From: Segatella copri
GTDB taxonomy: Bacteria > Bacteroidota > Bacteroidia > Bacteroidales > Bacteroidaceae
DNA: 64,000 nt
Assembly (NCBI RefSeq): GCF_009494395.1
Contig: NZ_VZCB01000052.1
Location: forward strand, 62,001-126,000
Direction: 5' to 3'
Shown here: positions 1 to 64,000 of the stretch, in pieces
Position numbering within the stretch: the stretch's first letter is position 1
How the letters are laid out: every line of letters begins with the position of its first letter
The notes under the pieces: generated by a model
Seen by the model: the letters and a program-made list of their open reading frames with translations, nothing else
The model's database searches: none
Told to the model about the DNA's origin: nothing
Translations under genes and position numbers: made by a program

Positions 1-1101
1 ATCTTCAGGAATATCAACATCGCGGATAGCCTTGCCCACACCAGGAATCATGGCTGCCAAGTCCTTGATGTTACCCATCTTCTTAATCTGCTGAATCTGA
101 TTGTAGAAGTCGTTGAAATCAAACTGATTCTTGCGAATCTTCTTCTCCAACTTCTTTGCCTCCTCCAAGTCGAACTGCTCCTGCGCACGCTCTACGAGAG
201 ATACAACATCACCCATTCCGAGAATACGGTCTGCCATACGGGCTGGATGGAACACATCAATAGCCTCCATCTTCTCACCGGTACCGATAAACTTGATAGG
301 CTTGGTAACTACGGTACGGATACTGAGGGCAGCACCACCACGGGTATCACCATCAAGCTTGGTCAATACAACACCATTGAAATCAAGACGGTCATTAAAC
401 TCCTTGGCTGTATTGACAGCATCCTGACCCGTCATAGAGTCAACAACAAAGAGAGTTTCATCAGGATGAAGATGATTCTTGAGATTACTGATCTCATTCA
501 TCATCTGCTCATCGATGGCAAGACGACCGGCAGTATCGACGATAACCACGTCATTGCCATTGGTCTTTGCCTGCTGGATAGCATGGTCGGCAATAATACA
601 TACATCCTTATTATCAGGCTCACTATATACAGGAACACCAACCTGTTCACCCACAACATGGAGCTGCTGGATTGCAGCAGGACGATATACGTCGCAGGCT
701 ACGAGCAATGGCTTCTTACCTTTCTTTGTCTTGAGCATATTGGCAAGTTTACCACTGAATGTAGTTTTACCAGAACCCTGAAGACCGCTCATAAGGATGA
801 TGGCCGGATGACCTTCGAGCTTCAATGGAGCCTCTTCTCCACCCATGAGTTCTGCAAGTTCATCATGAACCAGCTTCACCATCAACTGACCAGGCTTCAC
901 AGCAGTCAACACATTCATACCGAGCGCCTTTTCCTTCACCTTATTAGTGAATTCCTTTGCCACTTTATAGTTAACATCGGCATCAAGGAGTGCGCGGCGC
1001 ACATCCTTCATGGTCTCCGCCACGTTGATTTCGGTAATTTTACCCTCACCCTTCAGTATTTTGAAGGAACGTTCTAGTCTATCACTTAAATTTTCAAACA
1101 T
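1..1101 (-). CDS. ffh: Signal recognition particle protein Ffh (3' end off window)
   Basis: GTPase subunit of the signal recognition particle; it binds signal sequences of nascent membrane proteins and 4.5S RNA and delivers ribosomes to FtsY. The 367 visible residues start MFENLSDRLERSF and include the N domain (about 1-90) and the G domain, with the P-loop GLQGSGKTT at about 106-114, then VDTAGR and TKLDGD motifs. The methionine-rich M domain begins near the cut end, so the C terminus lies outside the window. The gene is absent from simple ORF lists because it runs off the edge. A promoter of the Bacteroidota type lies at 1132-1163. Confidence 0.97.
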   Translation of the reverse strand, partial: MFENLSDRLERSFKILKGEGKITEINVAETMKDVRRALLDADVNYKVAKEFTNKVKEKALGMNVLTAVKPGQLMVKLVHDELAELMGGEEAPLKLEGHPAIILMSGLQGSGKTTFSGKLANMLKTKKGKKPLLVACDVYRPAAIQQLHVVGEQVGVPVYSEPDNKDVCIIADHAIQQAKTNGNDVVIVDTAGRLAIDEQMMNEISNLKNHLHPDETLFVVDSMTGQDAVNTAKEFNDRLDFNGVVLTKLDGDTRGGAALSIRTVVTKPIKFIGTGEKMEAIDVFHPARMADRILGMGDVVSLVERAQEQFDLEEAKKLEKKIRKNQFDFNDFYNQIQQIKKMGNIKDLAAMIPGVGKAIRDVDIPED

Positions 1102-1131
1102 GTTCTTAATTGTACTTTTTTATTTCGGGCA

Positions 1132-1163
1132 CAAAGTTACGAACTTTTTCCGAGAAAGCCAAC
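1132..1163 (-). promoter_or_regulatory. Promoter of ffh
   Basis: On the minus strand a -7 box TAACTTTG (1132-1139) is preceded after a 20-nt spacer by GTTG (1160-1163), close to the Bacteroidota consensus TTTG-N19/20-TAnnTTTG. It lies 30 bp upstream of the ffh start and partly in the spacer behind the preceding gene. Confidence 0.6.
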
Positions 1164-1173
1164 TCAATCTCAA

Positions 1174-1857
1174 TTATTTTTCATTTTCTTGCTCTTTTGC
1201 ATCATTTTGAACATTTGGAAGCATTTTCTCTGATGATTCCTGCTTGGTCTCATCCTGCTTTTCCAAAGTTTCTTTCTTGTTAGCGCTCAGATTGATAGGA
1301 TTATTCAGTTCATACTTCTTTCCCGTAGCTTTTTCGTAGGCATTGATGAGCGGATCCTTGTTTTCCATCTTCGAGAACACCTTCTTGGCCTCCTTCAGAT
1401 GTTTCTGGTCGCGACGCCCCTGACTGTCCATCATGTTGCCCAGGTCGAAGCCTACCAGACGGGTATGTCCCAGTGCAGCATTTCTGCCTGCCTCCACAGC
1501 TTCCTGGCAGGCCTGGCTCTTCACCTTGCCGACGTTTTCCTGGTTCTTGCCCCAAACGGTTACCTCACCCAACTGCTTGGCTTCCGGTAAAAGAAACACT
1601 GTATCAGGCAATTCCTTGTATCTGATAGTAGCCTTCATATAACCAGGTTTCGAAACTGTTGCTGAATCAAACTGGTAACGCATCGTCCAATATCCCCGAT
1701 AATCGGTTCTTGCCCAATGATTATTGTTTGTATGGATAAGTGCTTCACGGATAGGCACATGATCTTCTGCCGATGCGATGACACATGTCTTCTGCGCATA
1801 GGCAACCTGCCCTATCATAGCAAGTAATACTACAAAAATCAATATAATTCGTTTCAT
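1174..1857 (-). CDS. Secreted protein with carboxypeptidase-like regulatory domain
   Basis: 227-residue exported protein of unknown role. It opens with a signal peptide (MKRIILIFVVLLAMIGQVAYAQ), followed by a region resembling a CarboxypepD_reg-like beta-sandwich (about 25-95), where TDYRGYWTM and PDTVFLLPEAKQLGEVTVWG resemble the N-terminal extension of TonB-receptor-type proteins. No barrel follows; the C-terminal half is charged and Lys/Glu-rich. A longer frame opens at 1986, but that start is rejected because a -7 box (TACTTTTG, 1930-1937) lies inside it and the signal peptide begins at 1857. It is probably periplasmic or surface-associated. Confidence 0.75.
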   Translation of the reverse strand: MKRIILIFVVLLAMIGQVAYAQKTCVIASAEDHVPIREALIHTNNNHWARTDYRGYWTMRYQFDSATVSKPGYMKATIRYKELPDTVFLLPEAKQLGEVTVWGKNQENVGKVKSQACQEAVEAGRNAALGHTRLVGFDLGNMMDSQGRRDQKHLKEAKKVFSKMENKDPLINAYEKATGKKYELNNPINLSANKKETLEKQDETKQESSEKMLPNVQNDAKEQENEK

Positions 1858-2216
1858 ATTTATTTCCTCAGTTTTTATCTTTTCCTTGTTCGTAGCAAAT
1901 ATCTTTGCTATATTTTGTTCTTTTAAATACAAAAGTAATGATAAAATCTGATACTCCTTAGATTTCCTTAAGAAGTTTAAGTTCATTTAAAGGGTAAATC
2001 CCCTTTTTTTTATTTTCATAACAGATTTCTGAACATCTGAAGCTGAACTTATCGGTTTTACATCTTTGATATACAGCGCGATCAAGAAAGAATATAAAGA
2101 AATGATATATAAATAGTTACACTATATATTTAACACATATTTAACGCAGGTTTTTTCAGTATTCAGCATTCAGAGTTCAGATTTGCAAAAAACGCCCTGC
2201 GGTTACTGTCGAGGAC

Positions 2217-2282
2217 TAAGTATGATACTTTCACCCCATAAGTATGTCACTTTCACTCCGTAAGTATGATACTTATACTTCA
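2217..2282. repeat. 22-bp tandem repeat, three copies, with internal dyad
   Basis: Three consecutive 22-nt units start at 2217, 2239 and 2261, each beginning TAAGTATG. Units 1 and 3 contain the 13-nt dyad AAGTATGATACTT. Function unknown; they could be binding sites or simple intergenic repeats. Confidence 0.75.
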
Positions 2283-2357
2283 AAAGCAGCATGGAGATAA
2301 GAAGTAATAACAAACAGGAAGCGTCCTGCTCTTTTTTCTCGGTGAACCATAATCTAT

Positions 2358-2407
2358 GTATGAGAAAGTGTGAGAAAGTATGAGGAAGTATGAGAAAGTA
2401 TGAAGTA
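2358..2407. repeat. 10-bp tandem repeat (GTATGAGAAA)
   Basis: About 4.7 near-identical copies of GTATGAGAAA in direct succession, just upstream of a plus-strand -7 box at 2424. Prone to slippage. Confidence 0.75.
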
Positions 2408-2423
2408 GCGTTTTCAGATTTCG

Positions 2424-2478
2424 TATCTTTGCAGCGTCATTCAAAGAGAATGATATTCCTATCCCAACGGGGAGGGAA
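2424..2478 (+). ncRNA. Possible short structured RNA (weak)
   Basis: A -7 box TATCTTTG (2424-2431) is followed by two compact hairpins: TCATTC/GAATGA (2437-2453) and a second with arms TTCC..TCCC and GGGA.GGAA around an AACG loop (2456-2478). No TTTG box is evident at the right distance and no U-rich terminator follows on this strand, so this remains a weak candidate; the 3' end is unknown. Confidence 0.25.
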
Positions 2479-2504
2479 GTAATGCTAGCAAATTGATGAG
2501 AACT

Positions 2505-2559
2505 ATAAAAAATATAGGGACATCTCAGTCTCTATCAAAGAAACAAAGGTGCCCCTATA
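2505..2559 (-). terminator. Intrinsic terminator of gltD
   Basis: Reading the minus strand, the arms at 2548-2559 and 2513-2524 (TATAGGG paired with CCCTATA plus further pairs) form a stem of about ten base pairs followed by a T-rich tract, 37 bp after the gltD stop. Confidence 0.65.
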
Positions 2560-2595
2560 AAATATACCAGAGTCGCCAGTCTGCAAATAAGGGAT

Positions 2596-3996
2596 TTATT
2601 CTGCAATACCCTGCTTCTCAATACGCTTAGCCTCTTCAAGCAACTTGATGGCATCCACATACTGAGCGATACCCTGTGCCACTTCCTTGGCTGCTTTCAT
2701 TGCCAAGACAACAGTCTGAGGACGGTGGACCACATCACCTCCGGCAAAAACACCGCGACGGGTTGTCATACCGAAAGGACGCTCCACCACCTTTACGTAT
2801 CCCTTCTCATCTACCTCTATACCCTCGGTAGTAGACACAATACGGTTGGCAGGTCTCGAACCAATGGCCAGATAAATACGATCGAACTTTTCAACTCTTT
2901 CGCCCTCAGGAGTATTCAATACACAACTTCCAAGACGGCCATTTTTACCTTTGAGGAAAGCTTCAACGGTGGTCTTCCACTCAAATTTCACCCCTTCCTT
3001 GAGCGCTTCCTCATACTCACTCTTGATGGCAGGCATCTCTTCCTGCGTCTTACGATAAAGCACGGTTACATCAGCACCGAGACGAATGGCAGTACGAGCA
3101 GCATCCATAGCCACATTACCACCACCAATCACACCAACCCTCTCTCCATCACGCAAAGGCACCATATCACGAGTCAAAGCTCCTTCACTATAGGCATTTA
3201 CATTATGCAGGAAGTATGTGCTCTGGCTTACGCCGTGAAGGTTTGAACCAGGAGTAGAATCCATATTTTGAGGTACACTGGTACCTGTTCCCATAAAGAT
3301 GGCATCATAGCCTGCACGGAAAAGACTGTCTATCGTAACATTGTTCTCACCTACCATACAGTTGGTGATAAACTGAACACCCAATGCCTCAATCTTACTG
3401 ATCTCATCACGTACAACGCTCTTAGGCAAACGATACTCAGGAATACCATACATCAAGACTCCTCCCGGCTCTGCCTGTCCCTCAAAAATAGTAACATTAA
3501 AACCCTGACGAGCCAAATCGCCCGCAACAGTCAAACCTGCAGGACCAGAACCAATGACAGCTATACGACCACGGGTCTTCTGTGGCAAGCGTTCACGGGA
3601 AAGTTTCATCTTCGTATCAAAATCAGCAACAAACTGTTCCAGTTTTCCAATCTGTACAGGCTTGCCCTTCTTTCCAAGCACACAATGACCTTGACACTGC
3701 TTCTCATGAGGGCATACTCGTCCACAGATAGCAGGCAAATTAGTTTTTGCATTGAGGATACTCATTGCTGCACCCATGTTACCCATAGAGAGTTCATGCA
3801 CAAAGTCAGGAATGTCGTTTTCTATTGGACATCCCTTCTTACACTGCGGAATCTTGCAGTGTAAACAACGTTTTGCTTCCTCTATCGCCTCACGGGTAGA
3901 GAACCCCTCGTTTACAACCTGAAAAGCGGCAGAGGTATCAACCTGAGCTTGCTGCTCATCCATATCTATTCCTTTCTGACTTGTCTGTTCGTCCAT
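2596..3996 (-). CDS. gltD: Glutamate synthase small subunit-type oxidoreductase (GltD)
   Basis: NADPH-dependent flavoprotein of the glutamate synthase beta-subunit family, 466 residues, which passes electrons from NADPH to a glutamate synthase large subunit. The N-terminal Fe-S domain has cysteines C44, C47, C52 and C56 and a second set in CGRVCPHEKQCQGHC. The FAD-binding GxGxxG follows (IGSGPAGLTVAGDLARQG), then an NADPH-binding GVIGGGNVAMDAARTA. No large subunit lies next to it, so it acts with a distant partner or as a stand-alone oxidoreductase. Two nearly identical starts, MDEQTSQ and MDEQQAQ, lie 11 codons apart; the upstream one is used here and the downstream one is equally possible. 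Confidence 0.9.
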   Translation of the reverse strand: MDEQTSQKGIDMDEQQAQVDTSAAFQVVNEGFSTREAIEEAKRCLHCKIPQCKKGCPIENDIPDFVHELSMGNMGAAMSILNAKTNLPAICGRVCPHEKQCQGHCVLGKKGKPVQIGKLEQFVADFDTKMKLSRERLPQKTRGRIAVIGSGPAGLTVAGDLARQGFNVTIFEGQAEPGGVLMYGIPEYRLPKSVVRDEISKIEALGVQFITNCMVGENNVTIDSLFRAGYDAIFMGTGTSVPQNMDSTPGSNLHGVSQSTYFLHNVNAYSEGALTRDMVPLRDGERVGVIGGGNVAMDAARTAIRLGADVTVLYRKTQEEMPAIKSEYEEALKEGVKFEWKTTVEAFLKGKNGRLGSCVLNTPEGERVEKFDRIYLAIGSRPANRIVSTTEGIEVDEKGYVKVVERPFGMTTRRGVFAGGDVVHRPQTVVLAMKAAKEVAQGIAQYVDAIKLLEEAKRIEKQGIAE

Positions 3997-4032
3997 TACT
4001 ACTCTTCTTTAATGTTTTACAATCTTTTTTTT

Positions 4033-4068
4033 TTAAAAAAGAGAGTCCAATATTCCCATACAAGACTC
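4033..4068 (-). terminator. Probable terminator of the Phe/Tyr operon
   Basis: On the minus strand GAGTC (4064-4068) pairs with GACTC (4043-4047) and is followed by TCTTTTTT. The stem is short but ends in a clear T run, between tyrA and gltD. Confidence 0.45.
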
Positions 4069-4094
4069 CCTATAAGACTTATTATAATTAACTA

Positions 4095-4892
4095 TTATGA
4101 TTTCTTGATTTCAATATCTTCCTTCACATGATTTCTAATCTTTGTGAGGAATACCTTCATGCGTTTGGCATCCTTATGATCGATGATATCAATCAATTCA
4201 GCGAGCTCCTCGCGAATCTGTGCTACCTGACCACTAGTATATGGGTTGAAGAGAATTTCCTGCAACAGATAATCATCCTCGTTCAACACCCCTTTGGCAA
4301 TCTGCATGTGACGCTTGAAGGTTGTACCAGGTGCATCCTGATGTTTCATAACCGCAGCAAATGCGAAAGTACTTACAAAAGGAATACTCAACGAATAAGC
4401 CACCGTCTGGTCATGCTCATCAAAAGTATATTCATGAAGACTCAATCCCAACTTCTGATACAGATCCTTAAAGAAGATTTTACCCATATAGTAACCCTCT
4501 TTGATAATAACAGCATTCTCTTCAGAAAGCTGATTCAAATTGGCGAAAGTAGGACCAAACATCGGGTGCGTACTCACAAATCGGAAACCACTCTTTTCAT
4601 AGAATTCCTGCAAACCAGTCTTTACAGATGCAATATCCGAAATGATACAGTCGTGAGAGAGATGTGGCAACACCTCTTCAAAGGCAGAAAGAGTGTATCT
4701 TACCGTCACAGCATTGATGACAAGCTCAGGACGGAACATCTCTATCTCCTCCATTTTAGTAAAGCGGTAGCAGTTATATGTGAAACGCAGACGCTTGGCA
4801 TCCTTCTCGAAAACTGCCACCTCGTGATCGAAGCTGAGCAGGTCGATGAAGAAACTTCCCATCTTTCCTGCTCCCATGATTAATATTCTCAT
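4095..4892 (-). CDS. tyrA: Prephenate dehydrogenase (TyrA)
   Basis: Oxidatively decarboxylates prephenate to 4-hydroxyphenylpyruvate for tyrosine synthesis. 265 residues: an N-terminal Rossmann domain beginning MRILIMGAGKMGS, then the helical dimerisation domain, with the conserved substrate-site STHPMFGPTFAN. The start at 4892 places the nucleotide-binding strand at the N terminus; a longer frame to 4940 adds only residues encoded by an intergenic repeat. Last gene of the operon pheA, aminotransferase, DAHP synthase/chorismate mutase, tyrA, which covers the branch from chorismate to Phe and Tyr. Confidence 0.9.
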   Translation of the reverse strand: MRILIMGAGKMGSFFIDLLSFDHEVAVFEKDAKRLRFTYNCYRFTKMEEIEMFRPELVINAVTVRYTLSAFEEVLPHLSHDCIISDIASVKTGLQEFYEKSGFRFVSTHPMFGPTFANLNQLSEENAVIIKEGYYMGKIFFKDLYQKLGLSLHEYTFDEHDQTVAYSLSIPFVSTFAFAAVMKHQDAPGTTFKRHMQIAKGVLNEDDYLLQEILFNPYTSGQVAQIREELAELIDIIDHKDAKRMKVFLTKIRNHVKEDIEIKKS

Positions 4893-4899
4893 AATATTT

Positions 4900-4943
4900 A
4901 AGTGAAGAACGAAGAGTGAAGAACGAAGTTCACTCTTCACTTA
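4900..4943. repeat. Dispersed intergenic repeat (AGTGAAGAACGAAG family), copy 1
   Basis: Alternating AGTGAAGA/GAACGAAG units with an inner perfect inverted repeat AGAGTGAA/TTCACTCT (4913-4920/4929-4936). A related sequence in opposite orientation occurs at 47909-47942. It fills the spacer between the DAHP synthase and tyrA genes. Confidence 0.7.
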
Positions 4944-4945
4944 AT

Positions 4946-6013
4946 TTACTTCTGATTCAAAATTTCCAACTGCTGACGAACACTCTCTTCGTGAATGTGC
5001 TCAAAAATCTGAGCAGCAAACTCAGGGCTCATGCCACAGAGCGAAGCCTGAGCACCACGCTTGTCAAGAATCTCGTTATAACGGTTGGTCTGAACGATAG
5101 TCATATTATGCTCCTTCTTGTAAGTACCAATCTCACGGCATACACGCATACGCTTAGCCAAGAGATCCATCAGCTGATTGTCGAGTTCATCAATCTGACC
5201 ACGCAACTGATGCAGACCTTCTGTTGAATAATGCTCATCACGTACTACGAGAAGACTCAGGATGTAATCCAGGATTTCTGGAGTAACCTGCTGCTTAGCA
5301 TCGCTCCAGGCATCATCAGGACTGCAATGGCTCTCTACGATAAGACCATCAAAACCTAAGTCCATAGCCTGCTGGCAAAGAGGAGCAATCAAATCGCGAC
5401 GACCACCGATATGGCTAGGATCACAGATGATAGGCAACTGAGGCAGGCGACGGTGCAATTCAATAGGAATCTGCCACATTGGAAGATTGCGATAGATTTT
5501 CTTATCGAAACTTGAGAAACCACGGTGGATAGCACCAAGCTTCTTGATACCAGCCTGATTAATACGCTGAAGAGCACCAATCCAAAGTTCGAGGTCTGGG
5601 TTTACAGGATTCTTTACCAATACCGGAACGTCCACACCCTTCAAGCTATCAGCAAGAGCCTGCATGGCAAATGGGTTGGCGGATGTACGTGCACCTACCC
5701 AGAGAATATCGATTCCATATTTCAAGGCGAGCTCTACATGCTCAGGAGTAGCCACCTCGGTAGCAGTGAGCATACCAGTCTCTTCCTTTACCTGCTTCAT
5801 CCAAGGTAAAGCAACCTCGCCATTTCCCTCGAAACCTCCTGGTTTGGTACGTGGCTTCCAAACACCTGCGCGGAACATGTGGCAACCCTTAGCTGCCAAC
5901 TGTTTTGCGGTAGTCATCACTTGCTCTTCTGTCTCTGCAGAGCATGGACCTGCAATGATACAAGGGCGTTCCTGGTCACTAGGAAAATTCAATGGTTCTA
6001 ATTCTAATTCCAT
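4946..6013 (-). CDS. Bifunctional DAHP synthase / chorismate mutase
   Basis: 355 residues joining two activities. The N-terminal domain (about 10-260) is a 3-deoxy-D-arabino-heptulosonate 7-phosphate synthase of the AroA-beta/KdsA-like type, with CIIAGPCSAET, RAGVWKPRTKPGGFEG and CDPSHIGG. The C-terminal domain (about 265-350) is an AroQ-type chorismate mutase (LRGQIDELDNQLMDLLAKRM). The fusion couples the first shikimate step to the first step of the Phe/Tyr branch and in such fusions commonly allows prephenate feedback control. It sits between the aminotransferase and tyrA genes in one operon. Confidence 0.93.
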   Translation of the reverse strand: MELELEPLNFPSDQERPCIIAGPCSAETEEQVMTTAKQLAAKGCHMFRAGVWKPRTKPGGFEGNGEVALPWMKQVKEETGMLTATEVATPEHVELALKYGIDILWVGARTSANPFAMQALADSLKGVDVPVLVKNPVNPDLELWIGALQRINQAGIKKLGAIHRGFSSFDKKIYRNLPMWQIPIELHRRLPQLPIICDPSHIGGRRDLIAPLCQQAMDLGFDGLIVESHCSPDDAWSDAKQQVTPEILDYILSLLVVRDEHYSTEGLHQLRGQIDELDNQLMDLLAKRMRVCREIGTYKKEHNMTIVQTNRYNEILDKRGAQASLCGMSPEFAAQIFEHIHEESVRQQLEILNQK

Positions 6014-6033
6014 AGTCGTATATTTTTATGTTC

Positions 6034-7203
6034 TTATGATTCAAATACTTTTTTTATTCTTTCCAATGCCTCCTTCATTTTCTCATCCTTGGCACAGAGG
6101 CTGATACGGATATATCGCTTGCCATTACTTCCGAAGATAAATCCTGGTGTGATAAACACACGAGCCTCATGGAGAATCTTCTCAGTGAGATCTTCTACCT
6201 CTGTGTACTTCTCGGGTATCTTACCCCAGAGGAACATTCCCACCTGATTAGGATCGAACTTGCAATCGAGCACCTTCATGATTTCTTCTGCAATATCACG
6301 GCGACGGCGATAATTAGCAATATTATTCTCACGATGCCACTCATCAGTATTATTGAGCATAGCTTCAGCTGCAGCAAGTTGGATACCACGGAAGGATCCG
6401 TTATCGATATTGCTCTTCACTTTCAGAATCCAAGAAATAAATGTCTTATTGCTTGAAATCATCGCCACACGCCAGCCTGGCATGTTGTGGCTCTTGCTCA
6501 GGGAATTGAACTCGATGCAGCAGTCCTTGGCTCCCGGCACCTGCATGATGCTCATTGGGTGCTCGTTGAGGATGAGCGAATATGGGTTGTCGTTCACCAC
6601 CACGATGTTGTGCTTCTGGGCGAATGCCACCAGCTTTTCGTAGGTTTCGCGCTTCGCCACACCGCCTGTCGGCATGTTAGGATAGTTGGTCCACATCAGC
6701 TTTACGTGGCTCAGGTCCATCTTCTCCAGGGCATCGAAATCGGGCTGCCACCCATTGTCCTCACGCAGATCATAATAAGTAATCTTGGTTCCAAGAATCT
6801 TGTTGATGGCTGTATAGGTTGGATAACCAGGATTAGGAATGAGTACCTCATCACCAGGATTGCAGAATGCAAGCGTTACGTGCAGAATACCCTCTTTGCT
6901 ACCGATAAGCGGCTGGATTTCCGTAGCCCAGTCAAGGTCTACATCATACCAACGCTTATAAAATCCAGCCATAGCCTTACGCAATTCCGGTATGCCCACT
7001 GTAGGCTGATAACCATGTGCGTTAGGATTATTGGCTACCTCGCAGAGCTTATCGATAGTCTGCTTAGAAGGCGGCATGTCTGGACTTCCAATGGCAAGGC
7101 TGATAATGTCCATGCCCTCGGCATTTAACTTAGCCACTTCCTTCAGCTTGCGACTGAAGTAGTATTCCTGTATTTCCGTTACTCTATTGGCTGGTTGTAT
7201 CAT
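6034..7203 (-). CDS. Class I/II PLP aminotransferase (aromatic pathway)
   Basis: 389-residue fold-type I aminotransferase. Visible features are SLAIGSPDMPPS near the N terminus, PNPGYPTY, the MWTNYPNMPTGG region, NDNPYSLI and the PLP-lysine motif SLSKSHNMPGWR, with the substrate arginine in YIRISLCA. Lying between pheA and the DAHP synthase/chorismate mutase gene, it most likely transaminates phenylpyruvate and 4-hydroxyphenylpyruvate, or prephenate; the sequence alone does not settle the substrate. Spacing to both neighbours is short (about 20-50 nt), which fits one transcript. Confidence 0.88.
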   Translation of the reverse strand: MIQPANRVTEIQEYYFSRKLKEVAKLNAEGMDIISLAIGSPDMPPSKQTIDKLCEVANNPNAHGYQPTVGIPELRKAMAGFYKRWYDVDLDWATEIQPLIGSKEGILHVTLAFCNPGDEVLIPNPGYPTYTAINKILGTKITYYDLREDNGWQPDFDALEKMDLSHVKLMWTNYPNMPTGGVAKRETYEKLVAFAQKHNIVVVNDNPYSLILNEHPMSIMQVPGAKDCCIEFNSLSKSHNMPGWRVAMISSNKTFISWILKVKSNIDNGSFRGIQLAAAEAMLNNTDEWHRENNIANYRRRRDIAEEIMKVLDCKFDPNQVGMFLWGKIPEKYTEVEDLTEKILHEARVFITPGFIFGSNGKRYIRISLCAKDEKMKEALERIKKVFES

Positions 7204-7253
7204 AATTCTTATTTTTAATTCTTAACTGTCAACTATTAACTATTCATTTCAAT

Positions 7254-8087
7254 CTATTCCTTCTCCTCGTATTCACCAAGCACCTTGATTTCCTTGACCA
7301 GCGGTGTGATGGCATCAATACTTTGGCGATAACGTGTCAAATTATCAAAGGTAAGATCCACATAGAAGAGATATTCCCATTCATGTCCGATATTCGGCAA
7401 CGACTGAATCTTTGTCAGATTGATGTCATAGAAACTAAGAATGGTGAGTACCTTGGAGAGCGATCCTTCTGTATGAGGTAAGCTGAAGACGATACTAGCC
7501 TTGTTTGCTTTCTCGATAGGGCGAAGCAGAGCCGCCTTCTGCGGATTACAGACCACCAGAAACCGGGTATAATTGTGCGGATTATCGTGGATTTCTTCCT
7601 GCAATACCTTCATGCCATACATGTGGGCAGCATAGGCAGAACAGATAGCAGCCCATCCATGCACCTTATGCTGAGCTATATAAGCTGCAGAACCAGCAGT
7701 ATCTTCTGCTTCCACAGCTTTCAAGTCCGGATGATTGGCAAGAAACTTACCGCACTGCATCAAAGCCACAGGATGAGAATGAACTTCCTGGAGGGAACTC
7801 CAGTCATCATCAGGCAAGCAGCAGATGCTATGCTCTATATGAAGTTTATGTTCTCCCACAACAGTCGTACCGCTCTCCCGCAACAACTCATAGTTGTGAA
7901 GCAAACTTCCCGCAATCGTATTCTCTATGGCACAGATACCAACCACGGTTGGATCGCGCTTGATATTCTCAAACACCCCTTCGAAGGTGGCGCAACATAT
8001 CAGCTCTATCTGCTCCCCCTCGAAATACTGATGGGCAGCGATGTCGTGGAAAGATCCCAACTCTCCTTGTATTGCTATTCTCTTCAT
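7254..8087 (-). CDS. pheA: Prephenate dehydratase (PheA)
   Basis: Converts prephenate to phenylpyruvate. 277 residues: a periplasmic-binding-protein-like catalytic domain (about 1-180) beginning MKRIAIQGELGSFHDIAA, with the dehydratase signature around EDTAGSAAYIA, then an ACT domain (about 195-270) containing HTEGSLSKVLTILSFYDINLTKIQSLP, the usual site for feedback inhibition by phenylalanine. First gene of the four-gene operon. Its 5' leader carries a Phe/Tyr-rich peptide and an intrinsic terminator (8136-8286), which indicates control by ribosome-mediated attenuation. Confidence 0.93.
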   Translation of the reverse strand: MKRIAIQGELGSFHDIAAHQYFEGEQIELICCATFEGVFENIKRDPTVVGICAIENTIAGSLLHNYELLRESGTTVVGEHKLHIEHSICCLPDDDWSSLQEVHSHPVALMQCGKFLANHPDLKAVEAEDTAGSAAYIAQHKVHGWAAICSAYAAHMYGMKVLQEEIHDNPHNYTRFLVVCNPQKAALLRPIEKANKASIVFSLPHTEGSLSKVLTILSFYDINLTKIQSLPNIGHEWEYLFYVDLTFDNLTRYRQSIDAITPLVKEIKVLGEYEEKE

Positions 8088-8135
8088 TGCCTTGTTTCTT
8101 ATCTCTAACCCAATGTTTACTTAAGAACGTTTACG

Positions 8136-8171
8136 AAAAACGGTCCAACTCTGTATAGAGCGGGACCGTTT
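8136..8171 (-). terminator. Attenuator terminator in the pheA leader
   Basis: On the minus strand AAACGGTCC (8171-8163) pairs perfectly with GGACCGTTT (8146-8138), with an inner CTCT/AGAG stem in the loop and a run of five T ending at 8136. It lies between the leader peptide stop and the pheA start, so it would end transcription before the operon. A rival pairing (8227-8221 with 8165-8159) disrupts it. Confidence 0.8.
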
Positions 8172-8208
8172 CGATGATTTCAAAGAATCTAATATCCTAA
8201 GTTGAAAT

Positions 8209-8286
8209 TTACACGCAACTTCCCGCTTTACAATCGCTTGCAAAGTAAAAGTAATAGCTAAAAAAGTATGCGTTCAACTTCTTCAT
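8209..8286 (-). CDS. Phe/Tyr attenuation leader peptide
   Basis: A 25-codon ORF starting at 8286 and ending TAA at 8209. Residues 7-15 read YFFSYYFYF, eight of nine being Phe or Tyr (four each). Just after these codons the mRNA can fold into a perfect 8-bp hairpin (8245-8238 with 8233-8226, GCGA loop). The ORF begins about 25 nt after the predicted transcription start and is followed by the attenuator hairpin. This is the layout of a translation-coupled attenuator in which scarcity of charged tRNA-Phe or tRNA-Tyr stalls the ribosome and lets the downstream operon be transcribed. Confidence 0.82.
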   Translation of the reverse strand: MKKLNAYFFSYYFYFASDCKAGSCV

Positions 8287-8320
8287 TGTCTTATTATTTT
8301 AATTGTTAATATTACGACTG

Positions 8321-8352
8321 CAAAAGTAACACTTTTATCTGATACCACCAAA
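8321..8352 (-). promoter_or_regulatory. Promoter of the pheA leader and operon
   Basis: Perfect match to the Bacteroidota promoter: TTTG (8349-8352), 20-nt spacer, TACTTTTG (8321-8328) on the minus strand. It places the transcription start a short distance upstream of the leader peptide. Confidence 0.8.
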
Positions 8353-8499
8353 CAATTTGTCACTTTTTTCTGAATTTTGCTTATATTTTCTGTTCTAAAG
8401 CATTTTTTTAGCAGATTTTTATCAGAAAAAGCTTATTTCTTGCAGATTTTTATCAGAAGAAAATAGATTCCTGCTACTCATTTCTGACGGAAACTGAGT

Positions 8500-8772
8500 C
8501 TAATGACAATGTTCTCTACCTTCTGCCTTAAACTCACCTGTCAACTCTTCTATCTTTTCAGGATTCAGTTGCAGATATCGCTGCATATCTTGCTGTGCTC
8601 CTTCCTCGTCGCCCATCTGCATCAACAGCCGCCCACGCTTCAGAAGATTTTCACTCAGGGCAGTCTTGTTTTCTGCATTTCCGACTTCAGCCTCAGCTAT
8701 CTTCTCCTGCTCCACAATCTGTTGAGTCAGGGTAGCAATCAAGAGCACAGGATTCATCTCATTTAAATCCAT
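8500..8772 (-). CDS. Small TPR-like hypothetical protein
   Basis: 90-residue soluble acidic protein without a signal peptide. Residues about 40-75 (NLLKRGRLLMQMGDEEGAQ, DMQRYLQLNPEK) read as one tetratricopeptide-like helix pair, so a protein-binding role is possible. It lies 30 nt downstream of pyrD on the same strand and probably shares its transcript. Function unknown. Confidence 0.65.
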   Translation of the reverse strand: MDLNEMNPVLLIATLTQQIVEQEKIAEAEVGNAENKTALSENLLKRGRLLMQMGDEEGAQQDMQRYLQLNPEKIEELTGEFKAEGREHCH

Positions 8773-8802
8773 ATTATCCTTCTATTTAATTAATGTGGAA
8801 AA

Positions 8803-9711
8803 CTACGAGATGGCGCCAATGATTTCGGTAACAGAAGCACATCCGTGTGCATCAAGCCATTCATTAATGCCATCCTTTACCTTCTTCGTAACCGCAGGAT
8901 CAACAAAATTGGCAGTACCAATCTCAATAGCCGTTGCTCCACACATCAGGAATTCGATAGCATCCTTGGCATTCTGTATACCACCCAAACCAACTACAGG
9001 AATCTTCACAGCATGCGCTACATCCCAAACCATACGCAAAGCCACAGGTTTCACGCAAGGACCGCTCAAGCCGCCTGTACGAATACTCAACAAAGGCTGA
9101 CGCTTCTCAATATCAACAGCCATACCCATCAAAGTATTGATAAGTGAAACAGAGTCTGCGCCCTCTGCCTCTACAGCACGGGCAATATCAGCAATATTGG
9201 TTACGTTAGGAGAAAGCTTCACGATAAGCGTCTTATGATATGCCTTTCTAACAGCTTTCACAACGCTTGCGGCACCTTCACAAGTAACACCGAATGCCAT
9301 ACCGCCATCTTTCACGTTTGGACAAGAGATATTCAGCTCGATAGCAGGAATCTTCTCCAGTTCATTGATGCGCGCAGCACACTCTGCATAGCTTTCAGGC
9401 GAATGCCCACTCACATTCACAATCATATTGGTATCAATATCTTTTATCTGAGGATAGATATGTTCGCAGAAATAATCTACACCCTTATTCTGAAGTCCCA
9501 CGCAATTAAGCATTCCCTGAGGTGTTTCTGCCATACGCGGATAGTCATTTCCCTCACGAGGTTCCAGAGTTGTACCTTTAACGATAATACCACCGATTTC
9601 CTCTAATGGAACAAAATCAGCAAACTCCAAGCCGTAGCCGAAAGTACCCGATGCAGTCATCACAGGATTCTTCAATTTCAAATCCTTTATATTTACACTT
9701 AAATCAGCCAT
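8803..9711 (-). CDS. pyrD: Dihydroorotate dehydrogenase B, catalytic subunit
   Basis: FMN-dependent class 1B enzyme, 302 residues, oxidising dihydroorotate to orotate in pyrimidine synthesis. Features: N-terminal [28 protein letters not shown], the active-site loop ELNISCPN with the catalytic cysteine, VKLSPNV, and the phosphate-binding [19 protein letters not shown]. Class 1B enzymes work with the PyrK electron-transfer subunit, encoded about 140 nt upstream on the same strand, which supports NAD+ as the acceptor. Confidence 0.95.
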
Positions 9712-9853
9712 AATCTTTTAATAATCATTAAAAATGTTTTTACAAAACAAAGATTTTCCGATACCGTTCCCCACTCTAATATAAGAAGTTTCTTCACTTT
9801 TCCCACCCACCGTTAGAGCAAGAGACAACTTCATTCTTTATTTTCCTGCTTCA

Positions 9854-10630
9854 CTAAATATCCCAAGTGAGTTTTTTGATATTGATGACAGGACCATCCT
9901 TACAAACACACTGATTTCCTTCAGTAGTTTTCTCTACACAACAGAGGCAAGCACCAACACCGCAAGCCATCTTATTCTCCAGAGAGACCTCACATTCTAC
10001 ACCTGCCTTCTTTGCAAAGCGAGCCACGCTTACCATCATCGGCTTAGGACCACAAGTAGAAATCATATCAAATTTCTCATTCTCCAAAACCGAATGATTG
10101 GTCACAAAGCCTATTTCGCCCGCAGAACCATCTTCGGTAGTAATACAAACCTTACCGATCTTAGCAAATTCATCCAGTTCAAGCAAATCTTTTGCAGAAC
10201 GTGCTCCCAACAGGAACACAACCTCAGCTCCAAAATCCTTGATAAGTTTACCAAAATATAGAAGTGGAGCTACACCTACGCCACCACCAACAAGCAGAAA
10301 TTTCTGACTCTTTTCAGAAGGCATTGTAAAGCCATTACCAAGAGGCAACATACAGTTGAGAGAATCACCGGCCTTCAACTGTCCGAGCTGACGAGTGCCA
10401 TCTCCAACCATTGCCACAAGCAACCAAAGCTGATTATTTTCACGATCCACATAATTAATGGAGATAGGACGACGAAGCATTGTGGTAGGCGAATGCTCTA
10501 CCTTTACTTCTACAAATTGGCCAGGCAAAATTTCCGGCAAAGGCTTTTCATCGGTAAGCTTTATCAAAACGTGCTTATCGCTGAGCGCTTCAACAGAAAC
10601 TACCTTTAGGTCGAGAACATATTTTTTCAT
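9854..10630 (-). CDS. pyrK: Dihydroorotate dehydrogenase B, electron-transfer subunit
   Basis: 258 residues. An FAD-binding beta-barrel (about 1-100, with MLRRPISINY) is followed by an NAD-binding domain (about 105-215, LLVGGGVGVAPLLYFG) and a C-terminal 2Fe-2S site (CGVGACLCC plus a fourth cysteine in NQCVCKDGP). It moves electrons from PyrD's FMN to NAD+. A -7 box TACCTTTG (minus strand, 10726-10733) lies about 95 bp upstream, so pyrK, pyrD and the small TPR-like gene are probably one operon. Confidence 0.94.
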   Translation of the reverse strand: MKKYVLDLKVVSVEALSDKHVLIKLTDEKPLPEILPGQFVEVKVEHSPTTMLRRPISINYVDRENNQLWLLVAMVGDGTRQLGQLKAGDSLNCMLPLGNGFTMPSEKSQKFLLVGGGVGVAPLLYFGKLIKDFGAEVVFLLGARSAKDLLELDEFAKIGKVCITTEDGSAGEIGFVTNHSVLENEKFDMISTCGPKPMMVSVARFAKKAGVECEVSLENKMACGVGACLCCVEKTTEGNQCVCKDGPVINIKKLTWDI

Positions 10631-10893
10631 CTTAATGCTAATTTTATATGCTTATTATATATAATATGTATATGCACGCTATTGCATTCTTTCAAATAAA
10701 CCATGCACACGTGACTTCTAAATGCAAAGGTACACCAAAAATCTGACTTAACGAAAAGAAACTAAGTTTTTTTTCAGATTTTCTAATCACCCAGGACGCC
10801 TTGACGACTTCTATTATACCTTGGGCACAACCATGAGCAAGAAGTTTTTAAATCATCAAGCCGTACTTGAACCACATTCGAAAGGTCTGACTT

Positions 10894-11439
10894 TTACTTT
10901 TTAGGAACAAAGGTCTCCCAAGTCTGATCATCATAGAAAATACGAATCTCAGTAATCTTTCTCTGTTGTTTGTCCACATACTTTACCTCCGTTTGAGCAA
11001 TATTTTTAGGTGTACGGTTTACACCTTGCATTTGAGGCTGCTCAAAAAGCGATGGGGAAGTAGGGGAGCCAGTACTACTAGCCGCACCAAAATCAAGAGT
11101 AGCTTCTACAGAAGAACCTACAGGTCTGGCGGAACTACCCGTCATGCTTCCTGCTTTCGCTGCTAAGCTTTCATTCATAGGATCTAGACCATTAGCCAGG
11201 TCTTCATTCCCATCCGCCTGAGCCTCCTGACTATTGTACATAGGAGGAGTACCATAGAGTATCCAATACACATTTACCTGAGGAAAACTCTTATGAATCC
11301 CATCCACAATACTGAGTGACGGATTGGTCTTTCCATTGAAAATATTACTCAATGTTGCAGGTGTGCTACCTATCAACTGAGCAAAGCTTTGCTGAGTAAG
11401 ATGCTGGTCATCCATCAGCTGTTTGATTCTATCTTTCAT
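10894..11439 (-). CDS. XRE-family helix-turn-helix regulator
   Basis: 181-residue DNA-binding protein. Residues 1-60 form a Cro/C1-type helix-turn-helix (RIKQLMDDQHLTQQSFAQLI followed by SNIFNGKTNPSL). The middle is low-complexity, rich in Ser, Thr, Gly and Pro, and the C terminus is short and basic (EVKYVDKQQRKITEIRIFYD). There is no peptidase domain, so it is not a LexA/CI-type self-cleaving repressor. The roughly 1-kb AT-rich region upstream holds four copies of a TTTATATTTRTAAA motif that could be its own operators. Its targets are unknown. Confidence 0.8.
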   Translation of the reverse strand: MKDRIKQLMDDQHLTQQSFAQLIGSTPATLSNIFNGKTNPSLSIVDGIHKSFPQVNVYWILYGTPPMYNSQEAQADGNEDLANGLDPMNESLAAKAGSMTGSSARPVGSSVEATLDFGAASSTGSPTSPSLFEQPQMQGVNRTPKNIAQTEVKYVDKQQRKITEIRIFYDDQTWETFVPKK

Positions 11440-11594
11440 ACTCTAAAATTTTATCGTTTACTTATGTCTAATTTCTATGTTTAATTTCCGAACAGGCGTT
11501 TTTTAACGCCATTTTCGTTTGATTTTACAAAGGTAAAACAAAAAATCGAAATATCCAAACATTTGCAATAGATTTTAGTTTTTTAAACTTTATC

Positions 11595-11979
11595 TTTATA
11601 TTTACGAATCTAAAATTCTATTCAACCTTACTTCGGTTTTTAGGTTTATATTTATAAATATCAACTTCAAAAACAAAACATTTAACAATTCATTTCTTTA
11701 ATATTTTCACCTAACTCACTGATTTATAAAACCATAACTAATACAAACCATTATTAATATAACGTTTTATACGTTATTTTCCTATTACCTAACATATTAA
11801 ACTAGGTTTATAGAGTAATACAATCTCATAAATAACTGAGTTACAACAAGATACGAACTACACATTTATCACGAATATTTATACATTTATCAATATAAAA
11901 CCAAAAATTCATATTTATATTTGTAAACATAAATCCCTCTATAAAGAATTTAGTTTTCTAATATTTATATTTATAAACC
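11595..11979. repeat. Four dispersed copies of TTTATATTTRTAAA-like motif
   Basis: Copies lie at about 11595-11609, 11644-11661, 11910-11933 and 11960-11979. The core TTTATATTTRTAAA is partly self-complementary (TTTAYAAATATAAA on the other strand). They lie 150-540 bp upstream of the XRE gene. AT-richness makes chance matches likelier, so the functional reading is tentative. Confidence 0.5.
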
Positions 11980-12391
11980 AAAATGCAGGATTGTATTTTG
12001 TAAATTCACATTAATAAACTCTCAAAACATAAACCTTAAAAAATACAAACGTCAATTATCAGGCAACTGAAAATGGTAAATTTTTCCATTTTCGTCGTAT
12101 TCTAGCCCATAGGAGGGGATGGATGAAAATATGCGAGTAATGGAAGGGGTTATTTTACATAAATATCTGATAATCACATATATTATGTACTATTTGAGCT
12201 AAATCCCAGAAATAGCCATCTAGCTTAGGAAATCACCTTTTTTATCATTTTTGAGCCCAAAAACACGTTTTCAGAACCCTGAAAAATCTCATTTTTACTG
12301 CTCAAAACACCCCTTTCAGCAAGAATTTACAAAGCTAAACGCTAGTTGGAAGCTACTCAGCTTAACCTGGTTCAAAAGAGAGAAAACGCAA

Positions 12392-12431
12392 GCGAGCTTC
12401 TGTCGAGAGAAAACTCCCAGCAGAAGCTCGC
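12392..12431 (-). terminator. Hairpin downstream of holA
   Basis: Perfect 11-bp inverted repeat GCGAGCTTCTG (12392-12402)/CAGAAGCTCGC (12421-12431). On the minus strand it is followed by a T-rich tract (TTGCGTTTTCTCTCTTTT), 17 bp after the holA stop. Confidence 0.7.
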
Positions 12432-12447
12432 CTACTCTACCCCACAA

Positions 12448-13476
12448 CTAGTGAAGAATAAAAAATATAAGTTCTTTCATCAATTCGCCTGCCGAAGTAA
12501 ATGGATTATCGAGACCTTTGCTCTTCGCATCTACCTCCTTAAACTTATCAATAATCTCCATCACCTTCATGCCAGAATAGTTTCTCATTCCTGTGATATA
12601 ATCACGCACTGCCCAAGTTCCACGCAAATCCAAGAATTTTGCGAGTTCATTTTCATTCTGTTTATTAGGTGCATAATAAGCAATCATCAAGTTTTGGAAA
12701 TAACTGAAGAGTATTGGGAGTAACGCATAGAGCGAACCACTCTTTGGATTTCCGTCAAAATATTTTATTATCAGATTTGCCTTATAAACATCTCGGTTTA
12801 TAATAGCACTCCGAAGTTCGAACGCATTGAAATCCTTACTTACCCCTATTTTCTTCTCCACCAACTCAGGAGTGACACGTCGATCTTTCTCAGGAAGAGA
12901 AATGAGCAACTTATCAAGCTCCGAAGTAAGACGATGCAAATCAGCACCAATATGATCCGCTATCATCTGAGTAGCCTTGGGTTCTATTGTAGATTTCCTA
13001 CTCTTGAGGTACGTTTCAATAAAACCAGGTAGCTGACGGTCATAAAGCTTCTTGCTTTCAAAGACCACTCCCACCTTTTCAGCTTGCGGAATAAACTTCT
13101 TCCGTCGGTCAATACTTCCGTTTTTATGACACAAAACAAGAATTGTTGTTTTTACAGGATTCAGGAGATACTTTTCCAGCGGTTCCAAATTCCGCAAATT
13201 CTGAGCTTCCTTCACTACCACCACCCTATATTCAGCCATCATCGGATAGCCTTTGCACATATCAACCACCTGCATAGCATTGACATCAGCGCCAAAAACT
13301 ACGGTTTGATTGAAATCCTGCTCTTCCGGTTTAAGCACATTTTCACTGATAAAATCACAGATCTTATCTATATAAAAAGATTCATCACCCATCAAAACAT
13401 AGACAGGCGCAAACTTCCGAGCTTTCAAATCTTTTATGATTTGCTCGTAACTTATTCCACTTTTCTTTTCTGCCAT
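12448..13476 (-). CDS. holA: DNA polymerase III delta subunit (HolA)
   Basis: Clamp-loader delta subunit that opens the beta sliding clamp, 342 residues. The AAA+-like N-terminal domain contains PVYVLMGDESFYIDKI and lacks a functional P-loop, as expected for delta. The helical domain II and C-terminal collar domain follow (LYALLPILFSYFQNLMIAYY). The start at 13476 (MAEKKSGISYEQII) is preferred over the upstream Met at 13518. It is divergently arranged with the restriction-like gene at 13661. Confidence 0.88.
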   Translation of the reverse strand: MAEKKSGISYEQIIKDLKARKFAPVYVLMGDESFYIDKICDFISENVLKPEEQDFNQTVVFGADVNAMQVVDMCKGYPMMAEYRVVVVKEAQNLRNLEPLEKYLLNPVKTTILVLCHKNGSIDRRKKFIPQAEKVGVVFESKKLYDRQLPGFIETYLKSRKSTIEPKATQMIADHIGADLHRLTSELDKLLISLPEKDRRVTPELVEKKIGVSKDFNAFELRSAIINRDVYKANLIIKYFDGNPKSGSLYALLPILFSYFQNLMIAYYAPNKQNENELAKFLDLRGTWAVRDYITGMRNYSGMKVMEIIDKFKEVDAKSKGLDNPFTSAGELMKELIFFILH

Positions 13477-13660
13477 TGAATTATTTTTTGTACTTTTGCA
13501 CAAGCAATCTTGCTGCAATCATGCAGGCTTTCCATTCGCGCTTTTTGCCAGTTATTACAGCCTGCATTTCTGCATGCAAAGATACAAAAATTATTCGAAC
13601 TACATATATAATAAGGTAGAGAAAATAAAAGTATATAATATATAATAAGGTATAGAAAAA

Positions 13661-14119
13661 ATGATTCGCTTAAATTTACCACCTTTCGAAATGAAGATTT
13701 CTGGTACTAAGCAGCAACCAAAAATCCTCGATATTCTACGAAGAAAATATATCGCACTCACTCCTGAAGAATGGGTGCGACAGCACTTCATCCACTTTCT
13801 TATCGAGCATAAAGGATACCCTGCTGCCCTACTCGCCAATGAGATCCAGCTGCAATGTGGCGATAAAGTTTTGCGTGCTGACAGTGTTCTCTACTCCCGG
13901 GAACTTCAACCCAGAATGATTATAGAATACAAAGCTCCGCACATTCCCATCACTCAAAAAGTTTTCGACCAAGTCTCGACCTACAATCTCCTACTTCATG
14001 TTGACTTTCTGGTTGTCAGCAACGGTCTGGAGCACTATATTTGTAAGATGGATTATGACGGTAAAAAATATTTATTTCTTGAAGATATCCCTAACTATTC
14101 GGATTTATTGACACTTTAG
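13661..14119 (+). CDS. HsdR N-terminal-like restriction nuclease domain protein
   Basis: 152-residue stand-alone protein resembling the N-terminal PD-(D/E)XK nuclease domain of type I restriction subunits (HSDR_N_2-like). Visible pieces are the helix EEWVRQHFIHFLIEHKGYP, the catalytic-type LRADSVLYS with its Asp and MIIEYKAP with the E-x-K pair, then QVSTYNLLLHVDFLVVSNG. There are no helicase or specificity genes nearby. Small proteins of this kind next to holA are common in Bacteroidota, so it is more likely a core housekeeping nuclease than part of a restriction system. Confidence 0.75.
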   Translation: MIRLNLPPFEMKISGTKQQPKILDILRRKYIALTPEEWVRQHFIHFLIEHKGYPAALLANEIQLQCGDKVLRADSVLYSRELQPRMIIEYKAPHIPITQKVFDQVSTYNLLLHVDFLVVSNGLEHYICKMDYDGKKYLFLEDIPNYSDLLTL

Positions 14120-14137
14120 CCACATATTATCTCCTTT

Positions 14138-14193
14138 CAAAATTTGCGAATTTACGGCCAATTAATCAGCCGTTCTAAAATTCGCAAATTTTG
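14138..14193 (+). terminator. Long hairpin after the HsdR-like gene
   Basis: A perfect 16-bp inverted repeat (CAAAATTTGCGAATTT, 14138-14153, with 14178-14193) encloses a second 5-bp stem ACGGC/GCCGT. It lies 19 bp after the stop; no long T run follows, so termination is likely but not certain. Confidence 0.55.
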
Positions 14194-14228
14194 AGAGGGT
14201 TATTTTATGATAAAAAATCCCATTTCTT

Positions 14229-14259
14229 TTTGTAGTCTCCCTCTTTTATACTATCTTTG
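14229..14259 (+). promoter_or_regulatory. Promoter of ugd
   Basis: TTTG (14229-14232), 19-nt spacer, TATCTTTG (14252-14259). The 5' leader of about 70 nt contains an AATAATG/CATTATT hairpin. Confidence 0.75.
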
Positions 14260-14332
14260 CAAAAAATATAGTTAATAATGTATGGGTACTCATCATTATT
14301 GAAGGTACCTAATATATAGGTTATAAAGCAAA

Positions 14333-15589
14333 ATGGCAAACGACAATATAAAAAAGATAGCTGTAGCAGGTACTGGCTATGTTGGTCTGAGTATAGCAAC
14401 ACTCCTGAGTCAGCACCACGAAGTTGTGGCAGTAGACGTGATTCAAGAAAAAGTGGATCTCATCAATAACCGCCACTCTCCAATTCAGGACGAGTACATA
14501 GAAAAGTACTTATCCGAGAAAGAGCTGAATCTCAAAGCAACAACCGATGGGGCTGCAGCTTACAAAGATGCAGACTTCGTTGTAATTGCTACCCCAACCA
14601 ACTATGACCCTGTCAAAAACTACTTTGATACATCCCATGTAGAAGAAGTCATTCAGTTGGTAAAAGAGGTTAACCCAGAAGCCATCATGGTAATTAAAAG
14701 TACCATCCCCGTAGGATATACAGAAAACATTCGCAAAAAGATGGGTAGCGACAACATCATCTTTGCACCAGAGTTTCTACGTGAGAGCAAGGCACTTTAC
14801 GACAACCTCTACCCTAGCCGCATTATCATTGGTCGTCCAAAAGACAATGAACGACTAGACAAGGCTGCCCATACCTTTGCTGCTCTTTTGCAAGAAGGTG
14901 CCATCAAGGAAAATATCGAAACCCTATATATGGGACTAACCGAGGCAGAAGCCGTAAAACTCTTCGCCAATACCTATCTGGCTCTCCGCGTAAGCTACTT
15001 CAACGAGTTAGATACCTATGCCGAGATGAAGGGACTTGATACCAAAGCCATCATTGACGGTGTAGGGTTGGATCCCCGCATCGGCACATTCTACAACAAC
15101 CCTTCGTTCGGATATGGCGGCTACTGCCTTCCAAAAGATACCAAACAGTTGCTGGCAAACTACGCAGACGTGCCAGAGAACCTGATCCAAGCCATTGTAG
15201 AGAGCAATCGCACCCGAAAGGATTTCATTGCAGACCGTGTGCTCAATAAGGCAGGCTATTATGACTATGCCAACCAGAACAATTATAACGAGGAAGAAGA
15301 GAAATCATGCGTCATCGGTGTATACCGACTCACCATGAAGAGTAACAGCGACAACTTCCGTCAAAGCAGCATACAGGGCGTGATGAAACGCATCAAGGCT
15401 AAAGGCGCACAAGTCATCATCTATGAGCCAACCTTGAAAGACGGAAGCACCTTCTTTGGCAGCCGGGTTGTGAATGATCTCGATGCATTCAAGCTGCAGA
15501 GTCAGGCTATCATCGCCAACAGATACGATAAATGTCTGGATGATGTAGAAGAGAAAGTTTATACTCGCGATATTTTCAGAAGAGACTAA
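14333..15589 (+). CDS. ugd: UDP-glucose/nucleotide-sugar dehydrogenase
   Basis: 418-residue NAD-dependent enzyme that oxidises a UDP-sugar, most likely UDP-glucose, to its uronic acid for surface polysaccharide. The N-terminal Rossmann domain has [16 protein letters not shown]. Other features are [21 protein letters not shown], and the catalytic cysteine in [16 protein letters not shown]. The C-terminal UDP-binding domain contains [11 protein letters not shown]. It stands alone with its own promoter, outside any glycan cluster in this window. Other UDP-sugar substrates cannot be excluded. Confidence 0.9.
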
Positions 15590-15671
15590 GAGAGTGAAGA
15601 CTTCAAAGCTTATAAGGCGCAAGCCTATTTAAATGTTAGATATTAAATAATAAACATCAAAATAGATAAAA

Positions 15672-16139
15672 ATGGCAAAATTAGTAATCAATTCCTATGA
15701 GGAATTTGCATCTCACCTCGGTGAGAAGTTAGGAGAATCAGACTGGTTGCAGATTGACCAGGAACGTATCAACAAGTTTGCAGATGCAACTCTCGATCCA
15801 CAGTGGATTCACGTAGATGTAGAGCGTGCCAAGGTTGAGAGCCCTTATCATAGCACTATCGCTCATGGTTATCTTACCCTCTCAGTATTGCCTTATCTCT
15901 GGCAGCAGATTTTGGAGGTAAACAACCTTAAGATGCTCGTCAACTACGGTATGGACCAGATGCGTTTCGGCCAGCCAGTCATCACTGGTTCACGTGTTCG
16001 CCTTGTTGCTACCCTCCACGACATCCAGAACCTTCGTGGCATCTGTAAGACCAGCATCAAGTTCAGCATTGAGATTGAAGGTCAGCGCAAGCCTGCCCTC
16101 TCAGGAATCGCATCATTCCTCTATTATTTCAACAACTAA
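15672..16139 (+). CDS. MaoC/NodN-type hydratase
   Basis: 155-residue hot-dog fold protein of the MaoC dehydratase family. The hydratase motif is visible: FADATLDPQWIHVDVERA followed by TIAHGYLTLSVLPYLWQQ, giving the Asp/His dyad expected for (R)-specific enoyl-CoA hydratases. The length matches single-domain MaoC/NodN proteins. It follows ugd after 82 bp. The acyl substrate is unknown, with no beta-oxidation or PHA gene nearby. Confidence 0.85.
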   Translation: MAKLVINSYEEFASHLGEKLGESDWLQIDQERINKFADATLDPQWIHVDVERAKVESPYHSTIAHGYLTLSVLPYLWQQILEVNNLKMLVNYGMDQMRFGQPVITGSRVRLVATLHDIQNLRGICKTSIKFSIEIEGQRKPALSGIASFLYYFNN

Positions 16140-16168
16140 AGAGGAATATTCATAAAGAAACAGTAAAT

Positions 16169-16210
16169 TGTCCTTCTGCTCAAGACGACACGAGAGAAGG
16201 ACATTTTCTT
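16169..16210 (+). terminator. Terminator of the MaoC-type gene
   Basis: Inverted repeat TGTCCTTCT (16169-16177)/AGAAGGACA (16195-16203) followed by TTTTCTTTTC. Confidence 0.7.
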
Positions 16211-16277
16211 TTCAATTAAAAAAGAACGGTTTCTCTATTCAGAAAGAGAACACCTTACATAAATATCGATATTTTTT

Positions 16278-17087
16278 ATGGCAGCAGGAAAATGGATAGG
16301 CGGATTTCTCGGTTTCATCACCGCCGGCCCTCTTGGAGCCCTGGCTGGCTTTGCCCTAGGCTCTCTTTTCGACCACGGACTGGACGAGGTAAACAAGGAG
16401 GGATACAACAATCGGGAATATAGCAATGCCTATGAAGCCTACAGCGGGCAACGCCGAAACTATGAAGGCGAGCGAAACTCATTCATGTTCTCGCTCCTCG
16501 TACTCTCCTCATACATCATCAATGCCGATGGCAAGATTATGCATTCAGAGATGGAGCTGGTACGCAACTTCCTCCGACAGAATTTTGGCGAAGCAGCCAA
16601 ACAGCAGGGAGAAGAAATCCTCCTGAAACTCTTTGAACAGCAGAAACGTATTGGCATGCAACAGTATCGCAGCGTCATTCAAGACAGCTGTCATCAGATA
16701 CGTTCCAATATGATGTACGAACAACGCCTTCAGTTGCTCAACTTTCTGGTTATGATAGCCCAAGCCGATGGTGTTGTGTCCCAAGCTGAGATACAGGCAC
16801 TCAAGGAAGTAGCCATCCACATGGGATTATCAGCAGAAGACGTTGATCAGATGCTCAATCTTGCGAGCGGCTCATCATCAGACAGTCTTGCTGACGCTTA
16901 CCGTATACTCGGCATCAGTCCGGAAGCCTCCAATGATGAAGTAAAAGCAGCCTATCGCAAGATGGCGCTCAAGCATCATCCCGACAAGGTGGCAGCATTG
17001 GGCGAAGACGTACGCCGTGCAGCTGAAAAGAAATTCCAGGAAATAAACGATGCCAAGGAACGCATCTTTAAAGCAAGAGGAATCTAA
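16278..17087 (+). CDS. TerB-domain DnaJ-like co-chaperone (DjlA-like)
   Basis: 269 residues in three parts. A Gly/Ala-rich hydrophobic N-terminal segment (about 3-35, GFLGFITAGPLGALAGFALG) may anchor it in the membrane. A central TerB-like helical domain (about 75-190) has acidic repeats NADGKIMHSE and AQADGVVSQAE, and a C-terminal J domain (about 205-265) has the HPD motif in LKHHPDKVAAL. The architecture matches DjlA, which recruits DnaK, here probably to the inner membrane. The partner or substrate is unknown. Confidence 0.85.
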   Translation: MAAGKWIGGFLGFITAGPLGALAGFALGSLFDHGLDEVNKEGYNNREYSNAYEAYSGQRRNYEGERNSFMFSLLVLSSYIINADGKIMHSEMELVRNFLRQNFGEAAKQQGEEILLKLFEQQKRIGMQQYRSVIQDSCHQIRSNMMYEQRLQLLNFLVMIAQADGVVSQAEIQALKEVAIHMGLSAEDVDQMLNLASGSSSDSLADAYRILGISPEASNDEVKAAYRKMALKHHPDKVAALGEDVRRAAEKKFQEINDAKERIFKARGI

Positions 17088-17095
17088 CCCAAAAA

Positions 17096-17156
17096 CGCCC
17101 TGAAAAAGTAAAAGCCAGAAAAATGCTGCTTTTACTCTTTCAGGGCGATTTTTATT
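17096..17156. terminator. Bidirectional terminator
   Basis: Long hairpin between convergent genes: CGCCCTGAAA..GTAAAAGC pairs with GCTTTTAC..TTTCAGGGCG, followed on the plus strand by ATTTTTATTTT; A-rich sequence on the left gives a T-rich tail on the minus strand as well. Confidence 0.8.
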
Positions 17157-17166
17157 TTACTATTTT

Positions 17167-17994
17167 TTATTCTCCGTCTTCAGCCTTCTTCTTACGGATA
17201 GCGCGCTTGCGCTTTGGCTTCTCTTCAGTAGCAGGAGAAGCTACCTTGATACCAGCCAATTCTGGGTCGATGAGAATACGTCCACAGTACTCACAAGGGA
17301 TAATCTTCTTGTGCATCTTGATATCCAACTGGCGCTGAGGTGGAATCTTGTTGAAGCAACCACCACAAGCATCACGCTGTACGTATACGATACCGAGACC
17401 ATTGCGAGCACCCTTACGGATACGCTTGAAGCTAGCGAGCAAACGTGGCTCAATCTTCTTTTCAAGCTCCAGAGCCTTCTCCTTCAAACGCTCCTCTTCC
17501 TCACGGGTTTCAGCCATGATGTCTTCCAGTTCAGAACGCTTCTCTACCAAGCCCTTCTCGCGGTCAGCTTTCTGCTCCTCAGCCTTGTGCAAGTCGAACT
17601 CACGCTCACGAATCTGCTGCAATCCCTCGCGAATCTTCTTATTGCAAAGCTCGATTTCCAACTCCTGGAACTCGATTTCCTTACTCAAAGTATCATACTC
17701 ACGGTTGTTGCTTACAGTCTCGAGCTGAGCATGATAGCGCTCTACGCTAGCCTGCGCATCAGCAATTTCCTGCTGCTTCTGAGATACTGCACGGTCAAAC
17801 TGCTCCATCTCGCGCTGAATATTCTCAATACGAGTTGTCAAACCAGCAATCTCGTCTTCCAAATCCTCAACTTCGAGAGGCAACTCACCTCTTAACTCAC
17901 GATTCTGATCAATGCCAGACAAGGTAACCTGAAGCTGATAGAGAGTCTTCAACTTCTCTTCCACTGTCAAATCTGTAGGATCTTTCTTTGCCAT
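17167..17994 (-). CDS. Coiled-coil zinc-ribbon protein (CdsZ-like)
   Basis: 275 residues. A long heptad-rich coiled coil (about 10-190) is followed by a C4 zinc ribbon: CGGC in about 211-214 and CEYC about 20 residues later, then a Lys/Arg-rich tail (EEKPKRKRAIRKKK). Proteins of this kind (C4-type zinc ribbon, DUF164) bind nucleic acid or regulators, but their precise role in Bacteroidota is unsettled. It is 31 bp downstream of a Nif3-family gene on the same strand, a pairing common in this phylum. Confidence 0.85.
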   Translation of the reverse strand: MAKKDPTDLTVEEKLKTLYQLQVTLSGIDQNRELRGELPLEVEDLEDEIAGLTTRIENIQREMEQFDRAVSQKQQEIADAQASVERYHAQLETVSNNREYDTLSKEIEFQELEIELCNKKIREGLQQIREREFDLHKAEEQKADREKGLVEKRSELEDIMAETREEEERLKEKALELEKKIEPRLLASFKRIRKGARNGLGIVYVQRDACGGCFNKIPPQRQLDIKMHKKIIPCEYCGRILIDPELAGIKVASPATEEKPKRKRAIRKKKAEDGE

Positions 17995-18025
17995 AATTCT
18001 GTATATCTAATTTTTAAACCTTATT

Positions 18026-18913
18026 TTATAAATATATAATTGGATTCGTATTAATTTCCGAGATATAGCATTTTGCTTCCGGGAACTGTTCCTGGATTAT
18101 GCTACGGAAGATTTCGCTGGTGAACTGCTCGCTCTGATAATGTCCGATGACACAAATCTGTATTTCCTGTTCATGACCGAAATACTCATGATAGCTCATC
18201 TCGCCCGTGATAAAGGCATCAGCTCCAGCCTGGATAGCCTCTTCCAACAGGAAGGAACCCGAACCGCCACATAGCGCCACTTTGCGGATTGGTCGGCGCA
18301 GAAGCTGATTACACTGCACGCACTCTACACCGAATCTTTCACGAAGCAGCAGCACCAGGTCATCAGCAGCAATTCCTTCAGCAAAGTGATTCTTCACCTC
18401 TTCAGAAAGTTTGCCAGCCTCAGCAGCTTGCAGAATATCCTCATCCGAGATTTCTCCGATAACTCCATTTCCGCCTTTCACTCCGTCCACTTCCTTTTCA
18501 CCACCGAAGAACCTGACATTTTCCAGTCCCAGCTTCTCAGCAATCTTGAAGTTCACGCCCCCCGTCGCAGCATCCATATTGGTATGCATCGACACGATAG
18601 AAATATCGTTCTTAATCGCCTTGCGCACAGTACGTTGAACGTAGTTTTCATCTGATATTCTCGCCAACTTGCGAAATATCAGCGGATGATGGCTAACGAT
18701 GAGATTACATCCCTTTTGAACAGCCTCCTCCACCACCTCTTCAGTGACGTCAAGACACAACAATGCCCCTGACATTTCTACCGCCTCTGTCAATCCAACT
18801 TGCAAGCCGGCATTATCATATCCTTCCTGCAAGGGCAGAGGCGCGTAATGTTCAAGGGCATCAACTACCTGTTTTATTTTCACGCTCCTATTATTATGTT
18901 TTAAAAGACTCAT
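18026..18913 (-). CDS. Nif3-like dinuclear metal centre protein
   Basis: 295-residue protein of the Nif3/YqfO (GTP cyclohydrolase 1 type 2-like) family. Metal-ligand motifs are LPLQEGYDNAGLQVG with the Asp ligand, LIVSHHPLIF with two His, SMHTNMDAA, and the C-terminal ITGEMSYHE and VIGHYQSEQF. It is shorter than many Bacteroidota homologues, apparently because the inserted PII/CutA-like domain is reduced between the halves. An in-frame GTG 11 codons in (VKIKQVV) is another possible start. A -7 box TAACTTTG lies at 18973-18980. The biochemical role is not established. Confidence 0.87.
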   Translation of the reverse strand: MSLLKHNNRSVKIKQVVDALEHYAPLPLQEGYDNAGLQVGLTEAVEMSGALLCLDVTEEVVEEAVQKGCNLIVSHHPLIFRKLARISDENYVQRTVRKAIKNDISIVSMHTNMDAATGGVNFKIAEKLGLENVRFFGGEKEVDGVKGGNGVIGEISDEDILQAAEAGKLSEEVKNHFAEGIAADDLVLLLRERFGVECVQCNQLLRRPIRKVALCGGSGSFLLEEAIQAGADAFITGEMSYHEYFGHEQEIQICVIGHYQSEQFTSEIFRSIIQEQFPEAKCYISEINTNPIIYL

Positions 18914-19190
18914 CCTGCCCGCTAATCATTCCCACCGACATGGATTTCGCCTGTTTTTATCATTTTAGATTGCAAAGTTAAGCATTTTTCCTTGATTTTA
19001 TTCTCATTCCATGCTCCCTTTAATTTTTTTTAATAAAAACTTTTGCTTTTGCATAAAATATTCCACAAAAATACTCGGAAGTTGTAGATTTTTTATTAAT
19101 TTTGCAAACATATTAGAAATAACAAAAAAAAACAGATAAAAAGCCGAGCCCAAAAAGCCAAGCTTGGAATTTGACTAAAAAGTACAGCTT

Positions 19191-20339
19191 ATGTATCAAT
19201 CCACATTGCCTTGCGATTTCGCACTCCCAGCAGAATGGGAGCCACAAAGTGCCATCATGCTGACATGGCCACATGCGGGCACCGATTGGAAGCCCTACCT
19301 GCCAGAGATAAGCCAGACTTATCTGGAATTGGCAGACATCATTACCCGCTATGAGCATCTGCTTGTAGCTACACCCGACGTGACTGGTATCCAGCTCCTG
19401 CTGGAAAACCATCTGAATCAGGAGCAAATGAACCGTATACATCTCTACGAGGTAGAGAGCAATGATACCTGGGCACGTGACCACGGCCCTATTACGATGG
19501 TTTTGCGGAAAAAGCAAAACACATGGATGGTGCCAATCCGTATGCTCGACTTCAAATTCAACGGTTGGGGAGAGAAGTTCAGATGGGAAAAAGACAATGC
19601 CATCAATCTGAAGCTATACTATATGGCTGCCTTCAATGCCGACATGGAAAACCATCAGGGGTTTGTACTGGAAGGTGGAAGCATAGAAAGTGACGGTAAA
19701 GGCACTCTCTTTACCACCTCACAGTGTCTGCTGGCTCCTCATCGCAACCAGCCGCTCGACCATGACAGCATCGATCATCTGCTCAAGACTTTCTTCCATC
19801 TTAAGAGAGTGGTATGGCTGGATCATGGCAATCTCATCGGTGATGATACAGATGGTCACATTGATACCATCGTCAGAGTGGCTCCTCACGACACCTTATT
19901 ATATGTAGGGTGTGATGACCCGGAAGATGAGCAATATGAAGACTTCCAGGCACTTGAAAAGCAGCTTCAGTCGCTTTTCACCTGGGAAGGATACCCGTAT
20001 CGACTGCTCAAGCTCCCGATGCCAGACCCAATCTTTGATGAGGGTGACCGCCTGACTACAGACAAGGACAGCAAGGGTGACCGCCTGCCTGCCACTTATG
20101 CCAACTTCCTGATTCAGAACAAGGCTGTGATATATCCAACCTATAATCAGCCAGCGAAGGACGAAGAGGCACGCAAGCAGATACAACTTGCCTTCCCAGA
20201 CAGAGACATCATCGGTGTAGACTCACGAACCATCATTCGCCAGCATGGCAGCATCCACTGCCTCACCATGCAATTGCCAGAAGGAGCCCTGAAAGGAGAT
20301 AGAAATGATTATCCGGAGGCTGCCCAGTGGCAGACATAA
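19191..20339 (+). CDS. aguA: Agmatine deiminase
   Basis: 382-residue member of the peptidyl-arginine deiminase/agmatine deiminase family, hydrolysing agmatine to N-carbamoylputrescine. The five-bladed fold motifs are present: FALPAEWEPQSAIMLTWPH near the start, NDTWARDHGP, GGSIESDG, IGDDTDGHIDT, and the catalytic cysteine near residue 357 in GSIHCLTMQ. The next gene encodes the enzyme for the following step, which supports agmatine over peptide arginine as substrate; there is no signal peptide. A -7 box TAATTTTG lies at 19097-19104. Confidence 0.92.
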   Translation: MYQSTLPCDFALPAEWEPQSAIMLTWPHAGTDWKPYLPEISQTYLELADIITRYEHLLVATPDVTGIQLLLENHLNQEQMNRIHLYEVESNDTWARDHGPITMVLRKKQNTWMVPIRMLDFKFNGWGEKFRWEKDNAINLKLYYMAAFNADMENHQGFVLEGGSIESDGKGTLFTTSQCLLAPHRNQPLDHDSIDHLLKTFFHLKRVVWLDHGNLIGDDTDGHIDTIVRVAPHDTLLYVGCDDPEDEQYEDFQALEKQLQSLFTWEGYPYRLLKLPMPDPIFDEGDRLTTDKDSKGDRLPATYANFLIQNKAVIYPTYNQPAKDEEARKQIQLAFPDRDIIGVDSRTIIRQHGSIHCLTMQLPEGALKGDRNDYPEAAQWQT

Positions 20340-20419
20340 AGGGTTGGGCATAAAGTTAGATGTTCGAAATCTAAAGTCCAAAGTAAAGAAGTTCAAAGTA
20401 AATAAAGCAAAAAAAGTAA

Positions 20420-21295
20420 ATGAAACTTGGTATTTTACAACAACATAATACGGCAGATATAGCCAACAACAAAACCCGCCTCGCTGAGGGCATTATCGAC
20501 CTTGCCCATCGCGGTGCGGAGCTCATCGTTCTTCAAGAGCTTCACAATTCTCTCTACTTTTGTCAGGTAGAAGATGTTGAGCTCTTCAATCTCGCAGAAC
20601 CAATCCCTGGTCCGTCAACAGAATTCTATGGCAAACTGGCGAAAGATCTCGGTGTGGTTATCGTAACCTCACTCTTTGAACGCAGAGCACCAGGACTTTA
20701 TCACAACACGGCTGTCGTTATCGAGAAGGATGGCAGTATCGCAGGCAAATATCGCAAGATGCATATCCCAGACGATCCAGCCTATTACGAGAAGTTCTAC
20801 TTCACCCCAGGCGATCTCGGTTTTCGTCCTATCCAGACATCAGTAGGCAAACTGGGTGTTTTGGTTTGCTGGGACCAGTGGTATCCGGAAGCAGCCCGAC
20901 TCATGGCATTGCAGGGAGCAGAAATGCTCATCTATCCTACAGCCATCGGTTATGCAACCTATGATACACCGGAAGAGCAGCAGCGACAGCGCGAAGCCTG
21001 GACCACCGTGATGCGTGGTCATGCGGTAGCCAATGGTCTGCCTGTTGTTGCCGTAAACCGAGTAGGCTTTGAACCTGATCCTAGCGAACAGACTGGAGGC
21101 ATCCAGTTCTGGGGCAGCAGCTTTGTGGCTGGTCCTCAGGGCGAACTCCATTACCGTGCAAGCGATCAGGAAGAAGAAAGTCTGGTTGTTGACATCGACC
21201 TCAAGCACAGTGAGGATGTACGCCGTTGGTGGCCATTCCTCCGCGACCGCCGTATAGAAAACTATGGAGACATCACCAAGAGATTCATAGATTAA
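20420..21295 (+). CDS. aguB: N-carbamoylputrescine amidase
   Basis: 291-residue carbon-nitrogen hydrolase with the Glu-Lys-Cys triad at E40 (LQELHNSLYF), K113 (KYRKMHIPDD) and C150 (GVLVCWDQWYPE). It hydrolyses N-carbamoylputrescine to putrescine, CO2 and ammonia. It lies 80 bp after aguA on the same strand, completing the route from agmatine to putrescine. The arginine decarboxylase needed to make agmatine is not in the window. Confidence 0.93.
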   Translation: MKLGILQQHNTADIANNKTRLAEGIIDLAHRGAELIVLQELHNSLYFCQVEDVELFNLAEPIPGPSTEFYGKLAKDLGVVIVTSLFERRAPGLYHNTAVVIEKDGSIAGKYRKMHIPDDPAYYEKFYFTPGDLGFRPIQTSVGKLGVLVCWDQWYPEAARLMALQGAEMLIYPTAIGYATYDTPEEQQRQREAWTTVMRGHAVANGLPVVAVNRVGFEPDPSEQTGGIQFWGSSFVAGPQGELHYRASDQEEESLVVDIDLKHSEDVRRWWPFLRDRRIENYGDITKRFID

Positions 21296-21334
21296 AGAGA
21301 TTATAGATAAATTAAGGTATAGATTTTCAGGATA

Positions 21335-22243
21335 ATGCAGAATTTAGAAGTGATGGTGGTATTGTTCATCATCGTAATTTTAGGCTATGTCGCCTGCAAG
21401 TTAGGCTATATGGGCGACAAATTTGACAAGAAACTATCCAGCATCGTTGTGGACATAACCTGTCCACTGCTGGTGCTGTCATCCGTAATGGGGGATGAGT
21501 TGCCCGACCGCACGCTCATCCTCCCACTTTTAGGAGTCGGTTTCCTCACCTATATATTATTATTGGTATTTGGCTTCTGGGTACCGCGCCTCATCACCAA
21601 GAACCATGATGACCAGGGCATGATAGGCTTCGCCTTGATGTTTGCCAACGTGGGCTTTATCGGATACCCTATCGTATCGAGCATCTTCGGTCCTAAGGCC
21701 ATCTTTTATGCAGCCTTGCTCAATATGCCCAACACCTTCTTTATCTTTACGGCAGGTGTGATGCTCATCAAGGGCGAATACAGCATCAAGCAGTTCAATC
21801 CTAAGGTATTGGTGAGTCCAGCCTTGCTGGCAGCCTTCCTTGCCGCCATCCTGGTAGCATTGGGCGTACATACCCCCGATATCATTGCCCGCCCAGTAAC
21901 GATGGTAGGCAACGTTACGGTTCCTGCCGCTCTTATGATAATCGGTTCTTCCATGGCAAAACTTCCCGTCAGGGAGATTATCGGAAGTCCGAAGGTATAC
22001 ATTTCTTCTGTTCTCCGCCTAGCAGTGGTTCCGCTGAGCATCTACTTCCTGTTCAAGGCGTGTGGCGTCAACGATTTGGTTAACAACATCAATACGGTAG
22101 TCATAGCGATGCCTGTAGCCAGCTTCGGCACCATGTTCTGCCTGAAATACGGTCGCAATCCATCGCTCATCACTGAGATGACTTTCATCACCACCCTGGG
22201 CAGCATCATCACCATTCCTCTGATTACACTGCTGTTTTCTTGA
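21335..22243 (+). CDS. AEC-family transporter
   Basis: 302-residue integral membrane protein with about ten hydrophobic segments, of the auxin efflux carrier family (N-terminal LEVMVVLFIIVILGYVACK, central GFALMFANVGFIGYPIVSSI, and C-terminal MPVASFGTMFCLKYG with the conserved crossing region). It is 39 bp behind aguB and may be co-transcribed. Substrates in this family are small carboxylates or amines; linkage to the putrescine genes suggests but does not show a related substrate. Confidence 0.87.
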   Translation: MQNLEVMVVLFIIVILGYVACKLGYMGDKFDKKLSSIVVDITCPLLVLSSVMGDELPDRTLILPLLGVGFLTYILLLVFGFWVPRLITKNHDDQGMIGFALMFANVGFIGYPIVSSIFGPKAIFYAALLNMPNTFFIFTAGVMLIKGEYSIKQFNPKVLVSPALLAAFLAAILVALGVHTPDIIARPVTMVGNVTVPAALMIIGSSMAKLPVREIIGSPKVYISSVLRLAVVPLSIYFLFKACGVNDLVNNINTVVIAMPVASFGTMFCLKYGRNPSLITEMTFITTLGSIITIPLITLLFS

Positions 22244-22280
22244 TTTTTTCATGATAAGAACCATAAAGTTAGGGAAAAAT

Positions 22281-22311
22281 TTCGCTATTTCCTCTTTTTG
22301 CACTATCTTTG
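22281..22311 (+). promoter_or_regulatory. Promoter of the barrel gene at 22343
   Basis: TTCG (22281-22284), 19-nt spacer, TATCTTTG (22304-22311). Its position inside the longest open frame shows that the start at 22298 cannot be used from this promoter. Confidence 0.65.
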
Positions 22312-22342
22312 CAAGTTGAAAAAACTTAAATGGTTATTATAT

Positions 22343-24121
22343 ATGATATTAAACAGTCTTCTTAAGAATACCCGCCTGATGTGTCTGGCTGGCTTTCTTG
22401 GCAGTACATTGCCACAGATGAACGCAGCCCCGATAGAACATATTGGCGACAGATACATCATGCACGTTTCAGAAATGGAACTTACTGGCGAAGAATCTCT
22501 CCTCGATGTTCTGATGATGTGTCCAGAGGTAATCAGCCTCGATGGCAACAACATCATCGGCGGTGATCCCTTTGCCAATCAATATGGCAAGTTCGTCATC
22601 CGTATCGACAATCAGGAATACGGACTCGACTATTCTACCCTGCTCCACCATTTCAAGGCTCGCGAGATAGAGAGCATCAAGGTTTGCCAGAATGCAGAAG
22701 TAATGAAGGGATGCAGCAGTCTGAAGAAAGTTATCGACATCACTCTCCGCAAGGGCGAAAATGGTGTGAGCGGAAGAGTAGGACTATTTGGTGATACCTA
22801 CGGCGGTGGCAAGGGAATCGTCAGCGTTCTGAGCCAGCAGGACGACCTGCGCATCCTCAGCCACGTAGAAGGCAACTTCCAACGCACCTCCAATAGCGAT
22901 AAGGATGCTTATCAGAACCAGAGTTCCAATACCATCAACCATTACTCGCACGAGGGAGCCAAACTCAATGTGCTCTGGACTCCAACCAGCAAGGACATAC
23001 TCGAAGTGGATGCAATGCAGACCTATACCCGCAATCATTTCACCCATTCACCAGCCGAATATGTACGTGCCTATCATCTGCAGGCAGATTATACCCGGAC
23101 ACTAAGCGAGAATGGTTCCAGCATCCTCTTCACCTTGGGTGCAGAACATATCAGCGACAATGGCAGAACCCAGGAAGAAAGCCAGACCTTCCCTTACCAG
23201 AACCACTCCACCTATCCGTTTGCGGTGGTAGAATATGCCACTCCGGTCTTCACCAAAGACCTTTGGATTACAGCAGGTTTTGAGGGCGGTTTGTCTATCG
23301 AGAAGAATTGCATTGCTGATTACATCAACCATTCCAACTACGAGGATTTCTATGTCCAGCTGGATTACAATATCGGCAAGTGGGGATTCATGGCTGGTGA
23401 GCGATACCGCATCATCAATTTCCGCCCTAAACAGATCAGTTCTGTCAGCAACTGGGAGCATACCACCCACAACCATATCTACTCGTTCAGTACATACTAT
23501 ACCTTCACTCCGGGTCATACCCTGCAAGGCACCTTCTGCCGCCGCATCTTCAATCCGGAATTTGGCGACTTTGTGACTGCGGGAGATATGGAGGGCGCAT
23601 GGAAGCCTACCTATACCACTAATATAAGGAATAGTCTTGCCAATGTTATGGAGTTGAAATATACCTACAGCAAGCCGAATCTCGTGGTCAGCACCTCGGT
23701 GAAGAACATTCACCAGCATCTGATAGACAACAACCACGACAACACATTAGGCATCGGAACCACCGCCTTCTGGCATACCGGCATCCTTCGCCTTACCGCT
23801 GGCTTCAATTATTTCTGGGAGCGGGCAGAAACACCAGTGGAAGAGACATCATTAAGAGATACAAGCTATCACAATTTTGCCGTCTTCAAGTTGGCTCCTC
23901 AGCTTACCCTGGCAGATGGCTGGCGCCTTACCTCCAATCTCATCTGGTGTACTTACCGTCATACCGCCACTCCAGCCTATACCCCTGCCAATCTCTATGC
24001 GGAAGTAGGAGTCTACAAGAATATCGGCAAGCACCTTACCCTGGAAGGCAGATTCCATGATATTGCCAGTCAGCACTTTGGCAACCGTGCTGCTACAATC
24101 GGCTGCACCTATTACTTTTAA
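22343..24121 (+). CDS. Outer-membrane barrel with TonB-plug-like N terminus
   Basis: 592-residue outer-membrane protein. A signal peptide (about 1-29, KNTRLMCLAGFLGSTL) is followed by a plug-like domain (about 35-145; FVIRIDNQEYGLD, AREIESIKVCQNAEVMKG, KKVIDITLRKG), then alternating aromatic beta strands to a terminal phenylalanine (TIGCTYYF). It lacks the N-terminal carboxypeptidase-like domain of SusC-type receptors and is shorter than most TonB receptors. No lipoprotein partner lies beside it. The start at 22343 is chosen because a promoter lies just upstream. Ligand unknown. Confidence 0.8.
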   Translation: MILNSLLKNTRLMCLAGFLGSTLPQMNAAPIEHIGDRYIMHVSEMELTGEESLLDVLMMCPEVISLDGNNIIGGDPFANQYGKFVIRIDNQEYGLDYSTLLHHFKAREIESIKVCQNAEVMKGCSSLKKVIDITLRKGENGVSGRVGLFGDTYGGGKGIVSVLSQQDDLRILSHVEGNFQRTSNSDKDAYQNQSSNTINHYSHEGAKLNVLWTPTSKDILEVDAMQTYTRNHFTHSPAEYVRAYHLQADYTRTLSENGSSILFTLGAEHISDNGRTQEESQTFPYQNHSTYPFAVVEYATPVFTKDLWITAGFEGGLSIEKNCIADYINHSNYEDFYVQLDYNIGKWGFMAGERYRIINFRPKQISSVSNWEHTTHNHIYSFSTYYTFTPGHTLQGTFCRRIFNPEFGDFVTAGDMEGAWKPTYTTNIRNSLANVMELKYTYSKPNLVVSTSVKNIHQHLIDNNHDNTLGIGTTAFWHTGILRLTAGFNYFWERAETPVEETSLRDTSYHNFAVFKLAPQLTLADGWRLTSNLIWCTYRHTATPAYTPANLYAEVGVYKNIGKHLTLEGRFHDIASQHFGNRAATIGCTYYF

Positions 24122-24138
24122 TAGTGATTAATGATTAA

Positions 24139-24176
24139 AAAAGTCCCCTGATGCTTTGCGGCACCAGGGGACTTTT
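24139..24176. terminator. Bidirectional terminator
   Basis: Perfect 12-bp arms AAAAGTCCCCTG (24139-24150) and CAGGGGACTTTT (24165-24176) between convergent genes; T-rich on both strands. Confidence 0.85.
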
Positions 24177-24209
24177 CTGTTGTTTAATTGATTTATCGTC
24201 AGCAAATGA

Positions 24210-26099
24210 TTATTTTCTAATCATCTTCTTTCCATTCTGGATATAAATGCCCTTAGATGGAACATTTGGTATTCTGCGACCGTTGAGGTCATACAATGCA
24301 GACTTCCTTGTCTTATTATCTACTGTTACCGAACGGATGCCGGTAGTGGTTTTAACAACAAGATTATAAACAGGTTTTATACCAGGAGATATTGCATAGA
24401 ACTTAACCCCATCACTGAATGTTGCAACAGGAATCTTTCCACCATCCAGTTCAAGACTACTCTCTGTAACACTCTCATCCATCTTTACGTCGAAATAATA
24501 AGGACAGCCCTGCAATGGCTTGCCATTATAGAAGCTGCTAACCCAATTATAAGATGAAGGTGCCTCAATAAACTCAGCCCCTTTGCCTAATTCCGCCTTC
24601 ACTTCGAATGTACGAGGCTGGAATCCCGTAGCAGGCAAATGTACTTCCGTCATATCAGGTCCGAAGATTTCTACATATTCGTCAGTTCCCTCTTCCTTAG
24701 ATACAATAGCCAGGTAGTCACCATCCTGTGCATCCACCGAACAAGCTTCACCTAATGGAAATTCGGGGTAATAATATCCAGGTTTTAAGGCCTTAATTGG
24801 TTTTGCCCCAAAGACTTCACGGATTTCTCCCTTGGCATTCTTCAAAGCTATCGCTACTTCTCCCGCAAACGAATTCTCCCCCTGACATTGAAGAGGTAAA
24901 AGATACAGAGTCAAGTCCTTACCAGCCTTCACATCAGTAACATTCATATTCATCGTTTCCAGATAACCATCAACCTTGATAAATCTCAGATTAGAAAGGA
25001 CTTCCTTACCGTCAGAAGGCTGAAGTGCAAATACGGCTGCTTGAGATAAATTATACTGCTCTCCCGTAGGCGTTCCCCAGGCTTCCGGATTGAGGGCACC
25101 GATGCGATAGAATCCATTACAATATCCACCCCAACCCCAGTTTACGCTGAAGGTTTCATTCTTATAGCCATCAATCACAAAGGAGTGACCCGTATAATAA
25201 GACTCAGCACCAGAATAAAGAATAGGACGGTTGGCATCAATCTCAGCACGCAATCTGCCGTTCCAGGCCTCAGCACCAAGATCCTCTATTTTCAGATATC
25301 TGGCATACTTACTGTAACCAAAATACTTTTTCAGAGCAGTTACCAGATCTTCCAAAGAAGATGCACTTCCCCCATTGTCATATTGCATATTCACAGCAAT
25401 ACCCAGGTCAGACATCAGTCTGGCAACACCATCAAATGCCTCATCATTGTCACCAGTATACCTAGCAGGCATATTAGCCCAGTCATAATCATGCTCGAAA
25501 CTTGCGGTAAGGTTCTGACCATTCCAGGTATAGGAATGAGATCCAACGCCCTTTGCAGGATAGCCATGATGTTTCATCACAATAGCACCCGCTGTAGCCA
25601 CACATCCCGTTACATAATTATTCGGAGTATACTTGTTGAATGGAGCCCCCTGGTTCCATTTCGCCGTATTCAGCAGTTTTTCTCCAGTAAATTCGGCTCT
25701 TGTCGAAGTAGTATTTGCCTTATAGTTTTTACCCAATGCAGCAATCTGCTGCTCATAGCTCTTCAGCAAATCCTTCAAACCCTCAGGCAAGTTGTTAGCA
25801 TCAAACGCCCCCGTTGAGGTATAACCCAAAACAGGTGCCACCGCATCATCGCCGGCAATGATGACAAATCCACCGGCATCATTATTAAAAACATAGTAGG
25901 AATCATTTCCCAGAGTAGAGAGAGATGCTGTAGAGACCACTCTGCTCTTAGCCTTTGCCTTCATAGGCATCTGCTTTCCCCAGAAACTGTAGGCTTGCTG
26001 TTGAGCCTGCCATTGGCTGATTCGCTTAGCTTGAATAGTTGCCTGTCCACAAACGAGCAACAAAACAAGCATGAGTTGAAATTGTATCAGTCGCTTCAT
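24210..26099 (-). CDS. Secreted C10-family cysteine peptidase (SpeB-like)
   Basis: 629-residue exported protease. A signal peptide (about 1-24) and an inhibitory Spi-type prodomain (about 25-135) are followed by the papain-like C10 catalytic domain. The nucleophile is C166 in NNYVTGCVATAGAIVMKHHG, the histidine H305 in YYTGHSFVIDGY, and WGWGG follows. A beta-rich middle region ends in the C-terminal segment SALYDLNGRRIPNVPSKGIY, which resembles type IX secretion sorting tails. It is likely surface-exposed or released. The length suits C10 proteins with accessory C-terminal domains. A -7 box TATATTTG lies at 26162-26169. No separate Spi inhibitor gene is seen. Confidence 0.9.
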   Translation of the reverse strand: MKRLIQFQLMLVLLLVCGQATIQAKRISQWQAQQQAYSFWGKQMPMKAKAKSRVVSTASLSTLGNDSYYVFNNDAGGFVIIAGDDAVAPVLGYTSTGAFDANNLPEGLKDLLKSYEQQIAALGKNYKANTTSTRAEFTGEKLLNTAKWNQGAPFNKYTPNNYVTGCVATAGAIVMKHHGYPAKGVGSHSYTWNGQNLTASFEHDYDWANMPARYTGDNDEAFDGVARLMSDLGIAVNMQYDNGGSASSLEDLVTALKKYFGYSKYARYLKIEDLGAEAWNGRLRAEIDANRPILYSGAESYYTGHSFVIDGYKNETFSVNWGWGGYCNGFYRIGALNPEAWGTPTGEQYNLSQAAVFALQPSDGKEVLSNLRFIKVDGYLETMNMNVTDVKAGKDLTLYLLPLQCQGENSFAGEVAIALKNAKGEIREVFGAKPIKALKPGYYYPEFPLGEACSVDAQDGDYLAIVSKEEGTDEYVEIFGPDMTEVHLPATGFQPRTFEVKAELGKGAEFIEAPSSYNWVSSFYNGKPLQGCPYYFDVKMDESVTESSLELDGGKIPVATFSDGVKFYAISPGIKPVYNLVVKTTTGIRSVTVDNKTRKSALYDLNGRRIPNVPSKGIYIQNGKKMIRK

Positions 26100-26376
26100 A
26101 CGCTTAAATATTAAAAGGTTATTACTTTTCTTCTATTTGCTCTTAGAATTACTTTCGATTGCAAATATATAAAAAAAAGTAATACAAAGCAAGAAATAAT
26201 GCAAGTTTTTTAACGCAAAAGAATCTTTTTCCGTAAAAAGCCACTGTCTACTATACTGCAACAATCGGTAGCCCTATTACTTTTAACAATCTTTTTCTAA
26301 ATCAGAAGCAAGATTTCCGTTCACTTCTCATTTTATCATCAGAAAAGAGAAATAAAACAAGAAAGGAACAATAAGT

Positions 26377-27138
26377 ATGAGAAAAATTAATTTCAAGAAA
26401 ATCGGATTGGCTGTAGCCATGCTGCTGTCAGCCTTCACCTTCCAGTCATGCAATGACGATGACGATACCGATTGGAGCCAGGTATTACCAAATGCCCTGG
26501 TCACAGTCAAGCAGAATGGCGATGCCTGCTACCTGCAGCTCGATGACAACACCACCCTGCTCGCCCAGAACCTCAAGTCTACCGTTTTCGGCGGCAAGGA
26601 GGTACGTGCACTCGTCAACTACTCTTCAACCAATGAGAAGAGCGACCAGTACAATCAGGTAGTGCATGTCAACTGGATAGACAGCATCCTGACCAAGAAG
26701 CCAGTACCTTCACTCGCTTCTGATACAGAAAACAGCGAGAAATACGGCAACAACATCGTAGATATCGTCCGCGATTGGGTAACCGTAGCCGAGGATGGCT
26801 ATCTCACCCTCCGCTTCCGTGCTCTTTGGGGTGGCATGAGTACACATTACATCAATCTCCTTACCGGTGTAAACCCAGAGAATCCATACGAGGTAGAGCT
26901 TCGTCATAACGTAAACGGTGACCCACAGAATTACTGGCGTGATGCCCTGGTAGCCTTCAATCTCAACGATGCCCTGCCAGATACCAACGGCAAGACGGTG
27001 AAGCTCACCATCCGCTGGCGCTCAAGCCAAGGCTATAAGAAGGTAGATTTCGACTACTGTTCCCGCAAACCTATCATCAGCGGCAAGATGCTGGAAGGCT
27101 ATAGCGAAGCAGGCGAAATCAACAGAGAAATCAGATAA
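26377..27138 (+). CDS. NigD-like lipoprotein
   Basis: 253-residue predicted lipoprotein: a lipobox signal peptide ending in FTFQSC, an acidic linker (NDDDDTD), then two beta-rich domains of the NigD N- and C-terminal type. The family is widespread in Bacteroidota and its founding member was described from a bacteriocin locus, but no bacteriocin gene is present here and the general role is unknown. It is divergent from the C10 peptidase gene. Confidence 0.8.
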   Translation: MRKINFKKIGLAVAMLLSAFTFQSCNDDDDTDWSQVLPNALVTVKQNGDACYLQLDDNTTLLAQNLKSTVFGGKEVRALVNYSSTNEKSDQYNQVVHVNWIDSILTKKPVPSLASDTENSEKYGNNIVDIVRDWVTVAEDGYLTLRFRALWGGMSTHYINLLTGVNPENPYEVELRHNVNGDPQNYWRDALVAFNLNDALPDTNGKTVKLTIRWRSSQGYKKVDFDYCSRKPIISGKMLEGYSEAGEINREIR

Positions 27139-27157
27139 AAGAGAAAAATTAAAAGAG

Positions 27158-27207
27158 AATCCCCTGATGAAATCTCCCCCATCGGAGTTCATCAGGGGAT
27201 TTTTTGT
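27158..27207 (+). terminator. Terminator of the NigD-like gene
   Basis: Perfect 14-bp arms AATCCCCTGATGAA (27158-27171) and TTCATCAGGGGATT (27188-27201) followed by TTTTTG. Confidence 0.85.
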
Positions 27208-27226
27208 ATTTATTACTTACGAATCT

Positions 27227-27679
27227 TTATCCCTCCTCGTCTCTACGGCCCCTTTGCCACTTGTAATCATTATACAATACCCACAGACCGCCTCCCCCAG
27301 AGAAGAGACAGCCCACTACTCCTACTATCTGACAATATGTTTCAGATGGCACCCTACTTGATACTTTCGGATGAAGAAACATATCAATGCCGCCACACGC
27401 AAAAATCAGACACAACAGGTAAAACTTAATTTTAATCGATACTTTCTTCCTATAAAAAAGGAAACAAACCAAAGAAATACCTACCATTAACATTAAAAAT
27501 AATGAAGATATTCTCCCCAAAGAGAATTCTTCATGCCCCGACAACCTAAGGTATAACTTGTATATGGAAGCAGCAACCAATACCAAACCAACAGCATAAC
27601 TTACCCAAATCACTTTCCGAGTATCTTTAGAATCGAAAAGTGAACCCACGTTCTTCCAATATTTATCCATATCTTTCAT
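27227..27679 (-). CDS. Four-helix membrane protein, unknown function
   Basis: About 150 residues with four hydrophobic segments (around VIWVSYAVGLVLVAA, ISSLFLMLMVGISLVCFLF, FYLLCLIFACGGIDMF, and IVGVVGCLFSGGGGLWV) and a short basic-acidic tail. The start MKDMDKYW at 27679 has AAGG upstream; MDKYW (27670) or a start further upstream are possible. It begins 27 bp after the vsr stop on the same strand and is probably the last gene of the higB-higA-vsr transcript. No family recognised. Confidence 0.6.
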   Translation of the reverse strand: MKDMDKYWKNVGSLFDSKDTRKVIWVSYAVGLVLVAASIYKLYLRLSGHEEFSLGRISSLFLMLMVGISLVCFLFYRKKVSIKIKFYLLCLIFACGGIDMFLHPKVSSRVPSETYCQIVGVVGCLFSGGGGLWVLYNDYKWQRGRRDEEG

Positions 27680-27706
27680 AAGCCTTATTCCCAATAATAG
27701 TAGTTA

Positions 27707-28213
27707 CTAATCCCGATGCCTTGGATCCGGTTCCGCTACCATTGCCGGCTTTTCTTCCGGCAATTCATACCTCCTGATATGATGATCTTCCAGGAAGATA
27801 TGGTTCAGCGTAAAGGCCAGCGACTCCAGGGTATTCTCCCTGACAGCCGGCTTCAGTTCGCATTCCCATATTACAATAGTATGCCATCCCATTTCAGCCA
27901 GCCGGTGCAGCACCTCATGGTCCCTTTCCCGGTTTCTCCTGATCTTCTCCATCCAGAACCCGGTGTTCGATTTCGGCACCACATAATATTTGCACCCCTC
28001 ATGTCCGTGCCAGAAGCATCCGTTCACCAGAATACAGGTGCGATATTTCCTCAGCACGATGTCCGGCTTGCCCGGCAACCGCGGATGATTGAGCCGATAC
28101 CTGAATCCCCTACTCCACAGAAATTTCCTGACAAGAATCTCCGGTTTGGTATCCCTGCCCCTTATTGCCGCCATATTGTTATGGCGCTGTTCTATGGTTA
28201 AACGATCAGACAT
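27707..28213 (-). CDS. vsr: Very short patch repair endonuclease (Vsr)
   Basis: 168-residue mismatch endonuclease that nicks 5' of T in T:G mismatches arising from deamination of 5-methylcytosine. Hallmarks are the N-terminal SDRLTIEQRHNNMAAIRGRDTKPE, catalytic D51 in LPGKPDIVL, the His/Cys zinc and active-site segment NGCFWHGHEGC, and the ERDHEVLHRLAEMGWHTIVIWECEL core. Vsr genes usually adjoin a cytosine-5 methyltransferase; none is present here. It lies 24 bp after higA. A truncated copy of its first 45 bp occurs at 30870-30914. Confidence 0.93.
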   Translation of the reverse strand: MSDRLTIEQRHNNMAAIRGRDTKPEILVRKFLWSRGFRYRLNHPRLPGKPDIVLRKYRTCILVNGCFWHGHEGCKYYVVPKSNTGFWMEKIRRNRERDHEVLHRLAEMGWHTIVIWECELKPAVRENTLESLAFTLNHIFLEDHHIRRYELPEEKPAMVAEPDPRHRD

Positions 28214-28237
28214 CTTTAATTTATCATCAACATCTGT

Positions 28238-28600
28238 TTAACATTGCAACATCGCAGCAGGCGTTATGTTCAGAACCTTGCATAGCAATCTAGCTATTTT
28301 TAGAGTAGGCTCAGAGCGCCCTGTTACATAATCGTTAATACGTGAAGGACTTACTCCAATTTCTGAAGCCAGTTGTTTTTGAGTCATTTTCTTTTCATTT
28401 AAAGAAAGTTCGATAAGTTCAGAAACAGAAGGCTTTCCGATAGGAAAATGTTTCTTTTCGTATGACTCAACAATGTCCGACATTAATGTCAGTTCTATGG
28501 CATTCTTATCATTGGCAGGCGTATCGTCCGTTACCAATGGCAGGAGATCTTCTATTCTGTTGAGTGCAAACTCATATTGTTCTTTCGTAATTCTATCCAT
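28238..28600 (-). CDS. higA: HigA-type antitoxin
   Basis: About 120-residue antitoxin with a C-terminal XRE helix-turn-helix (MTQKQLASEIGVSPSRINDYVTGRSEPTLKIARLL) and an acidic N-terminal toxin-binding half with a VESYEKKHFPI segment. The start MDRITKEQYEF at 28600 leaves 11 nt behind the toxin gene; the upstream Met at 28627 would overlap it. Order toxin then antitoxin is the higBA arrangement. It is expected to bind the operon promoter and neutralise the toxin. Confidence 0.85.
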   Translation of the reverse strand: MDRITKEQYEFALNRIEDLLPLVTDDTPANDKNAIELTLMSDIVESYEKKHFPIGKPSVSELIELSLNEKKMTQKQLASEIGVSPSRINDYVTGRSEPTLKIARLLCKVLNITPAAMLQC

Positions 28601-28611
28601 AATTGTTTTTA

Positions 28612-28911
28612 TTAAATGGTGGAACAATCTATTTTGTCATATTCACTATGTGTTCCGACAAATCTTACGAAGAGTCGGCCTATTGTAAATTTAATTACCA
28701 CTACCAACCTATACCTGTTTCCTCGAATGTTGAATACGTAATGTTGATTACCTACGTAGTCAGCATCAGGAAAGTCAGTTCTTATATCAGAAAAGTTGCG
28801 CCATTCTGCTTCTTCCGCAATCTGGTACCATCTTTCCAGAGCTACTTTTGAGTCTTCTCGCCCAGGGGGCTCGTAAAACTCTTTTAGTTTCCTATGCGAA
28901 ATAATTCTCAT
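28612..28911 (-). CDS. higB: HigB-type mRNA interferase toxin
   Basis: 99-residue RelE-superfamily toxin of the HigB family that cleaves mRNA on the ribosome. Family features are the N-terminal MRIISHRKLKEFYE, ALERWYQIAEEAEWRNFSDI, VFNIRGNRYRLVVVIKF and FVRFVGTHSEYDKIDC. The start at 28911 matches the family's N terminus; the frame extends to 28965 but the upstream part is promoter. A -7 box TATCTTTG at 28937-28944 and a TATTG-N5-CAATA dyad (28953-28967) lie just upstream. First gene of higB-higA-vsr. Confidence 0.87.
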   Translation of the reverse strand: MRIISHRKLKEFYEPPGREDSKVALERWYQIAEEAEWRNFSDIRTDFPDADYVGNQHYVFNIRGNRYRLVVVIKFTIGRLFVRFVGTHSEYDKIDCSTI

Positions 28912-28936
28912 AATTCCATGATTTAAATTTTCATTG

Positions 28937-28967
28937 CAAAGATATATAGAAATATTGAAATACAATA
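28937..28967 (-). promoter_or_regulatory. higBA promoter with candidate operator dyad
   Basis: -7 box TATCTTTG (28937-28944, minus strand) with the inverted repeat TATTG-AAATA-CAATA at 28953-28967, in the position where a HigA dimer could block transcription. Operator role is inferred. Confidence 0.45.
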
Positions 28968-29039
28968 GTTTCTTCCATAAATATTTTGTTTTTTAGGATT
29001 ATTTATATAATTAAGCTTGTTTTTCTACTATTTAGCTTC

Positions 29040-29110
29040 CACCTTTCCCCCACACGGGCTGAAGCTTTATGTTTTGTCTGGAGTTTTAAATCTTTTGCCC
29101 TTACAGACCG
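29040..29110. repeat. Partial copies of the CACGGGCTGAAG dispersed repeat
   Basis: CCACACGGGCTGAAG at about 29050-29064 is the start of the repeat found at 30808 and 31721; CTTTTGCCCTTACAG at about 29092-29106 is the reverse complement of its far end. The two end pieces face each other here with unrelated sequence between. Together with the tandem repeats this accounts for the gene-free 28912-29272 interval. Confidence 0.6.
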
Positions 29111-29209
29111 AAAAGATTTACGTATTTTCTAATATCTCCGCTAAAAAGATTTGCGTATTTTCTAATATTTTAGCTAAAAAGATTTGCGTATTTTCTAATA
29201 TTTTTGTAT
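29111..29209. repeat. Three 33-bp tandem repeats at the ATPase promoter
   Basis: Units start at 29111, 29144 and 29177; each contains AAAAGATTTRCGTATTTTCT followed by AATAT. The third unit supplies the -33 TTTG box of the promoter at 29183-29214. Confidence 0.85.
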
Positions 29210-29214
29210 TTTTG
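29183..29214 (+). promoter_or_regulatory. Promoter of the AAA/DUF4143 gene
   Basis: TTTG (29183-29186), 20-nt spacer, TATTTTTG (29207-29214). The -33 box sits within the third of three tandem repeats, so repeat number could affect regulator binding. Confidence 0.75.
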
Positions 29215-29272
29215 CATCGCCAAAAGGCATAAAATCAAGAAGTTAAAGATTTCGTAAACAATAGAAAATAAG

Positions 29273-30604
29273 ATGAATAGAATTTTTAAACGAAAAATAT
29301 ATGATAGACTCCTGCAATGGAAGAATACGAGAAAGGGAAAAACAGCCATTCTCGTAGAAGGAGCACGTCGCGTTGGAAAGTCAACGCTGGTGAAGGAATT
29401 TGCTCAGAAAGAGTATGAATCTTATATTCTCATTGACTTCAATAAGGCATCCAAGCGAGTTGTTTCACTATTTGACGATTTGATGGACTTGGATTTTATC
29501 TTCCTTCAGTTGCAAGCTATATATAATGTTTCTCTCGTAGCAAGGAAGTCTGCCATCATTTTTGATGAGGTGCAGGCGTGCCCTAAAGCAAGACAAGCCA
29601 TCAAGTATTTGGTGGAGGATGGAAGGTATGATTATATAGAGACGGGGTCTCTTATCAGTATCACTAAAAATACGAAGGGCATTACCATTCCTAGTGAAGA
29701 GGAAAGAGTCGCCATGTACCCGTTGGATTACGAAGAATTTCGTTGGGCGATGGGAGATACGGCATCAATTCCTTTACTCAAGCAATTCTTTGATAAACGG
29801 CTGATGCTAGGCCAAGCTCATCGAACAAAGATGAGGGAACTTCGTCTATATATGCTTGTTGGTGGCATGCCTCAAGCTGTAAATGAGTATTTGGAGACAA
29901 ATAATCTCAGTATGGTAGATTTGGTAAAGCGGGATATCATTCGTTTGTATCTAGATGATTTTCAAAAGATAGATCCCTCTCGCAGAATAGAACAGTTATT
30001 CTTGAATATTCCTGCCCAGTTGAATCAGAATAGTAATCGATATAAACCTTATTCTGTTGTGGGAAGTGTGGATACGGACAAACTCCAAGGACTACTTCGA
30101 GAGATGGAAGATAGTAAGACTGTTTTGTTTGCTTATCATTCCAATGATCCCAATGTAGGGATGTCATTGCATCAAGACAATTCAAAGTTTAAACTGTTTT
30201 GTGCAGATACAGGTTTGTTTGTGACTTTGGCGTTTTGGGATAAGTCGTTTACGGAGAACGTGATTTATGAGAAACTGTTGAGTGACAAACTTTCTGCCAA
30301 TCTGGGCTATATTTACGAGAATCTGGTAGCCCAAATGTTGACGGCGAATGGTAACAAGTTGTTTTATTATTCGTGGGCTAAAGATGCAACGCATAATTAC
30401 GAGATTGATTTCCTTTTGTCTCGAGGAGCCAAGATTTGTCCGATAGAGGTGAAGTCATCTGGCTATAAAACTCATGCGTCGCTAGATGCCTTTTGCGATA
30501 AATACTCTAAGGTGGTGTCACAACGCTACTTGTTGTATACTAAGGATTTGACGAACGATGGAAATACCTTATTGCTGCCATTCTATATGATTCCACTCAT
30601 TTGA
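29273..30604 (+). CDS. AAA_14/DUF4143 ATPase
   Basis: 443-residue P-loop ATPase of the AAA_14-DUF4143 family. Walker A is GARRVGKST (30-38), Walker B AIIFDEVQACP (94-104), and a sensor-like YIETGSLIS follows. The C-terminal DUF4143 region (about 200-380) ends in a PD-(D/E)XK-like strand set (YEIDFLLSRGAKICPIEVKSSG, with D, E and K). These genes are numerous and mobile in Bacteroidota, often near toxin-antitoxin or mobile DNA, but their biochemical role is unproven. Flanked on both sides by dispersed repeats. Confidence 0.85.
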   Translation: MNRIFKRKIYDRLLQWKNTRKGKTAILVEGARRVGKSTLVKEFAQKEYESYILIDFNKASKRVVSLFDDLMDLDFIFLQLQAIYNVSLVARKSAIIFDEVQACPKARQAIKYLVEDGRYDYIETGSLISITKNTKGITIPSEEERVAMYPLDYEEFRWAMGDTASIPLLKQFFDKRLMLGQAHRTKMRELRLYMLVGGMPQAVNEYLETNNLSMVDLVKRDIIRLYLDDFQKIDPSRRIEQLFLNIPAQLNQNSNRYKPYSVVGSVDTDKLQGLLREMEDSKTVLFAYHSNDPNVGMSLHQDNSKFKLFCADTGLFVTLAFWDKSFTENVIYEKLLSDKLSANLGYIYENLVAQMLTANGNKLFYYSWAKDATHNYEIDFLLSRGAKICPIEVKSSGYKTHASLDAFCDKYSKVVSQRYLLYTKDLTNDGNTLLLPFYMIPLI

Positions 30605-30635
30605 TGGTAATATTCTTACGAAGATTTTTGGCAAT

Positions 30636-30796
30636 AGGCCCATTCCATAGAAGATCTTCCTGAGGATTATCTCCCTACCGAAGATTCTTATTATGAATTT
30701 GAGCCAGAAGATGTGAACAAAGAGAACTTATCCATAGCAGAAATGAGCGGCAAGAAACTCGACTGGTTCCGCAAGGTCTGTGCAGCGGTACTTTAG
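30636..30796 (+). pseudogene. C-terminal coding remnant, unidentified
   Basis: One frame stays open for 53 codons, reading AHSIEDLPEDYLPTEDSYYE and ending LDWFRKVCAAVL before TAG, with no start codon near its beginning. The acidic, protein-like composition suggests the 3' end of a lost gene. Family not recognised. Confidence 0.4.
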
Positions 30797-30807
30797 ATAC
30801 CTTGCCC

Positions 30808-30872
30808 CACACGGGCTGAAGGCCCAGAAGCTCCTAGCCCAGGGTAGCACCCTGGGTATAAGCGCAATCCGC
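30808..30872. repeat. CACGGGCTGAAG dispersed repeat, truncated copy
   Basis: Matches the first two thirds of the copy at 31721, including the internal hairpin CCCAGGGT/ACCCTGGG, then breaks off at CCGCC where vsr-derived sequence begins. Confidence 0.75.
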
Positions 30873-30914
30873 CATATTGTTGTGGCGCTGTTCTATGGTC
30901 AAACGGTCCGACAT
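30870..30914 (-). pseudogene. Truncated vsr 5' end
   Basis: On the minus strand 45 bp starting ATGTCGGACC encode MSDRLTIEQRHNNMA, the same first residues as the intact vsr at 28213, with a few silent differences. The gene is broken after this by the dispersed repeat. The upstream flank (ACTCTTTATTTA) also resembles that of vsr. Confidence 0.7.
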
Positions 30915-30995
30915 ACTCTTTATTTACAAAGACTTCTTTTAACGTAACTTAGAAATAAAAACGAGGTCACTCTTACCAGCAACCTCGTTCAAATA

Positions 30996-31503
30996 TTAGT
31001 TGAGTTTTAAAATATCCTCCTTGGCAAGCCCTGTATATCTTGCGATTTTATCAATAGGCTCGTTTTCCATCAGCATAATCTTAGCCATTTCTATTTTACC
31101 CTCTTTTTTACCTTCTATTCTACCTTCTATGATAGCTCCTTTATATGCAGCAATGTTATCACGCATCACCTTGATACTTTCATCATATTTTTCACGGTCT
31201 TCCTTACTGAGTGCAGTGATATCCGCTATCTCAGCCAGTTTCTGGAAGACGGCATTTCTTGCCATAAACGGCATTCTTTCCAATGTACTCATATTCTTTA
31301 AAACAAATATCCAACGTTCAAAATCAGTTTCACATTCATCCTCCTCCTTAGTAAAGAGGGGAAGCATAAGATATATCATTCTGAGATTTATGCTCACCCT
31401 TCAGGAGATCATTGAGGAAACTAATCAGTAAATCTTTAGTGATTTCCTGTCCAAAGATCAGTTTAAAACCCCAATCAGAAAATGGATTGATAAACTTTCC
31501 CAT
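30996..31503 (-). pseudogene. Rpn-family PD-(D/E)XK nuclease/transposase, internally deleted
   Basis: Two adjacent frames together represent a recombination-promoting nuclease of the Rpn/PDDEXK transposase family, normally about 300 residues. The first (from 31503) gives the N terminus MGKFINPFSDWGFKLIFGQE to GEHK. The second resumes at RMIYLMLPLFTKEEDECETD and runs to the C terminus, with EGRIEGKKEGKIEMA. About 120 residues carrying the nuclease core are missing and the join is out of frame, so the gene is inactive. A minus-strand -7 box TAAATTTG lies at 31524-31531. Confidence 0.75.
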
Positions 31504-31832
31504 ACGCAATCTTATTTTTTTCTGCAAATTTACATTTTTCCTTTGAAAACACAAAAGAAAAAGCCCAAAAACTTGCAGAAAAGAGAAATATTTCATATAT
31601 TTGCAGAAGAAAAGCTGCACTCGGCAATTTGAAAGCAAGCTTTCATTGCGCTCGTTTGCATTACAAACATTTTAAATTATATAATTATGTTAGGAACTGA
31701 ACTTCCGCATGTGGTTCAGGCACGGGCTGAAGACCCAAAAGCTCCTAGTCCAGGGTAACACCCTGGGTATAAGCGCAATCCGCCTTGCGCCCTGTAAGGG
31801 CAAAAGTTTCATATGTTTAGTCAATATACTCA
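31504..31832. other. Gene-free interval with promoter-hairpin and dispersed repeat
   Basis: Contains a plus-strand TATATTTG box (31596-31603) followed by a hairpin (GCAAT..GAAAGC/GCTTTC..ATTGC, 31624-31649) and a full dispersed repeat (31721-31807). No coding region supported. Confidence 0.55.
31721..31807. repeat. CACGGGCTGAAG dispersed repeat, fullest copy
   Basis: About 87 bp beginning CACGGGCTGAAG, containing the stem CCCAGGGT/ACCCTGGG-like hairpin and a GCCCT/AGGGC hairpin, and ending GTAAGGGCAAAAG. Related copies at 30808 and, in pieces, 29040. Confidence 0.75.
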
Positions 31833-32606
31833 CTATCTTTGAAATATAGTATCCATATGCCATTCCAAAAAGACTTTATCTGGCTTATACTCTTCGGGCA
31901 AAACTAATTGCCTATGTTTTATACTACCAAAATATTTTTCGAAATAGCACTTACTTTCTTGCTCCAAAATACGTGGCGAAAGAATAACCTTATATTCTTG
32001 ATCGAAACCTATCAAACCTTTATCAAAAGCACTATCATAAAGCGAGGACAAACAAATTCCGTTTGAAGGATTCAATCGCTCCTTTTCGTCCACAGCCCAA
32101 GGCTTGATATGACTTGCCACTAGAAGTTCGGGAACATCTATACCCGTAAGAGCACACTTCCCGGAATAATTTGAGAGAATAATAGAACGAAATACAGACT
32201 GATTTACTCTTGTTTTTATAGCTCTTACCTTATCTTCTCCCTGTAGATTTTCAATACCCTTTAAGGCTGCTTGAAATTTCTCATCTACAGTTGAGTTTTC
32301 TAACTTTGCAAGAATTTTCTCACTTTCAAAAAGTAAAGATTCCCGATCATTATTAAATTCATCCCAATAAGGCTGACACTGTTTTTTTCCAGCTTCCAAA
32401 CCATGTCTTCCTGTAGAAAGAATATACGGATCGCAAGCGGCAAAATTAGTTAACCGCATCGCCACAGAACCTTTAGTTCTACCAATTAATGCAGCTAATT
32501 CTTTAACTTCTTTGGTATTTTGGTGTAATTTACCAAATGGAAGTTTATAGTAGAGATTCAGTACAACGATATACTCTTCTCTTTTCCAAAGATTTCTTTT
32601 TTCCAT
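31833..32606 (-). CDS. HNH endonuclease
   Basis: 257-residue protein. The N-terminal part (about 1-60; REEYIVVLNLYYKLPFGKLH, LAALIGRTKGSVAMRLTNF) resembles a small DNA-binding helical domain. The C-terminal HNH domain (about 145-205) has CALTGIDVPELLVASHIKPW, the central N in NPSNGICLSSLYDSAFD and FDKGLIGFD. This layout is typical of restriction-like HNH nucleases. The frame opens with a TTG two codons upstream; ATG at 32606 is chosen. It follows the NUDIX gene by about 20 bp on the same strand, forming a cassette with the helicase gene upstream. Confidence 0.83.
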   Translation of the reverse strand: MEKRNLWKREEYIVVLNLYYKLPFGKLHQNTKEVKELAALIGRTKGSVAMRLTNFAACDPYILSTGRHGLEAGKKQCQPYWDEFNNDRESLLFESEKILAKLENSTVDEKFQAALKGIENLQGEDKVRAIKTRVNQSVFRSIILSNYSGKCALTGIDVPELLVASHIKPWAVDEKERLNPSNGICLSSLYDSAFDKGLIGFDQEYKVILSPRILEQESKCYFEKYFGSIKHRQLVLPEEYKPDKVFLEWHMDTIFQR

Positions 32607-32627
32607 AATCAACTTGCGTTTATTACT

Positions 32628-33017
32628 TTATAATACCTCCACTACCCCAACATCCGCAGCAGCCCAGTCGAGCCTCTTCAGTTCTTCTTTGCTGCACCAC
32701 TTGCTATCAGCATGCTCCCTTCTCTTGAACCCATCAGCCTCAGCTTTTGGAGTACATAGATAGGCTGTCATAGTTATCGAGAAATCGGGATACTCGTGAT
32801 TCACGGTCACCAGCTCCTCTCCTACTTCTACAGGATACTCCATCTCCTCCATCAGCTCACGAGTCAACGCCTGTTGAGGAGTTTCACCAGGCTCTATCTT
32901 GCCACCAGGAAACTCCCATTTATAGCTGGTATACTCAAACTTTGTCTTGCCTTTCTGCATACAGAGATACTTGCCATCATGGCAAACCACGGCTGCTACC
33001 ACATTATAATGTTTCAT
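32628..33017 (-). CDS. NUDIX (MutT-like) nucleotide pyrophosphohydrolase
   Basis: 129-residue hydrolase with a full Nudix box at about 38-60 (GGKIEPGETPQQALTRELME, then EM). The size and layout match MutT-type 8-oxo-dGTP or related NTP pyrophosphatases. Its place, 24 bp behind a PLD-helicase-DUF3427 gene and directly before an HNH nuclease gene, suggests a role tied to those proteins rather than general nucleotide-pool cleaning; that is inference. Confidence 0.87.
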   Translation of the reverse strand: MKHYNVVAAVVCHDGKYLCMQKGKTKFEYTSYKWEFPGGKIEPGETPQQALTRELMEEMEYPVEVGEELVTVNHEYPDFSITMTAYLCTPKAEADGFKRREHADSKWCSKEELKRLDWAAADVGVVEVL

Positions 33018-33041
33018 TGTCTTATCTCCTTAAATTATCAT

Positions 33042-35813
33042 TTACTCCATCCACTGGAAATCCTCCTGCAATTCCTGCGGCAACGGATTGTCCATGTGAA
33101 TATCATACAATATGGAACCATTCGTCGTGGCATCCTTTCTAGGATTCTCTAAATGACCTGTTCCGATATAAGTATATGGCAGAGTGATACCATTCTCAGC
33201 ACTCACCTTTCTCACAAATACCAATACCCTCTTGGCTGCTCGCTGCAAAACCTCATCCTTGGCAGAAATACGGGCAATACTCTCCCACTGGAAAACATCT
33301 GGCGACAAGAATTTGTCATTATACTTCAGATGATCATCCAGCGAGGCATCCTTCTTCAAACCAGCAAAGACATACATATTGCCATTTTTATAGTAAGTGC
33401 CATACTGATTGTGCTTCGGATTCTCCAGAATCTTCAAGAGCACCTGGTCCTGACGATAATCCTGCCACAACAGGAAATCCCCAGCCTCATCAGCATACCT
33501 TGCCTCATATTGCGTCAAACCATAGTTGAGCAAATCTTGCAGATAAGCCTCATATTCCTGTTCTCTTTCGCCACATAATAGCACTTCACCCTCTTCTTTC
33601 TTCACCGCATTTCCATCTTCCAGGAATCGCAAAGCATGCTCCAACTGTTCATGCTTAAAACCAGGAATCTCCTCCTGGATGTTGGCTTCTATGTGAGACA
33701 AGGATGTCTCTCCGCTCAGTAAATTCCTAATCACCAAATACTCATGTTCTCTAACCAAAGGCAAAAGACTCGACAGATAATTGATGCAAGCTATCTGCTC
33801 TTCTGAGAATACAGGCAAATCCTCTTCCTCTATACCTTTCAAGAAACCATAATAAGAATTGGTTTTCTTCGAACCAATCTTTATCTTCATGAATTTCAAC
33901 AGATTAGGAGCATAATCACTATTCATATAATCCATATGCGTTGGATAAGATGGAGTCTTCAGATATGCCTTGAAATTCTGATAATCCATCTTCAGATAGT
34001 TGATGCGATTGAAATTCTCGCTCTCTATCTTGTCAATGATTTCTTCTTTAGAAAGATCGTCGATATGTATCTCAACACCATAATTGTCCAGACCCAAACT
34101 TTTGAAATCATTCCTTACCATAAACTTCAAAAGTTTCTTTTCCAAGATGGAATTTCGGGAAAGACTACCAAGTGCCAAGGCTATATGAACGCTACGCTTA
34201 TAGCTGTTGCCGATGAAATCGAGTATCGTAACATAAGGCTTGTTGGCATACTTACGAAGTCCTCGACCCAATTGCTGTAAGAAGATGGTACTCGATTCCG
34301 TTGGGCGCAGGAAAAGCACCATGTTGACACCAGGAATATCCACACCCTCGTTCAGAATATCTACAGCAAACAGGATTTCCAAATCCCGGTTTTCATCTTG
34401 CAAATCATTGTAGGCACGAATACGTTCACCGGTCTTGTTCTTACCACTCAAGAAAGCTGTATGATAATAATCACCCAGATTATCAGCCATCATTCTAGCA
34501 TGCTGGATGTTTCTACAGAAAGCCAGAGCCTTCAGTTTCTGTCCTTCCATACGATGTTTCTCTATCTGTTGATGGATAAACTCACAGTTTTCCGGTGTAG
34601 AAATCTGTGATATCATACGGCGTTCTCCAGAAGCAGTCAAGCCATAATCAACCAGTTCGTCACGAATACCGAAATAATGGAATGGCACAATCAGATCATT
34701 GATGATGGCATCACGAAGTCGCAACTCGTATGGGATATTATTGCCGAAAATCTCTACTACATCCTGATTATCCATACGGTTCTCGGTAGCTGTCAAACCC
34801 AGCAGGAACTCTGGCTCAAAATAGTCGATGATTTTCCGATAACTGTCCGCAACAGCATGATGACACTCATCGATGATGATATAATCGAATTCCTTCTTAT
34901 CAAAGAGTTCGAGTGAGCGACACATCGACACATTAGTAGAAAACAGGAAATCTTCTTCTGTTTCCTTTGCTTCCGCATTATACAAGCCGCAAGTTTTAGA
35001 GCCACCAAATACCTTTTGGAATGTCTCCAGGGATTTCTTCAAGATAGAACCCTCGTGCACAATATAGAGTAATCTGTCTGGGTTGAAATTGAGCGCATCA
35101 AATGCTGCCAGATATGTCTTTCCAGAACCTGTAGCAGAAATCACCAAAGCCCTCTCCTGTCCGATGGCACGGTAACGATTCAATTCACGAAGCGCTTTGC
35201 GCTGCATATAGTTAGGCTTGATATCGGAATTCGCCATATCGTAATCCATATCCCAACGCTCTATAGCAAAACTGAGTTTTGTAGAGTAATCCTTGATTCT
35301 ATCCTGTGATAATTCATAAGTTTGGTTCCAAAGGTTTACAAACTCATTCATTGCATCAAGATAAGCCTCGGTATCACGGTCGCAGTTTACAACCAAATCC
35401 CACTCTATGTTTTTCAACAAAGCATAGCGGGTGATATTAGATGAACCAACTATCATCTCTATTCCATCTTCCATCTCAAAGAGATAGCCCTTGGAGTGGA
35501 ATCCATTGGTAGAATAGTTTTTCTCATCGTGGAAGCATTCATCATCCAGATGGCATTCAAAATTGGGATATCGTGTCAGGCTCATGAAAAAGTTCAAGGA
35601 TTCTACGTCTGTGAAGTTCTGATAGGTAGAAGTGATGATTCTTCCTTTGGCTCCACGTTCTACGGCAGCCTTGATATCTTTAGACAGGAGTACCAAGCCG
35701 GCTTTCTTGATAAAGCTGACTGAGAAATCAAATGCCTTGCAACGACGCAAATTCATCTGAATGGTTGACAGGAAGGTTGTCTCTGTATAATTTGTTAAGA
35801 ATCTCGATTTCAT
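33042..35813 (-). CDS. PLD-nuclease/DEAD-type helicase/DUF3427 protein
   Basis: 923 residues from MKSRFLTNYTETTF. The N-terminal phospholipase D-like nuclease domain carries one HxK motif (FHSKG, H106/K108) with GSSN about 17 residues later. An SF2 helicase follows: Walker A SATGSGKT (about 227-234), Walker B DECH (about 315-318), and motif VI QQLGRGLRKY. The C-terminal third (about 620-915) is DUF3427-like. This matches the HKD-nuclease/SSL2-helicase fusion often found in defence islands. The start at 35813 is chosen over 35864 because a -7 box TACTTTTG lies between them. First gene of a cassette with NUDIX and HNH genes. Confidence 0.88.
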   Translation of the reverse strand: MKSRFLTNYTETTFLSTIQMNLRRCKAFDFSVSFIKKAGLVLLSKDIKAAVERGAKGRIITSTYQNFTDVESLNFFMSLTRYPNFECHLDDECFHDEKNYSTNGFHSKGYLFEMEDGIEMIVGSSNITRYALLKNIEWDLVVNCDRDTEAYLDAMNEFVNLWNQTYELSQDRIKDYSTKLSFAIERWDMDYDMANSDIKPNYMQRKALRELNRYRAIGQERALVISATGSGKTYLAAFDALNFNPDRLLYIVHEGSILKKSLETFQKVFGGSKTCGLYNAEAKETEEDFLFSTNVSMCRSLELFDKKEFDYIIIDECHHAVADSYRKIIDYFEPEFLLGLTATENRMDNQDVVEIFGNNIPYELRLRDAIINDLIVPFHYFGIRDELVDYGLTASGERRMISQISTPENCEFIHQQIEKHRMEGQKLKALAFCRNIQHARMMADNLGDYYHTAFLSGKNKTGERIRAYNDLQDENRDLEILFAVDILNEGVDIPGVNMVLFLRPTESSTIFLQQLGRGLRKYANKPYVTILDFIGNSYKRSVHIALALGSLSRNSILEKKLLKFMVRNDFKSLGLDNYGVEIHIDDLSKEEIIDKIESENFNRINYLKMDYQNFKAYLKTPSYPTHMDYMNSDYAPNLLKFMKIKIGSKKTNSYYGFLKGIEEEDLPVFSEEQIACINYLSSLLPLVREHEYLVIRNLLSGETSLSHIEANIQEEIPGFKHEQLEHALRFLEDGNAVKKEEGEVLLCGEREQEYEAYLQDLLNYGLTQYEARYADEAGDFLLWQDYRQDQVLLKILENPKHNQYGTYYKNGNMYVFAGLKKDASLDDHLKYNDKFLSPDVFQWESIARISAKDEVLQRAAKRVLVFVRKVSAENGITLPYTYIGTGHLENPRKDATTNGSILYDIHMDNPLPQELQEDFQWME

Positions 35814-36033
35814 AAGTCTTGTATTTTGTTTCGAATGCAAAAGTACAAAAAAGAATTCATGCATGTTCCTTTTTCTTATGTTTTCTCACATATTATGTTC
35901 ATTTTTCTAGAATTTCAATCAACATCTTCTTTCTTACAATGCAAGAATCCGACTTCTTACCATAATATTAAAAGACAATATAAGTTTCGCAATATACATG
36001 AAAAAAGTTTTCCTATATTAATGCCACAAAACT

Positions 36034-36243
36034 AAAAGTGGTCAACTAAAATCGTTAAACCACAGCCCCAAAATCATCACATAAAATGGGCACTCGATGC
36101 CCACCGTACGGGCAATGAGTGCCCATCACTTGATCTGTCGATGCCCATCACATGGTCCCTGAGTGCCCGTGTGACGGGCACTCAGGGACCAGCCAATGTG
36201 CTGACTTTTCCTGTGTAGTTTCCTATATTTAGTTGACTACATA
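36034..36243. mobile_element. Candidate MITE-like element
   Basis: Imperfect terminal inverted repeats GTGGTCAACTA (36037-36047) and TAGTTGACTAC (36231-36241) bound about 205 bp with strong internal palindromes: GGGCACTC/GAGTGCCC (36088-36124) and a perfect 17-bp pair (36154-36170/36174-36190). No transposase; a target duplication was not identified. Confidence 0.4.
36154..36190. repeat. Perfect 17-bp palindrome with 3-nt loop
   Basis: Left arm GGTCCCTGAGTGCCCGT, loop GTG, exact complementary right arm. The GC-rich hairpin stands out from its AT-rich surroundings and lacks a T tail, so it is not an ordinary terminator. Confidence 0.85.
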
Positions 36244-36439
36244 GTTTCTTATTCCTATTGTAAGTTGACAATTATTTTCTCTATTCCTAATTCTACTTGT
36301 CAATCTTCTATCTTATTCCTAGTTAGTATTTACATACTTCATTCTAGTTCCTAATAGAAGTAGACAAAGGACCCACCCCTAAAGGTGGATCGCGGTTTTT
36401 ACAATTTTGCTGCAAAATTAATCATTTTGACTTTTCCTG

Positions 36440-36560
36440 ATTTCAGTAGACACTTTTTTACTTTATAAACTAGAAAGGTAGACACTTTCAATTTAATAAA
36501 ACTGAAATAGTAGACACTCTCAATTTTATAAAACTGAAATAGTAGACACTCCTTATTTTT
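36440..36560. repeat. Degenerate tandem repeat with GTAGACACT core
   Basis: Two near-identical units (AAACTGAAATAGTAGACACT plus CAATTTTAT-type spacer) and two more degenerate ones, each with GTAGACACT, at roughly 33-35-bp spacing. Multiple short repeats of this kind resemble insertion-sequence ends, but no transposase is present. Confidence 0.6.
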
Positions 36561-36714
36561 TGTTCCTATTTTTATAGACACAATAAAAAGAATCGTACTA
36601 TTTTTGTAATTAGGTGGCAATAAGTGGCAATAAAAAACACACTTATTGCCACGCTTTATTTTCTGTAAATCAGATAGTTAACATGCAGCGTGGCAAATGT
36701 AGCATTAATATATA

Positions 36715-36760
36715 GAAAAAAAAGCCCCTAATGCGTTTCTTGCATCGGGGGCTATTTTTC
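36715..36760 (-). terminator. Terminator of hppA
   Basis: Stem AGCCCC..ATGC/GCAT..GGGGCT with TTTTTTTT following on the minus strand; the plus strand also ends in TATTTTTC. Confidence 0.8.
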
Positions 36761-36780
36761 TAGGGGGTACTATCAGATTT

Positions 36781-38985
36781 TTACAAGAACGCAATGGTCA
36801 AACCAGCCATCACGATACTTACCATCGACATCAACTTGATGAGGATATTGAGCGATGGACCCGAGGTATCCTTGAATGGGTCGCCTACGGTATCGCCTAC
36901 AATCGTTGCCTTATGATTCTCACTACCCTTGCCTCCGAAGTTGCCCTCCTCTATCATCTTCTTGGCATTGTCCCATGCACCACCTGAATTAGACATGAAG
37001 ACGGCAAGCGTGAAGCCGGCTGCAAGACCACCGGTAAGAAGACCGAGCACACCGGCAACTCCCAAAACCAGACCTACTACGATAGGAATGATGATGGCAA
37101 GAAGAGACGGGATTATCATCTCACGCTGAGCACTGCGGGTACTGATTTCTACACAACGACCGTAATCCGGAGTTGCCTTGCCTTCAAGGATTCCCTTAAT
37201 CTCACGGAACTGGCGACGAACTTCCTGAACCATAGACTCTGCAGCACGTCCCACAGCTCCCATCGTCAGTCCGCAGAACAGGAAGGCAGCCATCGCACCG
37301 AGGAAAGCGCCTACCAGAACCTTAGGATTAATCAGGTTAACCTGGAAGAAGTTGATAAAGTCGATGGTGCTTGCATTCGATGGGTCGAAGAGATTTCCAG
37401 CAGCATCCACATACTGCTTGCCATTCTCTACGGCACGAATCATGGCTATCTTGATTTCCTCAATGTAAGATGCAAGAAGCGCCAAAGCAGTAAGGGCTGC
37501 TGAACCGATGGCAAAGCCTTTACCTGTGGCAGCAGTGGTATTGCCAAGTGCATCGAGTGCATCAGTACGTTCACGCACCTCCTTACCCAGTCCGCTCATC
37601 TCTGCATTACCTCCGGCATTGTCGGCAATAGGACCATAGGCATCGGTAGCAAGGGTGATGCCGAGCGTTGACAACATACCTACGGCTGCGATACCGATGC
37701 CATAAAGACCGGTACTGATGGACTTAGCAGACATCGACATGTCAAAACCATTGGCACAGAGGAAGCTCAACATGATGGCAACAGAAATGGTTACCACAGG
37801 AACCATGGTAGAAATCATTCCCGTTCCAATGCCCTTGATAATCACCGTGGCAGGCCCCGTCTGCGAAGCCTCAGCAATTTTCTGTGTAGGCTTATAGCTC
37901 TGGGAAGTATAATATTCCGTAGCCTGACCGATGATGACACCAGCCACCAGACCGCTGATAACAGAGAATGAGAGTCCGAGCCAGTTCTCGATGCCCAGGA
38001 GATATAATATAATAAAGGTGGCAACAGCGATAAGACCGGCACTTACATTGGTTCCCAAGCCCAGGGAATGGAGCAGATCCTTCATGGATGCGCCTTCCTT
38101 GGTACGGACCAGATAGATGCCGATAAGCGAGAGGAAGATGCCGATGGCTGCAATGATCATAGGTGCGATAACGGCACGGAGCTGCATGTCGCTATTCATG
38201 GCAAAGGCGGTGGCACCCAAAGCAGCAGTAGAAAGAATAGAACCGCAATAGCTCTCATAGAGGTCGGCACCCATTCCGGCTACGTCGCCTACATTATCAC
38301 CCACATTATCGGCAATGGTAGCAGGATTCCGGGGATCATCCTCAGGAATATTTGCCTCTACCTTACCCACCAGGTCAGCTCCCACATCGGCAGCCTTGGT
38401 ATAGATACCTCCACCTACACGGGCAAAGAGAGCCTGAGTAGAAGCACCCATACCAAAGGTAAGCATAGTGGTAGTAATGGTGATGAGGGCAGTAGACTCA
38501 CCGGCATACACCGCATTAAGAACAATAAACCAGATGGCAATATCGAGCAATCCGAGACCTACCACAACGAGTCCCATCACGGCACCGCTGCGGAAAGCTA
38601 TCTTCAGACCCTTGTCGAGACCGGTACGAGCTCCATGAGCCGTACGTGCCGAAGCATAGGTAGCCGTCTTCATACCGAAGAAGCCCGCCAGTCCGGAGAA
38701 GAGTCCACCGGTAAGGAAAGCGAACGGAACCCACGGATTCTGCACTTTCAGCACATAAGCCATAAAGGCGAAAACAATGGCAAGCACCACGAAGACGATG
38801 GTCACCACCTTGTACTGCTGCTTGAGGTAGGCCATTGCACCTTTTCTAACATGTGCTGCAATCTCTTTCATTCTCTCGGTTCCCTCGTCCTCTTTCATCA
38901 TCGAACGGAAGAAGAACCATGCCATTCCCAATGCTACAACACTGGCTATCGGGATGAGCCAAAATACTAATGGAATGTTGTTCAT
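36781..38985 (-). CDS. hppA: Membrane-bound K+-dependent pyrophosphatase
   Basis: 734-residue polytopic enzyme that couples hydrolysis of pyrophosphate to H+ or Na+ export across the inner membrane. The catalytic motif is DNVGDNVGDVAGMGADLYES, with a second acidic site in DAYGPIADNAGGNAEMS and a third near the C terminus (GDTVGDPFKDTSGPS). The residue that sets K+ dependence is Ala in GNTTAATGKG, which marks the K+-stimulated class; that class includes Na+ pumps, so Na+ transport is likely. A -7 box TATATTTG lies at 39037-39044. Confidence 0.95.
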   Translation of the reverse strand: MNNIPLVFWLIPIASVVALGMAWFFFRSMMKEDEGTERMKEIAAHVRKGAMAYLKQQYKVVTIVFVVLAIVFAFMAYVLKVQNPWVPFAFLTGGLFSGLAGFFGMKTATYASARTAHGARTGLDKGLKIAFRSGAVMGLVVVGLGLLDIAIWFIVLNAVYAGESTALITITTTMLTFGMGASTQALFARVGGGIYTKAADVGADLVGKVEANIPEDDPRNPATIADNVGDNVGDVAGMGADLYESYCGSILSTAALGATAFAMNSDMQLRAVIAPMIIAAIGIFLSLIGIYLVRTKEGASMKDLLHSLGLGTNVSAGLIAVATFIILYLLGIENWLGLSFSVISGLVAGVIIGQATEYYTSQSYKPTQKIAEASQTGPATVIIKGIGTGMISTMVPVVTISVAIMLSFLCANGFDMSMSAKSISTGLYGIGIAAVGMLSTLGITLATDAYGPIADNAGGNAEMSGLGKEVRERTDALDALGNTTAATGKGFAIGSAALTALALLASYIEEIKIAMIRAVENGKQYVDAAGNLFDPSNASTIDFINFFQVNLINPKVLVGAFLGAMAAFLFCGLTMGAVGRAAESMVQEVRRQFREIKGILEGKATPDYGRCVEISTRSAQREMIIPSLLAIIIPIVVGLVLGVAGVLGLLTGGLAAGFTLAVFMSNSGGAWDNAKKMIEEGNFGGKGSENHKATIVGDTVGDPFKDTSGPSLNILIKLMSMVSIVMAGLTIAFL

Positions 38986-39105
38986 AATGGTATGTTTATT
39001 TGGTTTGTAAATCTGATTGTCAGTTGTTTTGATTCTGCAAATATAGTTTTTTTATCCGATAACTCCAAATAAAACGGAGGAAAAAAACTTTTTCTGAAAG
39101 AAAAA

Positions 39106-39137
39106 TTTGGTAGTTACTGAATAAAGCCGTAACTTTG
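39106..39137 (+). promoter_or_regulatory. Promoter of the MATE gene
   Basis: TTTG (39106-39109), 20-nt spacer, TAACTTTG (39130-39137). Confidence 0.75.
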
Positions 39138-39186
39138 CATCCCTCAATGACAAAATACAAGAAATAGATTAGTAATTAAAAGCAAT

Positions 39187-40548
39187 ATGAATAATCATAC
39201 AACATCGATTACAACGAATAAGAAACATCATTACCGGGAACTGCTTTCGATAGGATTTCCTATTATTATCGGACAACTAGGAACCATCATTCTGGGATTT
39301 GCTGATACGCTGATGATCGGTCATCACAGTACACCCGAACTGGCTGCAGCCGGATTGGTGAACAACATTTTCGGTCTCGTCTTTGTATCCTATATGGGAT
39401 TTACCTACGGACTCACTCCTATCATCGGCAAGCTTTACGGAGAGGAACGTACCGACTGTATCGGACAGAAGGTTCGCAACTCTTTCTTTGCCAATATGCT
39501 GACGGGAGCCATTTTTACGGCTGTTCTCATCCTACTCTATCTCAATCTGGCACATATCGGACAGCCGGAAGAACTACTATCGCTCATCCGTCCCTACTTC
39601 CTGGTGAACCTTGCCTCGGTTCTCTTCATGGGTATCTTCTTTACGATGAAGCAATTCCTGGATGGTATCGGAAAGACCAAGGTGGCGATGTGGGCGATGA
39701 TTGGCGGAAACGTGGTCAATATCCTCGGCAACTGGGTATTGATTTACGGTGTGGCTGGTTTTCCGGAACTGGGTTTGCTCGGAGCCGGAATCTCAACCTT
39801 GGTAAGCCGCATCCTCATGGCTCTGGCAATGATGAGCATTGTGATTGTCAGCAAGGAATTCAGAGAATACAGACACGACCTCATCCATAGTTCACTTAAT
39901 AAGACAGACTTCAAGGAGATGAACCGTCTGGGCTGGCCGGTAGCCTTACAGCTGGGAATGGAATCGGCAGCCTTTACGCTGAGTTGCGTGATGGTAGGCT
40001 GGCTGGGTACTATCCCGTTGGCAGCTCATCAGGTAATGATTACCCTCTCCCAGCTCTTCTATCTCGTACTTTCGGGTATGGCAGCAGCGCTGGCAATCCG
40101 CGTGAGTCACTTTATGGGACAGAAAGACTATGCTGCCGTACGCCGCAACGCCTACGATGGCTTCCGTCTGAATCTGCTATTCTCTCTCTGCATGGGAATT
40201 CCGGTATTTCTGCTTCGCCACCAGATAGGCGGTTGGTTTAATGACAATACCGAGGTACAGGCGTATGTGTCGGTATTGATAATTCTGATGATGGTATATC
40301 AGTTTGGCGACGGTTTGCAATATACCTTTGCCAATGCCCTTCGAGGTATCGCCTGTGTGAAGCCGATGGTGCTCTATGCCTTCATCGCCTACTTCGTCAT
40401 CTCACTTCCATTGGGCTATACCCTCGGTTTTACTTGCGGCATGGGCATACTGGGCATCTGGATTGCCTTCCCGTTCGGCTTGACGATAGCAGGCGAAATG
40501 TATCGCAGAAGATTTGAGAAAGAACTTCTGAAAATAGAGCAAAGATAG
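39187..40548 (+). CDS. MATE-family efflux transporter
   Basis: 453-residue protein with about twelve membrane segments in two homologous halves, of the multidrug and toxic compound extrusion family. Signatures are GFPIIIGQLGTIILGFADTLMIGHHS at the N terminus, YGLTPIIGKLYG, and in the second half MESAAFTLSCVMVGWLG with AAHQVMITLSQLFY. MATE proteins exchange drugs or metabolites for Na+ or H+; specificity cannot be read here. Divergent from hppA. Confidence 0.92.
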   Translation: MNNHTTSITTNKKHHYRELLSIGFPIIIGQLGTIILGFADTLMIGHHSTPELAAAGLVNNIFGLVFVSYMGFTYGLTPIIGKLYGEERTDCIGQKVRNSFFANMLTGAIFTAVLILLYLNLAHIGQPEELLSLIRPYFLVNLASVLFMGIFFTMKQFLDGIGKTKVAMWAMIGGNVVNILGNWVLIYGVAGFPELGLLGAGISTLVSRILMALAMMSIVIVSKEFREYRHDLIHSSLNKTDFKEMNRLGWPVALQLGMESAAFTLSCVMVGWLGTIPLAAHQVMITLSQLFYLVLSGMAAALAIRVSHFMGQKDYAAVRRNAYDGFRLNLLFSLCMGIPVFLLRHQIGGWFNDNTEVQAYVSVLIILMMVYQFGDGLQYTFANALRGIACVKPMVLYAFIAYFVISLPLGYTLGFTCGMGILGIWIAFPFGLTIAGEMYRRRFEKELLKIEQR

Positions 40549-40620
40549 GATAAGAATATACGATTTTACCACGAAAATGAGATTTTTCGGTTCAAAAGTA
40601 CATTTTTTATTGTAAAAAGC

Positions 40621-40651
40621 TTGCTTTATATAGTTTTTTCATATATCTTTG
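40621..40651 (+). promoter_or_regulatory. Promoter of the small barrel gene
   Basis: TTGC (40621-40624), 19-nt spacer, TATCTTTG (40644-40651), followed by a leader of about 90 nt. Confidence 0.6.
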
Positions 40652-40749
40652 CCCCCAGTTAGATATGAAAAAATACCTAATACTCTGAATCAACAGAGAT
40701 GAAGGCTTATCAACAAACGACAGTATTAACAATTAAAAAATTAGAGATT

Positions 40750-41304
40750 ATGAAGAAATTATTGGTTATGGCAGCCATGGTGCTGTCTTCAGTAGGTGCT
40801 TTCGCACAGCAGGCAGCTGGTACAACAACTATCCAGCCTAAGATTGGTTTGAACGTTGCTACAATCGGTGATAACGACTGGAAGGCAGGTTTCGCTGCTG
40901 GTGCTGAGTTGCAGTATCAGTCTACAAGCAACTTCGGTATTGCTGTAGGTGCTCTCTATTCAGTACAGGGCTTCAAGGCAGAGGACGTAAAAATAGGAAA
41001 TATAACTTATAAGAATGACTACAAATGGAACCCTGGTTACATTAACGTTCCTATCACTTTGAACTACTATCCTGTAGCAGGTCTTGCTCTCAAGGCAGGT
41101 TTGCAGCCTGGTTTCCTGGTAAACAAGGATGACATGGAAGATGTTAAGACTGTAGACCTCTCTATCCCAGTAGGTCTCTCTTACGAGTACCAGGGTCTTG
41201 TATTCGATGCTCGTTACAACATCGGCGTAACAAAGGTTGCTGAGAACTACGATCACTACAACAATGTAATCCAGATTACTATCGGTTACAAGTTCGCTCT
41301 CTAA
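40750..41304 (+). CDS. Small outer-membrane beta-barrel protein
   Basis: 184 residues: signal peptide MKKLLVMAAMVLSSVGAFAQ, then an eight-strand-type barrel of the PorT/OmpA-like beta-barrel group (GLNVATIGDNDWKAGFAAGA, NFGIAVGALYSVQGFKAED, YINVPITLNYYPVAGLALKAG, and the terminal VIQITIGYKFAL). The codons are strongly biased toward a small set, which suggests high expression. The upstream Met at 40699 would add residues ahead of the signal peptide and is rejected. Ligand unknown; probably a structural porin-like protein. Confidence 0.83.
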   Translation: MKKLLVMAAMVLSSVGAFAQQAAGTTTIQPKIGLNVATIGDNDWKAGFAAGAELQYQSTSNFGIAVGALYSVQGFKAEDVKIGNITYKNDYKWNPGYINVPITLNYYPVAGLALKAGLQPGFLVNKDDMEDVKTVDLSIPVGLSYEYQGLVFDARYNIGVTKVAENYDHYNNVIQITIGYKFAL

Positions 41305-41335
41305 AAAGCAGCGACTTTAAAATAAGACAAAAAAG

Positions 41336-41374
41336 AATCCCCGCTCCTCATCATGAAGAGCGGGGATTTTTTTT
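41336..41374. terminator. Bidirectional terminator
   Basis: AATCCCCGCTC (41336-41346)/GAGCGGGGATT (41358-41368) followed by TTTTTT; on the minus strand the stem is followed by CTTTTTTG. Separates convergent barrel genes. Confidence 0.85.
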
Positions 41375-41396
41375 GTCATATCTATTTAAACTTCAC

Positions 41397-44339
41397 TTAG
41401 AACATTCTTCCACCTGGATGGCCACCACCGAATGGGCGACCACGGAAATCAGGACGACCACCAGGACCACCAGGACCGCCAGGACCGCCAGGACCACCCT
41501 GACGTGCCTGCTTGCCTCCGAAGAGATTCAAGCGATATATCACATGCAGCATCGCATAGCTGTTGATGGCATTATACTCGGTATCCGTACGGGATGTAGC
41601 CGAGATGGCACGAGAGAAGGTGCTCTGCTGGCGGAGGATATCGTAGAACTGAAGCATGATGGTCAATGGCTTGCCCTTCAGGAAACTCTGAGAGAGCTGA
41701 GCATTCCATACAAACTCATCCGTATTCATACTGCTGTCGTTATAGCCACGGCGACTGTTGATAGAGAGGCTTGTGTTCAAGCTGGTTCCCCAAGGAGCTG
41801 TAAGCGTCATGCTAGGACCATAAGAGAACTGCCAGGTCTCGAGGTTGCTGGTAGGCTGAAGCTTGTTCTTTGCCTTATTGTAAGTAAGCGTACCATCGAG
41901 AGAGAACTCTGCCCAGTCGTTGCGATAGCTTAAAGAAAGATTCTGACGCCAGGTGATACTGCGGGTAGTATTCTTCTGAGAGTCTGATTTCTTGTCAAGA
42001 CTCAGATAACTTACATAGTTATTGTAATTGGCATGGGCTCCAGTATTGATGTTCCATACACCTGCACTATCGATAGAGCAGTTGAACATGAAGGCTCCCA
42101 TCGCATTCCAGTTGCCATTGATATTCTCAGGTCGGGTGATTCTTCCACCAGTCGTCTCATCGTATGTCACCTTATTGCTGATGCTATTGTTGGTGGTAGA
42201 GAAGTTGACGAAAGTCATGATACCCTTGTTATGGTTCTGCACGAAATTGTTGTAGAACAATCGGAAGTTCTGAGTGAACGATGGCTTCAAGCCTGGGTTA
42301 CCCATCGAAATATTCAACGGATCGCTGTTATCCGTGATGTCGAGCAACTGAGAGATGCTTGGCTGAGAGGTTGTACCACGATAGTTGATTCGCAGGTTAC
42401 TCATCTTTGAGAAGCGATAACGGAAATCGAGGGTTGGACTCACATTCACCACATTGCGAACGGTATCTACATGCACTCCCTGATAATCCTGGATATACTT
42501 AGACTGCTGTGGTTGAACCATCACACCAAAGTTCAGGTTGTACTTCTGACGGATGAATCGCATCATCACCTGGATATCATGGTTGTAGTTGCGATACTCT
42601 GAGAAGCGACTCAAATCATCATCCCTATAGTCATTGAGATGACCGGCAAACGGATTCAAGTAGCTGTCCCAACCGCGATATTCATGATCACCACTCATCG
42701 CATACTTGCTGAAATCGTAGGTGCTGCGGTCGCTCTTGGAGTAGCTGTAAGTAAACTTATAGCTGAACTGCAGGAAAGTAGCCTTCCAGAGTGGCTCACT
42801 ATAGGTCAACTGACCGGCATAACTGTAATTCTTTGAAGGAGTCAGGTTGTAGCGGTTGGTCTGATAGGTTGAATCCTTACCCTCCGCAGTCTGCACGAGA
42901 TAGAGTTTGGCATTGTTGAGCGAGATGCTTTTGCTGTCCTTATCGGTATATTTGGCATCCACACGGAAGGTGATATTACGTCCCTTGTTGCCCAACTTGC
43001 GGTTTACCTGCAGCATACCATTGATATTATTATTATCAGAGTAGGTGATGCCATTGGTCAACTGGCTGTTCACCATGGCCTCAGCCTTCTCCATCTCTTC
43101 GATACCTTCCTCAGAAAGAGGATCTTTCGTGGTAATGGTATAAGGATCCTTGTTGTAAGATGCCGACTGGCTACCACTCAAGCCATCGCTGGAACTCCAG
43201 GAGATGGAAGGACGGAAGAGGATATTGGTCATGGAATCAGGCATCCACTCCAGACGGATGTTACCATTCCAGCTGTTGCTGCGGGAATAGCTCTGACTCA
43301 AGCTGTTGCTGAAGGAACTGCTGGTACCCATGAAGTTCTCGCTGGAACGGCTGCTCCATACATCGCCGTCGCTGTGGTTCCAGCGGAGAGAGGTATTGAA
43401 CTTGAACTTGTCTTTCAACTCATAGTTGTAGTTGGCGCCTATCATCTTGCTGGCATTCAAACCGTTGGCACCGCCCCAGAATCCTCTGCCAGGACCACCG
43501 CCGAATCCACGGTCACTGGTATTATTGGCATTGGCAAAGAGCATGAATCGGTTGTTGTTGGCGAAATAGCCACCCATACCACGCATATTGTAGCGGTTTT
43601 TGTTGCCCACACCCAGGTCGATATTGGAAATCACACCCTTATTCATCCCCTTCTTCACACCGAAGTCGAGCACGGTCTGTTCCTCACCGTCATCAATACC
43701 GGTCACCTTGGAGAGATCACTCTTCTCGTCGTATGCCTTGATTTTATCGATGATGCTGGTAGGCAAGTTCTTCAGAGCCGTCTTGGTATCGCCCGTCATA
43801 AACTCCTTACCATCTACCAGGATTTTCTTCACTTCCTTACCGTTGATCTTGATGGTACCGTCATCGCTGACCTCTGCACCCGGCAGACGCTTCACGAGTT
43901 CCTCAACCACCGAACCTTCCGGTGTGCGGTAGGCTGCCGAATTATAGACGAAGGTATCCTCCTTCAGACTCACCTTCTGAGCCATGGCGGTTACCACGGC
44001 ACCTTTCAGCATGATAGCATCAGCACCAATGACCACATTCCCCATTGCCAGATTCTTGTCTTCAGAAATTTGGATGCGCTTAACGGTAGGCTTGTAACCT
44101 ACACTGGTAATCTTGAGGAGATACTTGCCATTAGCCGGGGCATTGACATGGAAGAGTCCCCGCTCATTAGAAATGGCACCCGACACGTATGTACTGTCGG
44201 TTTTGAGTAGTTGAATCGTTACTTGCTCTACAGGGTCCTTGGTATCGCGGTCTGTTATCTTACCGCTAATCAAACGCTCTTGAGCTAAGGATGCTATTGC
44301 AACGAGCATCAACAGCATCGATAGAATTGATCTTTTCAT
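41397..44339 (-). CDS. TonB-receptor-like outer-membrane barrel with Gly-Pro tail
   Basis: 980 residues. Signal peptide (1-19), carboxypeptidase-like regulatory domain (about 21-105; LISGKITDRDTKDPVEQVTI), a plug-like domain (about 110-230; GSVVEELVKRLPGAEVSDDG, GKEVKKILVDGKEF), then a large barrel of the OMP_b-brl_3 type rich in paired aromatic strands. The protein does not end on the usual barrel strand: after YRLNLFGG it has a roughly 40-residue tail with four GGP-type repeats and several Arg/Gly motifs (PDFRGRPFGGGHPGG), encoded by 9-bp DNA repeats. Not paired with a SusD gene. Substrate unknown. Confidence 0.87.
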   Translation of the reverse strand: MKRSILSMLLMLVAIASLAQERLISGKITDRDTKDPVEQVTIQLLKTDSTYVSGAISNERGLFHVNAPANGKYLLKITSVGYKPTVKRIQISEDKNLAMGNVVIGADAIMLKGAVVTAMAQKVSLKEDTFVYNSAAYRTPEGSVVEELVKRLPGAEVSDDGTIKINGKEVKKILVDGKEFMTGDTKTALKNLPTSIIDKIKAYDEKSDLSKVTGIDDGEEQTVLDFGVKKGMNKGVISNIDLGVGNKNRYNMRGMGGYFANNNRFMLFANANNTSDRGFGGGPGRGFWGGANGLNASKMIGANYNYELKDKFKFNTSLRWNHSDGDVWSSRSSENFMGTSSSFSNSLSQSYSRSNSWNGNIRLEWMPDSMTNILFRPSISWSSSDGLSGSQSASYNKDPYTITTKDPLSEEGIEEMEKAEAMVNSQLTNGITYSDNNNINGMLQVNRKLGNKGRNITFRVDAKYTDKDSKSISLNNAKLYLVQTAEGKDSTYQTNRYNLTPSKNYSYAGQLTYSEPLWKATFLQFSYKFTYSYSKSDRSTYDFSKYAMSGDHEYRGWDSYLNPFAGHLNDYRDDDLSRFSEYRNYNHDIQVMMRFIRQKYNLNFGVMVQPQQSKYIQDYQGVHVDTVRNVVNVSPTLDFRYRFSKMSNLRINYRGTTSQPSISQLLDITDNSDPLNISMGNPGLKPSFTQNFRLFYNNFVQNHNKGIMTFVNFSTTNNSISNKVTYDETTGGRITRPENINGNWNAMGAFMFNCSIDSAGVWNINTGAHANYNNYVSYLSLDKKSDSQKNTTRSITWRQNLSLSYRNDWAEFSLDGTLTYNKAKNKLQPTSNLETWQFSYGPSMTLTAPWGTSLNTSLSINSRRGYNDSSMNTDEFVWNAQLSQSFLKGKPLTIMLQFYDILRQQSTFSRAISATSRTDTEYNAINSYAMLHVIYRLNLFGGKQARQGGPGGPGGPGGPGGRPDFRGRPFGGGHPGGRMF
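41461..41496. repeat. 9-bp coding tandem repeat (CCAGGACCR), four copies
   Basis: Four direct copies of a 9-bp unit encode the GGP repeats at the end of the preceding barrel gene. Gain or loss of units keeps the frame. Confidence 0.8.
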
Positions 44340-44516
44340 TATTTGTTGAATGTTATTTATTATTTCTAAATTGTATATAGACTTGCTTTTATATGATTAG
44401 ACCCGATTAGAGCGCAATTGTAAAAAACAGATGCACTTTTTGGGGCATTTTGCTTCATTTGACGAACGAAATGTATCAAGGTTTAAACTTTTATTGATAA
44501 AAAAGTGCTTTTTTAT

Positions 44517-44547
44517 TTTGTTTTGTCTTCATTTTAACGTACCTTTG
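44517..44547 (+). promoter_or_regulatory. Promoter of aroB
   Basis: TTTG (44517-44520), 19-nt spacer, TACCTTTG (44540-44547); the 85-nt leader can form a GGCGTTG/CAACG-type hairpin of unknown meaning. Confidence 0.75.
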
Positions 44548-44632
44548 CAGCCAAAATAGCCGTGGCGTTGTCCTTTCGAGACTTCCCAACGGCCCTATAT
44601 AAATTCGTCTTTTTTTTAAACGTTAGTAAGTT

Positions 44633-45679
44633 ATGAGTCAAAGAGTAATCATATCAACCCATCTGGAGAGCGAACTGGTAACCGCTCTCGCTGAGTGCGA
44701 GCACGACAAGCTGTTTGTGCTTACCGATACCACGACCCAAGAGCTGTGTCTGCCAGTCATCAAGAACTTCTATAGCCTGAAGCACATACAGGTAATCACT
44801 ATTCCTGCAAGCGATAGCCATAAGGACATAGAAAGTCTGATGATGGTCTGGAAGGGACTGCAGGAGGGTGGCGCTTCACGCCATTCATGCATGATTAACC
44901 TGGGAGGCGGTATGGTGACCGACCTGGGTGGTTTTGCAGCCAGCACCTTCAAACGTGGCATCAACTTCATCAATATCCCTACTACCCTGCTTGCCATGGT
45001 AGATGCATCGGTAGGCGGAAAGACCGGTATCAACTTCGGTGGTTTGAAGAACGAAGTGGGCGTATTCAACGACTCTAAGTACGTGATTCTCGACACTGAA
45101 TTTCTGAAGACACTCGATGCCGAGAACATCTGTTCGGGCTATGCAGAAATGCTGAAGCATGGCTTGATTTCTACCGAGGCAATGTGGGAAGAACTGGTAA
45201 GCTTCGACCTTGCCAACCCTGACCTGAAGCAGTTGCAGCGCATGGTGGGTGACAGCGTGAAGGTAAAGGAGCGCATCGTAGAGCTGGATCCTCATGAGAA
45301 GGGCATCCGCAAGGCTCTGAACCTGGGTCATACCTTCGGTCATGCTTTCGAGAGCTGGGCGTTGAAGCGCAAGCCTATCCTGCATGGCTATGCCGTAGCA
45401 TTCGGTCTTATCCCTGAGCTTTACCTCAGTGTGGCAAAGACAGGATTCCCAACAGACAAAATGCGCCAGACCGTAACCTTCATCAAGGAATACTACGGTA
45501 CGCTGAATATCACCTGTGATGACTATGATGAGCTCATCGAGCTGATGCATCATGACAAGAAGAACCAGAATGGCATCATCAACTTCACCATGCTTGGCGG
45601 TATAGGGGATATCCGTATCAACCAGACAGCAACTACAGAAGAAATTAAAGAAGCACTCGACTTCTTTAGAGAAGGATAA
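44633..45679 (+). CDS. aroB: 3-dehydroquinate synthase
   Basis: 348-residue NAD-dependent, metal-requiring enzyme that closes the ring of DAHP to give 3-dehydroquinate, the second shikimate step. Features: NAD-binding LGGGMVTDLGGFAASTFKRG, PTTLLAMVDASVGGKTGINFGGLKN, the metal-site Glu in CSGYAEMLKHG, and two His in LNLGHTFGHAFES and ILHGYAVAFG. It supplies the pathway served by the DAHP synthase at 4946 but stands alone. Confidence 0.95.
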   Translation: MSQRVIISTHLESELVTALAECEHDKLFVLTDTTTQELCLPVIKNFYSLKHIQVITIPASDSHKDIESLMMVWKGLQEGGASRHSCMINLGGGMVTDLGGFAASTFKRGINFINIPTTLLAMVDASVGGKTGINFGGLKNEVGVFNDSKYVILDTEFLKTLDAENICSGYAEMLKHGLISTEAMWEELVSFDLANPDLKQLQRMVGDSVKVKERIVELDPHEKGIRKALNLGHTFGHAFESWALKRKPILHGYAVAFGLIPELYLSVAKTGFPTDKMRQTVTFIKEYYGTLNITCDDYDELIELMHHDKKNQNGIINFTMLGGIGDIRINQTATTEEIKEALDFFREG

Positions 45680-45683
45680 TATA

Positions 45684-45712
45684 ATATGGCGGGCCATCAA
45701 CCCGCCATTATT
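45684..45712. terminator. Terminator between aroB and menE
   Basis: ATGGCGGG (45686-45693)/CCCGCCAT (45701-45708) hairpin between convergent genes, AT-rich flanks, short T tail. Confidence 0.6.
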
Positions 45713-45718
45713 GTATCC

Positions 45719-46732
45719 TTATGCCAAACAGCATCGCTTTGGCTTTCCGGTTTCGGTAAGCGGGAGATGCTCTACATATCGGAATTCCTTAGGAATCCAA
45801 TATTTATATTTTTTATGATCAGAAGACTTTTCAGATTCATCAGATAAGAGGCGGCGGACAGTCGCCTCTACTCTTTTTATATCTTCATCCTCAGACAGGA
45901 GTACAGCGATTTCTCCAAACTTCCCGTCTTTCTTCTTGGCAAGCATGAAAGGTTTTTCCAAATGAGGTTTCAAGAGAGTCTCCACTTCTTCAATCTGAAT
46001 CTTGATGCCACCACTACAGATGACATTGTCTTTTCTGCCCTTGATGCGGAAACGGAGTTTTTCCACCTTATTATATATATAGGGTTCTATCTCCACGATA
46101 TCATTCGTTACCAAGGTTTCAGCACAAACCTGAGGGGCATCAATGACCAGACAGCCTTCTTCGGTCTGACTGATATGAACGCTATCAAAAGGCTGATACC
46201 ATTCGCTTGCCTCATCACCATTGATTCGCCTCAGGGCAATATGAGACAAGGTTTCGGTCATGCCGTAAGTGCTCCAGATAGCGATATTGCCGGGAAATGA
46301 CTTCAGTTCCTTCTCTAAAGCTGCATCAATGGCACCACCACCGATAATTAGATGACGGATATGGCAGAGCCGTTCTCGCTCCTCAGGAACCTGCAGGGTA
46401 TTATATACCTGCATCGGAACCATGGCTGCGAAAGTAATCTCTTTATTTACATCTTTCAAAGGATGCCCACTTGGGGGTACAGAAATAAGATGGAGATGGC
46501 GCTCAATGCTTCGCACCACCACCATCTTACCGGCAATATAATCAAGCGACATACAGAGCAGAGCACTATCACCTGGCTTCAATCCAAGGAAATCACAAGT
46601 GATGCGGGCTGAGTTGAGCATTCGCTTCTTCTCTACCATCATCAGTTTGGGTTTTCCTGTGGAACCACTGGTATGTACAAGCACCCGGTCGCTATCGTTA
46701 TTCCATTCGGAAAGGAAATCTTCTAATGTCAT
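45719..46732 (-). CDS. menE: o-Succinylbenzoate-CoA ligase (MenE)
   Basis: 337-residue acyl-adenylating enzyme that activates o-succinylbenzoate for menaquinone synthesis. AMP-binding motifs are VHTSGSTGKPKLMMVEKKRM, WSTYGMTETLSH, and the C-terminal hinge FRIKGRKDNVICSGGIKI with the catalytic-type lysine in TETGKPKR. It is shorter than typical acyl-CoA synthetases because the N-terminal part before the P-loop is reduced, as is usual for Bacteroidota MenE. Follows menC by 19 bp on the same strand. Confidence 0.9.
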   Translation of the reverse strand: MTLEDFLSEWNNDSDRVLVHTSGSTGKPKLMMVEKKRMLNSARITCDFLGLKPGDSALLCMSLDYIAGKMVVVRSIERHLHLISVPPSGHPLKDVNKEITFAAMVPMQVYNTLQVPEERERLCHIRHLIIGGGAIDAALEKELKSFPGNIAIWSTYGMTETLSHIALRRINGDEASEWYQPFDSVHISQTEEGCLVIDAPQVCAETLVTNDIVEIEPYIYNKVEKLRFRIKGRKDNVICSGGIKIQIEEVETLLKPHLEKPFMLAKKKDGKFGEIAVLLSEDEDIKRVEATVRRLLSDESEKSSDHKKYKYWIPKEFRYVEHLPLTETGKPKRCCLA

Positions 46733-46751
46733 TTCAAGAATTCTTCCTAAG

Positions 46752-47879
46752 TTATTTTACGACAAACAGTTGATCGCCACGGATTTCCAATGGCATTGGG
46801 ATGTTATCAGTAAAGAGCTGACCGGTGCCCAGCCCCTGTGGCATCTGGACATTCGGACCATATACCTTGGCAGCATAATGGGCAATGGCATGGAGACCGA
46901 TGTTGCTCTCCAAGGCAGAGGTAATCCAACTGCCGATGCCACGCTGGTTAGCCAACTCAATCCACTCGTTACATCCATAGATTCCACCATGAAGCGAAGG
47001 CTTCAGGATGATATACTGAGGACGGACGGTATCGAGCAAAGCCTGCTTCATACTTCGGACATTCACCCCAATCAGTTCCTCGTCTAGGGCGATAGAAAGC
47101 GGTGTTTCGCGACAGAGCTGGGCCATTTTAGGCCACTGATGCTGCTTGATAGGCTGCTCAATCGAATGAATGTCATATTTAGCCAAAGCCTCCAGCTGGC
47201 TCATCGCATTCTCCGGCAGGAATCCACCGTTGGCATCCACTCTCAGTTCTACCTGTTCACGGGTATAGACATCACGAATACGCTTGATGAGGTCTAGTTC
47301 CTTGAAGAAATCGATGGCACCAATCTTCAGTTTCACACAATGGAAACCAGCCTGAAGCTTTTCCTCCAATCGTGCCAACATCTCTTCGTAAGTACCCATC
47401 CATACCAGTCCGTTGATAGTGATACCCTCTTCTCCTCTTCCGAAAGGAGAGTCGTAAAGATCTACCAGGTTCTCCATTCCTGCTGGAACAGAGACCCCTT
47501 TCTGCTTCAACATTTCTGAAGAAGAAGATGCTCCTTCAGCAGGAACAATCTCTAACAACTTCTTCGCTGCATCGAAGAACGAAGCGAAGGCTGTTTCCAA
47601 GCCGAAAGTGATGCTAGGATAAGCACGAATCATATCGTATGGGATGCGTCCCATCTGTTCCACCATCTGACATACCTGTCGAAGGGTGACTGCATATTCC
47701 GGTTTGGCATCGCAACTCAAATCAGGGAGCGTAGCACACTCTCCCACTCCTTCTATCCCCGGCATTTCATCCGAAGTAAGAGTCAGATAATAACTGTGTC
47801 TCGTGGTATAAACTCCACGAGACGTGCCTGCTGGCTGCTTAAAGTGGAGCGTGCGCTCCGAGATTTCTATCTTATACAT
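46752..47879 (-). CDS. menC: o-Succinylbenzoate synthase (MenC)
   Basis: 375-residue enolase-superfamily dehydratase making o-succinylbenzoate from SHCHC. Signature residues: the K-x-K pair in HCVKLKIGAIDF, metal ligands in ELRVDANGGF, SIEQPI and IALDEELIG, and the final lysine in YIILKPSLHGG. An insertion of about 30 residues (around 115-145) precedes the second half. Followed by menE; the other men genes are outside the window. Confidence 0.9.
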   Translation of the reverse strand: MYKIEISERTLHFKQPAGTSRGVYTTRHSYYLTLTSDEMPGIEGVGECATLPDLSCDAKPEYAVTLRQVCQMVEQMGRIPYDMIRAYPSITFGLETAFASFFDAAKKLLEIVPAEGASSSSEMLKQKGVSVPAGMENLVDLYDSPFGRGEEGITINGLVWMGTYEEMLARLEEKLQAGFHCVKLKIGAIDFFKELDLIKRIRDVYTREQVELRVDANGGFLPENAMSQLEALAKYDIHSIEQPIKQHQWPKMAQLCRETPLSIALDEELIGVNVRSMKQALLDTVRPQYIILKPSLHGGIYGCNEWIELANQRGIGSWITSALESNIGLHAIAHYAAKVYGPNVQMPQGLGTGQLFTDNIPMPLEIRGDQLFVVK

Positions 47880-47908
47880 TCTTTATATCTATATATCAAT
47901 ACAATTGA

Positions 47909-47942
47909 ATTCTTCACTCTTCGTTCTTCACTCTTCACTTAA
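47909..47942. repeat. Dispersed intergenic repeat, copy 2
   Basis: TTCACTCTTCGTTCTTCACTCTTCACTT-type sequence, the inverse-orientation relative of the repeat at 4900-4943, in the spacer before menC. Confidence 0.65.
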
Positions 47943-47943
47943 C

Positions 47944-49473
47944 TTACTTCTTCTGCTTCAAGTCATACAAATCCTTGCGGCGATCACGAAGATTTCGAAC
48001 GGCACCGTAAGTATGAAGCTCGTTCAAGAGATTCAAGTCAACATCTGATACGAGAATCATCTCGGTATTAGGTGTTGCCTCCGAACGCTTACCATCGTTA
48101 GGGAAGGCAAAGTCGCAAGGAGTGAACACGGCACTCTGGGCATACTGGATATCCATGTTGTGAACACGAGGCAAGTTGCCCACACTACCTGCAATGGCTA
48201 CATAACATTCGTTCTCGATGGCACGAGCCTGTGCACAGACTCTTACTCTAGAGTAAGCATTCTGCGTATCGGTCATGAATGGAACAAAGAGAATCTGCAT
48301 ACCATCCTCTGCCATCAGACGGGAAAGTTCAGGGAACTCCACATCATAGCAGATCACGATACCTATCTTACCGCAATCGGTATCGAAAGTCTGGATATGG
48401 CTACCGCCACTCAATCCCCAGCACTTCTGCTCATCTGGAGTTACATGAATCTTCTCATACATATCCACGCTACCATCTCTACGGCAAAGGAAGCCGACAT
48501 TGTAGAGGGAATCGCCCTTGAGATAAGGCATACTACCGGTAATGATATTGATGTTGTAGCTGATGGCCAGTTCACGGAAACGGTCACGGATTTCTTCTGT
48601 ATATTGAGCCATCATGCGGATGCTTTGTGCCTCACCCAAATCATTGAAACGTGCCATCAATGGCGCATTGAAATACTCTGGGAAGAGGATAAAATCGCTT
48701 TTGTAATCACTCACGGAATCCACGAAGAACTCTACCTGCTCAAAAAGGTCGTCTACCGAAGCGTATGGACGCATCTGCCACTGTACCAGACCGATTCGCA
48801 CGGTTGGTTTTCTATCTACATAGGAATCCGTAGGTGGCTGATAGTAGATATTATCCCACTGCAAGAGGGTTGCGCAGTGTTCGCTCTCCTCATCACTAGG
48901 AAGATAGTTGCGAATCACACGACGTACGTGGAAATCGTTGGAGAGTTGGAAAGTAAGAACCGGGTCGTAAATCTCACGGTTTCTTACATGCTCGATATAC
49001 TCCTTAGGGCGCATCTTGTCAGCATACTTATGATAGTTTGGAATACGACCACCAAACATGATAGCCTTCAAGTTGAGCTTCTCGCAGAGTTCCTTGCGAT
49101 ACTCATACATACGACGAGCCAATCGCAAGCCACGATAATCAGGGTGGATAAATACCTCAATACCATAAAGGATATTGCCATTAGGATCGTGGGTATTGAA
49201 GGTTTCATTACCTGTCACCTGAGCATAGGTATGGTCGCCTTTCACCATATTATAGTTGACAATGATGGAGAGCGCACAGCCCACAATCTTATCGTCAACG
49301 ATAATAACCACCTGTCCCTCAGGGAAGATTGTAATGAGTTTCTTAATTTGTTCTTTTGTCCAGAATACATCTGAGTCTGCGTAAATACGCTTAAATGACT
49401 TGGCAAGCTGGTCATAATCCTCCATGCGGAGGTTGCGCATGCTCACCTTTTCGATTTTTCGAGTTGGTTCCAT
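47944..49473 (-). CDS. GNAT acetyltransferase-nitrilase fusion
   Basis: 509 residues joining an N-terminal GNAT domain (about 8-190; VIIVDDKIVGCALSIIVNY, VFIHPDYRGLRLARRMYEYR, the acetyl-CoA loop) to a carbon-nitrogen hydrolase domain (about 210-490) with its Glu-Lys-Cys triad visible in LFPEYFNAPL, MYEKIHVTPDE and IGIVICYDVEFPEL. Both active-site sets look intact. The start at 49473 is used because the promoter (49510-49540) covers the frame's first codons. Fusions of this kind are known in Bacteroidota; the substrate is unknown. Confidence 0.87.
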   Translation of the reverse strand: MEPTRKIEKVSMRNLRMEDYDQLAKSFKRIYADSDVFWTKEQIKKLITIFPEGQVVIIVDDKIVGCALSIIVNYNMVKGDHTYAQVTGNETFNTHDPNGNILYGIEVFIHPDYRGLRLARRMYEYRKELCEKLNLKAIMFGGRIPNYHKYADKMRPKEYIEHVRNREIYDPVLTFQLSNDFHVRRVIRNYLPSDEESEHCATLLQWDNIYYQPPTDSYVDRKPTVRIGLVQWQMRPYASVDDLFEQVEFFVDSVSDYKSDFILFPEYFNAPLMARFNDLGEAQSIRMMAQYTEEIRDRFRELAISYNINIITGSMPYLKGDSLYNVGFLCRRDGSVDMYEKIHVTPDEQKCWGLSGGSHIQTFDTDCGKIGIVICYDVEFPELSRLMAEDGMQILFVPFMTDTQNAYSRVRVCAQARAIENECYVAIAGSVGNLPRVHNMDIQYAQSAVFTPCDFAFPNDGKRSEATPNTEMILVSDVDLNLLNELHTYGAVRNLRDRRKDLYDLKQKK

Positions 49474-49509
49474 AACAACTGTATTTTTATTATTATCTAA
49501 ATCCGGGTG

Positions 49510-49540
49510 CAAAGTTACAGCAAATTATAGATACGACAAA
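49510..49540 (-). promoter_or_regulatory. Promoter of the GNAT-nitrilase gene
   Basis: TTTG (49537-49540), 19-nt spacer, TAACTTTG (49510-49517) on the minus strand. The -33 box directly adjoins the upstream terminator hairpin. Confidence 0.75.
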
Positions 49541-49580
49541 GAGTTTTCGTAAATAATTGATATTTACGAAAACTCTTTTC
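49541..49580 (-). terminator. Hairpin ending the envelope operon
   Basis: Perfect 14-bp arms GAGTTTTCGTAAAT (49541-49554) and ATTTACGAAAACTC (49562-49575), between the phosphoethanolamine transferase stop and the next promoter. The T tail on the minus strand is short. Confidence 0.65.
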
Positions 49581-49617
49581 ATATATTTTGCTGTAAGAAA
49601 GCCTTTTGGCTTAGAAT

Positions 49618-51348
49618 TTAACGCAAAAACTTGGCATCTTCCTGCGGTATTGCCTCGTCATGATCATCGAGATAGAGCAACTTTACCGGATGATATTTAT
49701 CACTTGCCATCGAGTATTCATCCTGACGATAATGGGTCTGAATGCCACCGATGCCCAACATGGTATGAAAAGCCGAAAGACTACTCTGTACCTGTTTGGT
49801 CCGATTTTCTCCCAATGCCTTCAATATATCCGGATATTGTTTACTGAATCCTTCAGAAGTCCAGATGATGAAAGGCACATGCAGTTCGTAATCCGAAGCC
49901 TTCGGGGCAGCATGAAGGAAGAGGTGGCGATCATCATCGAAGATATTCTCTCCATGATCGCTGGTATAGAGCATCGCTGATGTAGGCTGATCATATACCC
50001 CATCCGTCTTAGTCTGTACCCCCTCCCATTTCTGCAGACGTTCAATGATACCATGCAGGATATAATCGGTATATCGGATAGTATTATCGTAAGCATTCAA
50101 CAAATCACGCCGATTCTCCGGTTTTGCCTCACTCCTGCTATCAGGCTTGAAGTAAGCGAAACTACGGGGATAACGCTCCTGATAATTGAAGTGAGAACCA
50201 TAGGAATGAAGAACCACGAAGAGTTTGCGATAACGGTAATGGTAATGGGCAGACGAGGAAGCATCAGCCTTGGGCAATATCTCATCCAGTTTCTGCAACA
50301 AATCCTCATCATAATGATTACCTTGCAAAGCATCCTCTTTCTTCAGAAAATAATGTTCATCAGCCTGTTCTCCCAAAAAATCGATAAACGAATGATTGGG
50401 CAACTGGTTGCTGATAAACACAGTATGGAATCCGGCTTCCTTAAAGGCCGCCAGGATGCCTTTCTCATGAAAAAGTCGCTCAAAATCCTCGGCTGATGCA
50501 GCAGACAAGAGCATCGGTACACTCTTATGGGTAGTATTGCTCTGCGTTGTCACATTCGGGAAAGCTTTGATACCCGGTGTCTTGGAAAGCAGAGGATTGG
50601 TATTCCGAGGATAGCCGTAAAGACTGAAATTATGAGCTCGTGCCGTCTCTCCTACTACCATCACATACACCTCGGGAGCCGTGGCAGAATGCTCGCTCCT
50701 GGCATCAAACTTAAAATTCCGGCTTACCTCCTTATAATTCTCTGAAGCAGCATTGCGCTCAAAAGCCAGATAAAGGTTGTAGCAGATATTGACGGGATAA
50801 AGCTGATTGCGCATACGGTAATCATCCACCACCAGATAGCTTGCCAGCAGACAGAACAGTCCTATAGCCCCAATCTGCATTGCCCAATGGCGGACTCTCT
50901 GCTGGAAAGAAACCGACAACCGGCTATCTCTTCTGATATTGACACCCCCCAGGATAAGCAAGGGCAAATAAACCACGAAGACACCAACCACGGCAGGAGC
51001 CAGATTATCGAGCAGCTCCATCGCCTCACCGGGATTGGTAGTTACGAGATTCAAAAACATATCTACCGCTATCACTCCCGTTCCGAAAAGATAAAGCAAT
51101 ACCAGCTGGAACGCAGCGAAAAAGACAAAGATAAATGCCCACCATACCATCTTACCAGGACGCTTAGCCGCAGAAAAGAACAACATATACAGCGACAAAG
51201 GCAGCAACACATTGACACCACATGCCCACGGAGTCAAACACTCGGTATAACACAAGGCTATATTAGGCAACAGCAATGCCACCACAGCATAAGCATACAG
51301 GAATTGCCCCGATGACACCTTATTATATATATAGGATAAACGATTCAT
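49618..51348 (-). CDS. Phosphoethanolamine transferase (EptA-type)
   Basis: 576-residue inner-membrane enzyme transferring phosphoethanolamine from phosphatidylethanolamine to lipid A or other envelope sugars. About five N-terminal membrane helices (1-175) precede a periplasmic sulfatase-like domain. The nucleophile T235 lies in VVGETARAHNFSLYGYPRNT, and zinc ligands are in YTSDHGEN with a downstream HAAPKASDYELHVPFI. Such enzymes lower envelope charge and affect cationic peptide resistance; this is a chromosomal core-type member. Last gene of a three-gene operon, 12 bp after the BamA-like gene. Confidence 0.9.
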   Translation of the reverse strand: MNRLSYIYNKVSSGQFLYAYAVVALLLPNIALCYTECLTPWACGVNVLLPLSLYMLFFSAAKRPGKMVWWAFIFVFFAAFQLVLLYLFGTGVIAVDMFLNLVTTNPGEAMELLDNLAPAVVGVFVVYLPLLILGGVNIRRDSRLSVSFQQRVRHWAMQIGAIGLFCLLASYLVVDDYRMRNQLYPVNICYNLYLAFERNAASENYKEVSRNFKFDARSEHSATAPEVYVMVVGETARAHNFSLYGYPRNTNPLLSKTPGIKAFPNVTTQSNTTHKSVPMLLSAASAEDFERLFHEKGILAAFKEAGFHTVFISNQLPNHSFIDFLGEQADEHYFLKKEDALQGNHYDEDLLQKLDEILPKADASSSAHYHYRYRKLFVVLHSYGSHFNYQERYPRSFAYFKPDSRSEAKPENRRDLLNAYDNTIRYTDYILHGIIERLQKWEGVQTKTDGVYDQPTSAMLYTSDHGENIFDDDRHLFLHAAPKASDYELHVPFIIWTSEGFSKQYPDILKALGENRTKQVQSSLSAFHTMLGIGGIQTHYRQDEYSMASDKYHPVKLLYLDDHDEAIPQEDAKFLR

Positions 51349-51360
51349 TCTTCTCTTGTA

Positions 51361-52533
51361 TTAAAATGCCTCATTGATATTAAACAGGAAGCCAGACTGT
51401 CCCGACTTACCAAATCCATAATCCAAACGTACATTGACATTCTTCTTAAACTCCCATCGGTAACCCACGCCAACATTAGGCAAAATCCGATTACTGCGCA
51501 ATTCAGAGAATTTAGGAAAAACGGTTCCAGCTCCAGCCCAGACCACGATGCCATTCCGTTTCCAAACATGTTGGCGCAACTCCACCGTAGCCTCCAGGGA
51601 ATGCTTGTCACGGTAACGACCCTCGTAATAACCACGCATAGAACTGGTTCCACCTAAATTGGCCATCATACCCCATGAAGGATTGCCGAAATTGAAATTT
51701 GCTCCAAAATCTTCGGCAAGAACCGTACCCTCTCCCAACTGCTGATAGCTGTCAAAGCGGAATTTTGTGGTACTGAAGGCATAATCATTACCCATAAACC
51801 GAGGGCGGAACATCTGCTTCAGATTGAGATAGATGCCCCGATGCGGATTGGTAAGATTATCACGATTATCATATACCAGCGATACACCGGCTCCCACATT
51901 CCATGTATGGTGATCCATTCCATTCAGTAACTCCGGACGCTCAATGTGCTTACCAATTACATAATCATAACTAGCCATCGGACCAACATAGAAATTGTCT
52001 GCCACCCGGAACAGGAAAGCAGCCTCAGCCTGTGCCTGCCATCGCTTCATGTCGCTCTTATTGTCATCGTTATCGCCCATCACGTAACCTATTCCCCAAA
52101 AATCAGAAGGGAAAGAATAGAAATAGAGACGATAGTCTATGCGATAACGACCACGAGGTGCTATATGATTTCCACGAACACCCAACATATAGAAACCTAC
52201 CGTGCTCACATCACCGAAAAGCGAAACATTGGAAGGAGGAAGTAGGGTATCATTGGGGTCTGAACGATAAAGACCTGCAGCTACCATTCCTAAGCCAAAC
52301 TTCGTATCAGAAGCATAGTGAGGACCTCCGATGATACTGAAGTCAAACCGCTTATGCTCCTTGTTTTTGTTGGCATCATTAAAATAGTCAAGAAATCGTG
52401 TCATCCATGATTTTCTGGCATGCCGGGTTGTATCTGCCATCTGCTGTGAGGGGATTGTATCTTGCGAAAATGGCTCAGAGGCATAACAGCCCAATGCCAT
52501 CATCATGACTAGTATTGTCAGAATATGCTTCAT
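51361..52533 (-). CDS. BamA/TamA-like outer-membrane barrel (surface antigen D15 type)
   Basis: 390 residues: signal peptide (about 1-18), short linker, then a 16-strand-type barrel like the C-terminal domain of Omp85 proteins. The L6-like motif is GGTSSMRGYYEGRYRDK, and barrel strands include WNVGAGVSLVYDNRDNLTNP and NVGVGYRWEFKKNVNVRLDYG. There are no POTRA domains, so it is a stand-alone barrel rather than BamA itself. Co-transcribed with the PCMD-like protein upstream and the lipid A-type transferase downstream. Confidence 0.83.
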   Translation of the reverse strand: MKHILTILVMMMALGCYASEPFSQDTIPSQQMADTTRHARKSWMTRFLDYFNDANKNKEHKRFDFSIIGGPHYASDTKFGLGMVAAGLYRSDPNDTLLPPSNVSLFGDVSTVGFYMLGVRGNHIAPRGRYRIDYRLYFYSFPSDFWGIGYVMGDNDDNKSDMKRWQAQAEAAFLFRVADNFYVGPMASYDYVIGKHIERPELLNGMDHHTWNVGAGVSLVYDNRDNLTNPHRGIYLNLKQMFRPRFMGNDYAFSTTKFRFDSYQQLGEGTVLAEDFGANFNFGNPSWGMMANLGGTSSMRGYYEGRYRDKHSLEATVELRQHVWKRNGIVVWAGAGTVFPKFSELRSNRILPNVGVGYRWEFKKNVNVRLDYGFGKSGQSGFLFNINEAF

Positions 52534-52566
52534 AAAGTCTATAATCTTTGATTCTACATGTGATTT

Positions 52567-53532
52567 TTACTCGTAAACCAATGCCACATTATCTATCCAC
52601 AATGTATTACCCGGTGTACCGATATAGGCTCCACCATGGGATGAAGAGAACTGCAGGATAAGATGCGTAGGCGTCTCATGATTGCCCGCCCATCCGGTTT
52701 CCCTTACCGGCACACTTTTTCCCTTGCTGTTGCGGGCATAGTCGGTAGAGCGAAGTCCCATCGTAGCAGCATCATAACCAGCCATGTGACGGATATCGCC
52801 ATAATGAATGGTATAAGTAGCATCATTCACCCATCCGTTGGTACTTTTTCCATACTTTACTACCATCGTGCCCACTCGTTTGGCAGTGATGTTTCCCTGA
52901 GCATCTTCATGGCGCTTCTGCAAATAGAGTACGGCAATGGCATAGTCGCGACCTGCTACAGTGGATGCTCCACTGAATCCATTCTGCTTGATACGGTTAG
53001 CTGATTGAGGCATATATGTTTTATAGTCAAATTGTACTGCCTTAGGACGTGCAGTGAACGGAATACCCCAATTGATGGCTTTCGGACCATCTTTGGTACT
53101 CGTAATCGGTTCACGTACATCACCCAGGAAAAGGGAACCTGCTGCCAGAACCTTGATATTGATAAGTCCAAGCACCTTCACTTTCTCTATATGGGTTTCC
53201 AATTTAGCACAATATCCATTGCCACGCTTGTCACGATAAACCGAGTTATTGGTTTTGTAGATACCCGAAACATGTGCCAGAACATTGGATGATCCCCAGG
53301 GGGAACCACCTTTGTTGGTATAAGGAGTATTGCCATTGAGGGTCATATTAGGGCCTACGGCATAGATGGTTTTCTGATTTCCACCAATGATAGCCGACTC
53401 CTTGATGTTTCTAATCACCCAGTGATCCATGTTTCCATATTTTAATGGAACTACCTTTTTCTGTCCTTGTACAGGAAGGCTAGATAAGGATGCCAAAGCT
53501 ATTGCCAAGCTAAATACTATTTTTTTTTCCAT
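52567..53532 (-). CDS. PCMD-domain exported protein
   Basis: 321-residue exported protein: signal peptide (about 1-23) followed by a beta-rich domain resembling the putative carbohydrate metabolism domain (PCMD), with the characteristic KGGSPWGSSNVLAHVSGIYKT region and C-terminal LILQFSSSHGGAYIGTPGNTLWID. Function unknown. First gene of a tight operon (33 bp to the BamA-like gene). A -7 box TATCTTTG (minus strand) lies at 53612-53619. Confidence 0.65.
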   Translation of the reverse strand: MEKKIVFSLAIALASLSSLPVQGQKKVVPLKYGNMDHWVIRNIKESAIIGGNQKTIYAVGPNMTLNGNTPYTNKGGSPWGSSNVLAHVSGIYKTNNSVYRDKRGNGYCAKLETHIEKVKVLGLINIKVLAAGSLFLGDVREPITSTKDGPKAINWGIPFTARPKAVQFDYKTYMPQSANRIKQNGFSGASTVAGRDYAIAVLYLQKRHEDAQGNITAKRVGTMVVKYGKSTNGWVNDATYTIHYGDIRHMAGYDAATMGLRSTDYARNSKGKSVPVRETGWAGNHETPTHLILQFSSSHGGAYIGTPGNTLWIDNVALVYE

Positions 53533-53712
53533 ACCCGTTTCTTTTATTTCATTTCTATTTTGTTTCTATTCAACCTACGAGAAGATTTCAAGTCTTAAGT
53601 GATAGGACTTGCAAAGATAGAAAAATTTTCCGTAGTTTTCAGTTTTCCGGAAAATAATGATTGAAAATTAAGAAATAATAATAGATTTAGTCGTTTTTTA
53701 TCGTATAAAAAC

Positions 53713-53748
53713 AAAAAATCCTGCATTTGACTGAGTGGCAAATGCAGG
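53713..53748 (-). terminator. Terminator of rfbB
   Basis: CCTGCATTTG (53720-53729)/CAAATGCAGG (53739-53748) followed on the minus strand by ATTTTTTGTTTTT. Confidence 0.85.
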
Positions 53749-53774
53749 ACTTTATGTATAATAATATGTATCAA

Positions 53775-54908
53775 TTATCGATTGGAATACATGTTGTCGT
53801 AGTACTTCTGGTAATCACCAGAGGTTACGTTGTCCATCCATTCCTGGTTATCAAGATACCATTTTACAGTTTCCTCGATACCCTCCTCAAACTGGAGAGA
53901 TGGCTCCCAACCCAATTCCTTCTGCAACTTTCTAGAGTCGATGGCATAACGCATATCGTGACCCTTTCTGTCTGTTACATAAGTAATGAGGTCCATATCC
54001 TCGCCTTCCTTTCTGCCGAGCAATCTATCAACGGTCTTGATAACCACCTTGATGATATCGATGTTCTTCCACTCATTAAAACCGCCGATGTTGTAAGTCT
54101 CGGCAATCTTGCCCTTATGGAAAATCATATCGATGGCACGGGCATGATCTACTACATACAACCAGTCGCGCACATTCTCACCCTTACCATATACTGGCAA
54201 TGGCTTGCGATGACGGATGTTGTTGATGAACAGCGGAATCAACTTCTCAGGAAACTGGTATGGACCATAGTTGTTAGAGCAGTTGGTCACGATGGTAGGC
54301 ATACCGTATGTATCGTGGAAAGCACGGACAAAGTGGTCTGAACTTGCCTTGGATGCAGAGTATGGAGAGTGAGGATTGTACTTGGTAGTCTCCAGGAAGA
54401 ACTCCTCGCCGTAAGCCTCGTGGTTCTTATCGCTGGACGCCTTTGTAGTGAAAGGAGCAGGAATGCCCTCAGGGTGAGTCATCTGCAATGCACCGTAAAC
54501 CTCATCGGTAGAGATGTGGTAGAAGCGCTTGCCCTCATATCCCTCAGGAAGACTCTCCCAGTAAATCTTTGCCGCCTGGAGCAGAGACAGGGTACCCATC
54601 ACGTTGGTATGAGCGAAAGTGAATGGATCCTTGATACTTCTATCTACGTGGCTCTCGGCAGCGAGATGGATGATGCCATCCACCTTGTAGTCCTGCATCA
54701 GCTTCAACATCAGGTCGAAATCACAGATATCACCCTTAACGAAAGTATAGTTAGGCTTGTCCTCAATGTCCTTGAGGTTAGCCAGGTTGCCTGCGTATGT
54801 CAACTTGTCGAGGTTGATGATGTGATACTCAGGATATTTGTTCACGAAAAGTCTTACTACGTGTGAGCCGATGAAACCAGCACCGCCCGTGATAATGATA
54901 TTCTTCAT
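53775..54908 (-). CDS. rfbB: dTDP-glucose 4,6-dehydratase
   Basis: 377-residue extended SDR enzyme making dTDP-4-keto-6-deoxyglucose. Features: IIITGGAGFIGSHVVRLF at the N terminus, HLAAESHVDRSI, THISTDE-like FYHISTDEVYG, and the catalytic YSASKASSDH. The start at 54908 places the Rossmann motif at the N terminus; the longer frame to 54965 overlaps rfbD. Lies 26 bp after rfbD. rfbA and rfbC are not in the window. Confidence 0.94.
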   Translation of the reverse strand: MKNIIITGGAGFIGSHVVRLFVNKYPEYHIINLDKLTYAGNLANLKDIEDKPNYTFVKGDICDFDLMLKLMQDYKVDGIIHLAAESHVDRSIKDPFTFAHTNVMGTLSLLQAAKIYWESLPEGYEGKRFYHISTDEVYGALQMTHPEGIPAPFTTKASSDKNHEAYGEEFFLETTKYNPHSPYSASKASSDHFVRAFHDTYGMPTIVTNCSNNYGPYQFPEKLIPLFINNIRHRKPLPVYGKGENVRDWLYVVDHARAIDMIFHKGKIAETYNIGGFNEWKNIDIIKVVIKTVDRLLGRKEGEDMDLITYVTDRKGHDMRYAIDSRKLQKELGWEPSLQFEEGIEETVKWYLDNQEWMDNVTSGDYQKYYDNMYSNR

Positions 54909-54934
54909 TTCAATTAATAATTTATAATTAATAA

Positions 54935-55807
54935 TTATTTTGCTTCCGCCAATTCGGCGATACACTTCTTCAAACTGTCAGTCCAGTATGGCACCTTGAA
55001 ACCGAAGGTCTGCTTCAGCTTGCTCTTGTCGAGCACAGAGAAGTGAGGACGCTTCACTGGGCTTGGGAACTCCTCGCTGTAGCATGGTTGAATATCGCAG
55101 GTGTTGCCGCTGAGTTCGCAGATAATCTTGGCAAAGTCAAACCAGGAGCATACACCCTCGTTAGAGAAGTGATAGATGCCGGTCTTGTCAAGTTGGTTGG
55201 TCTCGATGATGTGAGAGATGACAGCAGCGAGGTCACCGGCATAAGTAGGAGTACCCACCTGGTCGAATACCACCTTCAGGGTGTCGTGGCTAGCCGTGAG
55301 ACTCTGCATGGTCTTCACGAAATTCTTTCCCCACTGAGAGTAGAGCCAAGCAGTGCGGATAATGATATGCTTGCAGCCCGTAGCCTCGATACTCTTTTCA
55401 CCCGCCAATTTGGTTTTACCATATACACCAAGCGGATTGGTTTCCCAATCTTCCTTACAAGGAATATTCTTATCGCCTTGGAATACATAGTCGGTACTAA
55501 CATGAATGAGGGTACCATCTACTTCCTTCATTGCCTGAGCCAAATTGCCAGCCGCAGTATTATTAAGTAAATTGGCTAAATCAAAATCACTCTCAGCCTT
55601 ATCCACGTTGGTATAAGCTGCACAATTAACGATAACCTGAATATCATTCTCCTTTACGCTGGCACGGATAGCGTCAAGATTAGTGATATCCAATTTCTCA
55701 TAGCCTTCAGCCACATCGGTGAAGACAAACTTGTGATTGCTTCTTTTGGCGCAAATCTGCATTTCATGACCCAACTGGCCATTAGCGCCTGTTACTAAAA
55801 TATTCAT
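54935..55807 (-). CDS. rfbD: dTDP-4-dehydrorhamnose reductase
   Basis: 290-residue SDR reductase that completes dTDP-L-rhamnose synthesis. The NADPH motif is MNILVTGANGQLGHEM, with VNCAAYTNVDKAE, HVSTDYVFQGD and the YGKTKLAGE catalytic Tyr/Lys. First gene of the rfbD-rfbB pair, with its own promoter. Confidence 0.93.
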   Translation of the reverse strand: MNILVTGANGQLGHEMQICAKRSNHKFVFTDVAEGYEKLDITNLDAIRASVKENDIQVIVNCAAYTNVDKAESDFDLANLLNNTAAGNLAQAMKEVDGTLIHVSTDYVFQGDKNIPCKEDWETNPLGVYGKTKLAGEKSIEATGCKHIIIRTAWLYSQWGKNFVKTMQSLTASHDTLKVVFDQVGTPTYAGDLAAVISHIIETNQLDKTGIYHFSNEGVCSWFDFAKIICELSGNTCDIQPCYSEEFPSPVKRPHFSVLDKSKLKQTFGFKVPYWTDSLKKCIAELAEAK

Positions 55808-55844
55808 TGGTCGTTAAATATTACCTTTTAATAAAACTATGTGG

Positions 55845-55876
55845 CAAAAGTACAGATTATTTCTGAGATTCCCAAA
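55845..55876 (-). promoter_or_regulatory. Promoter of rfbD-rfbB
   Basis: Perfect TTTG (55873-55876), 20-nt spacer, TACTTTTG (55845-55852). Confidence 0.8.
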
Positions 55877-55949
55877 AAATAGCAGAGGAATTTGTATTAA
55901 TAATATATAAATAAGGTGTAAACCCAAAAAATGGAAAATGAAGAAGACA

Positions 55950-56127
55950 AAAAAAAACGCCAGAATCTTTCACAAGAGCCTGACGGGTTTAACCTAATAC
56001 ACTAATTTTCTTTTCCCTTAGATAAACTAAAACCTGTTTTTTATTTAAATCAACATACTAAATCAACAAAAGGAATATTTACCTTAGAAGACTTGAAGTG
56101 GTAGTATAATAACTACTTTTTCTTTTT
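55950..56127 (-). ncRNA. Candidate terminated small RNA upstream of rfbD
   Basis: A -7 box TATCTTTG (56135-56142, minus strand) predicts a start near 56127. About 180 nt later lies an intrinsic terminator: CGTCAG (55985-55980) pairing with CTGGCG (55963-55958), an inner TCTT/AAGA stem, and eight T. The 5' part can form a GTAGT/ACTAC hairpin. No ORF of note is inside. Because rfbD has its own promoter downstream of the terminator, this is probably a separate transcript. No RNA family recognised. Confidence 0.45.
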
Positions 56128-56346
56128 ACGGTTGCAAAGATACAACAAAAAATCTACAGTTGTATCCCTAAGTAGCAGAAAAGTAAATGGAATGTAAAAA
56201 TCCTACATTCCTAACTTGTTTTAAATCAAAAACTTACAAAATTAACCATTTTTATCAAAGTAAATACTATAATACCATTTTTTATTTGTATCTTTGCAAC
56301 ACAAAAACGACAAATAGACTAATTTTATCCTTTTCAGACTACAATT

Positions 56347-58011
56347 ATGTCATTTACAAAACATAAACAGAAGATGAGACAATTACTAATACTTCTTACG
56401 CTTATGATGCCACTGCTCGCTCAAAGCAAAACCGACGAGAAAAAGCTCCTGGAGCGTATCGACTACATGATTGATAACGACAAGCATTATCAAGATATCA
56501 AGGAAAACGAGCTCAAACAGCTGAAACAGCTAGCCTTTGATGCAGAAGATGACAAGACCCGACTTCTTTTCCTTGACAGCATATACCGTGCCTACAGCGC
56601 CTACCGCTACGACTCGGCATACGCTTACATGCAGCGTGGACTGGAGTTGGCAAAGAAGGTCAACGATACCTATTATATAACTCTCAACCAGATTAACCAG
56701 GCGTCAGTACTCTCGGTAAGGGGATTCTATGGCAAAGCCGAAGCTCTGCTCGAATCACTCCATCCCGACACGATGCCCTACAAGCTGAAGTTATACTATT
56801 ACTATACCTTCGCTTGGCTCTATAATTACTGGGAATCATACGCCCAAAACTCTGATTACGCAAAAGAATTCCGTGACCAGAAAAAGCATTTGATGGGTCT
56901 ATTGCTCCAAAATTTCAACGAAGACAGCAAGCATACCAGCTACTATCATTATCTCATGGGCGAAAACATCTATTTGGATGAGCCTACCAGCAAGCAGTCG
57001 CTCTACCATTTCATGAAGGCACTGAAAATGTCTCCAGCCAAATCACGCATCCATGCCATGTCGGCATACGGTATCGCCAGATATTACAAACTTACAGGTA
57101 ACTTCGATCTCTACGAGAAATATCTCGTGGAAGCATCTGTGAGTGATGGCCTATGCCAGCTCAAGGAAACGGTAGCCCTGCAGAAACTTGCCTACTTTCT
57201 TTTTAAAAAGGATGCAAGCAACAGTAAGAGAGCAGCCAAATACATCCAGCACACGATGGAAGATGCACAGTTCTTCAACAACCGACTGCGCATGATGGAA
57301 ATTTCCAATATCCTCCCTGTCATTGCTTCTGCCAACCAGCAGGCTGCCGAGAAATCACGTGCCCGTTTCCTCTTCGGCTTCATCGGTGTTAGCGTAGCAC
57401 TCATCATCATCCTCATTCTCTCCTTCGTCAACAACCGACAGAAGAACAAGCTGAAGAAAAACAAGCAGGAGATAGAAGAGCAGAACGAGAAACAGAAAGA
57501 AATGAACGCACAGCTCACCAAGCTGAACCAGCAGCTGATAGAAACAAACATCAAGCGAGAGACCTACATGCGACTCTTCATGGATATCAGTGCGGCATAT
57601 ATCAGAAAATTGTCAGATTACCGCAAACAGGTGAACCGAAAGATCAAGGCTAACCAGACTGCCGACCTGCTGAAAACCCTCAACACCCACAAGATGGAAG
57701 AGGAGGAGTCACAGATGTTCTACAACCGCTTCGACAAGGCGTTCATGGAACTGTATCCCGGTTTCGTGACGGAGTTGAACAAGCTCCTGCTGCCAGAATG
57801 CCAGCTGGAACTTCCTACTACCCACACCCTGACCACGGAAATCCGTATCTATGCATTGATGCGACTAGGCGTAACCGACAGCCAGGAGATAGCCACCCTG
57901 CTGTATTATTCTACCCAGACCATCTACAACTATAAATCGGGCATGAGAGCAAAGGCAAAGAATCGCGAGACTTTTGAGAACGACATCAACCGTCTCTGCC
58001 ATATTATATAA
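56347..58011 (+). CDS. DUF6377-type TPR/membrane/HTH signalling protein
   Basis: 554 residues. Probable N-terminal signal segment ([14 protein letters not shown]), a helical TPR-like sensor region (about 20-330; [20 protein letters not shown]), one membrane helix (about 343-362; [20 protein letters not shown]), a coiled coil (about 365-405), and a C-terminal helical domain with helix-turn-helix character ([35 protein letters not shown]). The layout suggests a membrane-bound regulator that senses outside the cytoplasm and acts on DNA inside. The downstream Met at 56374 is an alternative start. Targets unknown. Confidence 0.8.
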
Positions 58012-58013
58012 TA

Positions 58014-58095
58014 AGGAGTTAAAGGAGTTAAGACAACAGTCTTTTTAGCGTAGATTTTAAGCAGCAAGACATACGTCTTAACTCCTTTAACTCCT
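58014..58095. terminator. 21-bp inverted repeat between convergent genes
   Basis: Perfect 21-bp arms (58014-58034 and 58075-58095), each made of two GGAGTTAA units; a smaller AAGAC/GTCTT hairpin lies in the loop. It lies immediately after the DUF6377 stop and before the SDR stop, so a shared terminator is plausible, though there is no strong T run. Confidence 0.55.
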
Positions 58096-58106
58096 ATAAT
58101 ATGCGA

Positions 58107-58862
58107 CTAATCGCGATGGATAACCGTTCCGTTTGCCTGATGCGTAGCAAGAACCAGCACCTCTGCTATCTGCACATGTTCAGGAGCAGAAGCTGCATAG
58201 TAAGCCACGTCAGCCACATCATCACCATTCAAAGGAGTGATACCACGATAAACCTGGTCAGCTCGCGCATTATCACCATGGAAACGGACATTAGAGAAAT
58301 TGGTTTCTACCAATCCAGGTTTCACATTGGTTACACGCACCTTGGTATGTGCCACATCAATACGCAACCCATCAGAGATTGCTTTAACGGCAGCCTTGGT
58401 GGCACAATAAACATTGCCTCCAGCGTAAGCAGCATCTCCTGCCACACTACCAATATTGATAATATGACCATGATTACGTTTAATCATGCCAGGCACAATC
58501 AGGCGAGTCATGGTAAGAAGTCCCTTGATATTGGTATCAATCATCTGATCCCAATCCTCAAAATCACCTTCATACTCCGGTTCCAGACCACGAGCCAATC
58601 CGGCATTATTGATCAGCACATCAATATTGCGCCATGCATCAGGAATATAATCTACAGCCTTCTTTGCAGCCTCACGATTACGGACATCGAAAGCCAAAGC
58701 CAAGACTTCAGTGCCTTCTGCCTCTAATTCCTTTTTAAGGATTTCCAACTTGCCGGTATTTCTACCAGTGATAATCAGATTATAACCACCTCTTGCAAAG
58801 CGGCGAGCGCAACCTTCACCTATTCCACTTGTTGCACCTGTGATAAGAGCTATCTTTCCCAT
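58107..58862 (-). CDS. SDR-family oxidoreductase (YdfG-like)
   Basis: 251-residue classical short-chain dehydrogenase. The cofactor motif is TGATSGIGEGCARRF, with LINNAGLARG, the catalytic Ser near GSVAGDAAY and the Tyr/Lys in YCATKAAVKA. The LDVRNREA-like FDVRNREAAKKA and C-terminal segment resemble YdfG, an NADP-dependent dehydrogenase of L-allo-threonine/3-hydroxy acids; the exact substrate is not determined. 95 bp downstream of the phosphatase gene on the same strand. Confidence 0.88.
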   Translation of the reverse strand: MGKIALITGATSGIGEGCARRFARGGYNLIITGRNTGKLEILKKELEAEGTEVLALAFDVRNREAAKKAVDYIPDAWRNIDVLINNAGLARGLEPEYEGDFEDWDQMIDTNIKGLLTMTRLIVPGMIKRNHGHIINIGSVAGDAAYAGGNVYCATKAAVKAISDGLRIDVAHTKVRVTNVKPGLVETNFSNVRFHGDNARADQVYRGITPLNGDDVADVAYYAASAPEHVQIAEVLVLATHQANGTVIHRD

Positions 58863-58957
58863 AGTTTCTTATATCTTATAAATTATATTGTTAGTTATCT
58901 CAGTATAACATGTCTTCTCTTCGGGATACATGTTTTCCTTTATCTTATGTTTTCTCT

Positions 58958-59515
58958 TTACAACACCAAAACCCGGACTTCGGCATTAGCCATTTTCTCT
59001 ATCTGATTCATCGGGCGTTTGAAATAAACACTCTGTACAGCCTTGTTGATGATGCCATGTCCTACTGCCAGAATAGTCTTATCGGGATAAGTAACCTTGA
59101 GCCAAGTTAGAAAATTCTGCGCTCTTGACTTCACCCTTTCCAATGTTTCTATATTATCTGGCCAATCCTTTGGGTCCTTAGGTAAGGAAGGAATGAACTT
59201 GCCAGTAAAGTCTCCCCAATCCCGCTCTCTCAGCAATGGAGTGGTAACGATATGAGCATCAAGCTCCTCATCTGTCAGATTGCCTGTCAAAGAGAGAGTT
59301 TCGATATGAGGACGGGCAATAATCTCACAGGTCTGTATACTACGATACAGATCACTGGAAACGAAGACATCGATATGTTCGTTTACCATCTTCCCGGCAA
59401 CTTCCTCGGCTTGTTCAATACCTTTCGCATTCAACTTGCCCGGTGTTTGACCTTGCATGATCTGAGCAGCATTATCCACGGTCTCACCATGGCGCACAAG
59501 ATATAACTTTGTCAT
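58958..59515 (-). CDS. Histidine phosphatase family protein
   Basis: 185-residue phosphoglycerate-mutase-like phosphatase. The catalytic RHG motif is LYLVRHGETVDNA (His 9), with VSSDLYRSIQTCEI, the acid residue in LRERDWGDF and the second His in ILAVGHGIINKA. Could be a broad phosphatase such as a CobC- or GpmB-like enzyme; no pathway link is visible. A -7 box TAATTTTG (minus strand) is at 59535-59542. Confidence 0.87.
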   Translation of the reverse strand: MTKLYLVRHGETVDNAAQIMQGQTPGKLNAKGIEQAEEVAGKMVNEHIDVFVSSDLYRSIQTCEIIARPHIETLSLTGNLTDEELDAHIVTTPLLRERDWGDFTGKFIPSLPKDPKDWPDNIETLERVKSRAQNFLTWLKVTYPDKTILAVGHGIINKAVQSVYFKRPMNQIEKMANAEVRVLVL

Positions 59516-59674
59516 AGCTTATAGTTTTTGCTTACAAAATTACTCATAATTGGCGAAAATAAGGAATAATTTGCGTTAAATAAATCATAAAAATCATGCT
59601 TTCTCGATTTTCTTTCGTATTTTTGCATAAAGATTAATATATAACATTGCAAAATCGTTTTAAAAAAGATAAGT

Positions 59675-60337
59675 ATGAAAGTAGTACATAGTTCTTTGTT
59701 TCGTGCCGTCTGCGCCATCATCATTGGTGTTTTACTCATCCAATACCGCGAACAGACAGTCACATGGATTACCATCGCTATCGGTGTGTTGTTTTTCCTT
59801 TCTGGAGCCATCTCCCTCATCTCCTACTTCAGCGCTAAGAGAACTGCAGAGAAGATGCAAGGCCAGATGCTTTCTGACGCCAACGGCAAACAGATTATCG
59901 GAATCAAGCCCAACTTCCCTATCGTTGGTTTGGGCAGTCTGATTCTCGGCATGATTCTGGCATTGATGCCAAATGTATTCATCGCATGGCTGATGTTTAT
60001 CCTTTCGGCAATCCTGATCTTGGGTGCCATCACTCAAATGGCAAATCTGGTAACAGCTGCCAAGATGGGGCGTGTGGGCATCATCTACTGGCTTATGCCT
60101 TCAGCCCTTCTGCTTTTGGGTATACTGGCAGTCATCAAGCCTTCTGCCTTAGCCTCAGCCCCATTGCTCATCATCGGTTGGGCCATGTTGGTATACGGTG
60201 TAGTAGAATGCGCCAATGCCTTCAAGATTTCCAACAACCGACGTAACTGGCAGAGAAAGAACAACCAAAAGAACAACATCGTAGTAGACTCAGATTCTAC
60301 CAGTACCAAAAACGAAGAAGTTACTTTTATTGAATAG
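59675..60337 (+). CDS. DUF308/HdeD-like membrane protein
   Basis: 220-residue protein with six hydrophobic segments in three repeated pairs (such as VCAIIIGVLLIQYREQTV, LGSLILGMILALMPNVFIAW, LLLLGILAVIKPSALASAP) and a polar Asn/Lys-rich tail. Matches the DUF308 family including HdeD, linked to acid resistance in enterobacteria; its role here is unknown. A -7 box TATTTTTG lies at 59618-59625. Confidence 0.82.
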   Translation: MKVVHSSLFRAVCAIIIGVLLIQYREQTVTWITIAIGVLFFLSGAISLISYFSAKRTAEKMQGQMLSDANGKQIIGIKPNFPIVGLGSLILGMILALMPNVFIAWLMFILSAILILGAITQMANLVTAAKMGRVGIIYWLMPSALLLLGILAVIKPSALASAPLLIIGWAMLVYGVVECANAFKISNNRRNWQRKNNQKNNIVVDSDSTSTKNEEVTFIE

Positions 60338-60344
60338 AAAACAA

Positions 60345-60387
60345 AATAGCCTCACAAGTATCTTCAAACTTGCGAGGCTATTTTTAT
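60345..60387. terminator. Bidirectional terminator
   Basis: AATAGCCTC..CAAG/CTTG..GAGGCTATT hairpin (60345-60382) with TTTTATT on the plus strand and a T-rich tail on the minus strand; separates the DUF308 gene from udk. Confidence 0.8.
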
Positions 60388-61016
60388 TATTTTTCTACGA
60401 GTCCCTCTACATAGCGACAAAGGATACTGATACCCTTTTCATTCTCACCTCCCTGCGGAATGATGATATCTGCATAACGCTTGGTTGGCTCGATAAACTG
60501 CTCGTGCATAGGCTTGAGCACCTTGAGATAACGGTCTACGACCATTGATACCGTTCTACCTCGATCTATCGTATCACGCTGAATATTACGAATCAACCGT
60601 TCATCAGCATCGGTATCTACAAATACCTTCAGATCCATCAAACTGCGCAATTTCTTATCTACCAAGGTCATGATACCCTCAATTATCACTACCGGCTTTG
60701 GTTCAACATGAATCGTCTCCTGCTCACGGTTACATTTAATATAACTGTAGGTAGGCTGCTCTATAGCCTTGCCTGCACGCAAATCAGCAAGCTGCTGATG
60801 CAAGAGTTTCCAGTCGAAAGCCGATGGATGGTCGAAATTAATTTGATGGCGTTCCTCTTCCGTCATATGCGAGGTGTCATTATAATAAGAGTCGAGCGGC
60901 ACCACTGCTACATAATGCGGCGGCAGCACTTCTACGAGTTTCTTTACTACTGTTGTCTTGCCAGAACCTGTACCTCCAGCAATACCTATCACCGTTACCT
61001 TATCTATCTTTTCCAT
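60387..61016 (-). CDS. udk: Uridine kinase
   Basis: 209-residue enzyme phosphorylating uridine and cytidine (pyrimidine salvage). P-loop GIAGGTGSGKTTV at about 12-24, YYNDTSHMT, FDHPSAFDW and the lid-region RDTIDRGRTV. Last gene of a tight operon; only 3 bp separate it from the glycosylase gene. Confidence 0.93.
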   Translation of the reverse strand: MEKIDKVTVIGIAGGTGSGKTTVVKKLVEVLPPHYVAVVPLDSYYNDTSHMTEEERHQINFDHPSAFDWKLLHQQLADLRAGKAIEQPTYSYIKCNREQETIHVEPKPVVIIEGIMTLVDKKLRSLMDLKVFVDTDADERLIRNIQRDTIDRGRTVSMVVDRYLKVLKPMHEQFIEPTKRYADIIIPQGGENEKGISILCRYVEGLVEK

Positions 61017-61019
61017 TTT

Positions 61020-61589
61020 CTATAAGATTTCTTCAAACATTTTGCGATAATACTCAGCCTTTTTCTCCACCGCCATCGGATAAGCCCTGGAACTGGACGG
61101 CATGCGGTAAAGCCTAAGCTGACGAGTTCCGACAGTAAACTCAATAAATTCTCCCATTTTAGGAAGCGAACGAATACCAAAGTGGTCAGTAAATACCTTG
61201 GTGGCAAGCTGTCCTGCCGTAAGAACCGCCTTACATTCGGGTAATCTGGCAAGCATACCATCCAGATCAGAAGGCTGCACTATTTGCAAGTCTTTATCTG
61301 AAGCCGTATTCTTGGTTCGAATCACCTGTTGGGCGGTATCATAGATAGCCACTCCTTTTTCCTTCAGAAAATCCTTGATGGCATCCAGCCTATAAGTCTT
61401 ATGCTCCACATCTACGAAATGGAATTTATCTCCGAAGTAAATCAGTCCGAATATTCTCCACATGTCGTTCTGGAAGTTAGGATAATACCAGGGCATGCAC
61501 CATCGCTTCTCTGCGGGTGGAAAGGTACCGAGCATCAGCAACTTGGCATTGCCCGGTAACCATGGTTCAAAAGGATGTTCTTCAACCAT
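61020..61589 (-). CDS. Uracil-DNA-glycosylase superfamily protein
   Basis: 189 residues of the UDG fold. The N-terminal motif is LLMLGTFPPAEKRWCMPWYYPN, followed by FWRIFG-like NDMWRIFGLIYFG, and a C-terminal RMPSSSRAY in place of the HPSP motif of family 1. This combination resembles the hypoxanthine/uracil glycosylase group (family 6-like). A role in base excision repair of deaminated bases is likely. Starts 1 bp after the EEP-family stop, so translation is probably coupled. Confidence 0.82.
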   Translation of the reverse strand: MVEEHPFEPWLPGNAKLLMLGTFPPAEKRWCMPWYYPNFQNDMWRIFGLIYFGDKFHFVDVEHKTYRLDAIKDFLKEKGVAIYDTAQQVIRTKNTASDKDLQIVQPSDLDGMLARLPECKAVLTAGQLATKVFTDHFGIRSLPKMGEFIEFTVGTRQLRLYRMPSSSRAYPMAVEKKAEYYRKMFEEIL

Positions 61590-61590
61590 T

Positions 61591-62658
61591 TTATTTTTTC
61601 TCCTTCACCAGATATAAAACTACAGGCAAGTGATCGCTGTAACCGTTGAGCCATCTGCCACCCGCTTTGGTACGCAAAGGAGCTCCCTTGTACTGTCCTT
61701 CCTGCTGAATCAGATAATCTCTGCGGAATACATGGTGCTTCCAATACTTCAAGCTGCTGTAATCCTTGTTCTTAGAATCCTTATTCAAAAGACTAGGCGA
61801 GAGCACAATCTGATCGAAAAGGTTCCAGGAGCCATTATAGAACAATGTACCCTTACCTTCCTTAGCCAGGATATTATACCATGGATTGTACATATCATCA
61901 GGACCAACCTCAGAGATTTCGGCCTTTGCTTTCAATACCTTGTGCATACTTACATTTGTCGGATCATCGTTCATATCACCCATCACAAAGACCTTCATCT
62001 CTGGATTTAAGCGAAGCAGGGAATCCTTAACTACTTTAGTTTGACGAGCGCCACTCTCACGATAGAACGGACCTGAAAAACGGCTAGGCCAGTGACATAC
62101 AATGACAGCCACATCATCACCTCCCATTTCACCACGTACGGTAAGGAATCCGCGAGTCATGAAAGCCGAATCCTTTTCCAATTCCTGAACATAAGGAACC
62201 AATTTTACATTCTTGACGTTGAAAAGTGCTGGATTATAAAGTAAAGCACAGTCAATACCACGCTTATCAGGACCCTCAACATGACAGAATTGCATATTGC
62301 GAGCCTTCAAAGGAGGCTGAGCTGTAAGATCTTTCAAGACGTTGGCATTCTCCACCTCGGCAAGACCAATAAATGCACATCCCACGTTAGGCAGCACATC
62401 AGTACCCATATCAGCAAGGGCTCTGGACATATTCTTCAATTTGTTGGTATACTTCATACCATTCCATCCCTTGGCAGGCAAATATTCATAATCATTCTTA
62501 CCCGCATCATGACAGGTATCAAAGAGATTCTCCTGATTGTAGAATCCAACAGCATATACCTGAAACTGTTTACCACTAGAAGCCTTTGATTTCTTCTGGG
62601 CAATAGCACCCAAACTTATAAAAAGTAAGGCTGCCAAAAAAAGCATTTGTTTTCTCAT
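61591..62658 (-). CDS. Secreted endonuclease/exonuclease/phosphatase-family protein
   Basis: 355 residues: signal peptide (about 1-20), then an EEP fold with YNQENLFDTCHD (metal Glu), FIGLAEVENANVL, IVCHWPSRF, VMGDMNDDPTNVS and the terminal GYSDHLPVVLYL. All catalytic motifs are present. Exported members may be nucleases or phosphodiesterases; the substrate is unknown. First gene of the EEP-glycosylase-udk operon; a -7 box TATCTTTG (minus strand) is at 62732-62739. Confidence 0.88.
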   Translation of the reverse strand: MRKQMLFLAALLFISLGAIAQKKSKASSGKQFQVYAVGFYNQENLFDTCHDAGKNDYEYLPAKGWNGMKYTNKLKNMSRALADMGTDVLPNVGCAFIGLAEVENANVLKDLTAQPPLKARNMQFCHVEGPDKRGIDCALLYNPALFNVKNVKLVPYVQELEKDSAFMTRGFLTVRGEMGGDDVAVIVCHWPSRFSGPFYRESGARQTKVVKDSLLRLNPEMKVFVMGDMNDDPTNVSMHKVLKAKAEISEVGPDDMYNPWYNILAKEGKGTLFYNGSWNLFDQIVLSPSLLNKDSKNKDYSSLKYWKHHVFRRDYLIQQEGQYKGAPLRTKAGGRWLNGYSDHLPVVLYLVKEKK

Positions 62659-63171
62659 ACCACCTATTTAATATTAAAGTTATATACTTTTTACTATGCA
62701 CACAGCACACAACTGTGCGATTTTGTTGGGCAAAGATAGTACAAAAACCGCAGATTTCCCCATAAAAATGAATATTTTTTCAGAATTCATTCATTTTTAA
62801 CTAAAAAGACTTTCTTTTTCCGAAAAATTCTGCCAAAACATTCAGAATAGCTAAAAATGAGCAATTTACGAGAGTCTCACCTCAATAGTGGTAATGATTT
62901 GGCAACGGTTCTAATTTCTGCAATCTGCACAAGATTGCTTGTCAAACAACTCTTCTTGATTTGCTTGCAAAAGTATAATAAAAATTTTGATTGGCAAAAA
63001 TGCTGCTCGTTTTTTATGATTTATTTTCAGAACATATTTGGAATGTGATTAAAATTGTAACTTAGGACTGACTCGGAACAGTCCAATCTGTCTTTTTACC
63101 TACTTTAAGGTATTGCAAATATATACTAAAATTCGTACCTTTGCAGCCGATTTTGAATATTCAAACAGAGA
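62659..63171. other. Gene-free interval between divergent genes
   Basis: About 510 bp with the EEP operon promoter, the promoter of the gene at 63172, a second minus-strand -7 box (TACTTTTG, about 62970) and a GCAATCT/AGATTGC hairpin near 62919-62937. No coding region or RNA family recognised. Confidence 0.55.
63112..63143 (+). promoter_or_regulatory. Promoter of the barrel gene at 63172
   Basis: ATTG (63112-63115), 20-nt spacer, TACCTTTG (63136-63143). Confidence 0.65.
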
Positions 63172-64000
63172 ATGAGGCTACGATATGCTTATGTGCCTGT
63201 ACTTTTGCTCATGTCCTTTTCGGCAATGGCAAATGTATGGGCTTCGTCATTCCTTTCTCATAACGAAAGGGATTTTCGTCTTGCTGTGTCGGGTGATACG
63301 GTAAGGGGAAGTCGTACCTCTAAGCAGGATTCCATCTTCAAGACACTCAATCTCGACGAGGTGGTGGTGACCGCTGCCATCAAGGAGGTGGAGATGAAGG
63401 GCGATACCACGGTCATCAATGCCAATGCCTTCAAAACTCCCGAGGGGGCTTACCTCGAAGAACTCTTGAAGCGTGTGCCTGGCTTGGAATACGACAAGCA
63501 GGACAAGACGATAACCTACAACGGTCTTCCCATCCATGAAATCAATGTCAATGGCGAGAGTTTCTTTGGCGGCAACAGCACCCTCGCCCTCGAAAACCTG
63601 CCAGCCAAACTGGTGAGCAAAATCAAGGTATATGACAAGCGGAGCGAACTGGAGAAAATCACCAAGGTGCGCAAGGGAGGCGAGAACTATGTGCTGGACT
63701 TGCAGACCAAGCGAGAATTTAACGGCACGCTGATTACTTCGGCTGGCATCGGCAGGGGCAACAACGATAAGAAGGAGGCTGAGTTGATTTCCAATTTGTT
63801 CCGACAGACAGGCGACAATATTTCCGTGATAGCCCGAAGTGGCAACCGATATATGACTTCTCTCTGTCCCGACAACCGACAGGACAATGTGGCGATGAAC
63901 TTTGCCAAGAAGTTCTCCAAGCGGTTCACCCTCTATGGCAACATGATGTACAACCATTATGCCAGTGGCAACGAGAGCACCCTGTATAGCGAGCAATACC
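63172..64000 (+). CDS. TonB-receptor-like outer-membrane barrel (3' end off window)
   Basis: The 276 visible residues start MRLRYAYVPVLLLMSFSAMA, a signal peptide. A short linker is followed by a plug-like domain (about 55-170; NLDEVVVTAAIKEVEMKGDT, GAYLEELLKRVPGLE, LPIHEINVNGESFFGG) and the first barrel strands. Its domain arrangement resembles the gene at 41397, without the N-terminal carboxypeptidase-like domain. The frame is open to the window's end, so length and C terminus are unknown. The gene is missed by simple ORF lists because it is unfinished; the antisense frame here is a shadow. Confidence 0.87.
   Translation, partial: MRLRYAYVPVLLLMSFSAMANVWASSFLSHNERDFRLAVSGDTVRGSRTSKQDSIFKTLNLDEVVVTAAIKEVEMKGDTTVINANAFKTPEGAYLEELLKRVPGLEYDKQDKTITYNGLPIHEINVNGESFFGGNSTLALENLPAKLVSKIKVYDKRSELEKITKVRKGGENYVLDLQTKREFNGTLITSAGIGRGNNDKKEAELISNLFRQTGDNISVIARSGNRYMTSLCPDNRQDNVAMNFAKKFSKRFTLYGNMMYNHYASGNESTLYSEQY

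Follow-up and report, generated by a model that had tools for sequence, protein, structure and literature searches.

In Segatella copri, pheA is preceded by a short open reading frame (ORF) crowded with phenylalanine and tyrosine codons and by a hairpin with a run of T, an arrangement that raises the question of whether the supply of these two amino acids decides how often transcription enters the genes behind it. The locus lies on the minus strand of a 64,000-nucleotide stretch of contig NZ_VZCB01000052.1 (hereafter, the window, whose own numbering is used throughout). A first-pass annotation, made from the letters alone, had read the region as a translation-coupled attenuator. Considering its anatomy, its upkeep among relatives and a folding model, we regard it as very probably a ribosome-mediated (leader-peptide) transcription attenuator that senses Phe and Tyr and controls the Phe/Tyr operon.

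Anatomy of the leader region and its operon

The promoter, the leader ORF with its Phe/Tyr run, the terminator and the rival pairing between AGCGGGA and TCCCGCT were all recovered where the first-pass annotation had placed them (Table 1). The promoter call uses the consensus TAnnTTTG, which we take to mark TACTTTTG as a promoter box; 20 nt separate this box from the upstream TTTG. A scan for Escherichia coli-type sigma-70 promoters, whose reach does not extend to the TAnnTTTG type, returned a different site at 8324–8296 (9/12), with shuffled sequences averaging 1.6 sites. The region from 8130 to 8320 folds with a z-score of −3.57, and none of 200 shuffles was equally stable. The pairing between the leader arm and the terminator reaches −17.9 kcal/mol (p about 0.02), and 48 nt lie between the terminator and pheA. 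A simple terminator scan of the window called no site at the leader terminator, presumably because the mismatch between the outer and inner stems interrupts the helix that it seeks.

The genes for PheA, an aminotransferase, a DAHP synthase fused to chorismate mutase and prephenate dehydrogenase stand in a row and constitute a route to both Phe and Tyr. Their Pfam identities agree with the earlier proposal that the mixed codons of the leader fit an operon making both amino acids.

Table 1. Features of the leader region and of the operon behind it in the window
Feature	Coordinates	Strand	Details
Presumed Bacteroidota-type promoter	8321..8352	−	TTTG 8352-8349 and TACTTTTG (TAnnTTTG) 8328-8321
Leader peptide ORF, 25 codons, MKKLNAYFFSYYFYFASDCKAGSCV	8209..8286	−	Stop TAA 8211-8209
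Putative sensing codons 7-15	8242..8268	−	Phe/Tyr at 7-9 and 11-15 (8/9)
Predicted antiterminator 5′ arm AGCGGGA, within leader ORF	8221..8227	−	Pairing, folding model
Small hairpin AAGTTG 8221-8216 / CAACTT 8204-8199	8199..8221	−	6 bp, 11-nt loop; not universal
Predicted antiterminator 3′ arm TCCCGCT	8159..8165	−	Overlaps terminator 5′ half
Intrinsic terminator	8136..8171	−	9-bp stem 8171-8163 / 8146-8138, inner 5-bp stem, T run 8140-8136
pheA, prephenate dehydratase	7254..8087	−	PF00800
Aminotransferase class I/II	6034..7203	−	PF00155
DAHP synthase fused to chorismate mutase	4946..6013	−	PF00793 and PF01817
Prephenate dehydrogenase, tyrosine branch	4095..4940	−	PF02153

Conservation of the leader ORF

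Beyond the genus, four sets of pheA loci were compared. The order set comprises 83 loci from 111 genomes with a match, the window's own included, and fell to 82 when L080 (85 bases) was dropped. Among the matches listed, 20 loci from other orders of the class and 20 from other classes of the same phylum were picked for spread from 45 and 126 genomes, respectively. The last set, drawn from records with titles, is weighted towards Bacteroides-like species because it holds the best 80 of 587 relatives; 78 loci were left after L198 and L264 were dropped for upstream sequence that was too short. L031 and L112 were left out of the analysis. A leader was called where an ORF with at least 7 Phe/Tyr in 10 residues lay no more than 330 nt 5′ of pheA, and the shuffles were of the dinucleotide-keeping kind.

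A Phe/Tyr leader ORF is present in 27/27 loci of the genus, 68/82 of the order, 14/20 of the class and 1/20 of the other classes; on the attenuator reading, such control of the Phe/Tyr operon would be widespread in one order and present in other orders of the class. The same threshold was reached by 0/1350 shuffles for the genus, 0.3% of 4100 for the order, 0.2% of 1000 for the class and 0/1000 for the other classes. Among 15 other residue pairs held to it, the best in the order was F+L with 20/82 loci, and the best in the genus gave 2/27. Of the 78 titled-record loci, 76 carry the leader and 73 show pairing at p≤0.05; the bearers include Bacteroides fragilis S82, B. xylanisolvens XB1A and Phocaeicola vulgatus ATCC 8482. 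Leader, arm and terminator occur together in all 27 loci of the genus, where the script called the terminator in 26 and that of L008 was recognized by eye.

L151 (G299, from another class of the phylum) is the sole one of the 20 out-of-class loci in which a Phe/Tyr leader is combined with significant pairing; its PheA starts like the class type, and it may possibly have been acquired by horizontal transfer.

The leaders also have their own codon usage. Across leaders L001–L027, TTT accounts for 88 of 103 Phe codons, whereas TTC accounts for 218 of 288 in their pheA genes; for Tyr, TAC makes up 95/130 in these leaders vs 106/235 in the genes. TTT again leads in the order and class leaders (421/567), but there TAT exceeds TAC (213 vs 158).

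Pairing between leader and terminator among relatives

The pairing test started from leaders rich in Phe, Tyr or Trp (at least 6 in 10 residues). For each, the best hairpin followed by a T tract was taken as the terminator, the T tract being required by construction, and its 5′ half was matched for the best duplex with the RNA of at most 60 nt that follows the last Phe/Tyr/Trp codon; each locus was compared with 100 shuffles. The pairing was significant (p≤0.05) in 26/27 genus, 64/82 order, 16/20 class and 1/20 other-class loci. The remaining loci of the order set divide into 8 without an F/Y/W-rich ORF at 6/10, 2 without a terminator and 8 with a terminator above p 0.05.

Measured from the first nucleotide of the last Phe/Tyr/Trp codon, the median start of the core of the leader arm is 12.5 nt in the genus, 14 nt in the order and 11.5 nt in the class; in shuffled sequences, the 10–90% range of this start spans 5–43 nt. 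A translating ribosome should cover RNA to about 12 nt past the first base of the A-site codon. The arm, therefore, starts approximately where a ribosome stalled on the last sensing codon would end.

Each arm is also matched to its own terminator. When terminator arms were swapped among 88 order and class loci, mean pairing fell from −16.6 kcal/mol with the locus's own partner to −11.0 with foreign ones. The own partner ranked in the best 5% for 45/88 loci and at the top for 13/88, the latter being few because a CGGG core is common to many arms. Within the genus, a swap costs little (−21.5 to −19.2 kcal/mol), since the arms are almost identical. Across the order, the helix is retained with changed letters: AGCGGGA/TCCCGCT in the window becomes GGCAGGA/TCCTGCC in L030, AAGGTGGGAT/ATCCCACCTT in L077 and GGGGCT/AGCCCC in L102.

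The covarying stems that the first-pass annotation had proposed to look for are, thus, seen as arms that change together across the order, whereas covariation within the genus is modest. In the genus alignment, 80.3% of cells in the antiterminator helix are paired and 10 cells have changed on both sides, values reached by 0/500 shuffles in either case; the number of pairs changed on two sides (38/500 shuffles), of further pair types (132/500) and the covariation score (127/500) did not rise above shuffles, because the helix core is invariant there. Two loci separate the RNA from the peptide. The tail of the leader has shifted to another frame in L027 with the arm nucleotides intact, and in L028 the leader stop codon precedes the arm, which suggests that the arm is conserved as RNA and not as peptide.

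The small hairpin after the sensing codons, also noted in the first pass, is present in the window, but it is not a fixed element of the switch, since 68.9% of its cells are paired in the genus and one group lacks it. It was, therefore, rejected as a conserved trp-type 1:2 hairpin; where present, it could nest inside the antiterminator.

Proposed mechanism and ribosome-position folding model

RNA polymerase would initiate about 30 nt 5′ of the leader ORF, with a ribosome trailing it. A shortage of charged Phe-tRNA or Tyr-tRNA would make the ribosome stall at one of the eight Phe/Tyr codons, and AGCGGGA, just past the stalled ribosome, would be free to pair with TCCCGCT as it emerges. This pairing would consume the 5′ half of the terminator, and the polymerase would continue into pheA. 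When both amino acids are plentiful, the ribosome would reach the stop codon and mask AGCGGGA, the terminator would form and transcription would end near 8136. Such a layout would be simpler than that of trp, in that the ribosome at the stop codon would itself cover the antiterminator arm by direct occlusion. This minimal design could offer a clean test of transcription–translation coupling in bacteria with unusual ribosome binding sites.

In the folding model, RNA was masked to 12 nt past the first base of the A-site codon, and only those modules were used whose pairing reached p≤0.05 in this calculation. With the ribosome at the last Phe/Tyr codon, the terminator 5′ arm is predicted to be sequestered with a mean probability of 0.78 (genus), 0.73 (order), 0.65 (class) and 0.80 (titled records), compared with 0.15, 0.14, 0.10 and 0.18, respectively, when the ribosome is at the stop codon. 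Sequestration was higher at the stall than at the stop in 25/25 genus, 77/79 order, 16/16 class and 75/75 titled-record modules (193/195 overall).

For the window, the first-pass proposal that the position of the ribosome chooses between read-through and termination agrees with the model of nascent RNA, but does not extend to equilibrium. In nascent RNA, the modelled sequestration of the 5′ arm is 0.60–0.69 at Phe/Tyr codons 7–15 (0.67 at the last Phe codon), 0.02–0.26 at codons 18–23 (0.02–0.10 at 21–23) and 0.35–0.36 from codon 24 to the stop, where other RNA sequesters it. Once the complete terminator has been transcribed, its helix is favoured at equilibrium (0.95–0.96) at each ribosome position scanned; therefore, the antiterminator would have to win kinetically, by forming first during transcription. 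In L002, the model gives a clean equilibrium switch (0.04 vs 0.95).

The equilibrium result bears on an alternative in which the leader ORF governs translation or stability of the operon mRNA, in a uORF-type or Rho-dependent manner, rather than intrinsic termination. Leader peptides in general can control translation or mRNA stability, and a terminator that wins in the window at all ribosome positions would be in keeping with such a role. Against this stands the pairing itself: the arm's target is the 5′ half of the terminator hairpin, and the duplex is stronger than those formed by shuffles or with foreign partners. We regard this alternative as very unlikely. Ribosome-mediated attenuation is supported across the order by both the conserved F/Y ORFs and the maintained pairing, the features by which the first-pass annotation had proposed to test it.

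Linkage of the element to the operon

A search of 60 genomes found PheA in 39, including 27 of the 36 from the same genus (the window's own among them). A covariance model was built from the genus element, arm and terminator both included, and the best 62 first-look candidates per genome were scored. It gave exactly one match in each of the 27 pheA-bearing genomes of the genus, always immediately 5′ of pheA, and the same search did not find the element in 8 of the 9 genus genomes without pheA. As built from the genus, the model gave no matches among more distant relatives in the order. An exact pattern search detected the element in 51 of 150 genus genomes, always as a single copy.

One genome separates the leader from pheA. 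In G029, where no PheA was found, the leader MLNYVYASFYYFYLYFTNTCEAEVCVP lies directly 5′ of the aminotransferase and DAHP synthase/chorismate mutase genes (L273, 3100–3650, G029:C62), which were identified by likeness to the window genes, without a Pfam search. A tie to pheA only was, accordingly, rejected, because in L273 the leader is followed by the next operon genes with no intervening pheA. By its position, the element in G029 goes with the operon.

Lying between upstream dihydroorotate dehydrogenase/TPR-like genes and pheA, the terminator could also be a plain intrinsic one that ends a transcription unit upstream, in which case the short ORF and its pairing would be coincidental. However, the upstream gene and the terminator are separated by a promoter of the local type, whose TAnnTTTG (−7) box occurs 5′ of the leader in 24/26 genus, 45/59 order and 8/16 class modules, against 8.4–9.2% of shuffles. 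Besides, the F/Y ORF, the arm distance and the pairing are all conserved far beyond shuffles, and the element is present in a single copy per carrying genome, at the same operon in the 28 genomes checked. A chance association of this kind is, in our estimation, extremely improbable, and the attenuator remains the preferred reading.

Probable tandem attenuators in relatives

In 16 of the 82 order loci, belonging to ten families, two modules with separate terminators, both with p≤0.1, were detected 5′ of pheA (L035, L050, L051, L052, L065, L067, L073, L076, L077, L084, L089, L090, L098, L102, L108 and L109); L259 is likewise tandem, one of the 78 titled-record loci. The second ORF starts 6–30 nt after the first terminator in 15 of the 16 order loci, and in L084 the second ORF, taken at its longest, begins before the first terminator ends. 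In 31 of 32 comparisons, an arm paired more strongly with its own partner than with that of the other module (means of −16.5 vs −9.5 kcal/mol). The first modules of L051, L065, L073 and L089 are weaker.

No TAnnTTTG box was found in the gaps between tandem modules, which are also too short for a full promoter. Therefore, the second module is probably reached mainly by read-through of the first. The absence of the box proves little by itself, because a box 5′ of the first ORF was found in only 7 of the 16 loci, and a promoter overlapping the first module is possible as an alternative route.

A division of labour, with one Phe and one Tyr module, was considered and found no support in the summed Phe/Tyr codons, which number 90/65 in first modules and 94/67 in second modules. 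Judging from these sequences, it is reasonably likely that part of the order carries two complete Phe/Tyr attenuators stacked in series, with poorly exchangeable pairings, which would act as two ribosome checks on the same amino acids. If so, serial modules would multiply two read-through fractions and sharpen the response, and the tandem copies in relatives permit a direct test of such sharpening.

Leaders of other amino acid operons

A crude scan covered the regions 5′ of hisG, trpE and ilvD in those of 12 genomes that had a match, and was confined to these named genes, whether or not they come first in their operons. Outside the genus, clear His-, Trp- and Val-rich leaders were seen 5′ of hisG in G037, of trpE in G039 and of ilvD in both. 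They comprise His-rich MKLYTSHHGHHHFLQ, Trp-rich MQLFSNIWWWQ... and Val-rich ...VVVVV... leaders (L154, L160, L176 and L181). The two genomes represent two other families of the order, and their leaders suggest that several amino acid operons may be attenuated there. Within the genus, no obvious leaders were seen 5′ of the three named genes.

Comparison with known systems

In Firmicutes, riboswitches and T-boxes control amino acid genes, which speaks for considering direct sensing of a small molecule or of uncharged tRNA here as well. Searching the whole window against Rfam at gathering score gave zero matches, with RF01859, RF01692 and the T-box families included. At E-values up to 5, ten pheA loci gave 28 weak matches, several of them to amino acid leader families and none to T-box or riboswitch families; L001 and L002 had none at all. 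What is conserved, moreover, is an F/Y reading frame and one helix of varying sequence, and direct sensing by a riboswitch or T-box appears highly improbable.

The element resembles the enterobacterial attenuators of pheA (RF01859, Phe_leader) and trp, the classic cases of the mechanism: in both, a leader peptide is rich in codons for the product of the operon, and an antiterminator and a terminator exclude each other. As in RF01859, the first gene is pheA. The RF01859 gathering score of 55 bits was not reached in the ten loci, the best of which was L109 (34.1 bits). Unlike the enterobacterial attenuators, the element described here mixes Phe and Tyr codons, has no conserved 1:2 hairpin and places the arm close to the leader stop, where the ribosome would cover it directly.

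Bacteroid-trp (RF01692) is associated with trp operons and a leader peptide. Its discoverers list it among RNAs of Bacteroidetes with a probable cis-regulatory role (PMC2864571). Genome G002 has a match of 43.5 bits (gathering score 49) on the same contig and strand as trpE, about 4.7 kb 5′ of it. With the same gathering score, it was not found in G000, where the best 68 of 476 first-look candidates were scored, and it is absent from the Rfam matches of the ten pheA loci at E-values up to 5. It belongs to another operon and has another sequence than the element in the window.

A comparative study of amino acid attenuators from 2004 reportedly extended them to Bacteroidetes. The first-pass statement that ribosome-mediated attenuation is rarely described in Bacteroidota needs qualifying in view of Bacteroid-trp and of Flavobacterium psychrophilum, for which strong clues for leader-peptide attenuation 5′ of amino acid operons have been reported (PMC9723704). 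The same source describes a structured 5′ element ahead of pheA that is conserved in Flavobacteriaceae and has no Rfam match; that element belongs to a different order of the class, and the available portion of the source gives no mechanism, codons or tandem copies for it (PMC9723704). In Bacteroides thetaiotaomicron, short ORFs resembling leader peptides were noted in long 5′ UTRs, with pheA unnamed in the main text (PMC7366714), and a 2013 survey considered that amino acid attenuators may originate in gamma-proteobacteria (PMC3766115). Our search of the literature, as far as the accessible text of the sources goes, found no published account of this pheA element in Bacteroidales.

The tandem modules of relatives can be set beside the mgt leader, whose two ORFs respond to different signals; the two tandem modules are about equal in Phe/Tyr content, and the window has a single module. 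In Salmonella mgtCBR, two short ORFs within one mRNA leader have been anticipated to control transcription (PMC3641672). The type of mechanism is a known one, and leader-peptide attenuation had been suggested earlier in the phylum; what appears to be new is the Phe/Tyr pheA element described here.
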